Made by a program: the position numbers and the translations under genes. 64,000 nucleotides of DNA from Gaiella occulta (lineage in GTDB: Bacteria > Actinomycetota > Thermoleophilia > Gaiellales > Gaiellaceae): positions 62,001-126,000 of the forward strand of contig NZ_QQZY01000007.1 in assembly GCF_003351045.1 (NCBI RefSeq), written 5' to 3'. Below are positions 1 through 64,000 of this stretch, in pieces. A model generated the notes under the pieces. It was not told the origin of the DNA. It ran no database searches and was given only the letters and a program-made list of their open reading frames with translations. Positions within the stretch are counted from its first letter, which is position 1. Every line of letters begins with the position of its first letter.

Positions 1-288
1 CCGGCGCGGTTGTTCCCCGGGCTGGAGCGGCTCCCGCTCGACGGATCGCTCTACGATCTCATGGGCGAGCGCTACGGGCGCCGACCCGTACGGGCGCGGG
101 AGCGGCTGGAGACCGTCGCCGCCCGCCCCGTCGACGCCGAGGAGCTCGGCGTCGCCGTGGGTGCGCCGCTGTTGCTCGTGGAGCGGGTCGCGTACGCGGC
201 CGACGGGACGCCGGTGGAGTTCGCGCGTGACCGCTTCCGCGGGGATCGCACGCGCATCGTGATCGAATCGACGGAGGTGGACGAGTGA
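1..288 (+). CDS. GntR-family transcriptional regulator, C-terminal (UTRA) part only
   Basis: The left edge of the window cuts this gene, so only about the last 95 codons are present and the DNA-binding winged helix is missing. What remains resembles the effector-binding UTRA domain of HutC/FarR-type GntR regulators: a segment around 'GVAVGAPLLLVERVAYAADGTPVEF' style strands followed by a closing 'RDRFRGDRTRIVIE' strand, the usual end of that fold. Its stop TGA overlaps the GTG start of the following FAD oxidoreductase by 4 bp. The regulator is therefore probably translated with, and controls, that catabolic gene. The effector cannot be told from this fragment. Confidence 0.75.
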   Translation, partial: PARLFPGLERLPLDGSLYDLMGERYGRRPVRARERLETVAARPVDAEELGVAVGAPLLLVERVAYAADGTPVEFARDRFRGDRTRIVIESTEVDE

Positions 289-2699
289 GGCAGCGCGCGC
301 GTGCGGTCGTGATCGGAGGCGGGGTCGGCGGATGCTCGATCCTGTACTGGCTGGCCCGGCTCGGATGGGACGACGTCGTCCTCGTCGAGCGCGCCGACCT
401 GACGAGCGGCTCCACCTTCCATTCGGCCGGCCTCGTCGGCCAGCTTCGCAGCTCGCTCGCGCTCACGCGGATGATGGTCAACTCGGTCGACCTCTACCGC
501 TCCCTCGAGGCCGAGGTCGGGCTCGAGACAGGCTGGCACGAGGTGGGCTCCCTGCGGCTCGCCTCGTCGCCCGAGCGCATGGAGGAGATCGCGCGCCAGT
601 CGGGGTGGGCGAAGACGTTCGGGTTCCCGCTCGAGCTGATCTCGCCGCAGGAGGCGCAGGAGCTGTTCCCTCCCATGTCCACCGACGGCGTGCTCGGCGC
701 CGCCTACCTCCCGACGGACGGCTACATCGATCCCAGCCAGCTCACCTTCGCGCTCGCCGAAGGCGCGCGCCGTCGCGGCGCCGAGATCAACACGAACACC
801 CGCGTCACGGGCGTGAACGTCGAGCGCGGCCGGGTGACCGGGATCGTCACCGACAGGGGCGAGATCGAGACGGACATCGTCGTCAACGCGGGCGGCATGT
901 ACGCGCGCGAGATCGGCGCGCTCGCGGGCGTGAACGTCCCGATCATCCCGATGGCGCACGAGTACCTCGTGCTGAAGCCGTGCGGCCTGCCGACGGACAT
1001 GCCGACGATGCGCGACCCGTCGCTGCTCGTCTACTACCGGCCCGAGTCGGGCGGGTTGATCATGGGCGGCTACGAGCGCCATTGCGCTCCGTGGTCGCTC
1101 GACGGCATCCCTGCGGACTTCAACGGCAAGCTGCTCGACGAGGACTGGCCGCGCTTCGAGGAGCTGATGGAGAACGCGATCGTGCGCGTCCCCTCGCTCG
1201 CGGAGATGGAGGTCGTCAAGCTCATCAACGGGCCGGAGGCGTTCACCCCCGACGGGGAGTTCATCCTCGGGCCGTCGGACGTTCGCGGGTTCTGGGTGGC
1301 GGCCGGCTTCTGCGCCCACGGTCTCGCGGGCGCGGGCGGCATGGGCCAGCTCGTGGCGGAGTGGATCGTGGGCGGCACGCCGTCGCTCGACGTCTGGCAC
1401 ATGGACTCGCGCCGCTTCGGCGCCGCGTATCGCTCGCGCGAGTACACGCTCGCGCGCACCGCCGAGATCTACGAGACCTACTACGACGTCAAGTACCCCG
1501 GGCACGAGCGGCAGGCCGGGAGGCCGCTGCGCGTGTCGCCGGCCTACGCGCGCCTGACCGAGCTCGGCGCCGCGTTCGGCGAGAAGTCCGGCTGGGAGCG
1601 GGCGAACTGGTTCGAGCCGAACGCCGTCCGGGGCGACGAGACGCTGCGTCCGCGCGGCTGGGCCGGCAAGCTGTGGTCGCCGGCGATCGGCGCCGAGCAC
1701 ACGGCATGCCGCGACGCGGCCGCGCTGTTCGACGAGTCCTCGTTCGCGAAGATCGAGGTCTCCGGCCCAGGCGCGGCGGCCTTCCTCGAGCGCCTCTGCG
1801 CCAACCGGGTCGCCCGCGACGTGGGCGCGCTGACGTACACGCAGATGTTGAACCCGAAGGGCGGAATCGAGTGCGACTTCACGGTCACGCGGCTCGCCGA
1901 GGAGCGGTTCCGCATCGTCACCGGCACCGCGTTCGGGCAGCACGACATCGCCTGGATCCGGGAGCACGCCCCGGACGACGGCTCCGTCCACGTCGCCGAC
2001 GTCACCTCCGCTCTCGCCTGCTACGGGCTGTGGGGCCCGCGCGCGCGCGACATCCTGCAGCCGCTCACGGTGAGCGACCTCTCGAACGAGGCGTTCCCGT
2101 ACATGCGCGCGCGGGAGCTCTCGATCGGCGCCGTGCCGTGCCTCGCCCTGCGCGTCACCTACGTCGGCGAGCTCGGCTGGGAGCTGTACTGCCCGGCGGA
2201 GTTCGGCCTCCGGCTGTGGGACACGTTGTGGGAGGCCGGCAGCGGGCACGGCCTCGTCGCCGCCGGCTACAAGGCGATCGACTCGCTGCGGCTCGAGAAG
2301 GGATACCGCGTCTGGGGGGCCGACATCACGCCCGACGAGACGCCGTACGAGGCGGGCCTCGGGTTCGCGGTCAAGCTCGACAAGGGCGACTTCGTCGGCC
2401 GCGAGGCGCTGGCCGAGCGCGCCGAGCCCGAGCGCCGCCTGTGCTGTCTCACCCTCTCCGACCCGCGCTCGGTCGCGCTCGGCTCCGAGCCGGTGCGGGT
2501 GGGGGAGCGGCTCGTCGGCCGCGTCACGAGCGGGGGGTACGGCTACACGGTCGGCTCGTCGATCGCGTACGCCTACCTGCCCGTCGCGGACGCGGCGGCC
2601 GGCACGCAGGTCGCCGTCGAGATCTTCGGCGAGTGGGTCGAGGGCGTGGTGGCGGCGGAGCCGCTCTTCGACCCGGCCGGCGAGCGCGTGCGCGCGTAG
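285..2699 (+). CDS. FAD-dependent dimethylglycine/sarcosine dehydrogenase-like protein with C-terminal GcvT-type folate domain
   Basis: 804 residues, close to the roughly 800-860 of dimethylglycine and sarcosine dehydrogenases. The N-terminus holds a dinucleotide-binding GGGVGG motif (about residues 10-16). A 'SGSTFHSAGL' segment near residue 45 matches the family site whose histidine carries the covalent FAD. A DAO oxidase domain fills about the first 400 residues. The C-terminal half resembles the aminomethyltransferase (GcvT) fold, including 'GYKAIDSLRLEKGYRVWG' and 'ELGWELYCP', which in relatives binds tetrahydrofolate and captures the one-carbon unit. The expected role is oxidative N-demethylation of a methylated glycine or similar amine. 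The GTG start overlaps the upstream regulator stop by 4 bp. The exact substrate is not decided by sequence. Confidence 0.85.
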   Translation: MRQRARAVVIGGGVGGCSILYWLARLGWDDVVLVERADLTSGSTFHSAGLVGQLRSSLALTRMMVNSVDLYRSLEAEVGLETGWHEVGSLRLASSPERMEEIARQSGWAKTFGFPLELISPQEAQELFPPMSTDGVLGAAYLPTDGYIDPSQLTFALAEGARRRGAEINTNTRVTGVNVERGRVTGIVTDRGEIETDIVVNAGGMYAREIGALAGVNVPIIPMAHEYLVLKPCGLPTDMPTMRDPSLLVYYRPESGGLIMGGYERHCAPWSLDGIPADFNGKLLDEDWPRFEELMENAIVRVPSLAEMEVVKLINGPEAFTPDGEFILGPSDVRGFWVAAGFCAHGLAGAGGMGQLVAEWIVGGTPSLDVWHMDSRRFGAAYRSREYTLARTAEIYETYYDVKYPGHERQAGRPLRVSPAYARLTELGAAFGEKSGWERANWFEPNAVRGDETLRPRGWAGKLWSPAIGAEHTACRDAAALFDESSFAKIEVSGPGAAAFLERLCANRVARDVGALTYTQMLNPKGGIECDFTVTRLAEERFRIVTGTAFGQHDIAWIREHAPDDGSVHVADVTSALACYGLWGPRARDILQPLTVSDLSNEAFPYMRARELSIGAVPCLALRVTYVGELGWELYCPAEFGLRLWDTLWEAGSGHGLVAAGYKAIDSLRLEKGYRVWGADITPDETPYEAGLGFAVKLDKGDFVGREALAERAEPERRLCCLTLSDPRSVALGSEPVRVGERLVGRVTSGGYGYTVGSSIAYAYLPVADAAAGTQVAVEIFGEWVEGVVAAEPLFDPAGERVRA

Positions 2700-2705
2700 C
2701 GCTCC

Positions 2706-3401
2706 CTATCCCGGCGGGCGCAGGGCGGCGAACGGGTCGGTGATCTCGAGCCGGCGCCGTCGAAACCGGAACTCGTCTGCCGGCCGGCCGCCCGCGCGCC
2801 CGGGGCTGCGCCGCCCGCCGGTCTGCTCGAGCACGCCTCGGCGCAGCAGCACGCGCTTGAGGTTGGTGGCCGAGACGTCGTACCCGAGCGCCGCGACGTA
2901 GATCTCGCGCAGCTCGGCGAGCGTGAACGTCCCCGGCGCGAGCGCGAAGCCGGCGTTCGAGTACGACAGCTTCGCGCGCAGCCGCTCGCACGCCGCGAGC
3001 ACGATGGCGCCGTGATCGAAGGCGGTGGGGGGGAGGGCGCCGACGGGGTGCCAGCGCGTGTCGTCGGGCACGTCCGGGTCGACGCCGAGAGGGACGAGCC
3101 CCAGGTAGGCGGTTGCGATCTCCCACCCGACGGGGTTGCGGCCGGGGTCGCCATAGGTCGCCACCTGCTCGAGGTGCGCGACCTCGCGCACGTCGACCTT
3201 CGTCGTCAGGTGGCGCAGGATCGACGCCTCGAGCGTCTCGCCGGGCGCGAGCACGCCGCCGGGCAGCGCCCACGCACCGGCGTACGGATCGCGCGCGCGC
3301 TGCCACAGCAGCACCTGCAGCGACGCGTCCCGAACCTGCAACACGACCGCGAGGGTCACCTGTGTCGGTCTGGTAGACTGCCCCTCAAGTTTTTGACTCA
3401 T
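2706..3401 (-). CDS. NrtR-like transcriptional regulator (Nudix-like domain plus winged helix)
   Basis: 231 residues. The N-terminal about 150 residues have a Nudix fold ('WALPGGVLAPGETLEASILRHL' region), but the Nudix box lacks the paired glutamates that bind catalytic metal; HLTTKVDV stands where REUXEEXG is expected. The remaining part ('FTLAELREIYVAALGYDVSATNLKRVLLRRGVLE') looks like the DNA-binding winged helix of NrtR/ADP-ribose-sensing regulators. Family knowledge suggests a ligand-sensing repressor, classically of NAD metabolism. The gene diverges from a BMP-type lipoprotein gene across a palindrome that covers this ATG. No Shine-Dalgarno precedes the ATG, so either the mRNA is leaderless or the true start is an internal GTG near 3359. 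Confidence 0.75.
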   Translation of the reverse strand: MSQKLEGQSTRPTQVTLAVVLQVRDASLQVLLWQRARDPYAGAWALPGGVLAPGETLEASILRHLTTKVDVREVAHLEQVATYGDPGRNPVGWEIATAYLGLVPLGVDPDVPDDTRWHPVGALPPTAFDHGAIVLAACERLRAKLSYSNAGFALAPGTFTLAELREIYVAALGYDVSATNLKRVLLRRGVLEQTGGRRSPGRAGGRPADEFRFRRRRLEITDPFAALRPPG

Positions 3402-3412
3402 AGGCTAAAACT
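3374..3412. promoter_or_regulatory. Candidate promoter and operator between the NrtR-like regulator and the BMP lipoprotein gene
   Basis: An extended -10-like TGGTAGACT (3371-3379) points toward the + strand gene. Immediately downstream, 3388-3412 is an imperfect 25-bp palindrome with outer arms AGTTTT and AAAACT and 9 of 12 pairs matching. It covers the ATG of the divergent regulator and would lie at the transcription start of the lipoprotein gene, the expected place for a repressor operator. It is also an AT-rich patch in otherwise very GC-rich DNA. The operator role is inferred. Confidence 0.45.
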
Positions 3413-3429
3413 AGCGAAAGGCGCGCCCG

Positions 3430-4473
3430 ATGACAATGCGGACGATTCGCATCACCGCCGTTCTCGCCGTCGCGGCGGCGCTCGCACTGCTGGCCGCCGG
3501 TTGCGGCGGCGGCGGCACGTCCGCGCCCGACGCGCAGACGGCGCCCGCGCCCTCGGCGCTGAAGGTCGGGCTGATCACCGACCTCGGCCAGCTCAACGAC
3601 AACGGCTTCAACGAGCTCGCCTTCAAGGGCCTCGAGCGCGCGGAGCGCGAGCTCGGCGTGCGCGGACGGGTGATCGAGTCCACGTCGGCGGCCGACTACG
3701 TGCCGAACATGTCGACGCTCGCGCGGCAGGGCTACGACCTCGTCGTCGGCGTCGGCTTCGCGCAGGGCGCCGCGATCGCGACCGCGGCGACGAAGTTCCC
3801 GAACGTGAAGTTCGCCATCGTCGACGTCGACCAGGCATCCCTGAAGGGCGCCCCTGCCAACGTGCGCGGCCTGCTGTTCCGGGAGGAGCAGGTCGGCTAT
3901 CTCGTCGGCTACCTCGCCGCGCTCGCCGCCAGGCGGGAGAGCGCCGACACGATCAGCGCCGTCGGCGGCTTCAAGGAGCCCCCCGTCGATCGCTTCATCG
4001 CCGGCTACCGTGCCGGAGCCGAGGCCGCGGTGCCGGGCACGAAGGTGCGATGGGACTACTCCCAGGACTGGGACGACCAGGCCAAGTGCAAGGAGATCGC
4101 GCTCAACCAGATCGCGGCCGGCTCGAAGGTCGTCTTCCAGGTCGCCGGAGGATGCGGGCTCGGCGCGCTGTCGGCGGCCAGGGATCGCAAGGTGTGGGGC
4201 ATCGGCGTCGACGCCGACCAGTCGTTCCTCGGCCCGCATGTGCTCACGAGCGCCCTCAAGGGCGTCGACGCGGCCGTCTTCCTGACGATCAAGGCCGTGC
4301 AGGACGGCACCTTCAGCGGCGGCAGCAACGCCGTCTTCGGCCTCGACCAGGAGGGGGTCGGACTCGGCAGGCCGAGCCCCGAGGCGGCCAGGGCCGATCT
4401 CGACGCCGTCCGCGCGGTGGAGCGGAAGATCGCCGCCGGCGAGATCACGGGCATCCCGACGACCGTCGGGTGA
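3430..4473 (+). CDS. BMP-family (PnrA/Med-like) substrate-binding lipoprotein
   Basis: 347 residues with a lipoprotein signal peptide ending in a LLAAGC lipobox (Cys25), then a periplasmic-binding fold starting 'ALKVGLITDLGQLNDNGFNELAFKGLERAERE', the hallmark of basic membrane protein/PnrA receptors. These bind purine nucleosides or related ligands for ABC import. No permease or ATPase gene is adjacent, so it is an orphan receptor here. A GAAAGG ribosome site sits 9 nt before the ATG at 3430; a second in-frame ATG at 3436 is the alternative. It may be controlled by the divergent NrtR-like regulator. If so, a ligand tied to NAD or nucleoside salvage would be sensible, but this is inference. 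Confidence 0.8.
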   Translation: MTMRTIRITAVLAVAAALALLAAGCGGGGTSAPDAQTAPAPSALKVGLITDLGQLNDNGFNELAFKGLERAERELGVRGRVIESTSAADYVPNMSTLARQGYDLVVGVGFAQGAAIATAATKFPNVKFAIVDVDQASLKGAPANVRGLLFREEQVGYLVGYLAALAARRESADTISAVGGFKEPPVDRFIAGYRAGAEAAVPGTKVRWDYSQDWDDQAKCKEIALNQIAAGSKVVFQVAGGCGLGALSAARDRKVWGIGVDADQSFLGPHVLTSALKGVDAAVFLTIKAVQDGTFSGGSNAVFGLDQEGVGLGRPSPEAARADLDAVRAVERKIAAGEITGIPTTVG

Positions 4474-4583
4474 GGTTCGCGCAGGCGACCCCGCAGCCGG
4501 CACGCAGCTCACGGGAAGAAGACAGCGCCGTCCGTCGTTCCAGCGAAGGACCAGCACGACAAGCCCTACGGGAGGAGACCCCA

Positions 4584-4988
4584 GTGGCACGGCTCTCGCA
4601 CGCTCAGACCGCATTCCTGCAGGACAACGCCTTCGTCGGCGTGGCGACCACGCTGCGCGCCGACGGCTCGCCGCACTCGACCGTCGTCTGGGTCGACGCC
4701 GACGGCGACAGCGTCAGCTTCAACACGGCGCGCGGGAGGGCGAAGGAGAGGAACATCCTGCGCGACCCGCGGCTCTCTCTCGTGGTCGTCGACCCGCAGA
4801 ACGCGTACCGCTGGCTTGCCGTGACGGGCACCGCAGAGCTCGTCGACGAGGGCGCCGACGCCCACATCGACAAGCTTGCGAAGAAGTACCTCGGCGCGGA
4901 CAGCTACCCGTTCCGCACCCCGGAGGAGGTGCGCGTCATCGTCCGCATCAGGCCCGCCAGGGTCGACAGCATGGGCCTCGAGGAGTAG
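4584..4988 (+). CDS. PPOX-class (pyridoxamine-oxidase-fold) F420-dependent enzyme
   Basis: 134 residues, the normal size of short split-barrel flavin/F420 proteins (Rv1155-like). It begins with 'LSHAQTAFLQDNAFVGVATTLRADGSPHSTVVW' and continues with 'VSFNTARGRAKERNILRDPRLSLVV', the cofactor-phosphate-binding strands of this family. It probably binds F420 or FMN and acts as a cytoplasmic reductase of unknown substrate. GTG at 4584 is chosen because GGAGGAG lies 6 nt upstream. The 110 bp separating it from the lipoprotein gene contain no other gene. The FbiC gene in this window shows that the host makes F420. Confidence 0.8.
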   Translation: MARLSHAQTAFLQDNAFVGVATTLRADGSPHSTVVWVDADGDSVSFNTARGRAKERNILRDPRLSLVVVDPQNAYRWLAVTGTAELVDEGADAHIDKLAKKYLGADSYPFRTPEEVRVIVRIRPARVDSMGLEE

Positions 4989-5042
4989 GAGGGCGGAGGA
5001 GGCCGCGTCGCTGGTCGACGAGGGCGCCCGACCCGGATCCCG

Positions 5043-6110
5043 CTAGCGGGCCGTCCGTACCGAGTAGACCGGCGGGAGGTGCTCCGCGACCGGGAACCAG
5101 GACGCACCCGCGTCGGCCGAGCCGAACACGTCGCCGGACGTCGAGCCGAAGTAGAGCTCGAGCGTGGGGCCGGCGCCCGCGCAGTCGAACGCCTCGCGGA
5201 GCACGGTCAGGTAGGCGTTCTCCTGCGGCAGCCCTTCCGTGCGGGCGCGCCAGCTGCCGCCGCCGTCACGCGTCTCGTATACGGCCACCCTGCCGCCCGG
5301 CGTGACACGGTCGCCGGCGCCGTCGAGCGGGATCACGTAGGCGGAATCCGGGTCGGCCGGGTCGACGACGATCGGGAAGCCGAAGTCGGAGCCGAGCCCG
5401 TCGCCGACGTCGAGCCACGTCTCACCCGCGTCGTCGGAGCGGTAGATCCCGCCGTGGAACTGCATGAAGAGCCGCTCGGGCCGTGCCGGCGATCGGCGCA
5501 CGTGGTGCACGCAGTGCTGGATCGGGGTGTCCCGCGCCTCCTCCGGCAGGTACTCGGGGACGATGCCGGTGTTCGAGTGCCGCCACGTCGTTCCCGCGTC
5601 GTCGGAGAGCCAGACGCCGACCGCCGACACCGCGACCATCAGCCTGCTCGCGTCGCCGGGCCACGGCACGATCGTGTGCAGGCAGAGCCCGCCGCCGCCC
5701 GGCGTCCAGTCGGGCCGGGTCGGATGGTCCCAGAGGCCGCGGTTCAGCCGCCAGGTCGAGCCGCCGTCGCGGCTCTCGAACAGGGCGCCGGGGTCGCCGC
5801 CGCAGTAGAGGAGGCCGTCCTGCTCTCCCGCGGCGATCACCCAGATGCGCGCGAGCGCCTGCTCCTCGCCCTCGGGCAGCGCGAGGCCCTCCGCCTGCTC
5901 CCACTCGCCGGCCGGGTCGTCCGCGAACCAGATCCGGGGGCCGTAGAACCACGAGCTGACGGACGCGAGGTAGCGGCCCGTGCGCTGGTCCCGCATCGCA
6001 TACTCGACCGACTCGCCGGCGAAGGCCCGTGCCGTGACCTCGAACGGGCCCGTGCCGTCGCCGTCGAGCGCGAAGAGGCCTTTGCGCGTCCCGACGAGCA
6101 GCTGTGTCAC
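5043..6110 (-). CDS. Sialidase/sortilin-like Asp-box beta-propeller protein
   Basis: 355 residues with at least five Asp-box turns of the form S/T-x-D-x-G-x-S/T-W (for example SRDGGSTW, SDDAGTTW, SDDAGETW, TRDGGGSW, SADAGASW), which build a six- or seven-bladed BNR propeller. No signal peptide is visible, so it is probably cytoplasmic. The arginine triad of true sialidases is not evident, and sialidase activity should not be assumed. The GTG at 6110 has GGGAGGAG upstream and overlaps the stop of the MoaD-like gene by 4 bp, so the two are translationally coupled. This pairing suggests one function. What the propeller acts on is unknown. Confidence 0.75.
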   Translation of the reverse strand: MTQLLVGTRKGLFALDGDGTGPFEVTARAFAGESVEYAMRDQRTGRYLASVSSWFYGPRIWFADDPAGEWEQAEGLALPEGEEQALARIWVIAAGEQDGLLYCGGDPGALFESRDGGSTWRLNRGLWDHPTRPDWTPGGGGLCLHTIVPWPGDASRLMVAVSAVGVWLSDDAGTTWRHSNTGIVPEYLPEEARDTPIQHCVHHVRRSPARPERLFMQFHGGIYRSDDAGETWLDVGDGLGSDFGFPIVVDPADPDSAYVIPLDGAGDRVTPGGRVAVYETRDGGGSWRARTEGLPQENAYLTVLREAFDCAGAGPTLELYFGSTSGDVFGSADAGASWFPVAEHLPPVYSVRTAR

Positions 6111-6370
6111 GAGGCTCCTCCCGTGATCGACGGGAGGACGTGGATGCGATCCGACGGCGCGACGGTCGCCTCCTCCTGCGCACGTTGACCGTTGACGTAG
6201 ACGTTCACGTGCAGGCGGATACGCCGCGTCTCGTCGAGCATCCAGCCGGCCACGGCAGGATGGGCACGCTCGAGCTCTTCGAGCACCTCGAGCACCGTCG
6301 CGCCGGCCAGCTCGTGCTCGCTGCCGCCGGCGAGCTCGGAGAGCGGGGCGCGCAGCCTCACGTGTGCCAT
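6107..6370 (-). CDS. MoaD/ThiS-family sulfur-carrier-like protein with masked C-terminus
   Basis: 87 residues with the ubiquitin-like beta-grasp pattern 'VRLRAPLSELAGGSEHELAGATVLEVLEELERAHP' and the 'VNVYVNGQ' strand. Carrier proteins of this family end exactly in Gly-Gly, which is adenylated and thiocarboxylated. This one ends GGAS, so two extra residues would have to be removed by a protease (as JAMM-type enzymes do in CysO-like systems), or it does not carry sulfur. It is co-translated with the Asp-box protein downstream. No MoaE, ThiG or cysteine-synthase partner lies next to it. Confidence 0.75.
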   Translation of the reverse strand: MAHVRLRAPLSELAGGSEHELAGATVLEVLEELERAHPAVAGWMLDETRRIRLHVNVYVNGQRAQEEATVAPSDRIHVLPSITGGAS

Positions 6371-6433
6371 GCCCCGATCCTCGCAGGTTCCCGCCCCCCA
6401 CGGAAGGGCCGGGCGCGTCCGCGCGCGGCGCGC

Positions 6434-7651
6434 TCAGGCGTCGGGATCGAGCTCGAGCATGCCGTGCGGCGCGCCGAGCGCGGCGAGCTTGTCGAGGAAG
6501 GGCTTGGGCGGGAACGCCTCGGGCCCGAGCACGCCGGCTCCCGCCCATGCGCCCTCGGCGAGCAGCTCGAGCGCCGCGACCGGGTTGATCGCCGTCTGCC
6601 ACACGACCGCCTGCGAGCCGTACTCCCGCATCGTCGTCTCGTTGTCGGCGACGTGGTAGAGGTAGACCTTCCGCGGCGCCCCGTCCTTCCCGCGGCCCGT
6701 CACGAGCGTCCCGGCGCAGGTCTTGCCGGTCATGCGGTCGCCGAGCGTCGCCGGGTCCGGCAGGGCGGCGGCGACGACGTCGCGGGGGGCGACGGCGACG
6801 CCCTTCACGTCGATCTTCGCCGTCGCGTCGAGGCCGAGCTTGTGGAGGGTCTTCAGGACGTCGATGAACTCGTCGCCGAGGCCGTACTTGAACGTCACCC
6901 GCCTGCAGTCGATGAAGCGCGGCACGAGCAGCACCTCCTCGTGCTCGACGTTCACGCACTCGACGGGACCGATGCCCTCGGGGAAGTCGAACACCTCGGG
7001 CTCCGAGAACGGCTCCGTCGTGAACCAGCCGCGCCCCTTCTCCCAGATCACCGGCGGATTGAGGCACTCCTCGATCGTCGTCCAGATCGAGAACGTCGGC
7101 GCGAAGTCGTAGCCCTCGACCTCGAGGTTCGCCCCGTCGCGGACGCCGATCTCGTCGATCTCCGAGAAGAGCTCGTCGGCGGCGTAGCGCGCGAAGACGT
7201 CGGCGGCGCCCGGCTCGACGCCGATGCCGACGAGGGCGAGCAGCCTCGCGTCCCGCCACGCCGCGTCTCGCTCGAACTGGTAGTCGCCGAGCTTGACGCC
7301 CGTCTTCTCGTACGGGCGCTCCGGGTGCGGCTCGGACAGCGTCATCGCCATGTCGAGGTAGGCGACCCGCGCCTCGAGGCAGGCGTCGAAGACGGGGACA
7401 TCGAAGACCGGGTCGACCGCGTTGAGGACGTGGTCGGCTCCGGTCTCGCGGATCAGCGCGACGACGGCGTCCTTGCTCGAGGCGTCGATCCGGTGCGCGG
7501 AGAAGCGCCCGTCGTCGAGGCCGGCGACGAGCGCGCGGGCACGCTCGGCGTCGTAGTCGGCGAGCGCGCAGTGCGCGAAGAACGCGCGGCGCTGGGCGAT
7601 GCGCGCGAACGCGGAGCCGACGCCACCCGTCCCGACGACGAGGATCCTCAT
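6434..7651 (-). CDS. Saccharopine dehydrogenase-family oxidoreductase
   Basis: 405 residues. The Rossmann start 'MRILVVGTGGVGSAFARIA' is followed by 'DADHVLNAVDP'-like and 'YLDMAMT' segments typical of saccharopine/lysine dehydrogenase-type proteins. The C-terminal half is the matching catalytic fold. Relatives reductively or oxidatively form C-N bonds at amino acids or polyamines (saccharopine, lysine 6-dehydrogenase, carboxynorspermidine). It faces away from the aldehyde dehydrogenase gene, with 98 bp between starts. Given the polyamine/aminoaldehyde genes beyond, a lysine- or polyamine-related substrate is plausible but unproven. Confidence 0.75.
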   Translation of the reverse strand: MRILVVGTGGVGSAFARIAQRRAFFAHCALADYDAERARALVAGLDDGRFSAHRIDASSKDAVVALIRETGADHVLNAVDPVFDVPVFDACLEARVAYLDMAMTLSEPHPERPYEKTGVKLGDYQFERDAAWRDARLLALVGIGVEPGAADVFARYAADELFSEIDEIGVRDGANLEVEGYDFAPTFSIWTTIEECLNPPVIWEKGRGWFTTEPFSEPEVFDFPEGIGPVECVNVEHEEVLLVPRFIDCRRVTFKYGLGDEFIDVLKTLHKLGLDATAKIDVKGVAVAPRDVVAAALPDPATLGDRMTGKTCAGTLVTGRGKDGAPRKVYLYHVADNETTMREYGSQAVVWQTAINPVAALELLAEGAWAGAGVLGPEAFPPKPFLDKLAALGAPHGMLELDPDA

Positions 7652-7749
7652 GTGGGGGTTCTACCTGATCGCACGGTCAGGACCGCTCCGTGAGCCCGAG
7701 CCGCCGCTGCTAGGCTCGCGCCGAATTCCCACCCCGGAGGATGAGAGCC

Positions 7750-9195
7750 ATGGGCGTTTCCGTGATGCGGCGCAAGATGTTCATCGGCGGCGAGTTCGTC
7801 GACTCGGTGTCCGGCGAGACGATGGAAATCCTGAATCCGGCCACGGGCGAGGTCATCGCCGAGGTGCCGAGGGGGACGGCGGAGGACGTCGACCGCGCGG
7901 TCGCCGCCGCCGAGAAGGCGTGGGAGACGTGGCGGGAGAGGACGCCGAAGGACCGCATGGAGCTGCTGCTGCGGCTGGCGAACGTGATCGAGGAGAACGC
8001 GGACGAGCTGGCCCGGCTCGAGTCCCTCAACGTCGGCAAGCCGTGGTGGGTCGCGCGCGACGAGCCTCCGCTGATGGTCGACAACCTCCGCTTCTTCGCC
8101 GGCGCGGCCCGCAATCTCGAAGGCAAGGCCGCCGCCGAGTACGTCGAGGGCTACACGTCCATGGTGCGCCGCGAGCCGCTCGGCATCGTCGCAGGCATCG
8201 CGCCGTGGAACTACCCGCTGTTCATGGTGATGTGGAAGCTGGGGCCGGCGCTCGCCGCCGGCAACGTCCAGATCGTCAAGCCGGCCGAGCAGACGCCGCT
8301 GACGACGCTGCGCTTCGTCGAGCTCGCCCAGGAGGTGCTGCCGCCGGGCGTGCTGCAGGTCGTCACCGGGGACGGCGTCCCCGTGGGCGACCGGCTCGTG
8401 CGGCACCCGTCGATCCGCCTCGTCTCGCTGACGGGGGACACGGCGACGGGGAAGCTGATCGCGAAGAACGCCGCCGACACGGTCAAGCGCGTGCACCTCG
8501 AGCTCGGCGGCAAGGCGCCGATGGTCGTGCTCGACGACGCCGACCCGGCCGCCGTCGCCGAGGCGATCAAGATCGGCGGCTACTTCAACTCCGGCCAGGA
8601 CTGCACGGCGTCGTCGCGCATCCTCGTCAGCGAGCGCATCTACGACGACGTCGTCGGCGCCGCCGTCGCCGCGATCGAGTCGATGAGCGTCGGCGACCCG
8701 GCGACGGACGACGAGATCGGGATGGGGCCGGTGATCTCGGCCGAGCAGCAGCAGCGCGTGCTCGGCTTCATCGAGCGCGCCGCCGATGCGAGGGCGACCG
8801 TGCTCACGGGGGGCTCGACGCCGGGCGACCGCGGCTTCTTCGTCTCGCCGACGCTGATCGCGGACGTCGCGCAGGACAGCGAGATCGTCCAGAACGAGGT
8901 GTTCGGGCCGGTCGTCACCGTTCAGCGCTTCGGCTCCGACGAGGAGGCGATCCGGATGGCGAACGACGTGCGCTACGGCCTCGCGTCGTCGGTCTTCTCC
9001 GAGAACGTCGGTCGCGCGATGAAGGTCGCCGCCAGGCTCGACTTCGGGTGCGTGTGGATCAACGAGCACCTGTTCCCGCTCACCTCGGAGATGCCGCACG
9101 GCGGCTTCAAGGAATCCGGGTACGGCAAGGACATGTCCATGTACTCGATGGAGGAGTACACGCGCATCAAGCACGTCTGCGTGAAGCTGGCCTGA
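7750..9195 (+). CDS. Aldehyde dehydrogenase, aminobutyraldehyde dehydrogenase-like
   Basis: 481 residues, standard for NAD(P)-dependent aldehyde dehydrogenases. Visible features are 'IVAGIAPWNYPLFM' (cofactor loop), 'VHLELGGKAP' with the general-base glutamate, and 'FNSGQDCTASSRI' with the catalytic cysteine. The GQDCTA context is common in gamma-aminobutyraldehyde/betaine aldehyde dehydrogenases. It probably oxidises an aminoaldehyde made by the aminotransferase further downstream. ATG 7750 is preferred because GGAGG ends only 1 nt before the alternative ATG at 7741. A TAGGCT -10-like box lies at 7711-7716. Confidence 0.88.
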   Translation: MGVSVMRRKMFIGGEFVDSVSGETMEILNPATGEVIAEVPRGTAEDVDRAVAAAEKAWETWRERTPKDRMELLLRLANVIEENADELARLESLNVGKPWWVARDEPPLMVDNLRFFAGAARNLEGKAAAEYVEGYTSMVRREPLGIVAGIAPWNYPLFMVMWKLGPALAAGNVQIVKPAEQTPLTTLRFVELAQEVLPPGVLQVVTGDGVPVGDRLVRHPSIRLVSLTGDTATGKLIAKNAADTVKRVHLELGGKAPMVVLDDADPAAVAEAIKIGGYFNSGQDCTASSRILVSERIYDDVVGAAVAAIESMSVGDPATDDEIGMGPVISAEQQQRVLGFIERAADARATVLTGGSTPGDRGFFVSPTLIADVAQDSEIVQNEVFGPVVTVQRFGSDEEAIRMANDVRYGLASSVFSENVGRAMKVAARLDFGCVWINEHLFPLTSEMPHGGFKESGYGKDMSMYSMEEYTRIKHVCVKLA

Positions 9196-9280
9196 CCGCG
9201 GCACGCGCGCCCTCGCATCGTCGGCAACCGCCGCCTCTGCATTGACGCGTTGCGCGATTGATGGTAGGAAACACCTCGCA

Positions 9281-9820
9281 TTGCGCAGCAACCGCCTCAC
9301 CGAGCCCGTGCCCGCACCGCCCGCGCGCGGCCCCGTGCGGCGACCGCGCCGCATCGACGCCGTCGACAAGGGCATCATCGAGGCGCTGCAGCGCAACGGG
9401 CGCGAGCCGTTTCGCCGCATCGCCGCCGGGCTCGGCGTCTCCGAGGCGACGATCCGCGCCCGCTACGCGCGGCTGTGCGAGGACAACATCCTGCAGGTCA
9501 CCGGCGTCACCAACCCGCTCGGTCTCGGCTTCGAGGCGCAGGCGATGGTCGGCATCCGCACGGCGGGGCCGCCGGAGCGCGTCGCCGACGAGGTCGCCCG
9601 CTGGGACGAGGCCGACTACGTCGTCGTCACCGCCGGGCAGTTCGACATCCTCGTCGAGCTCGTCTGCGCCGACCGGCGGGCGCTTCTCGACGTGACGAAC
9701 CGGATCCGGTCGCTCGACGACGTCGTCACGACCGAGAGCTTCCTCTACCTCGAGCTGTGGAAGCAGCTCTACGACTGGGGGGCGCGCCTGCACGAGCCCC
9801 CTGCCCAGGAGGTGTCGTGA
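9281..9820 (+). CDS. Lrp/AsnC-family transcriptional regulator
   Basis: About 179 residues. A helix-turn-helix 'RIDAVDKGIIEALQRNGREPFRRIAAGLGVSEATIRARYARL' is followed by the RAM ligand-binding domain ('AQAMVGIRTAGPPERVADEVARWDEADYVVVTAGQFDILVELV'). The start is uncertain: TTG 9281 has AGGAA upstream, GTG 9308 would also leave the HTH intact, and TTG 9242 is possible. It sits between the aldehyde dehydrogenase and the Pot transporter and is likely the local regulator of both. A TTGCGCAGCAA inverted repeat at 9281-9291, overlapping the start, and a TTGCGC at 9250 are possible binding half-sites. Confidence 0.82.
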   Translation: MRSNRLTEPVPAPPARGPVRRPRRIDAVDKGIIEALQRNGREPFRRIAAGLGVSEATIRARYARLCEDNILQVTGVTNPLGLGFEAQAMVGIRTAGPPERVADEVARWDEADYVVVTAGQFDILVELVCADRRALLDVTNRIRSLDDVVTTESFLYLELWKQLYDWGARLHEPPAQEVS

Positions 9821-9851
9821 ACGACGTGACAGCACGCGGCGGGAGACGCCG

Positions 9852-10928
9852 GTGACGGCGGCGGCTCCGAGCGACGTCCGCCTCGAGCGGGTCGTCAAGC
9901 GCTTCGACGAGACGGTCGCCGTCGACGGCATCTCGCTCGAGATCCCGCACGGCTCCTTCTTCGCCATGCTCGGCCCGTCGGGCTGCGGCAAGACGACGAC
10001 GCTGCGCATGATCGGCGGCTTCGAGGAGCCCACGGAAGGCGCGATCTTCCTCGGCGACAGCGACGTCGTCGGCCTGCCGCCGTACAGGCGCGACGTCAAC
10101 ACGGTGTTCCAGAGCTATGCCCTGTTCCCCCACATGACCGTGTTCGACAACGTCGCCTTCGGCCTCGAGCGCAGGGGCGTGGACAGGGCCGAGCGCAGGC
10201 GTCGCGTGCTCGAGATGCTCGAGCTCGTCGACCTCGCCGGCCGCGAGAGCCGCAAGCCGAAGCAGCTCTCCGGCGGCCAGCAGCAGCGCGTCGCCCTCGC
10301 GCGCGCGCTCGTCAACAGCCCGCGCGTGCTGCTGCTCGACGAGCCGCTCGGCGCCCTCGACCTGAAGCTGCGCAAGCAGATGCAGCTCGAGCTGAAGCGG
10401 ATCCAGAGCGACGTCGGCATCACGTTCGTCCACGTCACGCACGACCAGGAGGAGGCGATGACGATGGCGGACACGATCGCGGTCATGAACCTCGGGCGCA
10501 TCGAGCAGCTCGGCAGCCCGGCGGATCTCTACGAGCGGCCGCGCACCGCGTTCGTCGCCAACTTCCTCGGCACGTCCAACCTCCTGCGCGGGCGGGTGGA
10601 GGGGCCGGGCGCGGTCAGGCTCGAGGACGGGACGCTGATCGCCGTCGACACCGCGGGCACGAGCGGCAGCGTGGCCGTCGGCGTCCGCCCCGAGAAGGTG
10701 CGCATCGGGGAGGGGAGCGCCAACACGCTGTCCGGCACGATCCGCGAGAGCGCCTACATCGGGGTCGCCACGCAGATCGTCGTCGCCACGCGGGCGGGCG
10801 ACATCTCCGTCTTCCACCAGAACAGCGAGACGGGTGGTCTCGTGCCGGCTCCGGGCGCGGAGGTCACCGTGAGCTGGAGCCCGGAGTCGAGTTTCGTCGT
10901 CGATCGAGGAGAGGGGATATCCGAATGA
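9852..10928 (+). CDS. potA: Spermidine/putrescine ABC transporter ATPase
   Basis: 358 residues. It has Walker [11 protein letters not shown], signature [15 protein letters not shown], Walker [13 protein letters not shown] and H-loop [12 protein letters not shown]-terminal TOBE domain (about residues 240-355, '[11 protein letters not shown]') is typical of PotA and other importer ATPases. It energises uptake through the two permeases encoded downstream. The GTG start has GGGAG just upstream. The 3' end overlaps the binding-protein gene by 4 bp (ATGA). The substrate class is assigned from the whole operon, not from this subunit alone. Confidence 0.88.
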
Positions 10929-12067
10929 CAGCCCGAATCACGCGCAGGCAACTCGTCCAGCGTGGCGCCGCCGGCGTCACGCTCCTGTCGCTCCCCGGCC
11001 TGCTCGCCGCCTGCGGCGGCGGTGGGGGCGGTGGCGGCGGCCAGCTCAACGACGTGCTGCGGTTCTCGAACTGGCCGCTCTACATCGACGTCGACGAGAA
11101 GACGAAGAAGCATCCGACGCTCGACGCGTTCACGAAGGAGACCGGCATCAAGGTCGACTACTTCGAGGACATCAACGACAACGCGACCTACTTCGCCAAG
11201 ATCCAGGGCCCGCTCGGCCAGGGGCGCGGCATCGACCGCGACCTCATCGTGATGACCGACAGCTCGCGGTTCCCGGCGCTGCTCATCAAGAAGGGGTGGC
11301 TCGAGAAGCTCGACAGGGACAGGATCCCGAACATCGGGAACCTCGTCGACGCGCAGGCGAGCCCGCCCTTCGACCCCGACCGCTCCTATTCGCTGCCGTG
11401 GCAGTCGGGAATGACGGGGATCGCCTGGAACGAGGACGTCACCGGCCCCGTCACCTCGGTCGACCAGCTCTTCAACGACCCGAAGCTGAAGGGCAAGGTG
11501 ACGGTGCTCTCCGAGTTCGCCGACAGCATCGGGCTCACGATGCTGTCGAACGGCGACGACCCGTCCAAGGTCACGGAGGAGAGCTTCGCGCGCGCGCTGG
11601 CGACGATCCAGAAGGCCGTCGACAGCGGGCAGATCCGCCAGTTCACCGGCAACGACTACGCGCAGCCGCTCACGAAGGGCGACATCGCGGCCGCCGTCGC
11701 CTGGTCGGGCGACGTCGTCCAGCTGCTCGCCGACAACCCCAAGCTGAAGTGGGCGATCCCGGAGAAGGGCGGCATGATCTGGACCGACAACATGCTGATC
11801 CCGCAGGGCGGCAGCGCGCCCACGGCGTCGACGTACATGAACTTCGTCTACGACCCGAAGATCGCCGCCCGGATCGCCGCCTACGTCAACTACGTCACCC
11901 CCGTCAAGGGCGCGCGCGAGGAGCTTGCCAAGACCGACCCGGAGACGGCGAAGAACGCGCTCATCTTCCCGACCGACGACATGCTCTCGCAGGTTCATCA
12001 GTTCGACGCGGAAGCGCTCCAGAACGACGACTACCAGGCCCGCTGGCAGAAGGTGCTCGGCGCCTGA
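10925..12067 (+). CDS. potD: Polyamine ABC transporter substrate-binding lipoprotein (PotD-like)
   Basis: 380 residues. The N-terminus 'TRRQLVQRGAAG' is a twin-arginine-like signal that runs into a LLAAC lipobox (Cys30) and a run of nine glycines, giving a Tat-exported lipoprotein. The body matches PotD/PotF receptors: 'LNDVLRFSNWPLYIDVDEKTKKHPTLDAFTKETGIKVDY', then 'AVAWSGDVVQLLADNPKLKWAIPEKGGMIWTDNMLIPQG'. It binds a polyamine or a similar amine outside the membrane. A 12-bp perfect hairpin lies between this gene and the first permease gene, probably setting a higher level of the receptor than of the permeases. Confidence 0.87.
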   Translation: MTARITRRQLVQRGAAGVTLLSLPGLLAACGGGGGGGGGQLNDVLRFSNWPLYIDVDEKTKKHPTLDAFTKETGIKVDYFEDINDNATYFAKIQGPLGQGRGIDRDLIVMTDSSRFPALLIKKGWLEKLDRDRIPNIGNLVDAQASPPFDPDRSYSLPWQSGMTGIAWNEDVTGPVTSVDQLFNDPKLKGKVTVLSEFADSIGLTMLSNGDDPSKVTEESFARALATIQKAVDSGQIRQFTGNDYAQPLTKGDIAAAVAWSGDVVQLLADNPKLKWAIPEKGGMIWTDNMLIPQGGSAPTASTYMNFVYDPKIAARIAAYVNYVTPVKGAREELAKTDPETAKNALIFPTDDMLSQVHQFDAEALQNDDYQARWQKVLGA

Positions 12068-12077
12068 GCGACCGCGA

Positions 12078-12107
12078 GCGCCGGGAGGCCCGCGAGCCTC
12101 CCGGCGC
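12078..12107 (+). promoter_or_regulatory. Intra-operon hairpin between potD and potB
   Basis: Arms 12078-12089 and 12096-12107 form a perfect 12-bp GC stem (left arm GCGCCGGGAGGC) with loop CCGCGA. No T-run follows. In binding-protein transporter operons such structures commonly protect the upstream receptor mRNA or partly stop transcription. Here the stem also hides a GGGAGG that could act as a ribosome site. Confidence 0.6.
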
Positions 12108-12119
12108 AAGCTTCCACCC

Positions 12120-12977
12120 ATGACCGTCTTCCACCGCTATCGCTGGCTCGCCCCGACGCTCCTGCTGCTGCCGGGTCTCGCCTGGCTCGCGGTGTTCTTC
12201 CTCGTCCCGCTCGGCTTCCTCGGCTACCAGTCGCTGCAGTCGGGCTCGTTCCTCAACGGGTACTCGTTCAGCTGGGCGTTCTCGAACTACGGCGACGCCG
12301 TCGGCACGTACGGCCCCCAGTTCGCGCGCTCGTTCCTCTACGCGGGCATCGCGACCGTGCTGTGCCTGGCGATCGCCTACCCGCTCGTCTACTGGATCGC
12401 GTTCCGCGGTGGACGCTGGAAGAACCTCTTCCTCGTCTTCATCGTCGCCCCGTTCTTCGTCTCGTACCTCGTGCGCACGCTCGCGTGGCTGAACATCCTC
12501 GCCGACGAGGGGCCGGTCGTGCGCGTCCTGCGCGACGTGCACATACTCGGACCCGACGGGCGGCTGCTCGCCACGGCCGTCGCCGTCGTCGCCGGCATCA
12601 CCTACAACTTCCTGCCGTTCATGGCGCTGCCGCTCTACGTCTCGCTCGAGCAGATCGACCCGCGCCTGCTCGAGGCGGCCGAGGATCTCTACGCGAGCAA
12701 GCGTGCGGCGTTCGTGCGCGTGACGCTGCCGCTGTCGGCGCCGGGCATCGTGGCGGGCACGCTGCTCACGTTCATCCCCGCCGCCGGCGACTTCATCAAC
12801 GCGCAGCTCCTCGGCACGCCGAACCAGAAGATGATCGGGAACGTGATCCAGTCGCAGTACCTCGAGCAGATCGACTACCCGTCCGCGGCAGCGCTGTCGT
12901 TCATCCTGATGGCGCTGATCCTCGTCGCGCTCGCCCTGTATGCGAAGGTCGTCGGCACGGAGAAGCTGACCGGATGA
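12120..12977 (+). CDS. potB: Polyamine ABC transporter permease (PotB-like)
   Basis: 285 residues with six predicted membrane segments, starting 'YRWLAPTLLLLPGLAWLAVFFLVPLGFLGYQSL'. The cytoplasmic EAA loop 'LLEAAEDLYASKRAAFVRVTLPLSAPGIVAG' docks on PotA. It pairs with PotC to form the channel. ATG 12120 is taken because it gives the family-typical N-terminus; the intra-operon hairpin ends 12 nt before it. The stop overlaps the next gene by 4 bp. Confidence 0.87.
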   Translation: MTVFHRYRWLAPTLLLLPGLAWLAVFFLVPLGFLGYQSLQSGSFLNGYSFSWAFSNYGDAVGTYGPQFARSFLYAGIATVLCLAIAYPLVYWIAFRGGRWKNLFLVFIVAPFFVSYLVRTLAWLNILADEGPVVRVLRDVHILGPDGRLLATAVAVVAGITYNFLPFMALPLYVSLEQIDPRLLEAAEDLYASKRAAFVRVTLPLSAPGIVAGTLLTFIPAAGDFINAQLLGTPNQKMIGNVIQSQYLEQIDYPSAAALSFILMALILVALALYAKVVGTEKLTG

Positions 12978-13813
12978 AGTGGCTGCGCCGCCACCTGCTG
13001 ACCGGGTACGCGATGCTCGCCTTCGCGTACCTGCTGCTGCCGATCGCGGTCGTGATCCTCTTCTCCCTCAACTCTCCCCGGGGACGCTTCAACTACGTCT
13101 GGCAGGGCTTCACGCTCGACAACTGGGTGCACTGGGACGCCGTTCCGGGACTGCGCGACGCGATCGTCACCTCGCTCGAGATCGGGCTCATCTCGACGCT
13201 CGTCGCGACGGCACTCGGAACGCTGATCGCGCTCGCGCTCGTGCGCCACGACTTCCGCGGCCGCGGGGCGACGAACGTCGTCATCTTCCTGCCGATGTCG
13301 ACGCCCGAGATCGTGCTGGGCGCGTCGCTGCTGACGCTGTTCATCAACCTCCAGGTCGCGCTCGGCTTCGCCACCATCTTCATCGCCCACGTCATGTTCA
13401 TCGTCAGCTACGTCGTCGTCACCGTGAAGGCGCGGCTGATCGGCTTCGACCGCCACCTCGAGGAAGCCGCGATGGACCTCGGCGCCGACGAATGGGTGAC
13501 GTTCCGCAAGGTGACGCTGCCGCTGCTCGCGCCCGCGATCCTCAGCGCCGCGCTGCTCGGGTTCGCGCTCTCGATCGACGACTTCGTCATCACGTACTTC
13601 AACGCCGGCTCGACCACGACCTTCCCGCTGCTCATCTGGGGCGCCGCGCGCGTCTCCGTGCCCCCGCAGATCAACGTCGTCGCGAGCGCCATCTTCCTCG
13701 TCGCGGTCGCCGTCATGATCGGCAACGTCATCCTCGAGAACAGGCGCTCGCGCCGGGGGCAGGAGCCGGTCCTGACCGTCGTCCCCGCGACACGCGCCGC
13801 ATCGGAGCGCTGA
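12974..13813 (+). CDS. potC: Polyamine ABC transporter permease (PotC-like)
   Basis: 279 residues. A hydrophobic start 'LLTGYAMLAFAYLLLPIAVVILFSLNSPRG' is typical of PotC. The EAA loop is 'LEEAAMDLGADEWVTFRKVTLPLLAPAILSA' and is followed by 'DDFVITYFNAGSTTTFPLLIWG', a segment conserved in this permease. It forms the membrane channel with the preceding gene, which it overlaps by 4 bp (ATGA). Only 3 bp separate it from the aminotransferase gene, so transport and metabolism of the substrate appear to be one transcription unit. Confidence 0.87.
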   Translation: MKWLRRHLLTGYAMLAFAYLLLPIAVVILFSLNSPRGRFNYVWQGFTLDNWVHWDAVPGLRDAIVTSLEIGLISTLVATALGTLIALALVRHDFRGRGATNVVIFLPMSTPEIVLGASLLTLFINLQVALGFATIFIAHVMFIVSYVVVTVKARLIGFDRHLEEAAMDLGADEWVTFRKVTLPLLAPAILSAALLGFALSIDDFVITYFNAGSTTTFPLLIWGAARVSVPPQINVVASAIFLVAVAVMIGNVILENRRSRRGQEPVLTVVPATRAASER

Positions 13814-13816
13814 GCC

Positions 13817-15205
13817 GTGCCCACGCCCGCCCGCGACCTGCAGCAGCTCGCCAGGGACCACCTGTGGATGCACTTCACCCGCATGGGCGGGTATGCGGCC
13901 GCCGACGTGCCGATCATCGTCCGCGGCGACGGCTGCTACCTCGAGGACGCGAACGGCAAGCGCTACCTCGACGCGCTTGCCGGCCTCTTCTCCGTCAACA
14001 TCGGCTACGGCTACGGCGAGGAGATCGGCCGCGCTGCGCTCGAGCAGATGCGCGAGCTGCCGTTCTACACGAACTGGTCGTACGCGCACCCGAAGGCGAT
14101 CGAGCTGGCCGCCGAGGTCGCCTCGCTCGCGCCCGGCGACCTCAATCGCGTGTTCTTCGTCTCCGGGGGCTCCGAGGCGGTCGAATCGGCCTGGAAGCTC
14201 GCCCGGCAGTACTACGCCGCCCGCGGCGAGAAGCGGCCGCCGAGCTCCCGCCGCTACAAGGCGATCGCCCGCCACATCGCCTACCACGGCACGACGATGG
14301 GAGCGCTCTCGATCAACGGCATCCCGGCGCTGCGCACGCCGTTCGAGCCGCTCGTGCCCGAGGTGCGCCATGTCCGCAACACGAACCGCTATCACCGGCC
14401 CGCCGGCGAGAGCGAGGCGGAGTTCACGCAGCTCCTGCTCGACGACCTCGAGCAGGCGATCGTCTCGATGGGGCCGGAGACGGTCTGCCTCGTGCACATG
14501 GAGCCGGTCCAGAACGCGGGCGGCTGCCTCACCCCGCCCGCCGGCTACTGGCAGGGCGTGCGCGCCGTCTGCGACAGGTACGACATCCTGCTCTCGGCCG
14601 ACGAGGTGATCACCGGCTTCGGCCGCCTCGGCGCATGGTTCGGCTCGGAGCGCTACGACATCCGGCCCGACATCATCACGTCGGCCAAGGGTCTCTCGTC
14701 CTCGTACGGCCCGATCGGCGCCGTGATCGCCACGGATCGCGTCATGGAGCCGTTCCTCGACTCCACGTCGATGTACGCGCACGGCGTCACCTTCGGCGGC
14801 CACCCCGTCATGTGCGCGATCGCGCTCAAGAACATCGAGATCATGAAGCGCGAGCGCATCGTCGAGCATGTGCGCGATACGCAGGACGTGTTCCGCGCCA
14901 AGCTCGAGACGCTGCTCGACCTCGACATCGTCGGCGACGTGCGCGGCACGGGCTTCTTCTACGCGCTCGAGCTCGTGAAGGACAAGGAGAAGCGGGAGAC
15001 CTTCGACGACGACGAGTGCGAGTCGCTGCTGCGCGGGTTCCTCTCCAACGCCCTCTTCGACGCCGGGCTGATCTGCCGCCAGGACGACCGCGGCGACCCG
15101 GTCGTCCAGATCTCCCCGCCGCTCGTCGCGGGGGAGCGGGAGATGGACGAGATCGTCGGCATCCTCGGCGAGGTGCTCGCCGAGGCGTCGCGCCTCATGC
15201 GGTAG
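13817..15205 (+). CDS. Class III (omega) PLP aminotransferase
   Basis: 462 residues. Class III features are 'GLFSVNIGYGYGEEI', 'FVSGGSEAVESAWKLARQYY', 'ILLSADEVITGFGRLGAWFG' (the aspartate that contacts PLP nitrogen) and 'IITSAKGLSSSYGPIGAV' (Schiff-base lysine in SAKG). The profile fits putrescine/beta-alanine/omega-amino acid:pyruvate aminotransferases. With the Pot importer upstream and an aminobutyraldehyde-type dehydrogenase in the same module, the simplest reading is transamination of an imported diamine or omega-amino acid followed by oxidation of the aldehyde. GTG start at 13817, 3 bp after the permease stop. Confidence 0.86.
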   Translation: MPTPARDLQQLARDHLWMHFTRMGGYAAADVPIIVRGDGCYLEDANGKRYLDALAGLFSVNIGYGYGEEIGRAALEQMRELPFYTNWSYAHPKAIELAAEVASLAPGDLNRVFFVSGGSEAVESAWKLARQYYAARGEKRPPSSRRYKAIARHIAYHGTTMGALSINGIPALRTPFEPLVPEVRHVRNTNRYHRPAGESEAEFTQLLLDDLEQAIVSMGPETVCLVHMEPVQNAGGCLTPPAGYWQGVRAVCDRYDILLSADEVITGFGRLGAWFGSERYDIRPDIITSAKGLSSSYGPIGAVIATDRVMEPFLDSTSMYAHGVTFGGHPVMCAIALKNIEIMKRERIVEHVRDTQDVFRAKLETLLDLDIVGDVRGTGFFYALELVKDKEKRETFDDDECESLLRGFLSNALFDAGLICRQDDRGDPVVQISPPLVAGEREMDEIVGILGEVLAEASRLMR

Positions 15206-15261
15206 GCGGCGTCGCCGCGCCTCCGAGGCGTCCGCTGCGTGGGCGGAAGCGTGGCATGCCG

Positions 15262-17640
15262 TCAGGTCTCGACCGTCGCAACGCCGCTGTGAGGCGGACT
15301 CGGGGCTCCACAGCCGGCGGGCCGAGCGACCCGGGGGCTCGGGGATGCGAGCGCGTAGCCCTGTGCCGCCCAGAAGCCGAGCTCGGCCACGGTCGTGAGG
15401 TCGTCCTCGGTCTCGACCCCCTCCGCGATGACCTGAGCGCCGGTCTCTGCCGCGAGCAGCCGGAGCCCGGCGAGGAGCCGCCTCCGCGCCGGCGAGGCGC
15501 CGGCGCCCTGCACGTAGACGATGTCGATCTTCGCGTAGTCGAAGTCGAAGCGACCGAGCAGCTCGAGGTCGGCGGGCCCGGCACCGAGGTCGTCGACGGC
15601 GATCCCGAATCCCGCCTCGCGGCAGGCGCGCAGCGCGTAGGCGAGAGCTCCCGAGTCGGGAACACGGTGCTGCTCGGTGACCTCCAGCACTGCTCGGTGG
15701 GCGTCGATGCCGGCGCTCTCGAGTGCGGCGACGACGCTCTCGACCGAGAACGCGGGCGATTCGAGCACGGCGGGCGAGATGTTGAGGAAAAGGGTGGCGT
15801 CCTCCGGCAGGTCGCGCGCGCCGCCGGCGGCGACCGAGGTGCAGAGCCGTTCCAGCTCGACCGAGAGACCGAGCGCGTGGGCGGCGCGGAAGAGCATCGG
15901 GGTCGGTACCTCGCCCGCCGCAGGGTCGAGCCGGCAGAGCGCCTCGTACCCCACGATGCGGGAGGTCGGCAGCTCGACGATCGGCTGGTAGGCGGCGACG
16001 AGGCTGCCCTCGGCGAGCACGCGTCCGAGATCGACCCCGAAGCGCTCGCCGGGCGCCGTCTCACCCGCCCCCAGGCGGGAGACGGCGACGGCGTTCCTGC
16101 CACCGGCCTTCGTCTCGTACAGCGCCCTGTCGGCGAGGCGGATGAGGGTCTCGGCGGCGCTGGCGTGGGCGGGGAAGGCGCTGATGCCCGCGCTGATCGA
16201 GACGCGCATGTCCTGGATGCCGAACGAGGTGCGCGCGGCCGCAAGGCGCAGGCGGTCGGCGAGAATCGCGGCCGCTGCCGCCGGCGTCTCGGGCAGGACG
16301 AGCGCGAACTCGTCACCGCCGATCCTGAAGGCGTGGTCGCCCTCCCGCAGCCCGGCGGCGAGGATGCCGGCGATCCGCCGCAGCACGCTGTCGCCGGTCT
16401 GGTGACCCCAGCCGTCGTTGATCTCCTTCAGGTTGTCGAGGTCGACGAGCACGACGCTGAGCGGGTGCCCGTAGCGCCGTGCCCGTGCGAGCTCGCGCTC
16501 GAGCTCCTCCTCGAAGGCACGGCGGTTGCCGATGTCGGTGAGCGGGTCGCGACGGGAGGCGTCGACGGCGCGGCGGTAGAGAAGGGCGTTGTCGATCGCG
16601 GCGCCCGCGTGGGCGGCAAGCGCGCGGACGAGCTCCCGCTCTTCGGGCTCGTAGCGGCGGCAGGACGCCACCTCGCCGCAGACGAGCACGCCCTCGAGCT
16701 CCCCGCGGGATCCGACCGGCACGGCGATGCAGCTGTTCAGCCCGAGCAGGCGGGCGAGCTCGGCGCCCGAGTCGTCGCCGCCGTCGGCGACGAGCGGCTC
16801 GCGTACGGCGAGGAGCAGCTCGCGGAGGGCATCACCGCCGACGTCGGGCCCGGACGGCGCCGGCACGGCGCCGGTGTCCTCCGCCGGGCTCGCGAACACC
16901 CGGGAGATCTTCTCCGCGCGCGGCTCGAGCTGGAAGAGAAGCGCGACCTCCGCCCCGAGAGCGTTCCTTGCCTCGGCGACGAGCGTCTGCAGCAGATCGC
17001 CTTCCTCGAGATGCTTCCCGAGCGACATCGCCGCCCGCTCGAGCGCCTCGGCGGCCCGGCGGCTGCGGCGCTGCCGGTCGAGATGCCGGGCGGACTCGAG
17101 GATCAGCGCGGCCTGGAAGGAGAACGCCTCGACGAGGCGGCACTCCGCCGACGAGAAGGGACGCACCGTCATGCGGTCGACCACGAACGCGCCGACGACG
17201 CTCCCGGCGGTGCTCAGGGGAACGCAGATCGCGGAGCGGATACCGAACGACTCCATCCATTCGGCGCCGAAGTAGTCGTCCGGCGTCTCGTCGCAGGCGA
17301 CGGCGGCGCCGCGCCGGATCGCCTCGTGGAGGAACGGAGCCGCGGCCGAGAACTCGAGGAACATCCTCCACATCTCCGCGTCCTCGCGCCCGTCGGCGAA
17401 CTGCGACATCACGGGGACGAACACGTCGTCGTCCTCCCTGAGCCAGATCGAGCAGCGGTCGGCGTCGCACGTCTGCGCCGCGACCCGCGCGAGCGTGACG
17501 AGCGTCCGCGTCAGCGACGCCTCCCGCGCCGCCACCTCGAGCACGGCGACGAGACCCTCCGCCGCCCGCGCCGACAGCGCGCCCGGACGGCCCTGCCCGT
17601 CGCCGTGCCGGTGATCTCCGGCTTGCGCCTCGCCGCTCAT
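15262..17640 (-). CDS. GAF-GAF-GGDEF-EAL cyclic-di-GMP signalling protein
   Basis: 792 residues. Two GAF-like sensor domains (about 25-185 and 190-355) precede a GGDEF diguanylate cyclase domain with an intact GGDEF signature near residue 440 and an RxxD inhibitory site exactly five residues before it (REGD). A full EAL phosphodiesterase domain (about 545-775) follows. EAL catalytic positions look complete: EAL in YEALCRL, N in LFLNIS, E in EVTEQ, DD in VDDLGAG, K in YAKID, E in AEGVE and Q in AAQGY. No membrane segment is seen. ATG 17640 has AGGGA upstream. It may be bifunctional. Which activity dominates cannot be told from sequence. Confidence 0.88.
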   Translation of the reverse strand: MSGEAQAGDHRHGDGQGRPGALSARAAEGLVAVLEVAAREASLTRTLVTLARVAAQTCDADRCSIWLREDDDVFVPVMSQFADGREDAEMWRMFLEFSAAAPFLHEAIRRGAAVACDETPDDYFGAEWMESFGIRSAICVPLSTAGSVVGAFVVDRMTVRPFSSAECRLVEAFSFQAALILESARHLDRQRRSRRAAEALERAAMSLGKHLEEGDLLQTLVAEARNALGAEVALLFQLEPRAEKISRVFASPAEDTGAVPAPSGPDVGGDALRELLLAVREPLVADGGDDSGAELARLLGLNSCIAVPVGSRGELEGVLVCGEVASCRRYEPEERELVRALAAHAGAAIDNALLYRRAVDASRRDPLTDIGNRRAFEEELERELARARRYGHPLSVVLVDLDNLKEINDGWGHQTGDSVLRRIAGILAAGLREGDHAFRIGGDEFALVLPETPAAAAAILADRLRLAAARTSFGIQDMRVSISAGISAFPAHASAAETLIRLADRALYETKAGGRNAVAVSRLGAGETAPGERFGVDLGRVLAEGSLVAAYQPIVELPTSRIVGYEALCRLDPAAGEVPTPMLFRAAHALGLSVELERLCTSVAAGGARDLPEDATLFLNISPAVLESPAFSVESVVAALESAGIDAHRAVLEVTEQHRVPDSGALAYALRACREAGFGIAVDDLGAGPADLELLGRFDFDYAKIDIVYVQGAGASPARRRLLAGLRLLAAETGAQVIAEGVETEDDLTTVAELGFWAAQGYALASPSPRVARPAGCGAPSPPHSGVATVET

Positions 17641-17715
17641 CTTGTCCCTATCGGCCGGCCCGGCCTCCAGGTTGAGCCGGCGGCAGAACGGCATCGCCTG
17701 CGGGCTCGCACCGGC

Positions 17716-17721
17716 TAGGGT
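17716..17721 (+). promoter_or_regulatory. Candidate -10 box for the MacB/FtsX-type ABC operon
   Basis: TAGGGT fits the TANNNT pattern seen before several starts here. It would place transcription start about 40 nt before the ATPase ATG at 17770, which carries a good AAGGAGG ribosome site. No clear -35 is visible. Confidence 0.3.
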
Positions 17722-17769
17722 CTCGGGACAGCCGGTTGCGGTCGGCGCGCCGGGCGGCAAGGAGGTTCG

Positions 17770-18513
17770 ATGGTGGACGGAAACCGCTTCGCGGTCGTCG
17801 TCGCCCGCGATCTGACGAGGCGATTCGGAGAGGGCGACAGCGCCGTCGACGCGCTACGCGGCGTCTCGGTGGAGATCGAGCACGGCAAGCTGACCGCGGT
17901 GATGGGACCGTCGGGCTCCGGCAAGTCGACGCTGATGCACATCCTCGCCGGACTCGACAAGGCGACCTCGGGCAACGTCACGATCGCGGGCACCGAGATC
18001 ACGAGCCTCGGCGACGACGACCTCACGAAGCTGCGTCGCGAGCACATCGGCTTCGTCTTCCAGTTCTTCAACCTGCTGCCGATGCTCGACGCCGAGGAGA
18101 ACCTCGTCCTGCCGCTCACGATCGCGGGCGAGAAGCCCGACCGTGAATGGCTGCGCGAGCTGATCGCGCGCGTCGGCCTCGGAGATCGCCTCAGGCACCG
18201 TCCCGCCGAGCTTTCCGGCGGCCAGCAGCAGCGCGTCGCGATCGCCCGCGCGCTCGTGTCGCGGCCGACGGTCGTGTTCGCCGACGAGCCGACCGGGAAC
18301 CTCGACTCGACGACGTCGCACGAGATCCTCGAGCTGCTTCGCTCCTCGGTCGACGACTTCGGCCAGACGACGGTGATGGTGACGCACGACGCGCGCGCCG
18401 CCGCGATGGCCGACCGCGTGCTGTTCCTCGCCGACGGCCGCATCGTGCGCGAGATGCCTCGCTCGGCCGCGCACGAGATCCTGCTCGCGATGGAGGAGCT
18501 CGACGGCCGGTGA
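17770..18513 (+). CDS. ABC transporter ATPase, LolD/MacB type
   Basis: 247 residues. Walker A GPSGSGKSTLM, Q-loop 'FVFQFFNLLPMLDAEENL' (a signature of the MacB/LolD/FtsE group), [15 protein letters not shown], and Walker B VVFADEPTGNLDS are all intact. It drives the FtsX-type permease encoded next. Such pairs do not import: they couple ATP to extracytoplasmic work such as lipoprotein or antibiotic extrusion or peptidoglycan-hydrolase activation. AAGGAGG precedes the ATG. The 3' end overlaps the permease start by 4 bp. Confidence 0.9.
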   Translation: MVDGNRFAVVVARDLTRRFGEGDSAVDALRGVSVEIEHGKLTAVMGPSGSGKSTLMHILAGLDKATSGNVTIAGTEITSLGDDDLTKLRREHIGFVFQFFNLLPMLDAEENLVLPLTIAGEKPDREWLRELIARVGLGDRLRHRPAELSGGQQQRVAIARALVSRPTVVFADEPTGNLDSTTSHEILELLRSSVDDFGQTTVMVTHDARAAAMADRVLFLADGRIVREMPRSAAHEILLAMEELDGR

Positions 18514-21065
18514 TCCGCTTGGCCCTCAAGGGGCTGGCCGGCCGCAAGCTGCGCACGTCGCTGACGGCGGTCGCGATCGTGCTCGGCGTCGCCATGGTGA
18601 GCGGCACCTACGTGCTCACCGACTCGATCTCGAAGGCGTTCGACGCCATCTTCAGCGAGGTCTACCGCGGCACGGACGCGACGATCACGCCGAAGTCCGC
18701 CTTCGACGTGCAGGGCGGCTCCGGGTCGGTGGAGGCGCCGTTCGACGAGTCGCTGCTCGAGCGCGTGAAGGCGCTCCCCGACGTCGCCGCCGCGATCGGC
18801 GGTGTCGCCGGCGAGGCGCAGCTGATCGGCGCGGACGGCAAGGCGATCGTCTTCGGCGGCGCCCCCAACCTCGGCTTCTCCGTCGACCCCGGCAAGCCGG
18901 AGTTCAACTCGCTGACCCTCGAGGACGGAACGTGGCCGCAGGCGGGCGAGGTCGTCGTCGACGTCGCCACGGCATCGAAGAAGCATCTCGCCGTCGGCCG
19001 CCGGATCCGCGTGCAGGCAGAGGGGCCTGCGCAGACGCTGCGCATCTCCGGGCTCGTCAGGTTCGGCTCGGTGTCGACGATCGGCGGCGCGACGCTCGCC
19101 GGCTTCGACCTTGCCACCGCGCAGCGGCTGTTTCGCAAGACCGGCAAGCTCGACCAGATCCGGGTGGCGGCGAAGGACGGCATCTCGCCCGCGCGGCTCA
19201 TCGCCGAGATCCGGGCGATCCTCCCTGCCGGCACCGAGGTGCGCAGCGGTGACGCGCAGGCGCGGGAGGACGCCAGGGGAACGAACGACTTCATCTCGTT
19301 CCTGCAGAAGTTCCTGCTCGCCTTCGGCGGCATCGCCCTCTTCGTCGGCTCGTTCGTGATCGCGAACTCGCTGTCGATCACGATCGCCCAGCGCATGCGC
19401 GAGTTCGCCACGCTGCGGACGCTCGGCGCCTCGCGGCGCCAGGTGCTCGGCTCGATCGTGCTCGAGGCGCTCGTCGTGGGCGTGCTCGCGTCCGTCGCCG
19501 GCCTCTTTCTCGGCCTCGGGCTCGCGCGGCTGCTGTTCAGGCTCTTCGACGCGGTCGGGTTCACGCTTCCCAACAGCGGGCTCGTCTTCCAGAGCCGCAC
19601 GGCAGTCGCAGCCCTGCTCGTGGGCGTCGTGGTGACGCTGCTCGCGAGCCTGCGTCCGGCGCTGCGCGCGACGCGGGTGCCGCCGATCGCGGCCGTGCGC
19701 GAGGGCGCCACCCTGCCCGCCGGTCGCTTCGCCCGCTTCCGCACGCTCGGGGCGACGCTGCTCACGGCGGCGGGCTTCGCCGCGCTCGTGTGGGGGCTGT
19801 TCGGCCCCGGCCTCGGGACGACCGAGGTGCTCGTGTCCATGGGCTTCGGGACACTGCTCATCTTCTTCGGCGTCGCGATGCTGTCCGCCCGCTTCGTCCC
19901 GGGGCTTTCGGGCCTGATCGGCTGGCCCGCGGCGAGGATCGGCAGCGCGGCGGGCCTGCTCGCACGCGACAACGCGCGGCGGAACCCGCAGCGCACGGCG
20001 TCGACCGCGGCCGCGCTGATGATCGGGCTCGCGCTCGTGACGCTGGTCGCCACGCTCGCCGCCGGCATCACCCACACCTTCCGCAGCTCCGTCAACGACA
20101 TCTTCAGCGCCGACTACGCGATCACGGCCCAGAACAACTTCTCCCCGATCCCCACCGCGGCGGCGCAGGCCGCGTCGCGCGCGCCGGGCGTGACGGCCGT
20201 CGGCAGCGTCCGCACGGGCGAGGCGCAGGCGTTCGGGAAGACGATCACGGCGACCGCTGTCGATCCGGGCGCCAGGGACGTCCTCTCGCTCACGTGGAAG
20301 GAGGGCTCGCAGCAGGTGCTCGCCTCGCTCGGCGACGACGGGGCCTTCGTCGACGACGGCTACGCCGACGCGCACGATCTCACGATCGGCTCGCGGGTGC
20401 CGCTCACGTTCGTCACCGGCGTGCGCAGGACGTTCACGGTGAGGGGCGTCTTCGAGCCGCCGACGGGGGGCTCCCCGTTCGGCCCCGTGACCATCTCGGC
20501 CGCCGCCTGGGACGCCCGCAACCCGCAACCCAAGAACCTGTACACGTTCGTGAAGACCTCCGGCGGCGAGAGCGACGCGAACGCCGCCGCGCTCGCGCTG
20601 GCGCTGAAGCCGTTCCCGAACGCGAAAGCGCAGACGCGCGAGGCGTTCATCGACAACCAGATCTCCGGCCTCGGCGCGGTGCTCAACATCCTCTACGTGC
20701 TGCTCGCGCTGTCGGTGCTCGTGAGCCTGTTCGGCATCGTCAACACGCTCGTCCTCAGCGTCTTCGAGCGCACGCGCGAGATCGGCATGCTGCGTGCCGT
20801 CGGGATGACGCGGCGCCAGGTGCGCCGCATGATCCGCCACGAGAGCGTGATCACCGCGCTCATCGGCGGGGTGACCGGAATCGCGCTCGGCCTCGTGCTC
20901 GCGGCGCTCCTGATCGCGCGCATCGATTTCATCGCGTTCTCGTTCCCGGCCGGCCAGGTCGTGATCTTCGCGCTCGCCGCGATCGCCGTCGGCATCCTCG
21001 CCGCGATCTTCCCGGCCCGCCGGGCGGCAAAGCTGAACCCGCTCGAGGCGCTGCACTACGAGTAG
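18510..21065 (+). CDS. ABC transporter permease, FtsX/MacB type with duplicated FtsX domains
   Basis: 851 residues. An N-terminal membrane segment ('LRTSLTAVAIVLGVAMVSGTYVL') precedes a large extracytoplasmic MacB-like periplasmic core domain and a first FtsX domain ('IANSLSITIAQRMREFATLRTLGASRRQVLGSI'). A second outer domain and a second FtsX domain follow ('VNTLVLSVFERTREIGMLRAVGMTRRQVRRMI'). This ten-segment architecture is common in Gram-positive exporters. There is no adjacent membrane-fusion protein or two-component system, so the cargo is unknown. GTG 18510 overlaps the ATPase stop (GTGA). Confidence 0.88.
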   Translation: MIRLALKGLAGRKLRTSLTAVAIVLGVAMVSGTYVLTDSISKAFDAIFSEVYRGTDATITPKSAFDVQGGSGSVEAPFDESLLERVKALPDVAAAIGGVAGEAQLIGADGKAIVFGGAPNLGFSVDPGKPEFNSLTLEDGTWPQAGEVVVDVATASKKHLAVGRRIRVQAEGPAQTLRISGLVRFGSVSTIGGATLAGFDLATAQRLFRKTGKLDQIRVAAKDGISPARLIAEIRAILPAGTEVRSGDAQAREDARGTNDFISFLQKFLLAFGGIALFVGSFVIANSLSITIAQRMREFATLRTLGASRRQVLGSIVLEALVVGVLASVAGLFLGLGLARLLFRLFDAVGFTLPNSGLVFQSRTAVAALLVGVVVTLLASLRPALRATRVPPIAAVREGATLPAGRFARFRTLGATLLTAAGFAALVWGLFGPGLGTTEVLVSMGFGTLLIFFGVAMLSARFVPGLSGLIGWPAARIGSAAGLLARDNARRNPQRTASTAAALMIGLALVTLVATLAAGITHTFRSSVNDIFSADYAITAQNNFSPIPTAAAQAASRAPGVTAVGSVRTGEAQAFGKTITATAVDPGARDVLSLTWKEGSQQVLASLGDDGAFVDDGYADAHDLTIGSRVPLTFVTGVRRTFTVRGVFEPPTGGSPFGPVTISAAAWDARNPQPKNLYTFVKTSGGESDANAAALALALKPFPNAKAQTREAFIDNQISGLGAVLNILYVLLALSVLVSLFGIVNTLVLSVFERTREIGMLRAVGMTRRQVRRMIRHESVITALIGGVTGIALGLVLAALLIARIDFIAFSFPAGQVVIFALAAIAVGILAAIFPARRAAKLNPLEALHYE

Positions 21066-21095
21066 CGTGCGTCCGGCTGCGCCGAACGCCCGACC

Positions 21096-22529
21096 CTAGG
21101 CGCTCTTCGCGGCCTGCGGCCGCGAAGAGCGCCTGGCGACGCCGTCGCGCTCGGCCGCGTCGGCGACCGCCGCGGCGACCGCGGGCGCCACGTCCCGGTT
21201 GAACACGCTCGGGATCACGTATTCGGGACCGAGCTCGTCCTCTGCGATCACCGCGGAGATGGCATGTCCCGCCGCCACCTTCATCCCCTCGGTGATCGTG
21301 CTCGCGCGCACGTCGAGCGCGCCGCGGAAGACGCCCGGGAACGCCAGCACGTTGTTGATCTGGTTCGGGTAGTCGGAGCGCCCGGTGGCGACGACGGCGA
21401 CCTTGCCGGGCGGCAGCCCCTCCGGGGCGATCTCGGGCGTCGGATTGGCCATCGCGAACACGATCGCGCCGTCCGCCATGCGCTCGATCCCCGCGCGCGA
21501 GACGGCGCCCGGCACCGACAGGCCGAGATAGACGTCGGCGCCGGCGAGCACCTCGTCGGCCGTGCCCCTCTCCCCGTCCGGGTTGGTGCGCTCGGCGTAG
21601 GAGGCCTTCACCTCGTTCAGCCCCGGACGGCCGCGGTAGATGGCGCCCTCGTGGTCGCAGCCGACGACGGCGCGAACGCCCGCGTTGAGGAGGATGTCGG
21701 TGACGGCGACGCCGGCTGCCCCGACGCCGGTCGTCACGACCTTGATCTCCTCGATCGACTTGCCGACGACGCGGAGGGCGTTGAGCAGCGCCGCGAGCAC
21801 GACGATGGCCGTGCCGTGCTGGTCGTCGTGGAAGACGGGGATGTCGAGCTCGGCCCGCAGCCGCCGCTCGATCTCGAAGCAGCGCGGTGCCGAGATGTCC
21901 TCGAGGTTGATGCCGCCGAAGCCGGGCGCGATCGCCCGCACGGCGGACACGATCTCGTCGACGTCCTTGCTGGCGAGGCAGAGCGGCCACGCGTCGACGC
22001 CGCCGAACTCCTTGAACAGAAGGGCTTTCCCCTCCATCACCGGCATCGCGGCCTCGGGGCCGATGTCGCCGAGGCCGAGCACCGCGGTGCCGTCGGAGAC
22101 GACGGCGACGGTGTTCTGCTTGATCGTGAGGTTCCACGCCGAGTCGCGGTCGGCCGCGATCGCCTGGCAGATGCGCGCCACGCCCGGCGTGTACGCCATC
22201 GACAGGTCGTCCCGCGTCTTCACGGGCACCTTCGAGCGCATCTCGATCTTGCCGCCGAGGTGCATGAGGAACGTGCGGTCGGAGACGCGCTCGACCTCGA
22301 CGCCGTCGACCGCGCGCACGGCCTCGACGATCCGCTCGAGGTGCTCGCTGTCCGACGCGTCGACCGTGACGTCCCGCACCTTCGTCGAGGTCTCGACGCG
22401 GACGAGGTCGATGGCGCCGAGCGAGCCGCCCGCCTCGCCGATCGCCTTCGCGAGCCGTGCGAACGATCCCGGCGCGTCCGCGAGGCGGACGCGGATCGTT
22501 GCGCTGAACGAGGCGGACAGATGGCTCAT
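21096..22529 (-). CDS. NAD-type malic enzyme with N-terminal ACT domain
   Basis: 477 residues. An ACT regulatory domain fills about the first 80 residues ('[35 protein letters not shown]'). The malic enzyme body follows: '[18 protein letters not shown]', '[40 protein letters not shown]', '[24 protein letters not shown]' and the NAD-binding '[18 protein letters not shown]'. It oxidatively decarboxylates malate to pyruvate. The ACT domain suggests allosteric control by an amino acid. Its ATG overlaps the stop of the CoA-transferase gene by 4 bp, so they are coupled. The last 12 codons form a strong hairpin. Confidence 0.9.
21098..21134. terminator. Strong hairpin between convergent genes, inside the malic enzyme 3' end
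   Basis: Arms 21098-21114 and 21118-21134 are a perfect 17-bp inverted repeat (AGGCGCTCTTCGCGGCC and its complement) with loop TGC. It starts at the malic enzyme stop codon and uses its last dozen codons as stem, so it could end transcription of the exporter operon on the + strand and of the malic enzyme on the - strand. There is no T-run. Confidence 0.6.
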
Positions 22530-23722
22530 CGGTTGATCACTCCTTCCGCGGCCAGGGCCGCGATCTCGTCGTCGTTGAAACCCGCTTCGGCGAGCACCTC
22601 GACGGTGTGCTCGCCGACTGCGGGAGGTGCGCTCCGGTGCACGGCGCGCTCGCCGTCGAACGACAGCGGGAGCGCGGGAAGGCGCAGGTCGGGGATCGTC
22701 GCGTGCGGGAGCGGCTGCAGGAACCCGAGCGCCTCGGTCTGCGGAGCGTGTGCCACGTCCGCGACGTCGGCAACGGGCGCGGCCGGCACGCCGGCGGCGG
22801 TGAGGCGCGCGTGCCACTCTGCGCTGTCGGCGCTGCGCAGCCGCGCCTCGAGCAGCTCCGCCAGCTCGTCACGGTGCTCGACCCGCAGCGGATTCGTGCG
22901 AAACCGCGGGTCGCCCACGAGCTCCGGCATGCCGACCGCCTCGCAGAGGGCGGCGAAGAGTCGGTCGTTGCCGCCCGCGATCATGAGCGCGCCGTCTCGC
23001 GTCGGGAACACCTGGTAGGGCGCGACCATCGGGAACCGGGTTCCCTGGCCGTGCGGCACGGTGCCGTCGGCGAGGTAGCCGGCGAGGTGGTAGCCGATGT
23101 AGCCGAGAGCCGTCTCGTAGAGCGAGACGTCGACGACCGAGCCCGCGCCCGTCCGCTCGCGCTCGAGCAGCGCCGCGAGCACGCCGAGCGCCGCCCACGT
23201 CCCCGTGCCCTGGTCGATCAGCGACGAGCCGACGCGCACCCCGGGCCGTCCCGGCTCGCCGGTGATCGAGATGAGTCCGCCGGCGGCCTGCATGAGCGCG
23301 TCGTAGCCGGGCTCGCGGCTCAGCGGCCCGACGCGGCCGTAGGCGCCGACCGAGCAGTAGACGAGGCGCGGGTTGCGCGCGCGGACGGCGTCGACCCCCA
23401 GGCCGAGCTCCCCGGCGAGGCCGGGGCGGAGGCTCTGGAGGAAGACGTCGGCGCCGTCGGCGAGCCGCAGCAGCGTCTCGCGCCCGCGCGGGTCGCGCAG
23501 CGACAGCGCGAGCGAGCGCTTGCCGGCGTTCGCGGACAGGAACATCGTGCTCTCGCCGTGCCAGAACGGCGGCCCCCAGGCACGGCCGTCGTCGCCGGTG
23601 TCGGGGCGCTCGACCTTGATCACGTCCGCGCCGAGCGCGGCGAGGATCTGGGCGCAGTAGGGGCCCGCGATCGACGTCGTCACGTCGAGCACGCGAACGC
23701 CATGCAGCGGATGGTGCGGCAC
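22526..23722 (-). CDS. CaiB/BaiF (class III) CoA transferase
   Basis: 398 residues. The family start '[49 protein letters not shown]' is followed by '[37 protein letters not shown]' and '[29 protein letters not shown]', where the nucleophilic aspartate region lies in relatives. It moves CoA between carboxylic acids; the substrate is unknown. GTG 23722 is preferred because it gives the normal N-terminus; ATG 23764 is an alternative. Downstream coupling to malic enzyme suggests that the acid released or activated feeds the C4/C3 pool (inference). Confidence 0.87.
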
Positions 23723-23807
23723 GCAGCCATCATCGCCGTTCGCGTCCGCCCGCTGCTGCACCATGCGGCCGTCGCGGACGGCCTGTCTGCGAGGATGGGG
23801 CGCAGGC

Positions 23808-24434
23808 ATGACGGTGCTCGCGCTCTTCGAACAGTTCACGCAGTGGGTGTCCGGCGCCTGGTGGAGCTACCCGGCCGTCTTCGGCGTCGCCATGCTCGAC
23901 GCGTTCTTCCCGGTCGTCCCGAGCGAGACGCTCGCGATCACGGGCGGCGTGCTCGCAGCATCCGGCGACCTCGACGTCCTCCTCGTGATCGCCGCCGCGA
24001 CGACGGGGGCGATCGTCGGCGACAACATCTCCTACTTCCTCGGCTCGTGGCTCGGAGAGCACACCGTCAAGCGGGTCTTCCGCGGCGAGAAGTCGCGCAG
24101 GGGCTTCGAGTGGGCCGAACGCCAGCTCGAGGAGCGCGGCACGTACCTGATCGTCGTCGCGCGGTTCATCCCGGGCGGCAGGACGGCGGTGACGTTCTCG
24201 TCCGGCTACGTCCACGCCTTCCCGTGGCGCCGCTTCATCGTCGCCGACGTGATCGCCGGCCTCGTCTGGGGCAACTACACGGTGCTGCTCGGGTACGTCG
24301 GCGGCAGGCAGTTCGAGGCCCAGCCGTGGAAGGGGCTGCTGCTCGCGTTCGTCGTCGCCGTCGGGCTCGCCGCCGCGATCGAGATCTTCCGCCACGTGCG
24401 CGCCAGGCGCGCCGCGACGAGGGCCTCGGAGTAG
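23808..24434 (+). CDS. DedA-family membrane protein
   Basis: 208 residues with several hydrophobic segments and the DedA/SNARE-associated motifs '[19 protein letters not shown]', '[18 protein letters not shown]' and '[18 protein letters not shown]'. DedA proteins are lipid scramblases/transporters of the inner membrane. ATG 23808 gives the family-typical start; an upstream ATG at 23763 would add 15 non-conserved residues. A second DedA gene lies at 33455-34030. Confidence 0.85.
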
Positions 24435-24514
24435 GGCCGCCGCTGCGACCGTCGTCGAGAACGCGCTCGCGCCCTGCGGCGCGCGGAGATGGGCGGGCGA
24501 CGTACCGTGTGAGC

Positions 24515-26419
24515 GTGAACCGCCTCGCCGCAGAGACCAGCCCGTACCTGCTCCAGCACGCGGACAACCCGGTCGACTGGTACCCGTGGGGGGACGAGGC
24601 GCTCGAGCGCGCGCGGACGGAGGACCGGCCGATCCTGCTCTCCGTCGGCTACAGCGCCTGTCACTGGTGCCACGTGATGGCCCACGAGTCGTTCGAGAGC
24701 CCGGCCACCGCCGCGCTGATGAACGAGCATTTCGTCAACGTGAAGGTCGACCGCGAGGAGCGCCCGGACGTCGACGCGCTCTACATGGACGCGACGGTGG
24801 CGATGACGGGCCAGGGCGGATGGCCGATGACGGTGTTCCTGACCCCGGCCGGGGAGCCGTTCTACGCGGGCACGTACTTCCCGCCGGAGCCGCGGCACGG
24901 GATGCCGTCCTTCCCGCAGCTTCTGCTCGCGGTGGCGCAGGCGTGGAAGGAGCGCCGCGACGACATCCAACGGCAGGCGCGCACGCTGGTCGACGCGATC
25001 GGCAGCGCCTCGCGCGTACAGCCGTCGCGCGAGCCTCTCACCTCCGCCGTGCTCGCGGACGCCGAGCGCGGCATCGCGCGCACCTTCGAGCCCGCCTACG
25101 GCGGCTTCGGCCGCGCTCCCAAGTTCCCGCCTGCATCGACGCTCGAGTTCCTGCTGCGGCGCGGCGGGACGGAGGCGATCGCCATGGTGGCCGCGACGCT
25201 CGACGGGATGGCCGCGGGGGGCATGTACGACGTCGTCGGCGGCGGCTTCCACCGCTATTCGGTCGACGACCGCTGGCTCGTGCCGCACTTCGAGAAGATG
25301 CTCTACGACAACGCCCTGCTCGCATCGACGTACCTTCACGCCTGGGCCGTGACCGGAAACGGGCGCTACCGGCAGGTGGTCGAGGAGACCGTCGACTACA
25401 TGCTGCGCGAGCTGCGGCTCGCCGACGGCGGCCTCGCCTCGGCCCAGGACGCGGACACCAACGGCGTCGAGGGGCTCACGTTCACGTGGACCGAGGAGGA
25501 CGGGGTAGCGGCGGAGCTGCTGCACCCGTTCGAGCACGGGCGCTCGATCATCCGCGGCACGCTCGACCCCGAGCTCCGCGCTCGGCTGCTGGAGGAGCGC
25601 TCGCGCAGGCCGCAACCAGCGCTCGACGACAAGGTGCTCGCCTCGTGGAACGGTCTCGCGCTGGCCGCGCTCGCCGAGGCGGCACGGCGCCTCGAGCGCG
25701 AAGACTGGCTCGCCGCCGCCCGCGAGGTGGGAGCGTTCCTGCTCGGGCCGCTGTCGCGCGAGGACGGGCGCCTGTCGCGTGCATGGCGCGCGGGCAGGGT
25801 CGGCGGCGAGGGCTTCCTCGACGACTACGCGAACGCGGCGCACGGCCTGCTCGAGCTCCACGTGGCGACCGGCGAGGCGCGCTGGCTGCACGAGGCGCGC
25901 CGGCTGGCGCTGCTCGCGGTGGAGCTCCACCGCGACGACGAGCACGGCGGCTTCTTCCTGGCGGCGAAGGGAGGGCATGAGCTCGTCGCCCGCACGAAGA
26001 GCCTCGACGACAATCCGATTCCGTCCGGCAACTCCATGCTCGCGCACGTGCTGCTGCGGCTCGGCCGCATCTGGGGCGACGACGACCTCGAACGGCACGC
26101 GGTCGGCGTCCTCCGGCTCGTCGAGCCCGCCCTCCGCCGTGCGCCGGGAGCGTTCGGCTGGGCGCTGTGCGCGCTCGACCTGTGGCTTGCGCCGCCGCGG
26201 GAGATCGCGATCGCCGGTCCGGTCGGCAGCCCCGTCGCGCGGGCCGCGCTCGAGCCGTTCGCGCCCAACGCCGTCGTCGCGGTGGGGCCGGCCGAAGGCG
26301 TCCCCCTGCTCGCGGGGAAGGATCTCGTCGACGGCCGCGCGGCCGTGTACGTGTGCGAGCGCTTCGTCTGCCGTGCCCCTGTGACGGACGCGGGCGACGT
26401 GTCCGTCGCGCAGGCGTGA
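24515..26419 (+). CDS. YyaL/DUF255-type thioredoxin-fold protein
   Basis: 634 residues. The N-terminal thioredoxin-like domain has '[22 protein letters not shown]' and a CHWCHVM site (Cys49, Cys52), the signature of the spermatogenesis-associated protein 20/YyaL family. The rest is an alpha/alpha-toroid similar to N-acylglucosamine epimerases ('[18 protein letters not shown]', '[19 protein letters not shown]'). Its biochemical role is not established. Start GTG 24515 is chosen for the family-like N-terminus; GTG 24509, two codons earlier, is equally possible and neither has a clear ribosome site. Confidence 0.87.
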
Positions 26420-26454
26420 CGGAGCCCCCGGTTCTCACCCCGGTCGCCTGCCGA

Positions 26455-26460
26455 TAGTCT
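26455..26460 (+). promoter_or_regulatory. Candidate -10 box for leaderless pepF transcript
   Basis: TAGTCT lies exactly 7 nt before the ATG at 26468, and no Shine-Dalgarno is present. A -10 at this distance places transcription start at the start codon, the standard picture of leaderless actinobacterial genes. Confidence 0.5.
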
Positions 26461-26467
26461 GCCGCGC

Positions 26468-28261
26468 ATGGTAACCACCGAGCTGACGGGGGCGGAAGAG
26501 GTCGCCTGGGACCTCTCCGACCTCTACGAGAGCCCCGACGATCCCGCGCTCGAGGCCGACGTCGCGGATGCGGAGGGCTCCGCCGCCGCCTTCCGCGAGC
26601 GCTATCGCGGCACCGTCGCCTCGCTCGACGCCGCAGGTCTCGCCGAGGCGGTCGCCGAGCGAGAGCGCATCGAGTCCGCCGTCGACCGGGCGCTCACCTA
26701 CGCGCACCTCAACTTCGCCACCAACATGGGCGACCCCGCCCGCGGCGCGCTGGTTGCGCGGCTGCAGGAGAAGGCCGCCGTCCTCGAGACGCAGCTGCTC
26801 TTCTTCGGCCTCGAGTGGGCCGCGCTCGACGACGACGCGGCCGACGCCCTGCTCGCCGATCCGGCTCTCGACCACTGGCGCCACTTCCTGCGCTCGCTGC
26901 GCAAGTACCGGCCGCACCTCCTCAGCGAGCCGGAGGAGCGGATCCTCACCGAGAAGACGGTCTCCGGCTCCTCGGCCTGGGCGCGGCTGTACGAGGAGCT
27001 GCTCGGCTCCCTGCGCGTCGACCTCGACGGCGAGGAGGTTTCGCTCGAGACGGCCATGGCGCGCCTCTACTCGGCCGAGCGGGACGTGCGCCGGACGGCG
27101 GCCGAGGCCGTCACCGGCGCGCTCGAGCCCGGCCTGCGCACCCGCACCTACGTGCTCAACACGATCCTGCTCGACAAGTCGATCGACGACCGGCTGCGCG
27201 GCTACGCCACCTGGATCAGCGCGCGCAACCTGGCCAACGAGACCACCGACGACGCCGTGCAGGCGCTCGTGGACGCGACCACCGCGCGCTACGACGTGCC
27301 GCAGCGCTACTACCGCCTCAAGGCGCGGCTGCTCGGCCTCGACCGGCTCGCGCACTACGACCGCATGGCGCCGGTGGCCGAGACCACCGCGAAGCTCGCC
27401 TGGGACGAGGCGCGCGCCGTCGTCGTCGGCGCCTACGCCGACTTCTCCGCGGAGGCGGGCGAGATCGTCGACGGCTTCTTCGCGAGGCGCTGGATCGACG
27501 CCCCGGTCAGGGCGGACAAGCGCACGGGCGCCTTCTGCGCCACCACCGTGCCGGGCGTGCATCCCTACGTCCTGCTGAACTACACGGGCGACCGCCGCGC
27601 AGTGCTCACGCTCGCGCACGAGCTCGGCCACGGCCTCCACGGCGTGATGGCGCAACCGCTCGGACTCTTCAACGCCTCGACGCCGCTCACGACGGCGGAG
27701 ACCGCCTCGGTGTTCGGCGAGGCGCTCACGTTCAAGCGGCTGCTCGCCGCCGAGGACGACCCGCGTCGCAAGCTCGACCTGCTCACCGGGCGCATCGAGG
27801 ACGCGATCGCCACCGTGTTCCGTCAGATCGCCATGAACCGCTTCGAGCATGCCGTGCATACGGAGCGGCGCACCCAGGGGGAGATCTCCTCGGAGCGCTT
27901 CGCCGAGCTCTGGCTCGAATGCCAGACGGAGCTCTTCGGCGACTCGGTCGACACGACCGGCTACGGAAGCTGGTGGAGCTACGTGAACCACTTCGCGGCC
28001 GTGCCGGGCTACGTCTACGCGTACGCGTACGGGTACCTGTTCGCGCTCTCCATCTTCCGCGCCTACGAGCGCGAAGGGGACGCGCTCGTCGAGCCGTATC
28101 TGCAGCTCTTGCGGGCCGGCGGATCGAAGGCGCCCGAGGAGCTCGCGCGGATCGTCGGCCTCGACCTCACGGACGCGGCGATCTGGGCCTCGGGCATCGA
28201 CGCGCTCGCCGACGAGCTCGACGAGGCCGAGCGCCTGGCCGCCGAGATCGGCCTCGGCTGA
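26468..28261 (+). CDS. pepF: M3-family oligoendopeptidase F
   Basis: 597 residues. The zinc site HELGH at residues 384-388 ('LTLAHELGHGLHG') and the third ligand region 'TTAETASVFGEAL' are both intact. The long N-terminal helical domain ('WDLSDLYESPDDPALEADVADAEG') is typical of PepF. It is a cytoplasmic zinc peptidase for short peptides. Its transcript is probably leaderless. It follows the YyaL-type gene by 48 bp but appears to have its own promoter. Confidence 0.92.
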   Translation: MVTTELTGAEEVAWDLSDLYESPDDPALEADVADAEGSAAAFRERYRGTVASLDAAGLAEAVAERERIESAVDRALTYAHLNFATNMGDPARGALVARLQEKAAVLETQLLFFGLEWAALDDDAADALLADPALDHWRHFLRSLRKYRPHLLSEPEERILTEKTVSGSSAWARLYEELLGSLRVDLDGEEVSLETAMARLYSAERDVRRTAAEAVTGALEPGLRTRTYVLNTILLDKSIDDRLRGYATWISARNLANETTDDAVQALVDATTARYDVPQRYYRLKARLLGLDRLAHYDRMAPVAETTAKLAWDEARAVVVGAYADFSAEAGEIVDGFFARRWIDAPVRADKRTGAFCATTVPGVHPYVLLNYTGDRRAVLTLAHELGHGLHGVMAQPLGLFNASTPLTTAETASVFGEALTFKRLLAAEDDPRRKLDLLTGRIEDAIATVFRQIAMNRFEHAVHTERRTQGEISSERFAELWLECQTELFGDSVDTTGYGSWWSYVNHFAAVPGYVYAYAYGYLFALSIFRAYEREGDALVEPYLQLLRAGGSKAPEELARIVGLDLTDAAIWASGIDALADELDEAERLAAEIGLG

Positions 28262-28383
28262 GCGTACGGCCGTGAGGCCGGGCTGCGCGGGGCGGTCCCA
28301 ACTATCGCGATCTCCTGGCGTCCATGTGAACGGGCGGTTAGGGTCGCCCTATCAGGCTGTTCACTCTGGCTGAAGGAGTGTCA

Positions 28384-29619
28384 ATGCGTAGGGTCTTGCT
28401 CATCGTGCTCGCGCTCGTCGCGGCGCTCGGGATTACTGCATCGACCGCCACCGGGGAGACGGGGGTCACCCCGAAGACGATCACGATCGGCGGTACCTTC
28501 CCCCTCACGGGGCCGGCATCCGGCTATGCCCCGATTCCGGCCGCCATGACGGCGTACTTCTCGTACATCAACGCACGCAAGGGGCCGGACGGGAAGCGCG
28601 GCGTCAACGGCCGCCAGATCGTCTTCAAGGTCTACGACGACGGCTACAACCCGGCGAACACCGTTCAGCTCACGCGCAAGCTCGTCGAGCAGGACAAGGT
28701 CTTCGCCGTCGTCGGGGCGCTCGGAACCGAGCACAACCTCGCCATCCGGCCGTACCTGAACCAGAAGAAGGTGCCCCAGCTGCTCAACGCCTCCGGCGCC
28801 TCCACCTGGGGCCGGGACTGGAAGCAGTACCCGTGGACGACGGGCTGGCAGCCGAACTACGAGCTCGAAGGCTCGATCTACGGCCAGGCGATCGCGCGCA
28901 ACAGCCCGAACGCGAAGATCGCCGTCCTCTACCAGAACGACGACTACGGCCAGGACTACCTGCGCGGGCTCGAGAAGGGCCTGGGCGCGAAGGCCGCCAA
29001 CATCGCCGGCAAGGAGTCGTACGAGGTCACGGCGGCGGATGTGAAGTCGCAGATCGCGAAGCTGAAGGCGACGGGCGCGTCGGTGTTCGTGATCCTCGCG
29101 ACGCCGAAGTTCACGATCCAGTCGTACGTGATCGCGAAGGCGCTCGGCTGGAACCCGCCCGTGATCTACACGAACTCGGTCTCGGGCACCGCCACGTTCC
29201 TCACGCTCGCGCAGAAGGCGGGGGCCGGCACCCTCGTGAACAACACGTTCACGGTGCAGTACGCCAAGGACCCGGCGAACCCCAAGTGGAACAGCGACGC
29301 CGGCATGAAGCTGTACCGCGACGTGATGGCGAAGTACTACCCCAAGGGGTCGGACCCGGCCGTGCAGGCGAACGCCCTCAACCTGTACGGCGTCGCCGTC
29401 GCGCACGCGTTCGTGCAGCTCCTGACGAAGGCGGGGCCGAACCCGACGCGGGCGTCGCTGATGGCGGCGTTCCGCAACTGGAACGAGGCGAACCCGTTCC
29501 TGCTGCCGGGCAACAGGCAGAAGACGGGGCCGACGAACCAGTTCCCGATCCGCTGCGTGCAGGTCGCGAGGTTCAGCGACGGGACGTTCAATCCCGTCTC
29601 GCGTCTCAAGTGCTCGTAG
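28384..29619 (+). CDS. Branched-chain amino acid-type ABC substrate-binding protein (orphan)
   Basis: 411 residues with a Sec signal peptide ('RRVLLIVLALVAALGITASTATG') and a type I periplasmic-binding fold: 'TITIGGTFPLTGPASGYAPIPAAMTAYFSYINARKG' and 'AVVGALGTEHNLAIRPYLNQKKVPQLLNASG'. It is Liv/urea/aromatic-acid receptor-like. There is no lipobox, so it may be released or held by the transporter. AAGGAG lies 5 nt before ATG 28384, whereas GTG 28378 overlaps that ribosome site. No permease or ATPase is adjacent. A second, related receptor (43875-45116) lies beside a complete Liv set, which might serve both. A strong terminator follows. Confidence 0.87.
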   Translation: MRRVLLIVLALVAALGITASTATGETGVTPKTITIGGTFPLTGPASGYAPIPAAMTAYFSYINARKGPDGKRGVNGRQIVFKVYDDGYNPANTVQLTRKLVEQDKVFAVVGALGTEHNLAIRPYLNQKKVPQLLNASGASTWGRDWKQYPWTTGWQPNYELEGSIYGQAIARNSPNAKIAVLYQNDDYGQDYLRGLEKGLGAKAANIAGKESYEVTAADVKSQIAKLKATGASVFVILATPKFTIQSYVIAKALGWNPPVIYTNSVSGTATFLTLAQKAGAGTLVNNTFTVQYAKDPANPKWNSDAGMKLYRDVMAKYYPKGSDPAVQANALNLYGVAVAHAFVQLLTKAGPNPTRASLMAAFRNWNEANPFLLPGNRQKTGPTNQFPIRCVQVARFSDGTFNPVSRLKCS

Positions 29620-29642
29620 GGCCGGGCGGGCGACGGTAGCGA

Positions 29643-29678
29643 GGGAGGGGGCCGGCGGCGCCGGCCCCCTCCCGATTT
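29643..29678 (+). terminator. Terminator after the orphan Liv-type receptor gene
   Basis: A perfect 14-bp stem (29643-29656 with 29660-29673, left arm GGGAGGGGGCCGGC) closes a GGC loop and is followed by GATTT. The T-run is short, but stem strength and position 24 bp after the stop support termination. It also separates the convergent broken phosphatase gene. Confidence 0.75.
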
Positions 29679-29684
29679 CCCGCC

Positions 29685-29975
29685 TCAGTCGCGGCGCGCG
29701 CGGTAGCGCTCCCGGTCGCCTTCCATCGTCGTCATCCGCATGCCCCGGTGGGCGAGGTCGCTCGCGTCCACGTTCACGGCGCGGACGATCCACCCGTCCC
29801 CGACGTCGAGCACGTTGACACACGCCGGCGCCTGCTCGAGCTGGCCGAGAGCCGGTCGCCCCTGATCTCCTGCAGCTCGGGCCACTCCTCGACCGTCCGG
29901 CCGGGCGCGACGATCGCCGCGGTCTCGGTCGTGCGCGACCGCGCCGTGGCGCATGAGGTAGACGCGACGCCGCAC
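29685..29975 (-). pseudogene. Histidine phosphatase-family gene with two internal deletions
   Basis: The reading frame begins GTG at 29975 and encodes 'RRRVYLMRHGAV', the phosphohistidine RHG motif that opens histidine phosphatases. It closes with 'LEQAPACVNVLDVGDGWIVRAVNVDASDLAHRG', typical of their C-terminus. The 96-codon frame is less than half the usual 200-230. Between these ends the family-like sequence is found in another frame: 'TETAAIVAPGRTVEEWPELQEIRGDRLSA'. The gene has therefore lost two internal stretches, one before and one after this middle block, and the two deletions together restore frame. The core with the second catalytic histidine is gone, so it cannot be a working phosphatase. 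It lies 3 bp behind the DUF6285 gene and was probably part of that operon. Confidence 0.75.
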
Positions 29976-29978
29976 CGG

Positions 29979-30275
29979 TCAGTAGCGCTCGAGGTACCGG
30001 GGGCTCGCGACACGGAGCTTCGCCTCGACCTCCGCCTTCAGGGCCGCGAGGTCGCCGTCGCGCACGTCGCCGGCACGGATGCGCCGCGCGAGCTCCCAGT
30101 CGTGCTCGCCCGGCGGCGGCGCTGCCTCGCGCTCGACGATCGAGAGCGCGTTCATGGCGACGAGCGTGCGGAACCGGAGCCGCTGGTCGTCGAGCACGGG
30201 CAGGATCTCCGCCTCGAGGAACTCGCGCACGGCCGTCGCCAGCTCGGCCGCCGACGGGCGGTCGTGCGCGCTCAT
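29979..30275 (-). CDS. DUF6285-type small protein
   Basis: 98 residues: 'RPSAAELATAVREFLEAEILPVLDDQRLRFRTLVAMNALSIVERE' followed by a charged helical tail ending 'KLRVASPRYLERY'. This matches the uncharacterised DUF6285 proteins as I recall them, which accompany an APH-type kinase and acyl-CoA dehydrogenases. Its ATG overlaps the kinase stop by 4 bp, so it is translated with it. It is probably a helical accessory protein. No catalytic motif is visible. Confidence 0.72.
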   Translation of the reverse strand: MSAHDRPSAAELATAVREFLEAEILPVLDDQRLRFRTLVAMNALSIVEREAAPPPGEHDWELARRIRAGDVRDGDLAALKAEVEAKLRVASPRYLERY

Positions 30276-31192
30276 GCAGCCCTCTCGATCAGGTGCAGCA
30301 GCTCGTACTCCATCTCCGCCGCGAGCCGCCCGAGGATCGCGAGCTCGACGTTGCGCTCCTCGCCGCGCAGGTGCCGGCGCGCCTGCGTGAGCGCGCCGAT
30401 CGCCCACTTGCAGTTGCCGAGCACCTCCCACACGTAGAGCTCCTGCACGGGCACCTCGCGGCCGCTGAGCTCGGCGTAGCGCTGCAGGAACGGCTCCACG
30501 TCGCCGATGCCGCCGAGGCGCCGCTCGTCGGCGCCGAAGCGCCAGGCACGGACGAGCGGCCAGGCGAGGTCTTCCGCCGCGTCCGACACGTGCGCGAACT
30601 CCCAGTCGAGCACGGCGACGAGGCCGTGCTCGTCCACCATCAGGTTGCCGATGCGGAAGTCGCCGTGCACGACGACGGGCGGACGCAGGAGCGGCAAACG
30701 CTCCCGGCACCACACGAGCCCGAGCTCGATCGCCGGGTGAGGCTCGTCGAGCGTGTCGAGCTCCGCATGCAGTCGCTGCCAGAGATCGGCGCGGGGCAGG
30801 GCGGGCAGCCGTTCGAGCGGGATGGCGTGGATCTTCGCGAGCTCCTCCGCCATCTGCACGTCGAGCCCCGGCGGCGGGGCCTTGACGATGCGCCGCCCGA
30901 TCGTCTCGCCGCGCACCCGCTCCATCACGAACGCCTCGCGCCCGTCGAGGTCGCCGAGGTACGCGAGCGGCTCGGGCACGCGCACGCCGGCCTCGCGCGC
31001 CGCCACGAGCACGTCGTACTCGTCGCGCAGCGACAGCGTGTCGAGGTGGATGACGCCGCCGCCGGCGCGGCGGACGAGCAGCTCCCGCCCGTCCGCGACG
31101 TCGACGGCCCACGCCTCCTTCGAGGCGCCGCCCGCGAGCTTCACCGCGCGCGTGACGGCGGCGCCGAGCGCCTGCCCGAGCGCCTCCTTCAC
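30272..31192 (-). CDS. Aminoglycoside-phosphotransferase-like (APH) kinase
   Basis: 306 residues. The kinase loop '[39 protein letters not shown]' holds the HGDxxxxN catalytic motif and the metal-binding DWE, and '[25 protein letters not shown]' is the ATP-contact region. Relatives are the kinase part of ACAD10/ACAD11-type systems, which phosphorylate 4-hydroxyacyl-CoA before acyl-CoA dehydrogenase action, and antibiotic kinases. Here the acyl-CoA dehydrogenase next door favours a hydroxy-acid catabolic role, but this is inference. GTG 31192 overlaps the LLM gene stop by 4 bp. Confidence 0.82.
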
Positions 31193-32211
31193 TGCGTCAG
31201 CTCGGCCAGCAGCCGCAGCGCCTCGGGCTGGCGGGCCTGCAGGACGAGTGTCGTCACCCCCGCCGCGCGCCACACGTCGAGGCGGTCGCCGATGCGCTCG
31301 CGGCCGCCGACGAGCGCGATCTCGTCGACGAGCGCATCCGGCACCGCCGCCGCCGCCTCGCCCTTCTTCCCCGCGAGGTACAGCTCCTGGATCGTCGCCG
31401 CCTCCGCCTCGAAGCCGTAGCGCTGCGCGAGCCGCGTGTAGAAGTTCTGGCCGCGCGCACCCATGCCGCCGACGTAGAGCGCGATCATCGGCTTGAGGAA
31501 GTCGCGGCACGTCTGGACGTCGTCGGCGACGACGACGGGAACGAGCGGAGCGAGATCCCAGCCGTCGGGCCTGCCTCCGCGCGCCGCGAACCCCTCCTCG
31601 AGCGCGGGCAGGTGGACGTCCGCGAAACGCTCCGGCGAGAAGAAGATCGGGAGCCAGCCGTCGGCGATCTCGGCGGCGAGCGCGACGTTCCTGGGGCCGA
31701 TCGCCGCCAGGTAGATCGGCACGTCCGCTCGCAGCGGGTGCACGATGATCTTCAGCGGCCTGCCGAGGCCGGTCGCATCGGCGCCGCTGTAGGGCACGTC
31801 GTAGTGGGCGCCGTGGTGCTCGACCGGCGCGTCGCGGCGGAGGATGGCGCGCACGATCTCCACGTACTCGCGCGTGCGGGCGAGCGGCTTCCCCCACGGC
31901 TGCCCGTGCCACCCCTCCGCCACCTGCGGGCCCGAGGTGCCGAGGCCGAGGAGGACGCGACCGCCCGAGAGGATGTCCAGCGTCGCCACGGTCGAGGCAG
32001 TGGCCGCCGGTGTGCGCGCCGGCATCTGCATGATCGCGCTGCCGACGTTGATGCGCTCGGTCGTCGCCGCGATCCATGCCATCGGCGTGACCGCGTCCGT
32101 CCCGTATGCCTCCGACGTCCACACCGAGTGGAAGCCGAGCCGGTCGGCCTCCTGGGCGAGCGCGACGGCGGCGCTCGGGTCGTCGTAGCCGAGTTGCAAA
32201 CCGAGGCGCAC
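31189..32211 (-). CDS. LLM-class (luciferase-like) F420-dependent oxidoreductase
   Basis: 340 residues, TIM-barrel LLM family: '[47 protein letters not shown]', '[37 protein letters not shown]' and '[22 protein letters not shown]'. The F420-type rather than FMN-type start and the presence of fbiC in this window favour F420 as cofactor. It probably transfers hydride to or from a hydroxylated or unsaturated substrate. GTG 32211 has TAGGAT 6 nt upstream and no ribosome site, consistent with a leaderless mRNA. It leads the operon LLM-APH-DUF6285-broken phosphatase. Confidence 0.87.
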
Positions 32212-32217
32212 GCGACG

Positions 32218-32223
32218 ATCCTA
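32218..32223 (-). promoter_or_regulatory. Candidate -10 box for leaderless LLM operon
   Basis: Read on the minus strand, TAGGAT stands 6 nt before the GTG start at 32211. The divergent acyl-CoA dehydrogenase begins only 18 bp away at 32230, so both promoters must overlap in this short gap and the neighbouring coding sequence. Mutual exclusion or shared control is likely. Confidence 0.5.
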
Positions 32224-32229
32224 CTCTCG

Positions 32230-33435
32230 ATGAGCGCCGCCCTCTTCCCGCCTGCGTACCTCGAGCGGCGCTCGCACTACCGGGCGTTCATGGAGAAACA
32301 CGTGATCCCGAGCGAGCGGGCACTCGAGCGCGAGGACGACGCGGCGCTCGAGCTCGTCGCCGCGCTGCAGGAGAAGGCGCGGACGACGGGACTGTGGGCG
32401 CCTCACATGCCGCCCGAAGCCGGCGGCACGGGCGACGGCTTCCTCTACTACGCCTGCATGAACGAGGAGATCGGCCGCTCGTTCTGGGCGCAGCTCGTCT
32501 TCGGCTGCCAGGCGCCGGACGCCGGCAACGCCGAGATCCTGCACCTGTACGGCACGCCGGAGCAGAAGGAGCGCTTCCTCGAGCCCCTCGTCGCCGGAAG
32601 GGTGCGCTCGTTCTTCTCCATGACCGAGCCCGACGTCGCGGGCTCCGACCCGACCACCCTGCGCACACGCGCGGTACGGGACGGCGACGAGTGGGTGATC
32701 GACGGCCACAAGTGGTTCTCGAGCGGCGCCGACGGTGCGGCGTTCGCGATCGTGTTCGCGATCACCGACCCGGAGGCGGAGAGCCACCGGCGCGGGAGCA
32801 TGATCATCGTGCCCGTCGACACGCCGGGCGTCGACATCGTCGGGCCCATCAGCGTCATGGGGCACAGCGGGCGCGCGTGGAACACCCACTGCGAGGTGCG
32901 CTACACGGGGGTGCGCACGCCCGTCGCGAACACGCTCGGCGAGCGCGGCGACGCGTTCCGGATCGCGCAGAAACGGCTCGGGCCCGGGCGCATCCACCAC
33001 GTCATGCGCTGGCTCGGCCAGATGCAGCGCGCGTTCGACCTCATGTGCTCCTACGCGCTCGAGCGCGAGGCCTTCGGTGGCCCGCTCGCGGACAAGCAGA
33101 CCGTGCAGAACTGGATCGCCGACTCGGCGGCACAGATCCAGGCGTGCCGGCTGCTGACGATGGACGCCGCGCGCAAGATCGACGACGGCTCCGAGGCGCG
33201 GGTCGAGGTGTCGCTGCTCAAGTTCTTCGCCGCGCAGGCGCTCAACGACGTGATCGACCGGGCGATCCAGGTGCACGGGGCGCGGGGCCTGACGGACGCG
33301 ACGCCTCTCGCGCGGATGGCGATGCACGCGCGCGCCGGCCGTATCTACGACGGGCCCGACGAGGTGCACCGGATGGTGGTGGCGCGGCGGATCCTGAAGG
33401 GCTACGCCGCCGGCGACGGCTGGCGCTTCGGCTGA
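32230..33435 (+). CDS. Acyl-CoA dehydrogenase (ACAD10/11-like)
   Basis: 401 residues. Family motifs are 'FFSMTEPDVAGSDPTTLRTRAV', 'DEWVIDGHKWFSSGADGA', 'RLGPGRIHHVMRWLGQMQRAFDLMCSYALEREAFGGPLADKQTVQ' and 'AIQVHGARGLTDATPLARMAMHARAGRIYDGPDEVHRMVVARRIL'. The 'YDGPDEVH' glutamate region is typical of long-chain/ACAD11-like enzymes. It introduces an alpha,beta double bond into an acyl-CoA using FAD. It diverges from the LLM-kinase operon with an 18-bp gap, and the kinase partner is consistent with ACAD11-type hydroxyacyl-CoA breakdown. ATG 32230 has no ribosome site. Confidence 0.88.
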   Translation: MSAALFPPAYLERRSHYRAFMEKHVIPSERALEREDDAALELVAALQEKARTTGLWAPHMPPEAGGTGDGFLYYACMNEEIGRSFWAQLVFGCQAPDAGNAEILHLYGTPEQKERFLEPLVAGRVRSFFSMTEPDVAGSDPTTLRTRAVRDGDEWVIDGHKWFSSGADGAAFAIVFAITDPEAESHRRGSMIIVPVDTPGVDIVGPISVMGHSGRAWNTHCEVRYTGVRTPVANTLGERGDAFRIAQKRLGPGRIHHVMRWLGQMQRAFDLMCSYALEREAFGGPLADKQTVQNWIADSAAQIQACRLLTMDAARKIDDGSEARVEVSLLKFFAAQALNDVIDRAIQVHGARGLTDATPLARMAMHARAGRIYDGPDEVHRMVVARRILKGYAAGDGWRFG

Positions 33436-33454
33436 CCGTGCCGGCGCCCGCACG

Positions 33455-34030
33455 CTACGGCCGCGCGCGCCGGCGCCAGAGCACGTAGGCGGGGAGGGCC
33501 ACGAGCGCGAGCGCGAGCGCGACGGCGCCCGCGAGCTTGAGGTCGCGCGCGATCACGGTGCCGAACCAGTACGCGAGCAGTCCCGTCACGGTCGCCCACA
33601 CCACGCCGCCGACGAGATTCCAGACGGCGAACGCGCGCCACGGCATGCCGTTGATCCCCGCCACCCAGGCGACGACCACGCGGACGCCGATGACGAAGCG
33701 TCCGAGCGCCACCGCCTTGCCGCCGTGGCGCGCGAAGAACGCGTCACCGCGGTCGAGCCACCGCGCCCGGTGGTGGGCGAAGGGCACGCGAGGGCTCTCG
33801 AGCAGACGGCGGCCGCCGTAGCGCCCGCCGGCGAACCCGACGTTGTCGCCGGTGACGGCCGCGGTGGCGGCGACCGCGATCACGGCCGCGATCTGCAGGC
33901 GCCCGCTCCCGGCGAGCACGCTTGCCGTGATCAGCGCCGTCTCGCCGGGGAGGAGAAGGCCGGCCGACTCCCCGGCGACGAGACCGAACAGGAGCACGTA
34001 GGCGACGGCGGGGCTGAGCGACGCGCTCAC
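33455..34030 (-). CDS. DedA-family membrane protein (second copy)
   Basis: 191 residues with multiple membrane segments and DedA motifs 'LLLPGETALITASVLAGSG', 'AVTGDNVGFAGGRYGG' and 'LGRFVIGVRVVVAWVAGINGM'. It is shorter and divergent from the copy at 23808. GTG 34030 overlaps the SDR gene stop by 4 bp, making it the last gene of the long catabolic operon that runs back to 40148. It probably acts as a membrane lipid transporter; its link to the operon is unknown. Confidence 0.82.
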   Translation of the reverse strand: MSASLSPAVAYVLLFGLVAGESAGLLLPGETALITASVLAGSGRLQIAAVIAVAATAAVTGDNVGFAGGRYGGRRLLESPRVPFAHHRARWLDRGDAFFARHGGKAVALGRFVIGVRVVVAWVAGINGMPWRAFAVWNLVGGVVWATVTGLLAYWFGTVIARDLKLAGAVALALALVALPAYVLWRRRARP

Positions 34031-34719
34031 GAGGCGAGCGGCGGCGGTGCGAGCGATGCGCCGTCCGGCGTGCGCACACCGGGCACGTTCGGGAAACGGA
34101 AGTCGACCGGCGGCCGTCCGGGCTGCACCACCCATGCGTGGCCGCTCTCGCCCGACTCGAGCGCGAGCCAGACCGCGTCGGCCACGGCGGCCGCCGGGAC
34201 GAGCGGGAAGCCGGCGGCGTCGAGCGCCTTGCGGATCGCGCCCGCCACCATCGGGGTGTCGGCGATGCCGGGGCAGACGGCGTTGACCGCTATCCCGCGG
34301 GCGGCGAGCGACGGCGCCACGCTGCGCACGAAGCCGACGACGGCGTGCTTGGTCGCCGCGTAGACGGGGTCGTCCGGCATCGCCGTCAGCCCGGCCAGTG
34401 ACGCCGTGGCGACGATGCGGCCGCCCGCCGGCATGACCCGGGCCAGGCGCCGGACGCCTAGCACGACACCGTCCACGTTCACGCGCAACGCCCGCCGGTA
34501 ACCCTCGAGCGTGATCTCGGCCGGGTCGGGCGGGCCGCCGAGCACGCCGGCGTTCAGGCATGCGACGTCGACCGGCCCCACGTCGTCCCAGTGAGAAGGC
34601 TCCGAGACGTCGAACCCGTGCACGAGATCGAGCACCTCGACGTCCATGCCGGCGGCGCGCAGACGGGCGACCGTCGCCGCCCCGAGACCCGACGCGCCGC
34701 CGGTGACGATCGCCTTCAC
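34027..34719 (-). CDS. Short-chain dehydrogenase/reductase (SDR)
   Basis: 230 residues. The classical SDR cofactor motif TGGASGLG lies at about residues 6-13. 'CLNAGVLGG' corresponds to NNAG, and the catalytic 'ASLAGLTAMPDDPVYAATKHAVVGF' holds the YxxxK pair. 'VNAVCPGIADTPM' follows. It probably oxidises a hydroxyacyl or alcohol intermediate in the surrounding acyl-CoA pathway. GTG 34719 overlaps the preceding quinone-reductase stop by 4 bp, and its own stop overlaps the DedA start. Confidence 0.87.
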   Translation of the reverse strand: MKAIVTGGASGLGAATVARLRAAGMDVEVLDLVHGFDVSEPSHWDDVGPVDVACLNAGVLGGPPDPAEITLEGYRRALRVNVDGVVLGVRRLARVMPAGGRIVATASLAGLTAMPDDPVYAATKHAVVGFVRSVAPSLAARGIAVNAVCPGIADTPMVAGAIRKALDAAGFPLVPAAAVADAVWLALESGESGHAWVVQPGRPPVDFRFPNVPGVRTPDGASLAPPPLAS

Positions 34720-35642
34720 GGGAGCAGCACGACCTTCCCCGTCGAGCGGCGATCGTCGATGAGGCGGTGGGCATCGACCGCCTGCTCGAGCGGGAACGAG
34801 GCGCCGACGACCGGAGCGACGAGCTCCGCCTCCCACAGCCGCAGCACGTCCTCCGCCGCGGCGTGCACGAGCTCGGGGCGGAAGCGCATCAGCCGGCCGA
34901 GGTAGAAGCCCTGCACGCCGACGTTGCGCCCGACGAGCCGGGCCGGGTCGAGCTGCGGCCACGGCCCGCCGGCGAAGCCGGCGCCGATGACGACGCCGAG
35001 CGGTCGCAGCAACCCGACCGAGTCGGCGAACAGCTGCCCGCCGACGGGGTCGAGCACGACGTCGACCGGGTCGATCTCCGTCAGCCGATCGTAGGTGACC
35101 GCCTGCACGGCTCCCAGCGAGCGGGGCAGCTCGAGCTTCTCCTCGCTGCCGGCGGTCGCCACCACCTCGGCGCCGAGCGCGCGCGCCGCCTGCACGGCCG
35201 CGCTGCCGACGCCTCCGGCTGCGGCGTGCACGAGCACGCGTGTCCCCGGCCGCACGTCGGCCTGGCGCGTGAGCGGGATCCACGCGGTGAGGAAGCAGAG
35301 CAGGAACGCGGCCCCCTCCTCGAACGACGCGCCTGCCGGCAGGTCGAACAGCCAGCGTTCGTCCACCGTCGTGCGCTCGGCGTAGCCGCCGCCCGCGCCG
35401 GGTGGCAGCAGGCCGATCACCCGGCGCCCGTCGGCCGTCTCGCCTGCCACCTCGACTCCGGGGATCCACGGCAGCGGCGGCGGCTGCGGATACTGCCCGC
35501 GGCGGATCAGCGCGTCGGCGTAGTTGATCGCGGCCGCGCGCACCGAGACGGCGACCTCTCCCTCGGCCGGCGCCGGCTCCGGCACGTCGCGCAGGACGAG
35601 CACCTCGGGTGCGCCGACCTGCTCGAGGACGATCGCCCTCAC
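34716..35642 (-). CDS. NADPH:quinone oxidoreductase-like MDR enzyme
   Basis: 308 residues, medium-chain reductase family without the structural zinc cysteines. It has 'AINYADALIRRGQYPQPPPLPWIPGVEVAGE' and the nucleotide motif 'VLVHAAAGGVGSAAVQAARALGAEVVATAGSEEK', ending in 'AVDAHRLIDDRRSTGKVVLLP'. This fits quinone reductase/enoyl reductase-type proteins that use NADPH. It lies in a chain of 4-bp overlaps with the crotonase and SDR genes, so all are made together. The substrate is probably an enoyl or quinone intermediate. Confidence 0.86.
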   Translation of the reverse strand: MRAIVLEQVGAPEVLVLRDVPEPAPAEGEVAVSVRAAAINYADALIRRGQYPQPPPLPWIPGVEVAGETADGRRVIGLLPPGAGGGYAERTTVDERWLFDLPAGASFEEGAAFLLCFLTAWIPLTRQADVRPGTRVLVHAAAGGVGSAAVQAARALGAEVVATAGSEEKLELPRSLGAVQAVTYDRLTEIDPVDVVLDPVGGQLFADSVGLLRPLGVVIGAGFAGGPWPQLDPARLVGRNVGVQGFYLGRLMRFRPELVHAAAEDVLRLWEAELVAPVVGASFPLEQAVDAHRLIDDRRSTGKVVLLP

Positions 35643-36421
35643 CGGCCGCTGAACGTGGGCTCGCGCTTCTCGATGAACGCCGCGACGCCCTCGCGGCCGT
35701 CCTCGCTCGCGAGGCAGCGCCGGAAGGCGTCCGCCTCGCGGCGCAGCCCCTCCTCGAGCGGCAGGTCGCGCGTCGATCGCGCCAGCTCGCGCAGCACCGA
35801 AACCGCGTGCGGCGAGCGGGCGGCGAACGTCGCGGCCAGGCCGGTCGCGGCGGCGACGACCTCCGCGGCCGGCACGACCTTCTCGACGAGGCCCCACTCG
35901 TACGCGGTCGCGGCATCGATGAACTCGCCGCCGAGGTTGAGCAGCATGGCGCGGCCGCAGCCGACCAGACGTGGCAGGCGCTGCGTGCCGCCGCCGCCCG
36001 GGATCAGGCCCAGCTTGATCTCCGGCTGTCCGAGCTTCGCGTCGTCGGCGCAGACGCGCACGTCGCAGCACATCGCAAGCTCGAGCCCGCCGCCGAGACA
36101 GTAGCCCTGGATCGCCGCGACGAACGGCGTGTGGGCCGCGTCCATCCGGTGCCCGAGCTTCAGCAGCCCGCGCGCCGGCCCGGACTCGCCCGCAGCCTGC
36201 TCGCGCAGCGCCGGGAACTCCTTGATGTCGGCACCGGCGACGAACGCCCGCTCGCCGCCTCCTCTCAGCACGATCGCGCGCGTCGCCGGGTCGGTGTCGA
36301 GCCGGTCGAGCTCCGCCTCGAGCTCGTCCAGCAGCGCCGACGAGAGCGCGTTCATCGGCGGATTGTCGATCGTGACGACGGCGACGGCGCCGTCCTGCTC
36401 GCTGCTGATGAACGTTCCCAT
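35639..36421 (-). CDS. Enoyl-CoA hydratase/isomerase (crotonase family)
   Basis: 260 residues. The oxyanion-hole regions 'FVAGADIKEF' and 'IQGYCLGGGLELAMCCDVRV' are present. Catalytic-glutamate segments 'LGQPEIKLGLIPGGGGTQRLPRLVG' and 'EWGLVEKVVP' have both positions usually needed for hydration. It hydrates 2-enoyl-CoA in beta-oxidation. It lies 10 bp after the ligase gene in the same direction and overlaps the quinone-reductase start by 4 bp. Confidence 0.9.
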   Translation of the reverse strand: MGTFISSEQDGAVAVVTIDNPPMNALSSALLDELEAELDRLDTDPATRAIVLRGGGERAFVAGADIKEFPALREQAAGESGPARGLLKLGHRMDAAHTPFVAAIQGYCLGGGLELAMCCDVRVCADDAKLGQPEIKLGLIPGGGGTQRLPRLVGCGRAMLLNLGGEFIDAATAYEWGLVEKVVPAAEVVAAATGLAATFAARSPHAVSVLRELARSTRDLPLEEGLRREADAFRRCLASEDGREGVAAFIEKREPTFSGR

Positions 36422-36431
36422 CTGCCTCCCT

Positions 36432-38057
36432 CTAGCGGTTCTCGGCCGCGCCGGCGGTTGCGAACCGCTCGCGCAGCGCCGTCTTGCGGAACTTCCCGAC
36501 GGCGGTCTTCGGGATCTCGTCCACGAACTCGAAGCGCTCCGGCAGCCACCACTTCGCGAAGTGGGGGGCGAGGAAGTCGCGGAGCTCGTCCGGGGTCGCG
36601 CTCGCGCCCTCGCGCAGCACGACGACGCCGAGCGGACGCTCCGCCCACTTCTCGTCGGGGACGGCGATCACCGCCGCCTCGAGCACGGCCGGATGGCCCA
36701 TCAGCGCGTTCTCGAGCGCGACCGTCGAGATCCACTCGCCGCCGGACTTGACGAGGTCCTTCGAGCGATCCTGGATCTCGATGTAGCCGTTGGGCTCGAT
36801 CGTGACGATGTCCCCGGTCTTGAACCAGCCGTCGTCCGTCCAGCGGTCGCGGGCGTCGGGCGCCTCGTAGTAGGACGACGCGATCCAGGCGCCGCGCACC
36901 TCGAGCTCGCCCATCGTGGCGCCGTCCCACGGCACGAGGCCGTCACCGCCGCGCGCGCGGATCTCGACGAACGGGGCGGGAAGGCCCTGCTTGGCGCGGT
37001 AGGCGAACTGCTCGTCCTCCGGCAGCGCCCGCTCGCGGCTCGAGAGCTCGGAGATCGTGCCCAGCGGGGCCATCTCGGTCATCCCCCAGGCGTGCGTGAC
37101 GTGGATGCCGTGGCGGCGCTCGAAGCCCTCGATCATCGACCGCGGCGCGGCCGAGCCGCCGACGATCATGGCACGGAGCCGTGACAGGTCCCATCCGTCC
37201 GGGCGCGCGTCGAGCGCCTGCAGGATCCCCATCCAGATCGTGGGCACGCCCGCCGTCACCGTCACCTCCTGCTCGACGAACGCGTCGAGGAGCGACTGCG
37301 GGTCGAGGTGGGGGCCGGGGAACACCTGCTTCGAGCCGACGAGCGTGCAGGTGAACGGGAAGCCCCATGCGTTGGCGTGGAACATCGGCACGACGGGAAG
37401 CACGCTGTCGTCCTCGCCGATGCCGAGCGTGCTCGACTGCGTGGACGCGAGCGAGTGGATCGCGATCGCGCGGTGGGAGTAGAGGACGCCCTTCGGCCGG
37501 CCGGTCGTCCCGCTCGTGTAGCACATCGCCGCAGCGGCGCGCTCGTCGATGTCGCGGTATGCGAAGTCGTCCGCGTCCGCGGTCGCGAGCAGCTCCTCGA
37601 AGTCGAGCGCGCCGTCCGGCGTCGGGCCGTCGCCCACGGCGACGACGTGCTCGAAGCCGACCCGGTCCGTGAACGTCTCGACGAGCGGCCACAGCACCTT
37701 GTCGGCGATCAGCACGCGGTCGCCCGCGTGGGAGGCGATGTAGGTGAGGTCGTCGGCGTGGAGGCGCAGGTTGAGCGTGTGCGTGACGAGCCCGGCGACG
37801 GGGGCGCCGATGTAGGTCTCGAGGTGCTCGTGGTGGTTCCAGCAGAAGGTGCCGACCCGGTCGCCGTCGCGCAGGCCGAGCTCGTCGCGCAGCGCGAGCG
37901 CGAGCTGCTTGGTGCGGCGCGCGAAGTCGGCGTAGGTGTAGGTGTGCCAGGACTTGTCGGGGAGGCGGCTGACGATCTCCTTGTCTCCGTAGAGCTGCTC
38001 GCCCCGGCGCAGGATCGCCGGCACGTTGAGCTGGTAGTCCATGATCAGTCCGTCCAC
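36432..38057 (-). CDS. Medium/long-chain acyl-CoA ligase (AMP-binding)
   Basis: 541 residues. The adenylation core motif 'CYTSGTTGRPKGVLYSHRA' is followed by 'HAWGMTEMAPLGT', 'GWFKTGDIVTIEPNGYIEIQDRSKDLVKSGGEWIST' and the C-terminal catalytic lysine in 'PKTAVGKFRKTALRE'. It activates a fatty or aromatic acid with ATP and CoA and feeds the dehydrogenases and hydratase in the same operon. AAGGAG stands 8 nt before GTG 38057. A second possible start is ATG 38042. Confidence 0.9.
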   Translation of the reverse strand: MDGLIMDYQLNVPAILRRGEQLYGDKEIVSRLPDKSWHTYTYADFARRTKQLALALRDELGLRDGDRVGTFCWNHHEHLETYIGAPVAGLVTHTLNLRLHADDLTYIASHAGDRVLIADKVLWPLVETFTDRVGFEHVVAVGDGPTPDGALDFEELLATADADDFAYRDIDERAAAAMCYTSGTTGRPKGVLYSHRAIAIHSLASTQSSTLGIGEDDSVLPVVPMFHANAWGFPFTCTLVGSKQVFPGPHLDPQSLLDAFVEQEVTVTAGVPTIWMGILQALDARPDGWDLSRLRAMIVGGSAAPRSMIEGFERRHGIHVTHAWGMTEMAPLGTISELSSRERALPEDEQFAYRAKQGLPAPFVEIRARGGDGLVPWDGATMGELEVRGAWIASSYYEAPDARDRWTDDGWFKTGDIVTIEPNGYIEIQDRSKDLVKSGGEWISTVALENALMGHPAVLEAAVIAVPDEKWAERPLGVVVLREGASATPDELRDFLAPHFAKWWLPERFEFVDEIPKTAVGKFRKTALRERFATAGAAENR

Positions 38058-38058
38058 G

Positions 38059-38988
38059 TCACTCTCCTTCTCCGTCGAGCAGCCGGGCGGCGACCTCGGA
38101 GCGCAGCTGCGCGCCCGACGCGTCCCACGACTGGATCCACAACGCCCGCTTGTACAGCCGGTGCAGCACGTGCTCCCAGGTGAAGCCGATGCCGCCGTGC
38201 GCCTGGATCGAGCGCTCGCAGGCGGCGACGGCCGCCTCGGCGCACTGCGCCTTGGCGGCGGCGGCCGCGAGTCCCGCCTGCGGGTCGTCCACGGCGATGC
38301 ACCAGGCGGCCCACAGCGCCAGCGAGCGCGCCAGCTCGAGCTCCATGTAGGTGGTGGCGAGGGGGTGCGAGATCGCCTGGTAGACGCCGATCGGCCGTCC
38401 GAACTGCTCGCGCTCCTTCGCGTAGGCGACGGCCAGCTCGAGCGCGCGTGCGCCGACGCCGCACGCCTCGAGCGCGAGCGCCGCGCGCGACCGCGTCCGC
38501 ATGCGGGGAAGCAGCTCCGAGCCGGCGAGCCGGCGGCCGGCGGAGCCGCCCGTGACGACGCCGAGCGGGCGCGTGGCGTCGTTCGTCTGCAGCATCTCGC
38601 GCCCGGCGCCGTCGAGCTCCCAGATCGAGTCGCCGCCGACGACGGCGATCCGCGTCGCCGTGTCCAGATCCGGCACGAGCGGCCCGAGCGCGAGCGTCCA
38701 GCTCGCCTCGCCCGCCGCCACCTGCGCCTGCAGCTCGGGCGGCAGCGCGGGGAGCACGACCGCCACCGTCGACCAGAAGGGTGCGTGCGTGAGCGCGCGG
38801 CCCATCTCCTCCACGAGGACGGCCTCCTCGAGGAAGCCGAGGCCCGCGCCGCCGAGCTCCTCCGGCACCGAGACGCCCGTCCAGCCGAGCCCGGCCAGCT
38901 CCGCCCAGGACGGCTCCGGATGCGCCGCCAGGAAGCTGCGCGCCTGGGAGCGAAGCTCGTCCTGCTCCGGCGTGAAGGCGAAGTCCAT
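38059..38988 (-). CDS. Acyl-CoA dehydrogenase, small (beta-like) subunit
   Basis: 309 residues, shorter than the usual 380-400. It keeps the N-terminal helical domain ('MDFAFTPEQDELRSQARSFL') and the C-terminal helical bundle ('SIQAHGGIGFTWEHVLHRLYKRA') but has a reduced beta-domain, and after that motif lacks the usual Y/EGTxEI catalytic segment. Such proteins pair with a full-length partner to make a heteromeric FadE. The partner is the next gene upstream; start and stop share one A (TAATG). The large subunit supplies the IEAGTSEI motif. Confidence 0.82.
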   Translation of the reverse strand: MDFAFTPEQDELRSQARSFLAAHPEPSWAELAGLGWTGVSVPEELGGAGLGFLEEAVLVEEMGRALTHAPFWSTVAVVLPALPPELQAQVAAGEASWTLALGPLVPDLDTATRIAVVGGDSIWELDGAGREMLQTNDATRPLGVVTGGSAGRRLAGSELLPRMRTRSRAALALEACGVGARALELAVAYAKEREQFGRPIGVYQAISHPLATTYMELELARSLALWAAWCIAVDDPQAGLAAAAAKAQCAEAAVAACERSIQAHGGIGFTWEHVLHRLYKRALWIQSWDASGAQLRSEVAARLLDGEGE

Positions 38989-40148
38989 TAGCGCGACCTC
39001 GGCAGCCCGAGCACGCGCTCGGCGACGATGTTGCGGAGGATCTCCGAGGTGCCCGCCTCGATCGTGTTGCCGCGGCTGCGTAGCTGGTGATGCTGCCAGT
39101 AGCCGCCGTAGGGCGCGTTGTCGGCGAGCAGCTGCGCATCCTGCGCGAGCAGCTCGAGCGCGAGCTTGCCGAGCCGCTGGTTCGCCTCCGACCACTGCAG
39201 CTTCAGGATCGACCCTTCCGGCCCGGGCACGCCGGTCTTCATCAGCGCCGACAGCGAGCGGTAGGCGGTGAAGCGCAGCCCCTGCAGCTCGATCCATTCG
39301 CGCGCGATCGCGTCGCGCTGCGTCGCCGTCGCTCCGCGATCCTGTGCGAGCTCGATCAGCTTGCGCACCGCGACCTCGAGCGCCGCGGTGAGCGCGAAGC
39401 CGAGCGTGCCCCGCTCGTGCAGCAGCGTCGTCATCGCCACCTGCCAGCCCCCGCCCACCTCGCCGAGCACGTTCTCGACCGGCACCTCGACGGCGCTGAA
39501 GAAGATCTCGTTGAACTCCGCCTCGCCGGTCATCTGCCGCAGCGGCCGCACCTCGACGCCGGGGCTGCGCATGTCGACGATCAGGTAGGTGAGGCCCGCG
39601 TGGCGCTCCGAGCCCGGGTCGCTGCGGGTGAGCAGGAGGCACCAGTCGGCGATGTGCGCGAACGACGACCACACCTTCTGGCCGTCGACGACGAAGCGAT
39701 CTGCCTCGAGCCGGGCGCTCGTGCGCACGGCAGACAGATCCGATCCCGCCCCCGGCTCCGAAAAGCCCTGGCACCAGATCTCGTCGGCCGAGAGGATCCG
39801 CGACAGGTGCCGCGCCTTCTGTGCCTCGCTGCCGTGCGCGATGATCGTCGGCCCGGCCATGCCGAGCCCGATCACGCCGAGGTGGTGCGGCGCCTCGGCG
39901 CGCGCCATCTCCTCCAGGAAGATCGCCTGGTAGCTGTACGGGCAACCGCCGCCTCCGTACTCCTTCGGCCAGGTCAGACCCGCGTAGCCGGCCTCGTAGA
40001 GCGCTCGGCTCCACTCCCTGACGGCCTCGCCCTCGAAGCGCGCCGCGCCGCCCCGGTGGCCACGCAGCCCGTCCGGCAGGCTCGCCGCGAGCCAGTCGCG
40101 CAGCTCGGCGCGGAAGCGGGCCTCGTCGGGTGTGTCGCGGAGATCCAC
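38988..40148 (-). CDS. Acyl-CoA dehydrogenase, large (alpha-like) subunit
   Basis: 386 residues with the full fold: 'GLTWPKEYGGGG', 'CQGFSEPGAGSDLSAVRTSARLEADRFVVDGQKVWSSFAHIADWCLLLTRSD' (FAD and substrate region), 'HERGTLGFALTAALEVAV' and 'RSRGNTIEAGTSEILRNIVAERVLGLPR' at the C-terminus. Large subunits of actinobacterial heteromeric FadE enzymes look like this. It is the first gene of an eight-gene operon ending with DedA. GTG 40148 lies 7 nt after a TACGAT box and has no ribosome site, so the transcript is probably leaderless. Confidence 0.87.
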   Translation of the reverse strand: MDLRDTPDEARFRAELRDWLAASLPDGLRGHRGGAARFEGEAVREWSRALYEAGYAGLTWPKEYGGGGCPYSYQAIFLEEMARAEAPHHLGVIGLGMAGPTIIAHGSEAQKARHLSRILSADEIWCQGFSEPGAGSDLSAVRTSARLEADRFVVDGQKVWSSFAHIADWCLLLTRSDPGSERHAGLTYLIVDMRSPGVEVRPLRQMTGEAEFNEIFFSAVEVPVENVLGEVGGGWQVAMTTLLHERGTLGFALTAALEVAVRKLIELAQDRGATATQRDAIAREWIELQGLRFTAYRSLSALMKTGVPGPEGSILKLQWSEANQRLGKLALELLAQDAQLLADNAPYGGYWQHHQLRSRGNTIEAGTSEILRNIVAERVLGLPRSR

Positions 40149-40155
40149 GAACGCG

Positions 40156-40161
40156 ATCGTA
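40156..40161 (-). promoter_or_regulatory. Candidate -10 box for the leaderless acyl-CoA degradation operon
   Basis: On the minus strand TACGAT precedes the GTG at 40148 by 7 nt, the same arrangement as before pepF and the LLM and methyltransferase genes. It is likely the single promoter for the eight genes 40148-33455. Confidence 0.5.
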
Positions 40162-40198
40162 GTCTGCGGCGAAGGCGAGAGCGAGCCCTCCGTCCAGC

Positions 40199-40330
40199 TC
40201 AGGGTGCGACGGCCGCCGTCAGCTCGGCGACTCCGTCGAACACGGCATGTGGCGTCCCCGCCGCGCACCAGACGCGCTCGAAGCGGTGGAGCGAGTCGTC
40301 GATCGTCCGCAGCAGCCGCTCCCGCACCGT
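40199..40330 (-). pseudogene. Remnant resembling the C-terminus of a YbaK/ProX-type tRNA deacylase
   Basis: The minus-strand frame ending in TGA at 40199 encodes 'IDDSLHRFERVWCAAGTPHAVFDGVAELTAAVAP'. 'RVWCAAGTPHAVF' matches the C-terminal strand of YbaK-type aminoacyl-tRNA deacylases. Nothing upstream in the 100-200 bp to the livG promoter looks like the rest of that protein, so only the tail is left. The rest of this 279-bp gap (40149-40427) holds the two divergent promoters. Confidence 0.45.
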
Positions 40331-40410
40331 GCGCGCCGTCGGGTGGAGGGTCGGGGCCACGGCGCGAGCGCAACGGAGCGGATGCGCTTCACCGGGGCCG
40401 CGCGGCACAG

Positions 40411-40416
40411 TAGGGT
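40411..40416 (+). promoter_or_regulatory. Candidate -10 box for the liv operon
   Basis: TAGGGT, preceded by CAG, ends 11 nt before the livG ATG at 40428. Transcription would start only about 4 nt before the ATG, giving a nearly leaderless mRNA. No ribosome site is present. Confidence 0.4.
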
Positions 40417-40427
40417 CCCCATTTCAG

Positions 40428-41159
40428 ATGGGTGCCACACTGCTCTCCGTCCGCGGTATCACGGTGCGCTTCGGGGGCATCGTCGCACTCGACGGCGTCT
40501 CGTTCGACGTCGAGCGGGGCCAGATCTCCGGTCTCATCGGGCCCAACGGCGCCGGCAAGACGACGCTCTTCAACGTCGTCACCCGCCTCTACGCGCCCGA
40601 CGAGGGCGAGCTCGAGCTCGACGGGCGCTCCCTCTTGCAGACGCCGCCGCACCGCATCGTCGAGCGGGGCATCGCGCGCACCTTCCAGAACATCAACCTG
40701 TTCCGCTCCATGTCGGTGCTCGAGAACGTGCTCGTCGGCGCGCACACGCGCGGCCGCTCGGTCGGCGCGGGCGATGCGCTCGCGATGCTCGAGTACGTCG
40801 GCCTCGCCGACCGCGCCTCGATGCCGGCGGCGGCACTCCCGTACGGCGTGCAGAAGCGCGTCGAGCTCGCGCGCGCGCTGATCGCGAGGCCGCGGCTGCT
40901 GCTGCTGGACGAGCCGGCGGGCGGCCTCAATCACGAGGAGGTCGAGGAGCTCGGCGACTTCATCCTGGGCCTGCGCCGAGACCACGATCTCACCGTGCTC
41001 CTCGTAGAGCACCACATGAGCCTCGTGATGCGCATCTCCGACCACGTCAACGTGCTCAGCTTCGGGCGCAGGATCGCCGGCGGCACCCCCGACGAGGTGC
41101 GCGCGAACCCGGACGTGATCGAGGCCTACCTGGGCGGCGACCAGGAGACGGCGGCGTGA
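40428..41159 (+). CDS. livG: Branched-chain amino acid ABC transporter ATPase LivG
   Basis: 243 residues. Walker A GPNGAGKTTLFN, 'ARTFQNINLFRSMSVLENVLVGAH' (Q-loop, LivG type), signature LPYGVQKRVELARAL, Walker B LLLLDEPAGGLNHEE and 'VLLVEHHMSLVM' are present. The LPYG-type signature and AGGLN are typical of LivG. It energises uptake with LivF. The gene starts the order livG-livF-livH-livM-livK. Confidence 0.9.
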   Translation: MGATLLSVRGITVRFGGIVALDGVSFDVERGQISGLIGPNGAGKTTLFNVVTRLYAPDEGELELDGRSLLQTPPHRIVERGIARTFQNINLFRSMSVLENVLVGAHTRGRSVGAGDALAMLEYVGLADRASMPAAALPYGVQKRVELARALIARPRLLLLDEPAGGLNHEEVEELGDFILGLRRDHDLTVLLVEHHMSLVMRISDHVNVLSFGRRIAGGTPDEVRANPDVIEAYLGGDQETAA

Positions 41160-41863
41160 GCGCGCTGCTCGAGCTGCGGGACGTCGAGGCGCGCTACGGG
41201 CCCGTGCAGGCGCTGCGCGGCGTGTCGCTCGAGGTGCCCGAGGGGGCGATCGTCGCGGTGCTCGGCGCCAACGGCGCCGGCAAGACGACGACGTTGCGGG
41301 CCGTGTCGGGCACGGTCCGGCGCAGCGGGGAGATCCTCTTTGCCGGGAAGCCTCTGCACGGCGGCCCGGAGGCGACGGCGAAGCTCGGCATCGCCCACGT
41401 GCCCGAGGGGCGGGGGACGTTCGTCGACCTCACCGTGACCGAGAACCTCCGCATCGGCGCCTACACGCGCCGCGACCGTGGCCTCAGGGCCGACATCGAG
41501 CGCATGGCCGGCTACTTCCCCTGGATCCACGAGCGCGGCGGCCAGCGCGCAGGCACGCTCTCCGGCGGCGAGCAGCAGATGCTCGCGCTCGCCAGGGCGC
41601 TGATGAGCCGGCCGCGGCTGCTCATGCTCGACGAGCCCTCGCTCGGGCTCGCCCCGCTCGTCGTACGCGAGATCTTCCGCCTCGTGCGCGAGCTGAACGA
41701 GAAGGAAGGGCTGGCGGTGCTCGTCGTCGAGCAGGACGCGCGCATCGCGCTCGAGACAGCCGCCTCCGCATACGTGCTCGAGGTGGGACGGGTGGCGGTG
41801 TCGGGGGCGAGCGCCGACCTGCGCGAGGACGAGGTCGTGCGTCGGAGCTACCTGGGGTATTGA
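41156..41863 (+). CDS. livF: Branched-chain amino acid ABC transporter ATPase LivF
   Basis: 235 residues. 'LLELRDVEARYGPVQALRGVSLEVPEGAIVAVLGANGAGKTTTLRAVSG' and 'GIAHVPEGRGTFVDLTVTENLRIGAY' are diagnostic of LivF; LSGGEQQMLALARALMSRPRLLMLDEPSLGLAP carries signature and Walker B. It overlaps livG by 4 bp (GTGA) and partners with it in one transporter. Confidence 0.92.
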   Translation: MSALLELRDVEARYGPVQALRGVSLEVPEGAIVAVLGANGAGKTTTLRAVSGTVRRSGEILFAGKPLHGGPEATAKLGIAHVPEGRGTFVDLTVTENLRIGAYTRRDRGLRADIERMAGYFPWIHERGGQRAGTLSGGEQQMLALARALMSRPRLLMLDEPSLGLAPLVVREIFRLVRELNEKEGLAVLVVEQDARIALETAASAYVLEVGRVAVSGASADLREDEVVRRSYLGY

Positions 41864-41872
41864 CGGTGGGCG

Positions 41873-42757
41873 ATGTCTGACTTCTTCCAGCAGGTCGTGT
41901 CGGGGCTCGCCTCCGGCGGTGTCTACGGCTCGCTCGCGCTCGCGATCGTGCTCATCCACCGGGCCACCGGCGTGATCAACTTCGCGCAGGGCGAGATGGC
42001 GACGTTCTCGACCTACATCGCATGGACGCTGACGACGAACCACGGCTGGTCGTACTGGCCCGCGTTCGCCGTCGCGCTGCTCGTCTCGTTCGCGGGCGGG
42101 ATCGGCATCCATCAGGCCGTGATCCGCCCGGTCGAGCGCGGATCGCAGATCCGCGTCGTGATCGTCACGATCGGGCTGCTGCTCGCGATCAACGGCGCGA
42201 TGACGTGGATCTGGACGGGCGAGGTGCGGTCGGTGCAGAGCCCGTTCCCGACGCGCACGCTCGACGTGGCGGGGGTCGCGATCTCGATCCAGGACATCGG
42301 CACCTTCGCCGTCTCGATCGGAACCGTCGTCGCGCTGTGGGCGCTGTTCCAGTTCACGAAGGTGGGGCTTGCGATGCGCGCCGCCGCCGTCAACCCGAAC
42401 GAGGCGCGACTCGTCGGCGTGCGCGTGCCCCTGATGCTCGGCCTCGGCTGGGGCCTCGCGGCGGTGCTCGGCGCGGTCGCGGGCATGCTCACCGCCCCGA
42501 GCGTCTTCCTCGACCCGAACATGATGCAGGCGATCCTCATCTACGCGTTCGCCGCCGCGGTGCTCGGCGGCATCGACTCGCCCGTGGGCGCCGTCGTCGG
42601 CGGCCTGCTGCTCGGTGTCGGGCTCAACCTGCTCGGCGCGTACATCGACTTCGTGGGCGCGGATCTGCGCCTGCCCGCCGCTCTCCTCGTGATCCTCGCC
42701 GTGCTCCTGCTGCGGCCCGCCGGGATCTTCGGGCGGCGGGAGGTGAGGAAGGTCTGA
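41873..42757 (+). CDS. livH: Branched-chain amino acid ABC transporter permease LivH
   Basis: 294 residues, mostly hydrophobic, with the LivH start 'QQVVSGLASGGVYGSLALAIVLIHRATGVINFAQGEMATFSTYIAW' and the conserved 'MRAAAVNPNEARLVGVRVP' cytoplasmic loop that contacts the ATPases. It forms the membrane path with LivM. It starts 9 bp after livF. The stop shares an A with the livM start (TGATG). Confidence 0.9.
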   Translation: MSDFFQQVVSGLASGGVYGSLALAIVLIHRATGVINFAQGEMATFSTYIAWTLTTNHGWSYWPAFAVALLVSFAGGIGIHQAVIRPVERGSQIRVVIVTIGLLLAINGAMTWIWTGEVRSVQSPFPTRTLDVAGVAISIQDIGTFAVSIGTVVALWALFQFTKVGLAMRAAAVNPNEARLVGVRVPLMLGLGWGLAAVLGAVAGMLTAPSVFLDPNMMQAILIYAFAAAVLGGIDSPVGAVVGGLLLGVGLNLLGAYIDFVGADLRLPAALLVILAVLLLRPAGIFGRREVRKV

Positions 42758-43746
42758 TGCGCGGCTCCACCGTCCGCACGCCGGCCCTCTTTGCCGGCCT
42801 CGCAGCCGCCGTCTTCGTGCTGCCCGCGTTCCTGAGCGACTTCCGCGCGCAGCAGTTCGCCTACGTCGCCATCTACGTGATCTCGCTCACGGGCCTCAAC
42901 GTTCTCACGGGCTACACGGGCCAGATCTCGCTCGGGCACGGAGCCTTCATGGCCGTCGGCGGCTACACGACGGCGATCCTGATGGCCGACCACGGGGTCA
43001 AGGACGTGTGGACGATCCCCGCGGCCGTCGCCGTCGCCGGGGCGGCCGGCTTCCTGTTCGGCATCCCCGCCCTGCGGCTGAGCGGCCTCTACCTCGCGCT
43101 GGCAACGTTTGCGATCGCCGTCGCGACGCCCGCGGTGATCAAGAAGTTCGAGGGCTTCACCGGCGGAGGCTCCGGCATCAACCTGTTCGGAACGCCCGAG
43201 CTGACGGCCTCGCTCACCCCCGTGAAGCTGCTCGGCGTCTCGCTCGACTTCAACAACTGGCTCTACTACCTGTCCTGGTCGCTCGCTCTCGTCGGGTACG
43301 TCCTCGCATGGCTGCTCCTGCGCGGGCGCACCGGGCGTGCGTTCAGGGCCGTGCGGGACAGCGAGACGGCGGCCGCCTCGTCGGGTGTCAGCCTGGCCCG
43401 CTACAAGACGCTCGCGTCCACGGTCGGCGCGGCGTACGCCGGTGCCGCCGGAGCCCTGTTCGCGATCGCGACGACGTTCGTCAACCCCGACACGTTCCCC
43501 ATCTCGCTGTCGATCTTCCTGCTCGTCGGCGTCGTCGTCGGCGGGCTCGGATCGCTCACGGGGCTGGTCGCCGGTGCCGTGTTCATCCAGTTCCTGCCCC
43601 TGTGGGCGCAGAGCGTGTCCAACTCGCCGGGTGCGCCCGCGGTCGTCTACGGCGTGATCCTCATCGTCGTCATGCTGGTGCTGCCGGGGGGATTCTCGGG
43701 ATTGCTCGCGCGAGTCGGTGCGTTGCGCGCAGCGCGTCGCGGGTGA
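42757..43746 (+). CDS. livM: Branched-chain amino acid ABC transporter permease LivM
   Basis: 329 residues with about eight to ten membrane segments. 'YAIYVISLTGLNVLTGYTGQISLGHGAFMAVGGYTTAIL'-like N-terminal sequence and 'GRAFRAVRDSETAAASSGVSLARYKTLASTVGAAYAGAAGAL' are LivM hallmarks. GGAAGG lies 5 nt before the ATG, which shares a base with the livH stop. It is followed by 128 bp before the receptor gene, where the expression level may be reset. Confidence 0.9.
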   Translation: MRGSTVRTPALFAGLAAAVFVLPAFLSDFRAQQFAYVAIYVISLTGLNVLTGYTGQISLGHGAFMAVGGYTTAILMADHGVKDVWTIPAAVAVAGAAGFLFGIPALRLSGLYLALATFAIAVATPAVIKKFEGFTGGGSGINLFGTPELTASLTPVKLLGVSLDFNNWLYYLSWSLALVGYVLAWLLLRGRTGRAFRAVRDSETAAASSGVSLARYKTLASTVGAAYAGAAGALFAIATTFVNPDTFPISLSIFLLVGVVVGGLGSLTGLVAGAVFIQFLPLWAQSVSNSPGAPAVVYGVILIVVMLVLPGGFSGLLARVGALRAARRG

Positions 43747-43874
43747 GCGCGGACGCTCACGGTTTCGCCACGATCTCCTAACACGCCGGGGCTACGATCC
43801 GGCGGGACGGTCGACCGCCTTCCCACCGCGCCGACGACGTCGGATCCGCTGCGAACCAAAGGAGATCCACCCCG

Positions 43875-45116
43875 ATGAGCAGGAAGCCGGCGCTCACGTG
43901 CCTCGCGCTCGCCGCCGCGCTTGCCCTCGGCGTCACGGCCGCGCCGGCCGGCACGGCGCGGAGCGCAGGCGACCCGGGCGTCACGTCCACGTCGATCCTG
44001 CTCGGCGGCACGTCGCCGCTGTCCGGCCCGGCCTCCGCGCACGCGGCGGTGGCGCGCGGAGCGGAAGCGTACTTCAGGTACGTGAACGCGACGGGCGGCG
44101 TGCACGGCCGCAAGATCGTCTACGAGGTTCTCGACGACGCCTCCGACCCGGCGCAGAGCGCGCAGGCGACGCGCCGGCTCGTCGAGCAGGACAGGGTGTT
44201 CGCGGTCTTCAACTCGTTCGGCAGCGCGCAGAACCTCGCGGTGCGCGACTACCTCAACGCCCAGAAGGTGCCGCAGCTGTTCGTCGCCTCCGGCGCGACG
44301 ACGTGGGGCCGCGACTACGCGCAGTACCCGTACACGACCGGCTTCCAGCCGAGCTCCGAGGCCGAGGGCTGGGTGTACGGCAAGTATCTGGCGCGCACCG
44401 CGCCGGGGGCGAAGATCGCCGTCCTGTTCCAGAGCGACGACGACGGCAGGGATCTGCTCGGCGGCCTCAAGAAGGGCATCCGGCGCTCGCGCGTGAAGGT
44501 GGTGGCGGCGCAGCCCTACGAGGTGACCGCCTCCGACGTGGGCCCGCAGATCGCGAAGCTGAAGTCGTCGGGTGCCGACACCCTCGCGATCTTCGCGACG
44601 CCGACGTTCGCGAGGGAGGCCTACGCGCTCGCCGACAAGCTCGGCTGGAAGCCGAAGCGGGTGATCGCCAGTGCCGCCTCCTCGGACGCGGACACCATGC
44701 GGCTCGCGTCCGCGAGCGGGTCGAACAGGATCGTCGAGGGCACCGTCTCGATCGTCTTCGTCAAGGACCCGACCGACCCGTCGTGGAAGAACGACAGGGC
44801 GATCAGGCAGTACCGCCTGATCATGAAGCGCTACGCGCCCGGCGCGAGCATCGACGACGTCGACCACGTCTACGGCATGGCGGTCGCCTGGACGACCGTC
44901 GAGGCGCTCAAGCGGGCGGGCAAGGATCTCACGCGCGCCTCGCTGCTGAAGGCGGTCGACAACCTCGACGCTCCGGGCAACCCGTTCCTGCTGCCGGGCA
45001 TCGCGTTGAAGACCGCCGGCGCGGATCACTACCCGATCGAGCAGATGCTGCTGCGGCGCTGGCAGAAGGGCTCGTGGAAGTCCTTCGGCGGGCTCTGGGG
45101 GTACCGGGTCTCGTAG
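43875..45116 (+). CDS. Branched-chain amino acid-type ABC substrate-binding protein
   Basis: 413 residues. A Sec signal peptide ('LTCLALAAALALGVTAAPAGTA') precedes a type I binding fold: 'TSILLGGTSPLSGPASAHAAVARGAEAYFRYVNATGGVHGRKIVYEVLDDASDP'. It is the receptor of the LivGFHM set upstream. It resembles the orphan receptor at 28384 throughout ('KVPQLFVASGATTWGRDY' versus 'KVPQLLNASGASTWGRDW'), so the two are paralogues. AAAGGAG precedes the ATG. A TACGAT at 43793 could be its own promoter. The specific ligand is not known. Confidence 0.87.
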   Translation: MSRKPALTCLALAAALALGVTAAPAGTARSAGDPGVTSTSILLGGTSPLSGPASAHAAVARGAEAYFRYVNATGGVHGRKIVYEVLDDASDPAQSAQATRRLVEQDRVFAVFNSFGSAQNLAVRDYLNAQKVPQLFVASGATTWGRDYAQYPYTTGFQPSSEAEGWVYGKYLARTAPGAKIAVLFQSDDDGRDLLGGLKKGIRRSRVKVVAAQPYEVTASDVGPQIAKLKSSGADTLAIFATPTFAREAYALADKLGWKPKRVIASAASSDADTMRLASASGSNRIVEGTVSIVFVKDPTDPSWKNDRAIRQYRLIMKRYAPGASIDDVDHVYGMAVAWTTVEALKRAGKDLTRASLLKAVDNLDAPGNPFLLPGIALKTAGADHYPIEQMLLRRWQKGSWKSFGGLWGYRVS

Positions 45117-45230
45117 CGCGGGGAGCGCCGCGGCCGCCGCGAACGAACACGTGCCCGGCTGCGCCGCCGCGGGTTCGCGTATGCTTCCGTCTCCGGCGCG
45201 AGGAGACCGCCCGGCGACACCACGTCACCG

Positions 45231-47594
45231 ATGACCGATCTCGTCTCCGAGCTGCTCAGCGCACCCCTGGACGACCTCCTCGCCGAGGCGCGCCGCCTGC
45301 GTGCCGGCCCGCTCGTCACCTACTCGCCCAAGGTCTTCGTCCCCCTCACGACCCTCTGTCGCGACGTGTGCGGCTACTGCACGTTCGCACGGCCGCCGCG
45401 CCGGGGCGAGCGGGCGTTCATGACCGAGGACGAGGTGCTCGCGGTGGCGCGCGCGGGAGCCGCCGCGGGCTGCACCGAGGCGCTGTTCACGCTCGGCGAC
45501 AAGCCCGAGCTGCGCTACAGGAGCGCGCGCGAGGAGCTCGCCGCCCTCGGCTGCGCGACGACGCTCGACTACCTCGCCCGCTGCGCGCGGCTCGTGCTCG
45601 ACGAGACCGGGCTGCTGCCGCACCTCAATCCGGGCGTGATGACGCGCGACGAGATCTCGATGCTGCGACCGGTCTCGGCGTCGATGGGGATCATGCTCGA
45701 GACCGTCTCCGAGCGGCTGTCGCGGAGGGGCGGGCCGCACTGGGCCTCGCCCGACAAGGTGCCGGCGCGGCGGCTCGAGACGATCCGGCTCGCCGGGGAG
45801 CTCGCGGTGCCGTTCACGAGCGGCATCCTGATCGGCATCGGCGAGACCCGCGAGGAGCGGATCGACGCTCTTCTCGCGTTGAAGCGGCTCGGCGCGGAGC
45901 TCGGCCACGTGGGCGAGGTGATCGTCCAGAACTTCCGCGCCAAGCCGGGCACCCGCATGGCGGGCCATCCCGACGCGACGATGGAGGAGCACCTGTGGTC
46001 GGTCGCCGTCGCGCGGATCCTGCTCGGGCCCTGCTGGCACGTGCAGGCGCCGCCGAACCTCGCCTACGACGACTTCCCGCTCCTGCTCGACGCCGGCATC
46101 GACGACTGGGGCGGCGTCTCGCCCGTCACGATCGACCACGTCAACCCCGAGGCGCCGTGGCCGGCGATCGACCGCCTGCGCGAGGCGACCGCCTCGCGCG
46201 GCCTCGAGCTCGTGCCGCGGCTGCCGCTCTACCCCGAGTACGTCGCCGACCTCGAGCGCTGGGTCGACCCGGCGCTGCAGCCGGCCGTGCGACGGGCCTC
46301 CGACGCGCTCGGCCTCGCCCGCGAGGATCGTTGGGCGCCCGGTGAGCCGGTCGCCGTCCCGTTCCTCGTCCGCCGCGACGCGCCGCCGCTCGAGCTCGCC
46401 GGCGAGGAGCTCGGCGAGGCGGAGCTCGTGCGGCTCTTCTCGGCCCGCGGCAGCGAGCGCGAGCGCGTCTTCGCCGCCGCCGACCGGCTGCGGCGCGAGG
46501 TGTGCGGCGACGAGGTCTCCTACGTCGTCACCCGCAACATCCAGTACACGAACGTCTGTTACTTCAAATGCGGCTTCTGCGCGTTCTCGAAGGGCAAGCT
46601 CGCGGAGAACCTGCGCGGGCCCGCATACCTCGTGCCGATGGAGGAGATCGTGCGCCGCGCGCAGGAGGCGTGGGCGCGTGGCGCGACCGAGGTGTGCCTG
46701 CAGGGCGGCATCCACCCGGCCTTCACGGGCGACTACTACGCGGAGGTCGTCGCGGCGATCAAGGCGGCCGTGCCCGAGATCCACGTACATGCCTTTTCGG
46801 CGCTCGAGGTCTGGCAGGGAGCCGCGACGCTCGGGGTCTCGCTCGACGACTACCTCGCCCGGCTGCGCGACCTCGGCCTCGGCTCGCTACCGGGTACGGC
46901 GGCGGAGATCCTCGACGACGAGGTGCGGGCGCTCATCTGTCCGGACAAGGTCTGCACCGACCAGTGGCTCGAGGTGCACGACGCCGCTCATCGCGTCGGG
47001 CTGCGCTCGAACGTGACGATGATGATGGGGCACGTCGAGCGGCCCGTGCACTGGGCCCGCCACCTGTTGCGGGCGCGGGAGCAGCAGCAGCACAGCGGCG
47101 GCTTCACCGAGTTCGTGCCGCTGCCGTTCGTGCCGATGGAGGCGCCGATGTTCCTCAAGGGCCGCGCGCGCCGCGGGCCGACCTTCGGCGAGGTGCTGCT
47201 CGTGCACGCGGTTGCGCGGCTCGCCCTGCACCCGCTGATCACGAACGTCCAGGTCTCGTGGGTCAAGCTCGGGCCGGACGGCGTGCGCCAGGCGCTCGCC
47301 GCGGGCGTCAACGACCTCGGCGGCACGCTCATGAACGAGTCGATCTCGCGCGCGGCCGGCTCGGAGTGGGGGCAGGAGCTGCCGCCCGAGCAGATGGAGG
47401 CGCTGATCCGCTCCGCCGGCCGCGTGCCGCGCCAGCGGACGACGACCTACGGCGTGCCGCCGCAGGAGCAGGTGCGGCGCTCGTTCGGAGCGGAGCCGCT
47501 CGCCGAGCCTCTCAACCCGCCGGTGCGCGAGTCGGGGCTGAAGGCGCCGCCGCGGCTCGTGCGGCCGGGGCTCGTCGGGGCCCGCGCGCGCTAG
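45231..47594 (+). CDS. fbiC: FO synthase, fused CofG-CofH (F420 biosynthesis)
   Basis: 787 residues made of two radical-SAM halves. The CofG half has the cluster motif Cys43-x3-Cys47-x2-Cys50 (CRDVCGYC). The CofH half has Cys443-x3-Cys447-x2-Cys450 (CYFKCGFC). Together they join tyrosine to the pyrimidine precursor to make 7,8-didemethyl-8-hydroxy-5-deazariboflavin, the F420 chromophore. Fusion of the two is an actinobacterial trait. A TATGCT box (45180) and the GAGGAG at 45201 may serve as expression signals. The TAG stop lies in the first four bases of the 165-bp repeat element, so the element abuts the gene with no spacer. Confidence 0.95.
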   Translation: MTDLVSELLSAPLDDLLAEARRLRAGPLVTYSPKVFVPLTTLCRDVCGYCTFARPPRRGERAFMTEDEVLAVARAGAAAGCTEALFTLGDKPELRYRSAREELAALGCATTLDYLARCARLVLDETGLLPHLNPGVMTRDEISMLRPVSASMGIMLETVSERLSRRGGPHWASPDKVPARRLETIRLAGELAVPFTSGILIGIGETREERIDALLALKRLGAELGHVGEVIVQNFRAKPGTRMAGHPDATMEEHLWSVAVARILLGPCWHVQAPPNLAYDDFPLLLDAGIDDWGGVSPVTIDHVNPEAPWPAIDRLREATASRGLELVPRLPLYPEYVADLERWVDPALQPAVRRASDALGLAREDRWAPGEPVAVPFLVRRDAPPLELAGEELGEAELVRLFSARGSERERVFAAADRLRREVCGDEVSYVVTRNIQYTNVCYFKCGFCAFSKGKLAENLRGPAYLVPMEEIVRRAQEAWARGATEVCLQGGIHPAFTGDYYAEVVAAIKAAVPEIHVHAFSALEVWQGAATLGVSLDDYLARLRDLGLGSLPGTAAEILDDEVRALICPDKVCTDQWLEVHDAAHRVGLRSNVTMMMGHVERPVHWARHLLRAREQQQHSGGFTEFVPLPFVPMEAPMFLKGRARRGPTFGEVLLVHAVARLALHPLITNVQVSWVKLGPDGVRQALAAGVNDLGGTLMNESISRAAGSEWGQELPPEQMEALIRSAGRVPRQRTTTYGVPPQEQVRRSFGAEPLAEPLNPPVRESGLKAPPRLVRPGLVGARAR

Positions 47595-47755
47595 TGCGGC
47601 GTCTCGCACCATTCCACCGGAAAGCCTTGTTGCGAGACGCCGCACTCGATGCTTGCTGCATGTCGCCCGGCTGCGGCGCAGCCGGGCGACATGCTCCTGA
47701 ACGGGCGCGCTTCGCGCGCCCGTTTCGGGTCGAACGTCTGGAGACGGCGCACGAG
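47591..47755 (+). repeat. 165-bp inverted-repeat element, copy 1 (MITE-like/structured)
   Basis: The element begins CTAGTGCGGCGTCTC and ends GAGACGGCGCACGAG, giving 15-bp terminal inverted repeats with 2 mismatches. Inside are three hairpins: a 15-bp stem (47594-47608 with 47631-47645), a perfect 17-bp stem with a 3-nt loop (47658-47674 with 47678-47694, left arm GCATGTCGCCCGGCTGC) and a perfect 10-bp stem (47701-47710 with 47714-47723). A second copy of identical length, reverse orientation and 153 of 165 matching bases is at 63643-63807. It has no coding potential. It starts at the fbiC stop codon and may double as its terminator. Confidence 0.92.
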
Positions 47756-47818
47756 CGAAGCGCTCTCGCGGCGCGGCGGACGGGGTCGTCCTCGTCCTGC
47801 GCATCCGCGGGAGGTCGA

Positions 47819-47944
47819 CTGAACGGGCTCGTCGAGGTGATCGGGGCGCCGGAGATGGCGCCGTTGCGCTACCGGGTGCTCCACGCGGGCGCGCGTCTCG
47901 GCGGCGACGATCGAGCCGCCCTCGAGCGAGGCCTGGTCGTGACG
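47819..47944 (+). pseudogene. Remnant resembling a haem-binding (Haem_bd) domain C-terminus
   Basis: The + frame encodes 'LVEVIGAPEMAPLRYRVLHAGARLGGDDRAALERGLVVT', about 42 residues. It follows the pattern of the end of Haem_bd domains (EMPPxxYxxLHPxARLSxxERxALxxGL). No CxxCH or start codon lies upstream; the repeat element occupies the upstream side. It therefore looks like the tail of a lost gene. The remaining DNA from 47756 to 48024 shows nothing else recognisable. Confidence 0.4.
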
Positions 47945-48024
47945 CGGACGGCCTCGCCGCCCGGGCGCCGCCGGGGAAAGGCGCGGTGCCCACGGCGGGA
48001 TGAGCCGGGTCCGCGCGCCGAGGC

Positions 48025-48750
48025 CTACATGCCGGCGGTGGCCTCGCGCGCCTCGGCGAGCGTGAAGCGACCGCGCAGGAGCGCGCTTCCGGCCACGGCT
48101 CCCTCGCATCCGGCTGCGCGGACGGCGACGAGGTCGGCGACCGACGCGATCCCGCCCGCCGCGAGCACCGGCACGCCGCACGGCAGCACCTCGGCGAGCA
48201 GGCCGAGGTCGGGCCCGGCGAGCGACCCGTCGCGCGAGGCGCTCGTCACGAGCAGCCGCGCGACTCCCGCCTGCGCGCAGCGCCGCGCGAGCTCCGCCGC
48301 GGTGATCTCCGAGGCCCGCGTCCACCCGTCGACGGCGACGCTGCCGTCGCGGACGTCGATCGCGACGACGAGCGCCTCCCCGAAGCGGGTCGCAGCCTCT
48401 TCGAGGAACGACGGCGAGAGCGCGGCGGTGCCCACCATGACGCGGTCTGCGCCAGCGTCGAGTGCCGCCTCGATCGAGGCGGCGGAGCGGTAGCCGCCGC
48501 CGACCTGGAGCGGCAGGCCTCCTGCCTGGGCGACGCGGGCTACGAGGTCGAGCGTCGGCGTGCCCGAGAAGGCGCCGTCGAGATCGACGAGATGAAGCCG
48601 GGTCGCGCCCTCGGAGGCGAAGCGGCGCGCGAGATCGACCGGATCTCCGCCCTCGATCGTGACCGCCTCGCGGCGCCCCTGGGCAAGCCGGACGGCGCGG
48701 CCCTCGAGCACGTCGATCGCAGGGATCACTTCGAACTGATGTGTTAGCAC
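48025..48750 (-). CDS. hisA: Phosphoribosylformimino-AICAR ribotide isomerase
   Basis: 241 residues, (beta/alpha)8 barrel. The first-strand catalytic aspartate is in VIPAIDVLEGRAVRL; 'LHLVDLDGAFSG' and the phosphate loop 'LQVGGGYRS' follow. The C-half site 'LVTSASRDGSLAGPD' keeps the Thr and Asp of the usual TDIxxDG. It catalyses the fourth step of histidine synthesis. It is transcribed away from the rest of the his genes, across a shared operator. GTG 48750 lies 6 nt after a TAGCAT box (leaderless); GTG 48729 is the alternative start with a more family-like N-terminus. Confidence 0.92.
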   Translation of the reverse strand: MLTHQFEVIPAIDVLEGRAVRLAQGRREAVTIEGGDPVDLARRFASEGATRLHLVDLDGAFSGTPTLDLVARVAQAGGLPLQVGGGYRSAASIEAALDAGADRVMVGTAALSPSFLEEAATRFGEALVVAIDVRDGSVAVDGWTRASEITAAELARRCAQAGVARLLVTSASRDGSLAGPDLGLLAEVLPCGVPVLAAGGIASVADLVAVRAAGCEGAVAGSALLRGRFTLAEAREATAGM

Positions 48751-48768
48751 GCTAACATGCTATCATGT
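48742..48768. promoter_or_regulatory. Divergent his promoter/operator with nested inverted repeats
   Basis: TGTTAGCACGCTAACA (48742-48757) is a perfect 7-bp inverted repeat around AC. A second repeat, ACATG-CTAT-CATGT (48755-48768), overlaps it, and the half-site GCTAAC recurs 8 bp on as GCTATC. TAGCAT on the minus strand (48757-48762) is the -10 for hisA, and TATCAT on the plus strand (48761-48766) is the -10 for the YerC-like regulator gene. A repressor bound here would block both promoters. The YerC/TrpR-like protein encoded next door is the obvious candidate. Confidence 0.6.
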
Positions 48769-48775
48769 GAGGGTG

Positions 48776-49111
48776 ATGACGCAGACGCGATCGACATCCG
48801 CTCCCGCCGCGGAGCACGCAGTCGAGCCGGTCGCCGGCCTCGACGAGCTCGCCGCCGCGCTGCGCACCCTGCGCAGCGACGAGGAGGTGACGCGCTTCCT
48901 CCGCGATCTCTGCACGCTACCCGAGTTGCAGGCGCTCGCGCATCGCTGGCAGACGGCGCGCCTTCTCGACGAGGGCGTGCCGTACGTCGAGATCGCCGAC
49001 CGCGTGCCCACGTCGACGGCGACGGTGACGCGCGTGGCCCAGTGGCTCAGGCACGGCACGGGTGGCTACCGCGTCGCCCTCGACCGCGTCAACCGCAAGG
49101 GCCGCGTATGA
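48776..49111 (+). CDS. YerC/TrpR-like repressor, candidate histidine regulator
   Basis: 111 residues. After a disordered N-terminus, 'LDELAAALRTLRSDEEVTRFLRDLCTLPELQALAHRWQTARLLDEGVPYVEIADRVPTSTATVTRVAQWLRHGTGGY' matches the TrpR-superfamily YerC/YecD proteins, with the helix-turn-helix in VPYVEIADRVPTSTATVTRV. Relatives in Gram-positive bacteria have been assigned as histidine-biosynthesis regulators (HisR). ATG 48776 is favoured: TATCAT lies 9 nt upstream and no ribosome site exists. GTG 48767 and 48773 are in frame. It leads the operon and overlaps hisG by 4 bp, so it would autoregulate the pathway. Confidence 0.82.
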   Translation: MTQTRSTSAPAAEHAVEPVAGLDELAAALRTLRSDEEVTRFLRDLCTLPELQALAHRWQTARLLDEGVPYVEIADRVPTSTATVTRVAQWLRHGTGGYRVALDRVNRKGRV

Positions 49112-49995
49112 GCGCGACGTTCACGCGGGCCGGCGAGAACGGCAGGCTCACGCTCGCCGTGCCCGCCAAGGGAAGGATGTCCGAGCCGGCGCTGAAGCTG
49201 TGCGCCGACGCGGGCCTCTCGTTCGAGACGACCGAGCGCTCGCTCGTCGTGCCGTGCGCCAACGCGCCCGTCGACCTCCTGCTCGTGCGGCCGAGCGACA
49301 TCCCCGAGTACGTCCAGGACGGCGTCGTCCACCTCGGCATCACGGGAGCGAACCTCGTCGTCGAGGCGCAGGCCGACGTCGTCACCCTCTCCGAGCTCGG
49401 CTTCGCGCGCTGCACGCTTCAGGCCGCCGTGCCCGACGACGCCCCGCCGACGGCGATCGAGGACCTGGACCGGCTGCGCGTCGCCACGGCCTATCCCGTG
49501 TCGACGCGGCTCCTGCTGGAGGAGAGAGGCGTGTCGGCCGAGCTCGTGCCCGTCTCCGGGTCGGTCGAGGCGACACCACGGCTCGGCCTCGCGGATGCGA
49601 TCGTCGATCTCGTCTCGACCGGCTCCACCGCGAGCGCGAACGGCCTGCGCCTGATCGGGAAGCTGCTCTCCTCGCAGGCCGTCCTCATCGGCGGCCGCGG
49701 CGCGGTCGTCGAGCAGCGCGACCTCGTCGAACGGCTCGAGCTCATGCTCTCGGGCGTCGTCGCCGCCCGCAGGCGGCGGTACGTGATGATGAACGCGAAC
49801 GTCGAGACGTTGCCCGCGATCCGCGCCGTGCTGCCGAGCATGGGCGCGCCGACGGTGCTGACGCTCGCCGACGAGGGCGCGATCGCGGTGCACGCAGCCG
49901 TCGATGCCGACGACGTGTGGTCGCTGCTCCCGGCTCTGCGCGAGGCGGGGGCCTCGTCCATCCTCGTGCTCCCGATCGAGAGGCTCGTCCCGTGA
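49108..49995 (+). CDS. hisG: ATP phosphoribosyltransferase (long form)
   Basis: 295 residues. The catalytic bilobal part is 'GRLTLAVPAKGRMSEPALKLCADAGLSF', 'LLLVRPSDIPEYVQDGVVHLGITGANLVVE' and the PRPP loop 'DAIVDLVSTGSTASANGLRLI'. A C-terminal ACT-like regulatory domain of about 75 residues ('YVMMNANVETLPAIRAVLPSMGAPTVLTLADEGAIAVHAAV') marks the long HisG form, which is feedback-inhibited by histidine and does not need HisZ. It performs the first committed step of the pathway. It overlaps the regulator gene and hisD by 4 bp each. Confidence 0.93.
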   Translation: MSATFTRAGENGRLTLAVPAKGRMSEPALKLCADAGLSFETTERSLVVPCANAPVDLLLVRPSDIPEYVQDGVVHLGITGANLVVEAQADVVTLSELGFARCTLQAAVPDDAPPTAIEDLDRLRVATAYPVSTRLLLEERGVSAELVPVSGSVEATPRLGLADAIVDLVSTGSTASANGLRLIGKLLSSQAVLIGGRGAVVEQRDLVERLELMLSGVVAARRRRYVMMNANVETLPAIRAVLPSMGAPTVLTLADEGAIAVHAAVDADDVWSLLPALREAGASSILVLPIERLVP

Positions 49996-51149
49996 GGGGT
50001 GCGGGGCTCGACGAGGCGATCGCCGCCGTTGCGCCGATCGTCGCGGACGTGCGAGACCGCGGCGACACGGCGCTGCTCGAGTGGACGGAGCGCTTCGACG
50101 GGCCGCGCCCGGACGGGATCCGGGTGCCGTGCGAGCGCATCGCGGCAGCATCCGTGCCCCATGACGTGCGCGACGCGCTGCGGCGGATGATCGGCTCCGT
50201 GCGGGCCTTCAGCGAGGCCCAGCGGCCGAGTGACACGTCTGTCGAGGCGGCCCCGGGCATCGTCTCGGAGCGGCGCTGGGTGCCGCTCGACGCCGTCGGC
50301 GTGTGCGTTCCCAGCGGCCGCTCTCCGCTTCCCTCGTCGCTCGTGATGACGGCCGTGCCAGCTCAGGTGGCGGGGGTGCGGCGGATCGCCGTCGTGACGC
50401 CGAACCCCGACGAGGCGATCCTCGCCGTCGCCCGCGAGCTCGGCCTCGACGAGGTGTACGCGGTCGGCGGCGCCCAGGCCGTGGCGGCTCTCGCCTACGG
50501 CACGGACACGATCGCGGCCGTCGACAAGATCGTCGGCCCCGGCAGCGCCTACGTCACCGCCGCGAAGCTGCTCGTCTCGAGCCGCGTCGGGATCGATCTT
50601 CCCGCAGGCCCGAGCGAGGTGGTCGTGATCGCCGACGGGGGCGCGGATCCGGCGGCGTGCGCCGCCGACCTGCTCGCGCAGGCCGAGCACGGCCCCGACA
50701 GCGAGGCGCTGCTGCTCACGACCGATCGTGCGCTGTCCGAGGCCGTCGCTATCATTGTTGCCGAGTATGAAAACATCGTCGTCGAGCTGGTGGAGTCGCT
50801 GGACGAGGCGCTGGAGCGCTCGGAGGCGTTCGCGCCCGAGCACCTCGAGCTGCACGTGGCAGATGCCGAGGCGCTCGTCGCCCGCATCCGCAACGCCGGC
50901 TCGGTGTTCGTCGGCGGCTCCGCCGTCGTGGGCGACTACGCCGCAGGCGCGACCCACGTGCTGCCGACGGGCGGGCTCGCGCGCTCCTCCGGCGGTCTCG
51001 GTCTCGAGTCGTTCCTGAAGCCCCTGCAGATCGTCAGGGCCTCGGCTGCGGGCGCCGCGGCCGCGGCGGCGGTCATCGGCCCGATCGCACGGGTCGAGGG
51101 CCTGCCGCTGCACGCCGCGGCCGCCGAGCACGCGGTCAGGGCCCGGTGA
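49992..51149 (+). CDS. hisD: Histidinol dehydrogenase
   Basis: 385 residues, slightly short against the usual 420-440 because the N-terminal arm is reduced. Motifs include 'DKIVGPGSAYVTAAKLLVSSRVGIDLPAGPSEVVVIAD', 'LLAQAEHGPDSEALLLT', 'EAFAPEHLELHV' (catalytic Glu-His) and 'GATHVLPTGGLARSSGGLGLESFLK'. It oxidises histidinol to histidine with two NAD+ and zinc. The GTG start overlaps the hisG stop. Confidence 0.92.
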   Translation: MRGAGLDEAIAAVAPIVADVRDRGDTALLEWTERFDGPRPDGIRVPCERIAAASVPHDVRDALRRMIGSVRAFSEAQRPSDTSVEAAPGIVSERRWVPLDAVGVCVPSGRSPLPSSLVMTAVPAQVAGVRRIAVVTPNPDEAILAVARELGLDEVYAVGGAQAVAALAYGTDTIAAVDKIVGPGSAYVTAAKLLVSSRVGIDLPAGPSEVVVIADGGADPAACAADLLAQAEHGPDSEALLLTTDRALSEAVAIIVAEYENIVVELVESLDEALERSEAFAPEHLELHVADAEALVARIRNAGSVFVGGSAVVGDYAAGATHVLPTGGLARSSGGLGLESFLKPLQIVRASAAGAAAAAAVIGPIARVEGLPLHAAAAEHAVRAR

Positions 51150-51179
51150 GCGCCGTGGCTGAGCGGAGAGTCGGCTGAG

Positions 51180-52904
51180 ATGGACGTCATGGATGAACCC
51201 GAAACCGTGGATGACGGTCCAGGACGCGGACGCGGACGCGCCGCGGAGGCGGGCGCTGGACCCGTGATCTCGGCTTCGGCTTCGGCTTCGCCGGGTGATG
51301 CCCCGCTGGCCGGCTGCGCAGGCGGATCGCCCATGCCGATGCCGGTGGCCGACGGGTTCGCGCCGTACGTGTGGGCGTCGAGCGCGGCGGAGGTCGCTGC
51401 CCGGCACGGCGTGCCGCTCGAGCACGTGCTCAAGTTCGATCAGAACACGCCGCCGCTTCCCGCCGTGCCGCAGGTGCCGCTGGCGCAGAGCTTCGCCCGT
51501 CTCAACGAGTACCCGGACGGGCGGTACCGCGAGCTGCGCGAGGCGGCCGCGGGGTACGTCGGCGAGGGGGTCGGCTGGGAGCAGGTGGTGGTCGGCGCAG
51601 GAGCCGACGACCTGATCCTGCTCTGCGCGCGGACGTTCCTCGGGCCGGGGCGGCGGGCGTCGATCGTCGGGCCCACCTACTCCCTCTACCGCATCGCGAC
51701 CCAGCTCGCAGGCGCAGAGCAGGGAGAAGAGGCCGAAGGTGCCAGCGTGCTGTGGCGCTGCAATCCGAACAACCCCACCGGTGCGGTCGTGCCCGCGCAA
51801 GAGCTCGTGGAGCTCGCGCGGGCGCATCCTGCCGCCGCGGTCGTCGTGGACGAGGCCTACGTCGAGTACGGCGGCGACTCCGTCGTGCCGTGGCTTTCGC
51901 AGGCGCCGAATCTGATCGTGCTGCGTACGCTGTCGAAGGCGTTCGGTCTCGCCGCGTTGCGCGTCGGCTATGCGGTGGCGGCGCCGCAGACGGCCGCGAT
52001 CCTGGAGGCGCGTCGTGCGCCCGCACCGATCGCCGGCCCGGCCGCCAGCATCGCCGCGGCCGCGCTGCGCGATCCGCGGCTCGACGTCGAGCGGGAGGTC
52101 GCAGAGCGCGAGCGCGTGCGGACGGCGCTCGTCGAGGCCGGCTTCGATGCTCCGCCGGTGGCCGGCAACTTCGTGCTGGTGCGCAGCCGCGAGCCGCTCG
52201 GCGAGCGCCTCGAGGAGCAGGGCCTGATCGTGCGGCGCTTCGCCGACGGCATCCGCGTCACGCTGCGCCGCCCGAGCGAGAACGACGTTCTCCTGCGCGC
52301 GCTCGGCGCGCAGCCCGGGCCGGCGCCGGGGCGCGGCGCCACGGTGCTGCGGACGACGACCGAGACGGCGCTGCGGATCACGCTCGACCTCGACGGCACG
52401 GGCAGGGCCCGCGTCTCCACGGGTGTCGGCTTCCTCGACCACCTGCTCACGTTGCTGGCCTTCCATGCCGGCTTCGACCTCGACTGCCTTGCCGGCGGCG
52501 ACCTCGAGGTCGACGAGCATCACACCGTCGAGGACGTGCTCGCCTCGCTCGGCACCGCGCTCGCGCAGGCGCTCGGCGGCCGCGAGGGCGTCGCCCGCTA
52601 CGGCTCCGCCGTCGTGCCGATGGACGAGGCGCGCGCGACCGCCGCAGTCGACCTCGTGCGGCGTCCGCACGCGGAGATAGCGCTCACGTTCAGCGGCGAC
52701 CGGGTCGGCGGCCTGGCGCTGTCGCTGCTGCCGCATGCGCTCGAGCGCTTCACGATGGAGGCGGGCTGCACGGTGCACGTCGAGGCTGCCGGCAAGGACG
52801 ACCACCACGTCGCCGAGGCGGCGTTCAAGGCGCTCGGGCAGGCCTTGCGGCAGGCGGTTGCGGCGGGCGGCGCGGGCATCCGCTCGACGAAGGGCGCCGC
52901 ATGA
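51180..52904 (+). CDS. hisC/hisB: HisC-HisB fusion: histidinol-phosphate aminotransferase plus imidazoleglycerol-phosphate dehydratase
   Basis: 574 residues in one frame with no internal stop. Residues about 55-375 are HisC: 'HVLKFDQNTPPLP', 'RCNPNNPTGAVV', 'VVVDEAYVEYGG' and the PLP lysine K253 in TLSKAFGLAALRVGY. Residues 391-574 are HisB: 'STGVGFLDHLLTLLAFH', 'DEHHTVEDVLASLGTAL', 'VPMDEARATAAVDLVRRPH' and 'KDDHHVAEAAFKAL', with the metal-binding HH pairs. The two catalyse steps 7 and 6. The known HisB fusion of enterobacteria joins a phosphatase instead. HisC seems shortened between QLAGAE and RCNPNN. The first 51 residues are low-complexity with hexanucleotide repeats; ATG 51333 may be the true start. 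Confidence 0.88.
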   Translation: MDVMDEPETVDDGPGRGRGRAAEAGAGPVISASASASPGDAPLAGCAGGSPMPMPVADGFAPYVWASSAAEVAARHGVPLEHVLKFDQNTPPLPAVPQVPLAQSFARLNEYPDGRYRELREAAAGYVGEGVGWEQVVVGAGADDLILLCARTFLGPGRRASIVGPTYSLYRIATQLAGAEQGEEAEGASVLWRCNPNNPTGAVVPAQELVELARAHPAAAVVVDEAYVEYGGDSVVPWLSQAPNLIVLRTLSKAFGLAALRVGYAVAAPQTAAILEARRAPAPIAGPAASIAAAALRDPRLDVEREVAERERVRTALVEAGFDAPPVAGNFVLVRSREPLGERLEEQGLIVRRFADGIRVTLRRPSENDVLLRALGAQPGPAPGRGATVLRTTTETALRITLDLDGTGRARVSTGVGFLDHLLTLLAFHAGFDLDCLAGGDLEVDEHHTVEDVLASLGTALAQALGGREGVARYGSAVVPMDEARATAAVDLVRRPHAEIALTFSGDRVGGLALSLLPHALERFTMEAGCTVHVEAAGKDDHHVAEAAFKALGQALRQAVAAGGAGIRSTKGAA

Positions 52905-52953
52905 GGCTGCGTGCGGACACGCCCACGGCCGCCTCGACCGGGACGGTCGCCCG

Positions 52954-53556
52954 ATGAAGGTCGTCCTCGCCGACTACGGCGCCGGCAACCTGCGCTCTGT
53001 CGTCTCGGCGCTGCGCCGTGCCGGTGCCGCGCCCGAGATCACCATCGACCCGTCCGCCGTCCGCGAGGCGCCGCTTGCGATCATCGCCGGCGTCGGCCAC
53101 GTCGCGAGCGCGGCGCGCGGCCTCGCCGCCGTCGGCCTCGACGATGCGCTGCGCGAGCGCGTCTCCCTCGGCAGGCCGGTACTCGGCATCTGTCTCGGCA
53201 TGCAGATCCTGTTCGAGGAGAGCGAGGAGGGCGGCGCCGGCCTCGGCCTGCTCGCCGGCCCGGTGCGCCGCCTGCGCGCGCGCCGCATCCCGCACATGGG
53301 CTGGAACACGCTGCAGGCGGCGCGCGAGACGGCCTTGCTCGCGGGCGTCGACGGGCAGGACGTCTACTTCGCCCACAGCTTTGCCGCCGTCCCCTCGGAT
53401 CCGGGGCTCGCGGCTGCGACCGTCGATCACGACGGCGCCGTCGTCGCCGCCGTCGAGTCGGGCCCGCTCGCCGGCGTCCAGTTCCACCCCGAGCGGAGCG
53501 GCGCAACCGGTGCCCGCGTCCTCGAGAACGCCCTGGCATGGTCAAGAAGCGTGTGA
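52954..53556 (+). CDS. hisH: Imidazole glycerol phosphate synthase, glutaminase subunit
   Basis: 200 residues. 'LADYGAGNLRSVVSALRRAG' opens the class I glutaminase fold. The nucleophile is in VLGICLGMQILFEES, and the His-Glu pair in GVQFHPERS completes the triad. The oxyanion strand reads IIAGVGH where PGVG is usual. It releases ammonia from glutamine for HisF. It follows hisB by 49 bp and overlaps hisF by 19 bp. Confidence 0.92.
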   Translation: MKVVLADYGAGNLRSVVSALRRAGAAPEITIDPSAVREAPLAIIAGVGHVASAARGLAAVGLDDALRERVSLGRPVLGICLGMQILFEESEEGGAGLGLLAGPVRRLRARRIPHMGWNTLQAARETALLAGVDGQDVYFAHSFAAVPSDPGLAAATVDHDGAVVAAVESGPLAGVQFHPERSGATGARVLENALAWSRSV

Positions 53557-54278
53557 TTCCCTGCCTCGACGTCGCGGGCGGTCGCGTCGTCAAGGGCGTC
53601 AACTTCGTGAACCTGCGCGACATCGGCGATCCCGTCGAGCTCGCCACCCGCTACTCCGAGCTGGGCGCCGACGAGCTCGTGTTTCTCGACATCACGGCCA
53701 CGGTCGAGGGCCGTGGGCCGATCCTCGAGGTGATCGAGCGCTCGGCCGAGGAGCTGTCGATCCCGTTCACCGTCGGCGGCGGCGTCACGGGGCTCGACGA
53801 TGCACGTGCGCTGCTGCGCGCCGGAGCCGACAAGGTCGCCGTCAACCGCGCGGCGTTCGACGATCCGTCGATTCTCACCGGTCTGGCGGACGAGTTCGGC
53901 TCCCAGGCGGTGGTCGTCGCGATCGACGCGCGCGCCGGGGAGGTCGTCACGCATGGAGGCCGTACGCCGCGGGGGCGCGACGCCGTCGACTGGGCCTGCG
54001 AGGCGGTCGACCGCGGAGCGGGGGAGCTCATGCTGACGTCGATCGACGCCGACGGCACGCGAGCCGGGTACGACCTCGCGCTCACCGTCGCCGTCGCCGC
54101 CGCGGTCGACGTGCCGGTCATCGCCTCCGGCGGCGCGGGTGAGACGATCCACCTGGCGCAGGCGTACGATGCCGGCGCCGAGGCGGCGTTGATCGCGTCG
54201 ATTGTGCACGAGCGGCCCGAGCGCCTGCCCGAGCTGAAAGCCGAGCTGAGGGAGATGGGATGGAACGTCCGCGTCTGA
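53538..54278 (+). CDS. hisF: Imidazole glycerol phosphate synthase, cyclase subunit
   Basis: 246 residues, barrel protein. It has '[34 protein letters not shown]' with the catalytic aspartate, '[14 protein letters not shown]', '[14 protein letters not shown]', '[20 protein letters not shown]' (second catalytic aspartate) and 'VIASGGAGE'. It joins ammonia from HisH to the ribonucleotide to give imidazole glycerol phosphate and AICAR. It overlaps hisH and hisIE by 19 bp each, giving tight translational coupling. Confidence 0.94.
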
Positions 54279-54814
54279 TGCCCGCGATCGTCCAGGACGC
54301 GTCGTCGGGGCGGGTGCTCATGCTCGCCTACATGGACGAGGAGGCGCTGCGGCGCACCCGCGAGAGCGGCGAGGCCTGGTTCTGGAGCCGGTCGCGCCAG
54401 GAGCACTGGCACAAGGGCGAGACCTCGGGCTCGACGCTCGCGGTCGAGGAGATCCGGGACGACTGCGACGGCGACGCGCTCCTCCTGCGCGTCCGGCCCG
54501 CCGGCCCGGCCTGCCACACGGGCGCCGAGTCGTGCTTCGCGCCCTGGCTCTGGCGTATCGTGGCCGAGCGGGCGGCGCAGCGCCCCGAGGGCTCGTACGT
54601 CGTCTCGCTGCTCGAGCGCGGCGCCGCGGCCGCCGCGCGGAAGGTCGGCGAGGAGGGTGTCGAGGCTGCCCTCGCCGGAGCCGCCGAGTCGGACGAACGG
54701 CTGGTCGAGGAGCTCGCCGACCTCTGGTTCCACTCCTACGTGCTCCTCGCCGCCCGCGGGCTCGACCCCGATCGGGTCGAGCGGGAGCTGCGCCGGCGCC
54801 ACGAGCGGCGCTGA
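54260..54814 (+). CDS. hisI: Phosphoribosyl-AMP cyclohydrolase/phosphoribosyl-ATP pyrophosphatase fusion
   Basis: 184 residues (HisIE). The HisI part (about 1-100) has '[39 protein letters not shown]', '[16 protein letters not shown]' and '[12 protein letters not shown]', which carry the metal-binding Cys and Asp residues. The HisE part (about 105-184) has '[28 protein letters not shown]' and '[16 protein letters not shown]', the pyrophosphatase helices. The fusion does steps 2 and 3. It is the last gene of the his operon, with the convergent methyltransferase ending 3 bp later. Confidence 0.93.
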
Positions 54815-54817
54815 CCG

Positions 54818-55513
54818 TCACGCCCGGCGGCCGAGCAGGAGCCCGCGACCGGCGATGCCCTCCGCGTCCCAGCTCGGCTCGAGGCCGGCCGCGATGACGG
54901 CGTCGATCATGGGCTCGGGTGGGAAGAGCCCCAGCTCGTGCACGTCCGTGAACGACTCCGCGCCGGAGGGGGAGGCGACGAGGTACGTGAACACGAGGCG
55001 GGAGACGGTGCCGTCCCGGGACGAGACGCAGGCGCGAGCCACCTTCACGCCGTCGTCCTCGGCGACGTCGAGCGAGACGTGGCCGTCACGCCAGCGCTCG
55101 GGCGTCAGCCAGGGCTCGACGACGAGGAGGCCGCCGTCGGCGACGTGCGCGGCCATGGCCGCGATCGCCGCGCGCATCGCCTCGACCGTCAGCGTGTAGC
55201 CGATGGCGCTGAAGAGGCACGTGACGACGTCGAAGGTCCGCTGCAGGTCGAACGACCGCATGTCGGCAAGATGCAGCGGAACCTCGGGCAGCCGGCGGCG
55301 CGCCCCTTCCAGCAGGTCCGCGCTCGCGTCGAGGCCCTCGACGTCGTAGCGCGCTGCGAAGTGCTCGAGGTGACGGCCGGTGCCACACCCGACGTCGAGC
55401 AGCGTGCGCGCGGCCGGCGTGACGTCGCGGACGATGGCGTCCACCTGCGCCGCCTCGCGCGCGTACTCCTTCCCTCCGTAGATGAGGTCGTAGAGGTCGG
55501 CGGCGGGCAGCAC
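54818..55513 (-). CDS. Class I SAM-dependent methyltransferase
   Basis: 231 residues. 'ADLYDLIYGGKEYAREAAQVDAIVRDVTPAARTLLDVGCGTGRHLEHFA' holds the SAM motif I (LDVGCGTG); 'EGLDASADLLEGARRRLPEVPLHLADMRSFDL' and 'FDVVTCLFSAIGYTL' are motifs II-IV. The substrate is unknown; daunosamine/glycine-type N-methyltransferases look similar. GTG 55513 is chosen because TAGCAT lies 7 nt upstream and the protein then starts at the family-typical position. It converges on hisIE. Confidence 0.85.
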   Translation of the reverse strand: MLPAADLYDLIYGGKEYAREAAQVDAIVRDVTPAARTLLDVGCGTGRHLEHFAARYDVEGLDASADLLEGARRRLPEVPLHLADMRSFDLQRTFDVVTCLFSAIGYTLTVEAMRAAIAAMAAHVADGGLLVVEPWLTPERWRDGHVSLDVAEDDGVKVARACVSSRDGTVSRLVFTYLVASPSGAESFTDVHELGLFPPEPMIDAVIAAGLEPSWDAEGIAGRGLLLGRRA

Positions 55514-55520
55514 GCAGCGG

Positions 55521-55526
55521 ATGCTA
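55521..55526 (-). promoter_or_regulatory. Candidate -10 box for leaderless methyltransferase gene
   Basis: On the minus strand TAGCAT stands 7 nt before GTG 55513, with no Shine-Dalgarno between. The surrounding 156-bp gap to the lysA stop shows no other feature. Confidence 0.5.
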
Positions 55527-55669
55527 ACCCGTATCTCCCACCTGGCGGGGCGCGCGTGCCTTCGAGCAGGACCGGCTGCGGCGCCGGCTGGCAGATCCGG
55601 GCACGTGCTCGCGTTCGCATCCGCGCCCGGCTGCGCCACGCCGGCTCGCTGTCGCGGCGCGAGGCGCGC

Positions 55670-56929
55670 TCAGCCGCGCTCCAGCTCGAGCAGGTCGTCC
55701 ACCGTCTCCCGGCGCCGGATCAGCCGCACCTCGCCGTCCGCCACGAGCACGGCCGCCGGCCGCGTGACGCCGTTGTAGTTGGAGGCCATCGCGAGCGTGT
55801 AGGCGCCCGTCGCCGGGACTGCGAGCAGGTCGCCGCGTCGCGGCGCCGGCAGTGCGACGTCGTCGATGAGCACGTCGCCCGACTCGCAGTGCATGCCCGC
55901 CACGCTCACGACCTCGTCCGCCGGCTCGTCCGCCCGCTGTGCGCTCAGTGCCGTGTAGCGGGCGCCGTACAGCTGCGGCCGAGGATTGTCGGACATGCCG
56001 CCGTCGACCGCCACCCACGTGCGGCCGTCGAGCCGCTTCACCGCTCCGACCCGGTACAGCGTGACGCCGGCCCGTCCGACGAGCGAGCGCCCCGGCTCGA
56101 GCCAGAGCTCGGGCGCCGGCAGAGCCGCCTCGGCGAACGCCGTGCGCGCGGTCGCCGTGGCGGCATCGGCGAGAGCGGCCGCGTCCGCGACACGATCGTC
56201 AGGGTGGTGGCGGATGCCGAAGCCGCCGCCGAGATCCGCCACCCGCGCGCTCCAGCCGAGCGTGTCGCGGCACGAGGCGGCGAACGAGGCGAGGCGCACG
56301 ATCGTCTCCGCCTGCGCGTCGAAGCTCACGAGCTGCGACCCCACGTGCATGTGGAGGCCGAGCACGTCGAGGCCACGCTCGAGCGCGTCGGCGACGAGCG
56401 CGCGCGCCTGCGTGGGTGGGAGGCCGAACTTCGAGCCGTGGTGGCCGGTTCGGATCGCCTCGTGCGTGTCGGCGTCGACGCCGAGCGTGACGCGGACGAG
56501 CACCCGTGTGACGCCGGCCGCGGCTGCCAGCGCCGCCTCGTCGGGCGCGTCGAGCACCACCGTCGCTCCCTCCGCGCCCGCCTCGCGCAGGAACGCCTCG
56601 TCCTTGTTGTTGCCGTGCACGACGATCTCGCCGCCGGTCATCCCGGCGGCGCGGGCGAACGCGAGCTCGCCCGAGGAGGCGACGTCGGCGCCGATGCCCT
56701 CCTCCCGCAGCAGGCGCAGCAGCGCCACATTCGGGAACGCCTTCGTCCCGAAGGCGACGTGCCCGCTGCCGACCGCTCGCGCGAGCGAGCGCGCACGCTC
56801 GCGCACCGTCTCCGCGCAGTAGACGACGAGCGGCGTGCCGTGGCGCTCGGCAAGCGCCGCGGCGGGTGTCCCGCCGAGCGACAGCGTGCCGCCGTGGAGC
56901 GCGGCGCTGACAGGGAGCAGGTCGAGCAT
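55670..56929 (-). CDS. lysA: Diaminopimelate decarboxylase
   Basis: 419 residues, alanine-racemase-fold PLP enzyme. The PLP lysine is in 'HVAFGTKAFPNVALLRLL'; the glycine-rich phosphate loop is 'VADLGGGFGIRH'. 'LWLEPGRSLVGRAG', the catalytic cysteine in MHCESGDVL and 'GAYTLAMASNYNGVTRPAAVLV' complete the site. It makes lysine from meso-diaminopimelate. ATG 56929 has AGGATAGG upstream. It diverges from leuS, sharing the 148-bp region that holds the leuS leader. Confidence 0.92.
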   Translation of the reverse strand: MLDLLPVSAALHGGTLSLGGTPAAALAERHGTPLVVYCAETVRERARSLARAVGSGHVAFGTKAFPNVALLRLLREEGIGADVASSGELAFARAAGMTGGEIVVHGNNKDEAFLREAGAEGATVVLDAPDEAALAAAAGVTRVLVRVTLGVDADTHEAIRTGHHGSKFGLPPTQARALVADALERGLDVLGLHMHVGSQLVSFDAQAETIVRLASFAASCRDTLGWSARVADLGGGFGIRHHPDDRVADAAALADAATATARTAFAEAALPAPELWLEPGRSLVGRAGVTLYRVGAVKRLDGRTWVAVDGGMSDNPRPQLYGARYTALSAQRADEPADEVVSVAGMHCESGDVLIDDVALPAPRRGDLLAVPATGAYTLAMASNYNGVTRPAAVLVADGEVRLIRRRETVDDLLELERG

Positions 56930-56961
56930 GCGCCTATCCTGCCTGTTACGATTCGTCCTGC

Positions 56962-56982
56962 ATGCGGCAGCTTCTTGCATAG
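56962..56982 (+). CDS. Leader peptide MRQLLA upstream of leuS
   Basis: Six codons: ATG CGG CAG CTT CTT GCA, then TAG. CTT is a rare leucine codon in this genome, where CTC and CTG dominate, so a tandem pair is unlikely by chance in such a short ORF. There is no ribosome site, and the TACGAT box 9 nt upstream suggests that translation begins at or near the 5' end. It precedes an intrinsic terminator and the leucyl-tRNA synthetase gene. Confidence 0.6.
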   Translation: MRQLLA

Positions 56983-57024
56983 ACCGGGGAGCGAGCGCGG
57001 CGCGGCCGCGACCGGTTCCCCCTG

Positions 57025-57049
57025 AGCCTCTCCTGCGAGAGGCTTTTTT
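57025..57049 (+). terminator. Intrinsic terminator (attenuator) in the leuS leader
   Basis: AGCCTCTC (57025-57032) pairs perfectly with GAGAGGCT (57037-57044) around a CTGC loop and runs into six T residues (57044-57049). It is the only hairpin in the window with a real T-run. It lies 29 bp before the leuS ATG and after the leader peptide, not after a normal gene end on this strand. Confidence 0.85.
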
Positions 57050-57077
57050 GTTCCCCGAGCAGAATCGGCAGGAGACG

Positions 57078-59525
57078 ATGGAGCGCGACGACACGACGGG
57101 GCACTACGACCCGGGAACGATCGAGGCGAAGTGGCAGCGGGTCTGGGCCGACGAGCGGGCGTTCCACGTCCCGAACCCCGCCCTCGACGAGCTCGAGCGA
57201 GATCGGCGCAAGACCTACGTGCTCGAGATGCTGCCCTACCCCTCCGGCGAGCTGCACATGGGCCACGTCAAGAACTACACGCTCGGCGACGTCGTCACCC
57301 ACGTCCGCCGCCGCATGGGCTACGACGTGCTGCGGCCGATGGGCTACGACGCCTTCGGGCTGCCGTCGGAGAACGCCGCGATCAAGGAGGGCGGGCATCC
57401 GGGCGTGATCACCCGCCGCAACATCGTCGCCATCCGCGAGCAGATGCACCGCATGGGCTGGGCGATCGACTGGGGCCGCGAGGTCTCGACCTGCGAGCCC
57501 GAGTACTACCGCTGGACGCAATGGCTCTTCCTCCGCTTCTTCGAGCGCGGCCTCGCCTACCGCAAGGAGGCGCCGGTCAAGTGGTGCCCGAACGACCAGA
57601 CCGTGCTCGCCAACGAGCAGGTGGTCGACGGCCGCTGCGAGCGCTGCGGCGCCGAGGTCGAGGCGAAGAGCCTCACGCAGTGGTTCTTCAAGATCACCGA
57701 CTACGCCGACGCGCTGCTCGACGAGATGGAGCTGCTCGAGTCCTGGCCCGAGCGCGTGCTGACGATGCAGCGCAACTGGATCGGCCGCTCGCAGGGCGCC
57801 CGCGTCGTCTTCAAGGTGGAGGGCTCCGGCGAGGAGCTTCCCGTCTTCACGACCCGTCCCGACACGCTCTTCGGTGCCACCTTCTTCGTGCTGGCGCCCG
57901 AGCACCCGCTCGTCGAGGAGCTCGTGCGCGGCGGCGGGCACGAGGCCGAGGTGCGCGAGTACGTGCGTCGCGCCGCCTCCCGCTCGGCGGTCGAGCGCGA
58001 GGAGAAGGAGAAGGACGGCGTGTTCACCGGCCGCTTCGCGGTCAACCCGGTCAACGGCGAGACGATCCCGATCTGGGTCGCCGACTACGTGCTGATGGAG
58101 TACGGCACCGGCGCGATCATGGCCGTGCCGGCGCACGACGAGCGCGACCACGCGTTCGCCGAGAAGTACGGGCTCGAGATCCGGCAGGTCGTCGCACCCG
58201 CCGAGGGCGAGGCGGAGCCGGGCGCGTACGTCGCGCACACCGAGCACGAGCGCCTCGTCAACTCGGCGCAGTTCTCGGGAATGCCGGCGCCGCAGGGCAA
58301 GGAGGCGATCGTCGCCTGGCTCGCCGAGCAGGGGCTCGGCGAGCCGACGATCGGCTACCGCCTGCGCGACTGGCTGCTCTCGCGGCAGCGCTACTGGGGC
58401 GCGCCGATCCCGGTCGTCCACTGCGACGCGTGCGGCGTCGTGCCGGTGCCCGACAGCGAGCTCCCGGTCGTGCTGCCGGAGGTCGAGGACTACGTCCCGA
58501 AGGGCCGCTCGCCGCTCGCCGCGGCGGAGGAGTGGGTCGCGACGGCGTGCCCCTCGTGCGGCGCGGCGGCCCGGCGCGAGACCGACACGATGGACACGTT
58601 CGTCGACTCGTCCTGGTACTTCATCCGCTACTGCGACCCGCACAACGACCGAGCGCCGTTCGACCGCGCGATCGCCGACTACTGGCTGCCCGTCAACCAG
58701 TACATCGGCGGCGTCGAGCATGCCGTCCTGCACCTGCTCTACGCGCGCTTCTTCACGAAGGTGATGAACGACATCGGGCTCGTCGGCTTCCGCGAGCCGT
58801 TCGCCCGCCTCTTCACGCAGGGGATGATCCACTACCGCGGCGCCAAGATGTCCAAGTCGAAGGGCAACGTGATCGACCCGAACGCATACATCGAGCGCTT
58901 CGGGGCCGACGCCGTCCGCCTCTACATCCTCTTCATGGGCCCCGCCGACCAGGACATCGAGTGGCAGGACGCGGGCATCGAGGGCATGCACCGCTTCCTG
59001 AAGAAGCTCTGGCGGGCCGTGCTCGAGCAGGCCGGCAAGGAGCGGGCCGAGGCCGCGACGCCGCTCGCCCGCAAGGCGCACGAGACGATCGCCAAGGTGA
59101 CCGACGACGTCGACCGCCGCTTCGTCTTCAACACGCCGATCGCCGCTGTGATGGAGCTCGTGAACGAGCTCGGGCGCGCGCCCGACGACCCGGCGGCGCG
59201 CTTCGCCGCGGAGACGGCGGTCTCCCTGATCCAGCCGTACGCGCCGCACGTCGCCGAGGAGCTGTGGTCGCGGCTCGGCCGCGAGCGGCTGTGGGACGAG
59301 CCGTGGCCGCGGGCCGACCCGGCGCTTCTCGAGCGCGAGACGGTCGAGGTCGTCGTGCAGGTGAACGGCAAGGTGCGCGAGCGCCTGCACGTGCCGCCCG
59401 GCACGGCGAGCGAGGAGCTGCTGGCGCTCGCGCTCGCCTCCGAGCGCGTGCGGGCGCACCTGGACGGCAGGGAGCTGCGCAAGCAGATCGTGGTGCCGGG
59501 CAAGCTCGTCTCGCTGGTCGTGTAG
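57078..59525 (+). CDS. leuS: Leucyl-tRNA synthetase
   Basis: 815 residues, class I synthetase. HMGH (residues 60-63, for HIGH) and KMSKS (590-594) bind ATP. A zinc-ribbon-like CERC and CPSC pair and the CP1 editing domain ('VFTTRPDTLFGATFFVLAPEHPLV', threonine-rich editing motif) lie between them. The C-terminal anticodon domain and the 'VVVQVNGKVRERLHVPPGTASEELLALAL' tail are present. It charges tRNA-Leu and edits mischarged products. AGGAG stands before the ATG. Expression is probably set by the attenuator-like leader just upstream. Confidence 0.96.
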   Translation: MERDDTTGHYDPGTIEAKWQRVWADERAFHVPNPALDELERDRRKTYVLEMLPYPSGELHMGHVKNYTLGDVVTHVRRRMGYDVLRPMGYDAFGLPSENAAIKEGGHPGVITRRNIVAIREQMHRMGWAIDWGREVSTCEPEYYRWTQWLFLRFFERGLAYRKEAPVKWCPNDQTVLANEQVVDGRCERCGAEVEAKSLTQWFFKITDYADALLDEMELLESWPERVLTMQRNWIGRSQGARVVFKVEGSGEELPVFTTRPDTLFGATFFVLAPEHPLVEELVRGGGHEAEVREYVRRAASRSAVEREEKEKDGVFTGRFAVNPVNGETIPIWVADYVLMEYGTGAIMAVPAHDERDHAFAEKYGLEIRQVVAPAEGEAEPGAYVAHTEHERLVNSAQFSGMPAPQGKEAIVAWLAEQGLGEPTIGYRLRDWLLSRQRYWGAPIPVVHCDACGVVPVPDSELPVVLPEVEDYVPKGRSPLAAAEEWVATACPSCGAAARRETDTMDTFVDSSWYFIRYCDPHNDRAPFDRAIADYWLPVNQYIGGVEHAVLHLLYARFFTKVMNDIGLVGFREPFARLFTQGMIHYRGAKMSKSKGNVIDPNAYIERFGADAVRLYILFMGPADQDIEWQDAGIEGMHRFLKKLWRAVLEQAGKERAEAATPLARKAHETIAKVTDDVDRRFVFNTPIAAVMELVNELGRAPDDPAARFAAETAVSLIQPYAPHVAEELWSRLGRERLWDEPWPRADPALLERETVEVVVQVNGKVRERLHVPPGTASEELLALALASERVRAHLDGRELRKQIVVPGKLVSLVV

Positions 59526-59728
59526 CGGCCCGGCGCGGCCCGTGCCAGCGCCGCCGTCTGCGGCGCCGCGCCGGCGCACGCCGGCGCACGCACTTCGACC
59601 TGCTCGCTTCGGGGCCGGGAGAGCCGCGGCCGTAGCGAACGGGTGCTCGCGCGCAGGGCCGCGGCCGCAGCCGCTGTCGCAAAGCGGTCACGAAGGCAGC
59701 ACGGACACGTCACAGCTTCGTTGCCATC
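59526..59728. other. Intergenic region leuS-comEA
   Basis: These 203 bp hold no gene that I can support. Directly after leuS there is a GCGCCG/CGGCGC inverted repeat, possibly a terminator, then a tandem GCCGGCGCAC direct repeat. No clear -10 box or ribosome site is visible before the comEA ATG. Confidence 0.5.
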
Positions 59729-60319
59729 ATGGACGACATGTTGGAGGTCCTGCCCCGGCGCCAGACTGCCATCCTGCTCGCCGCCGCCCTGCTCGTGCTC
59801 GCGCTCGTCGGGAAGCGGCTGGCATCGCAGGGCTCGGCCCGTGCGCCGGCGCCTGCGGCGACGCTGGCGCCGACGGGGAGCGGGGCGGCGGGCGCAGCGC
59901 CGGCGCCCCGGATCGTCGTCGACGTCGTCGGCGCCGTGCGCCGCGCCGGCGTCTACCGCCTGCCCGATGGCTCGCGCGTCCTCGACGCCGTGCGGCGCGC
60001 TGGCGGGCCGACGCGCCGGGCGCAGATCGCCCTCGTCAACCTCGCGGCGCCGCTCGCGGACGGCCAGCAGGTCGTCGTGCCCGCGCGTGGCGTGCCGGGG
60101 GCGGCGGGCGGCGCCGGCGCCGCCGCGGCAAAGGTGAGCCTGGCGAGCGCCACGGTCGACGATCTCGACGCGCTGCCCGGGATCGGGCCGGTGACGGCCC
60201 AGAAGATCGTCGACTGGCGCCAGGGGCATGGGCCGTTCCGCTCCGTCGAGGATCTCGACGCCGTCCCGGGCGTCGGCCCCGCCCGCATCGAGCAGCTCCG
60301 CGACCTCGTGACGCCGTGA
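59729..60319 (+). CDS. comEA: Competence DNA receptor ComEA
   Basis: 196 residues. A single N-terminal membrane anchor ('QTAILLAAALLVLALVGKRL') is followed by an Ala/Pro linker and a SLBB-like domain ('RIVVDVVGAVRRAGVYRLPDGSRVLDAVRRAGG'). The C-terminus has two helix-hairpin-helix motifs ('LDALPGIGPVTAQKIVDWRQGHGPFRSVEDLDAVPGVGPARIEQLRDLV'). It binds double-stranded DNA outside the membrane and hands it to ComEC, encoded next. The stop overlaps the comEC start by 4 bp. Confidence 0.93.
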   Translation: MDDMLEVLPRRQTAILLAAALLVLALVGKRLASQGSARAPAPAATLAPTGSGAAGAAPAPRIVVDVVGAVRRAGVYRLPDGSRVLDAVRRAGGPTRRAQIALVNLAAPLADGQQVVVPARGVPGAAGGAGAAAAKVSLASATVDDLDALPGIGPVTAQKIVDWRQGHGPFRSVEDLDAVPGVGPARIEQLRDLVTP

Positions 60320-62619
60320 GCCGCGCGCGTGCCGCCCTCGAGCTCGTCTGGCCGACCGCGCTCGTCGTGGCCGCATGCACGGGACTCGCGGCCGCCAACT
60401 GGCTGCGGCCGCCGGCGCCGCTGCTCGCAATCGCCGGTTGCGCAGGCATTGCGCTCGTGCTCGCGCTCGACGGGCCGTGGCGTCTCGCCGCCGTCGCATC
60501 CGGCCTCGCCGTTCTCGGCCTCTGGTGGGGGTCGGCGCGGGTCGAGGCGCTCGACCGCAGCCTGCTCGCCGGGCACGTGGACGAGTTCGAGCAGACGCGT
60601 GTCGTCGTGACCGGGCCTCCCTCGCGTACACCGCACGCCGTACGAGCGACGGCGGAGGTGCTCCGCTTCGGCGGCTCGACGGTGCGCGAGCGTGTGCTGC
60701 TGGAGCTGCCGGCTGGCCGGGCGCCGCCCCAGGGCGCCGTGCTCGAGCTGCGAGCGCGGCCGGTCGCCCCGCGAGGGCCCGAGACCGGATTCGACGAGCG
60801 CGGCTGGCTTGCGCGCAGGGGCATCCACGTTGTCCTGCGCGGCGGCGGCCGCTTCACCGTCGTCGGCCGGCGGGGCGGGATCGGAGGCGTCGGCGACCGG
60901 CTGCGCGCGGAGATCGCGGAGGCCCTGGCGCTCGGTGCGAGCGGCGAGCGGCGTGCGCTGCTCGCAGGCGTCGTGCTCGGCGCCGACGAGGGGCTCGACC
61001 CCGCGCTGCGCGACGCGTTCAAGGCCTCCGGCCTCTACCACCTCCTCGCCGTCTCGGGGCAGAACGTCGTCTTCATCGCCTTCGGCGTGCTCGGGCTCGC
61101 CTACGTCGCCGGTCTCCCGCGGGCGTTGGGGCATGTGCTCGCGATCGCGGCGGTGCTCTCCTACGCGCTCGCCGTCGGGTGGCAGCCGTCGGTGGTGCGG
61201 GCGGCCGTCGCGGGCTGCGTCGCCTCGCTCGCGTGGCTCGTCTCACGGCCGAGCGAGCGCTGGCATGCGCTCGCGCTCGGGGCGCTCGCCCTGCTGGCGT
61301 GGACGCCGCGCTCCCTGCTGGAGCCGGGCTTCCAGCTCTCGTTCGCGGCCGTCGCCGCGATCCTGGTCACGCTGCCGTCGCTGCGTCGTCTCCACGCAGG
61401 CTGGCCGCTTCCGTGGCAGCTGGTCGAGGTCGTCGGCGTCTCGGGCGCCTGCGGCCTGGCGACGGCGCCGATCCTGTGGCTCCAGTTCGGCACCATCCCC
61501 GTCTGGACGGTGCCCGCGAACGCCCTGGCCGAGCCGGCGATGCCGCCGCTCCTCGGGCTGGGGCTCGCGGCCGCTCTCGTGGCACCGCTGCTCCCGCCCG
61601 CGGCCGCGGCGCTCTCGTGGCTCGCCGGCGCCTGCGCCGCCTGGATCGCGTTCTCGGCGAGGCTGATCGCGGGCCTGCCGTACGCACAGACGACCTCGCC
61701 GCTCGTGTTCGCGCTCCCCGCGGCGCTCGTCGCCGCAACCGCGGCGCTGCGCCGGCTGCCCCCGTACCGGCGGCGGCGCGCCGCCGCCGCCGCGCTCGCG
61801 CTCGCCGTGCTCGCCGCCGCCGCCTGGTGGGCGGCGCACCCGCCCCCGCGATGGCATCCACCGGCAGGCCTGCGTGCCACCTTCCTCGACGTCGGCCAGG
61901 GAGACGGCATCGTGCTCGAGGTGCCGGAAGGGGCGGTGCTCGTGGACGCCGGCCCGCCCGAGGCCAGGGTCGACCGGCAGCTGCGACGGATGGGGCTGCG
62001 CTCGCTCGCAGCCGTCGTCATCACGCATCCGCATCGCGACCATGCGGGCGGCGCGGCCGCGGTCGTGCGCGCGTTGACGGTGCGCGCCATGCTCGACCCA
62101 CTCCAGCCGGGAGACTGGCCCGAGGATGCCGCCGCGCGCCGCGCTGCCCGCATGCGGCATACCGAAGTCGTCGCCGCCCGCAGGGGGCGCGAATACCGGC
62201 TCGGACGACTCCGCCTGCGCATCCTGTGGCCGGACGGCGGCGGTCTCGCCGGCCAGAACCCGCATGACCACGCCGCGGTGGTGCTCGCGAGCTACGGCTC
62301 GACGGATCTGCTGCTCACGGCTGATGCCGAGTCGCCTGTCACCGCGCGGCTGCCGCTGCGCGCGGTCGAGGTGCTCAAGGTCGCCCATCACGGCTCGTCC
62401 GACCCGGGCCTCGCCGAAGAGCTACGGACGCTGCGGCCGCGAGTCGCCGTGATTTCCGTCGGCCGGGGCAACGACTACGGCCACCCGCGCGGCGACACGC
62501 TGGCGGCGCTCGCCGCCGTGCCCGGCCTGCGCGTATACCGCACCGACGAGCACGGCCGCGTCGTGGTGGAGTCGGACGGGCGCACCATCGCCGTCCGCGC
62601 CGCTCGTGGAGTACCGTAG
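60316..62619 (+). CDS. comEC: Competence DNA channel ComEC/Rec2
   Basis: 767 residues. An N-terminal membrane and OB-like region is followed by the Competence domain with many helices ('DAFKASGLYHLLAVSGQNVVFIAFGVLGLAYVAGLPR'). A C-terminal metallo-beta-lactamase-like domain has 'LDVGQGDGIVLEVPEGAVLVDAG', HPHRDHAGG (HxHxDH metal site) and 'LKVAHHGSSDPG'. It transports single-stranded DNA into the cell, and the lactamase part may degrade the other strand. The GTG start overlaps comEA. The tail is close to holA (6 bp). Confidence 0.93.
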   Translation: MSRARAALELVWPTALVVAACTGLAAANWLRPPAPLLAIAGCAGIALVLALDGPWRLAAVASGLAVLGLWWGSARVEALDRSLLAGHVDEFEQTRVVVTGPPSRTPHAVRATAEVLRFGGSTVRERVLLELPAGRAPPQGAVLELRARPVAPRGPETGFDERGWLARRGIHVVLRGGGRFTVVGRRGGIGGVGDRLRAEIAEALALGASGERRALLAGVVLGADEGLDPALRDAFKASGLYHLLAVSGQNVVFIAFGVLGLAYVAGLPRALGHVLAIAAVLSYALAVGWQPSVVRAAVAGCVASLAWLVSRPSERWHALALGALALLAWTPRSLLEPGFQLSFAAVAAILVTLPSLRRLHAGWPLPWQLVEVVGVSGACGLATAPILWLQFGTIPVWTVPANALAEPAMPPLLGLGLAAALVAPLLPPAAAALSWLAGACAAWIAFSARLIAGLPYAQTTSPLVFALPAALVAATAALRRLPPYRRRRAAAAALALAVLAAAAWWAAHPPPRWHPPAGLRATFLDVGQGDGIVLEVPEGAVLVDAGPPEARVDRQLRRMGLRSLAAVVITHPHRDHAGGAAAVVRALTVRAMLDPLQPGDWPEDAAARRAARMRHTEVVAARRGREYRLGRLRLRILWPDGGGLAGQNPHDHAAVVLASYGSTDLLLTADAESPVTARLPLRAVEVLKVAHHGSSDPGLAEELRTLRPRVAVISVGRGNDYGHPRGDTLAALAAVPGLRVYRTDEHGRVVVESDGRTIAVRAARGVP

Positions 62620-62625
62620 GCCGCG

Positions 62626-63633
62626 ATGGCCGAGTCGCACGCCCTCAAGCCCGTGTACCTGATCAACGGCAGCGACCGGCCTAAGATCGAGACGGCCGTG
62701 CAGCGCCTCCGGCGTCATTTCGACCCGCAGTCGGTCGACCTCGTGTCGGCGCAGGAGATGAGCGGCGCCGACGTCGTCGACCTCTGCAACGCCGGGAGCC
62801 TGTTCGGCGACAGGAGGCTCGTCGTCGTCGACCGCGTGGACGGCCGCCGCAACGCCGACGACCGGCTCGTGCAGGCGTGGAAGGCCGCCGACATTGCGGC
62901 GATCAGCGCGTATCTCGCCTCGCCGGCGCCCGCGACGACCCTCGCGCTGCTGTCGGAGGCGCTGAAGAAGGATGCTCCGCTCGTCAAGGCGGTGGCGAAG
63001 GCGGGGCAGGTGCTCGAGTACAGCCACGCGAGGAGGCAGATCGCCGGCTGGGTGGCGGAGCGCTTCCGTGCTGCGGGCGTCCGCGCGGACACCGACGCGT
63101 GCGTGGCCCTCGTGCAGCTCGTCGGCGACCGCGATCTGCACGCGCTCGCAACCGAGATCGACAAGGTCGCCACCTGGGCCGGGGGCGAGCCGGTCGGGCA
63201 GCGCGAGATCGAGCTTCTCGTCGCCCCCCGGCAGGAGACCCCGATCTTCCAGCTCACCGACGCCTGGGCGCAACGGGAGACGGGACGGGTGCTCTCCATC
63301 TCGGAGATGCTGTTCGAGCGGGGGGAGGCCGCGCCACGGCTCGCCGGCGCGATCGCGGGGCACCTGTCGAAGCTGCGCCAGCTGAAGCGCCTGGGCGGCG
63401 CGGGCCTCTCGGCGCGGGATGCGGCGGCGAGGCTGAGGATGCACCCCTTCTACGGCGAGAAGCTCGCCCGGCAGGCGGAGGGGTTCTCGGAGGAGGAGCT
63501 CGATCGCGCGACGGTACGGCTCTCCGAGCTCGATCTCGCGCTCAAGGGCGGCAGCCGGCTTGCGCCTGACCTCGAGCTGCAGCGGGCGCTCGTCGACGTG
63601 AGCCGGGAGCCGGGCAGGTTGCCGGGCTCGTGA
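62626..63633 (+). CDS. holA: DNA polymerase III, delta subunit
   Basis: 335 residues. 'KPVYLINGSDRPKIETAVQRLRRHFDP' opens the clamp-loader fold. 'GSLFGDRRLVVVDRVDGRR', 'KAGQVLEYSHARRQIAGWVAERFRAAGVRADTDACVALVQLVGDRDLHALATEIDKVATWAGG' and the C-terminal 'MHPFYGEKLARQAEGFSEEELDRATVRLSELDLALKGG' are typical of HolA. It opens the sliding clamp in the clamp loader. It follows comEC by 6 bp. The 165-bp element begins 10 bp after its stop. Confidence 0.92.
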   Translation: MAESHALKPVYLINGSDRPKIETAVQRLRRHFDPQSVDLVSAQEMSGADVVDLCNAGSLFGDRRLVVVDRVDGRRNADDRLVQAWKAADIAAISAYLASPAPATTLALLSEALKKDAPLVKAVAKAGQVLEYSHARRQIAGWVAERFRAAGVRADTDACVALVQLVGDRDLHALATEIDKVATWAGGEPVGQREIELLVAPRQETPIFQLTDAWAQRETGRVLSISEMLFERGEAAPRLAGAIAGHLSKLRQLKRLGGAGLSARDAAARLRMHPFYGEKLARQAEGFSEEELDRATVRLSELDLALKGGSRLAPDLELQRALVDVSREPGRLPGS

Positions 63634-63642
63634 CGACGGCTG

Positions 63643-63807
63643 CTAGTGCGCCGTCTCCGAACGTTCGACCCGGAACGGGCGTGCGAAGCGCGCCCCTTCA
63701 GGATCGTGTCGCCCGGCTGCGCAGCAGCCGGGCGACACGCAGCAAGCATCGAGCGCGGCGTCTCGCAACAAGACTTTCCGGTGGAATGGTGCGAGACGCC
63801 GCACTAG
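63643..63807 (-). repeat. 165-bp inverted-repeat element, copy 2 (MITE-like/structured)
   Basis: This is the reverse-orientation copy of 47591-47755, the same 165 bp long, with 12 substitutions and no gaps. It is bounded by perfect CTAG at both ends (63643-63646, 63804-63807) with terminal repeats CTAGTGCGSCGTCTC. The central stem here is 16 bp (63705-63720 with 63724-63739). An A-T pair of copy 1 is G-C here (63706 with 63738), so pairing is kept. It lies between convergent holA and rpsT, and its CTAG holds the rpsT stop codon. It is probably usable as a bidirectional terminator. Confidence 0.92.
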
Positions 63808-64000
63808 GCGCCGGCGACGAGCCGGGCGGCCTGCGACTTGCGGCGGCCCGCGGTGTTCTTGTGAATAGCGCCCCTGGACGCCGCCTTGTCGACCATGCGC
63901 ACGAGCTTCAGGTGCTCGGTCGCGATCGCGTCGGCGTCGCCGGCGGCGACTGCCGCCTCGAGGCGCTTCGCGAGCGTCTTGATCGTCGAGCGGTAGCGCA
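63804..64000 (-). CDS. rpsT: Ribosomal protein S20 (bS20), C-terminal part
   Basis: The right edge cuts the gene; about 64 codons remain: 'RYRSTIKTLAKRLEAAVAAGDADAIATEHLKLVRMVDKAASRGAIHKNTAGRRKSQAARLVAGA'. The 'KAASRGAIHKNTAGRRKSQAARL' end is unmistakable for S20, a primary 16S rRNA binder of the small subunit. It is encoded convergent to holA, as in many actinobacteria. The stop TAG is inside the terminal CTAG of the repeat element. Confidence 0.95.
   Translation of the reverse strand, partial: RYRSTIKTLAKRLEAAVAAGDADAIATEHLKLVRMVDKAASRGAIHKNTAGRRKSQAARLVAGA

Follow-up and report, generated by a model that had tools for sequence, protein, structure and literature searches.

A putative leucine leader-peptide attenuator in front of leuS in Gaiella occulta and its relatives

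Features of the leuS upstream region

The window analysed here is a stretch of 64,000 nucleotides of Gaiella occulta DNA. Its forward strand carries leuS, the gene for leucyl-tRNA synthetase (TIGR00396; PF13603 editing domain), at positions 57078 to 59525, stop codon included. A gene for a lysA-like pyridoxal-dependent decarboxylase starts at about position 56929 on the reverse strand and is divergent from leuS. The two genes have a very short promoter region in common (56929-56962), and a motif within it, ATTCTGCCTGTTAC, is found again in relatives whose neighbour gene is similar.

The following features all lie on the forward strand. A -10 promoter box (TACGAT, 56947-56952) was read directly, 9 nt 5' of the start of a leader ORF of six codons, MRQLLA (ATG CGG CAG CTT CTT GCA TAG, 56962-56982), which is conserved in relatives. 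The tandem rare CTT leucine codons inside this ORF (56971-56976) are the proposed sensor codons. The ORF is followed by a hairpin, named P1 (56986-57021), with outer arms GGGGAGC (56986-56992) and GTTCCCC (57015-57021) and a GC-rich inner stem and, 2 nt 3' of P1, by the intrinsic terminator GAGCCTCTC-CTGC-GAGAGGCTT with its T run (57024-57050; stem 57024-57045, T's 57044-57049). The ribosome binding region of leuS, GGCAGGAGACG (57066-57077), was again read directly. One terminator-like site was present in the region against 0.1 expected from shuffles, and since the neighbouring lysA-like gene is divergent, the terminator is not that of an upstream gene. The promoter box, the ORF with its CTT-CTT pair and the T-run terminator were present between 56947 and 57077 just as an earlier, sequence-only reading of this DNA had described them; its statement that CTT is rare agrees with the leuS gene of the window, where 2 of 63 Leu codons are CTT.

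Conservation and distribution of the leader

A comparison of the leuS leader across related genomes, which the sequence-only reading had proposed as a check, was carried out by locating leuS through its N-terminus across genus, family and order. About 110 upstream regions were inspected, and 66 non-identical relatives, picked solely by the presence of the terminator, made up the comparison set. An ORF with Leu codons was identified at the equivalent place in 61 of the 66, with a Leu-Leu pair in 59; the other five consisted of one truncated contig and four loci without such an ORF. The leader peptides were diverse (MTHLLL, VQQLLA, MKELLL, MSTDLLV, VNLLLT, VRTLLISGMET, MQELLLT) and the Leu pair was retained.

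A CTT or CTC codon occurred in every one of the 61 leader ORFs, and CTT in 58. CTT made up 77 of the 147 Leu codons of the leaders (52%) versus 16 of 367 (4%) in the 5' portion of the leuS genes that these leaders precede (Fisher p about 1e-34, uncorrected for relatedness). The tRNA-Leu anticodons of the genome were CAA, TAA, CAG, GAG and TAG, of which GAG reads CUU and CUC; the GAG species was missed by a pattern search and identified with a tRNA model.

All 61 leaders carried a TANNNT box 4-11 nt 5' of the leader start codon (7-11 nt in 60), against a background of about 1.2%, and none of them contained a promoter-like TANNNT box between the terminator and leuS. These positions make a leaderless or nearly leaderless transcript probable, with its start at the leader ATG or immediately 5' of it. 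Although six-codon ORFs are common in any sequence, a chance arrangement, or a constitutive terminator behind a meaningless short ORF, is extremely improbable: at the level of sequence comparison chance is excluded as an explanation, every part being conserved across tens of genera.

A covariance model of the leader gave matches in 75 of 399 class genomes, a single copy in each and placed at leuS, and nearly all of these matches were within the window's own family. The sole match outside the order, located 5' of rRNA, is probably due to chance. Matches across the phylum were few and weak, one of them being leader L242 from another family (genome G574, locus positions 1440-1600). It consists of a leader peptide, MKEISAPTATLLLT, ended by a stop codon, with TTGACA/GACAAT promoter boxes, a hairpin and a terminator, and it precedes a synthetase gene whose start resembles leuS.

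Eleven of the examined family loci, several of them in one genus, had no leader at all, a pattern suggestive of loss in some genera, and the terminator alone was retained in a few relatives. The sequence-only reading had named relatives without the Leu codons or the terminator as the case against it; these form a minority. At L141 (G116) and L182 (G104) the leuS terminator is retained while the ORF and P1 are gone, and at L141 the terminator would sit at the extreme 5' end of the transcript. L148 and L156 (G097 and G025, of the same genus) have no P1, the terminator following directly after the Leu codons; the ORF of L156 is initiated by GTG and extends into the terminator, and GGG occupies the place of the start codon in L148. 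Three leuS-like matches, one with a leader, were found in G067 (family f2), which suggests duplication, transfer or a mixed assembly.

Hairpin P1 and the search for an antiterminator

In the window, the distance from the last CTT codon, counted from its first base, to the start of P1 is 12 nt. Counted in the same way from the last CTT or CTC codon, it ranged from 12 to 14 nt over the 59 leaders in which it was measured (13 nt in 50; standard deviation 0.38). In four leaders with longer ORFs, which may be related to one another, the stop codon is displaced by 7-11 nt into P1, yet the distance from the Leu codon to P1 is still 13-14 nt. Toeprints show that a ribosome covers about 11-12 nt past the first base of its A-site codon. 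Because this covered stretch matches the distance between codon and hairpin, P1 would start at the leading edge of a ribosome stalled at the Leu codon.

The outer stem of P1 had on average 5.45 contiguous pairs, versus 4.22 +/- 0.13 with swapped 3' arms, and was upheld by compensatory changes on both sides in relatives. RNAalifold on the alignment of the leaders (A1) returned the inner stem and the terminator only, without the outer stem, because MAFFT had misaligned P1, which was therefore parsed separately. Folding of the 61 leaders gave the outer stem a paired probability of 0.66 when the ribosome occupied the first Leu codon and of 0.18 when it occupied the stop codon. According to this model the formation of P1 is dependent on the position of the ribosome, and the sequences fit a P1 that indicates if the ribosome has moved beyond the CTT/CTC codon.

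The inner sequence of P1 is also conserved, as might be expected of a leader bound by a protein or another factor, like the LEU element proposed for leuA, with the Leu codons being incidental. Mutations of the Leu codons of leuA did defy the expectation of classical attenuation, according to PMC1262725. Factor binding is nevertheless very unlikely in the present leaders, where the bias for Leu and CTT persists while peptide length and neighbouring residues vary. Base pairing of the LEU-element type, in which the Leu run would bind the ribosome-binding region of leuS, was rejected, the duplex energy being -9.86 kcal/mol for own partners, -10.27 for swapped partners and -11.01 for the reversed ORF, not above the controls.

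In Arthrobacter and other Actinomycetota, leuS was preceded by the same plan in different sequences, with ORFs such as MRAILLLS and a GCCCCTC..GAGGGGC terminator. The -10 box was exactly 6 nt 5' of the ATG in all candidates when 4-12 nt were allowed, and this spacing was a selection criterion for the set of 31 Arthrobacter-type leaders. The last Leu codon was CTT in 30 of the 31, versus 3% CTT in leuS itself; P1 began at the final base of the stop codon in 25, and in 24 a gap of 2 nt separated P1 from the terminator. With only 8 nt from the last CTT to P1, these leaders have a shorter spacing than the window's family (12-14 nt). At another locus (L246, G531:C83, about locus positions 1450-1640) ilvB, encoding acetolactate synthase by sequence, is preceded by an ORF ending in VVVVVR, a hairpin at its stop codon and then a terminator, which is the plan of the leuS leader with Val codons.

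The GC-rich stems had been read as able to compete. P1 and the terminator occupy separate stretches and coexisted in leaders folded singly. The antiterminator test consisted of folding each leader up to the terminator loop while masking the footprint of a ribosome placed either on the Leu codon or on the stop codon; the leader of E. coli trp, its sequence verified against genomes, was used as a positive control. The control gave the classical signature, in that the 5' arm of the terminator was held by upstream RNA at 0.62 (stall) versus 0.03 (stop). In the 61 leuS leaders the 5' arm was paired upstream at 0.41 (stall) versus 0.42 (stop), with no switch, and folding yielded the terminator in both ribosome states. 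No consistent conserved antiterminator was found by folding in three ribosome states, by a search for partners of the terminator arm or by an anchored scan for alternative helices, and the linkers flanking P1 did not coevolve in a way that would prolong P1 into the terminator (own -3.27, swapped -3.66 kcal/mol). The claim of competition between the stems was thus abandoned. The Leu codons and the linker that precedes the terminator showed a weak correlation over 4 bp (31 seen versus 22 expected), which was judged to reflect shared descent.

These results bear upon the usual mechanism for such leaders, a classical three-strand attenuator of the trp type, in which stalling would produce an antiterminator sharing a long stretch with the 5' arm of the terminator. 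Seliverstov et al., in their treatment of Streptomyces leuS, describe antiterminator hairpins (PMC1262725), and in the ilvBNC leader of Corynebacterium glutamicum antiterminator and terminator share only a boundary GCC (PMC11857589); both speak for such a mechanism. Since the leuS leaders do not respond while the trp control switches, the classical overlapping antiterminator was not recovered, and with P1 linkers that do not coevolve into the terminator a mechanism of this type is improbable.

When the base of P1 was blocked, the 5' arm of the terminator paired slightly more with upstream RNA, the pairing with the 3' half of P1 being 0.28 versus 0.02; the same blocking in Arthrobacter-type leaders gave an upstream pairing of 0.39 versus 0.14. 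This effect, together with the ending of P1 2-5 nt before the terminator stem, would suit a P1 that is mainly a polymerase pause hairpin or a helper of the terminator. The response would then be reversed or weak, a passing ribosome would lower termination, and leuS would track translation capacity and not leucine starvation. Such a function is quite improbable, being physiologically unusual for a synthetase gene and leaving unexplained both the bias for rare CTT and the fixed distance from the Leu codon to P1.

Relation to known attenuators and proposed mechanism

Attenuators were predicted 5' of leuS in Streptomyces avermitilis and S. coelicolor by Seliverstov et al. (2005; PMC1262725), and LeuL2 of S. 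lividans TK24 (MRAVRLLLSEPR) was reported in a reannotation of 2021 to be leaderless and followed by a hairpin and a U run (PMC8079986). The window and its relatives follow the same plan of a Leu ORF, a hairpin and a poly-U terminator before leuS. The gene, the phylum, the Leu-run ORF at the 5' end of the transcript (mapped in S. lividans), the hairpin and the intrinsic terminator are shared with Streptomyces, whereas the sequences of leader peptide and hairpin differ. Because of the Streptomyces prediction and the leaderless LeuL2, leuS leader-peptide attenuators are a known kind. No description of a leuS attenuator in the window's lineage was found in the open-access subset of the literature, and the family-wide set in that lineage appears to be undescribed.

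The ilvBNC leader of C. glutamicum resembles the leuS leader in its near-leaderless ORF, in having CUU among its control codons and in an antiterminator hairpin that directly abuts the terminator (PMC11857589), as the hairpin adjoins the terminator here. It differs in that its two hairpins share GCC and a third hairpin exists, the leuS leaders having no conserved shared bases. The leaders of E. coli trp and Salmonella leu likewise combine a peptide containing codons of the sensed amino acid with an intrinsic terminator, but they act by overlapping antiterminator and terminator (demonstrated for trp by the control used here), and the leuS leader lacks the overlap. In the enterobacterial leu leader, sensitivity was lowered when CUG replaced the rare CUA codons (PMC1183508), and the rare CTT of the leuS leaders echoes this CUA as well as the CUU of ilvBNC (PMC11857589). 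T-box leaders also place synthetase genes under the control of tRNA charging, as is proposed for the leuS leader, which in contrast is too short and carries an ORF with Leu codons instead. No T-box match was obtained in Rfam at gathering level or at E up to 5, in keeping with the earlier statement that T-box features are absent. Other Rfam families gave none at gathering level, and at E up to 5 only scattered sub-threshold matches, among them Phe_leader (E 2.4) and, on the other strand, Chlorobi-1.

The comparative evidence strongly supports a leucine leader-peptide attenuator of leuS as proposed in the sequence-only reading. The Leu codons with their rare CTT, the promoter, P1 and the terminator upheld the proposal through their conservation, and the competing stems are the part that fell. 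The leaders contain an ORF with Leu codons that is predicted to be translated, a terminator between ORF and gene and, in the folding model, a ribosome-dependent hairpin; the antiterminator sharing sequence with the terminator that defines the classical trp-type subtype was not found. We put a probability of roughly 0.7 on a ribosome-mediated transcription attenuator that senses the charging of Leu-tRNA and uses P1 as its ribosome-responsive element.

In the proposed mechanism, transcription would start at or beside the ATG of the leader ORF. If charged tRNA-Leu for CUU/CUC were scarce, the ribosome would wait on CUU with its leading edge just before P1, and P1 could fold directly ahead of it, next to the terminator. 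Stalled ribosome and folded P1 may together crowd or out-compete the terminator, so that the polymerase would read into leuS and more synthetase would be made. With plentiful leucine, the ribosome would reach the stop codon, open the base of P1 and leave, and the terminator would end most transcripts. That starvation raises leuS expression is expected from precedent and physiology; the folding slightly favours the opposite sign, as the pairing of the terminator arm after blocking of the base of P1 indicates. P1 might act on the terminator either by keeping the stalled ribosome pressed to it or as a site at which the polymerase pauses. Rather tentatively, a hairpin at the edge of the Leu-stalled ribosome might take up the RNA between ribosome and polymerase, the ribosome thus pressed on the terminator blocking termination, and leaderless leaders in Actinomycetota, those of leuS and perhaps that of ilvB, might generally be built on such a non-overlapping arrangement.

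With these leaders, the control of a synthetase gene by a leucine leader peptide, previously predicted in Streptomyces, would extend to a whole family of mostly uncultured Actinomycetota. The leuS leaders make up a sizeable natural alignment, where the position of the regulatory hairpin appears to be fixed by the Leu codon and not by the stop codon. If the non-overlap is confirmed, searches for attenuators in GC-rich bacteria would shift away from overlapping hairpins and toward the distance from codon to hairpin.
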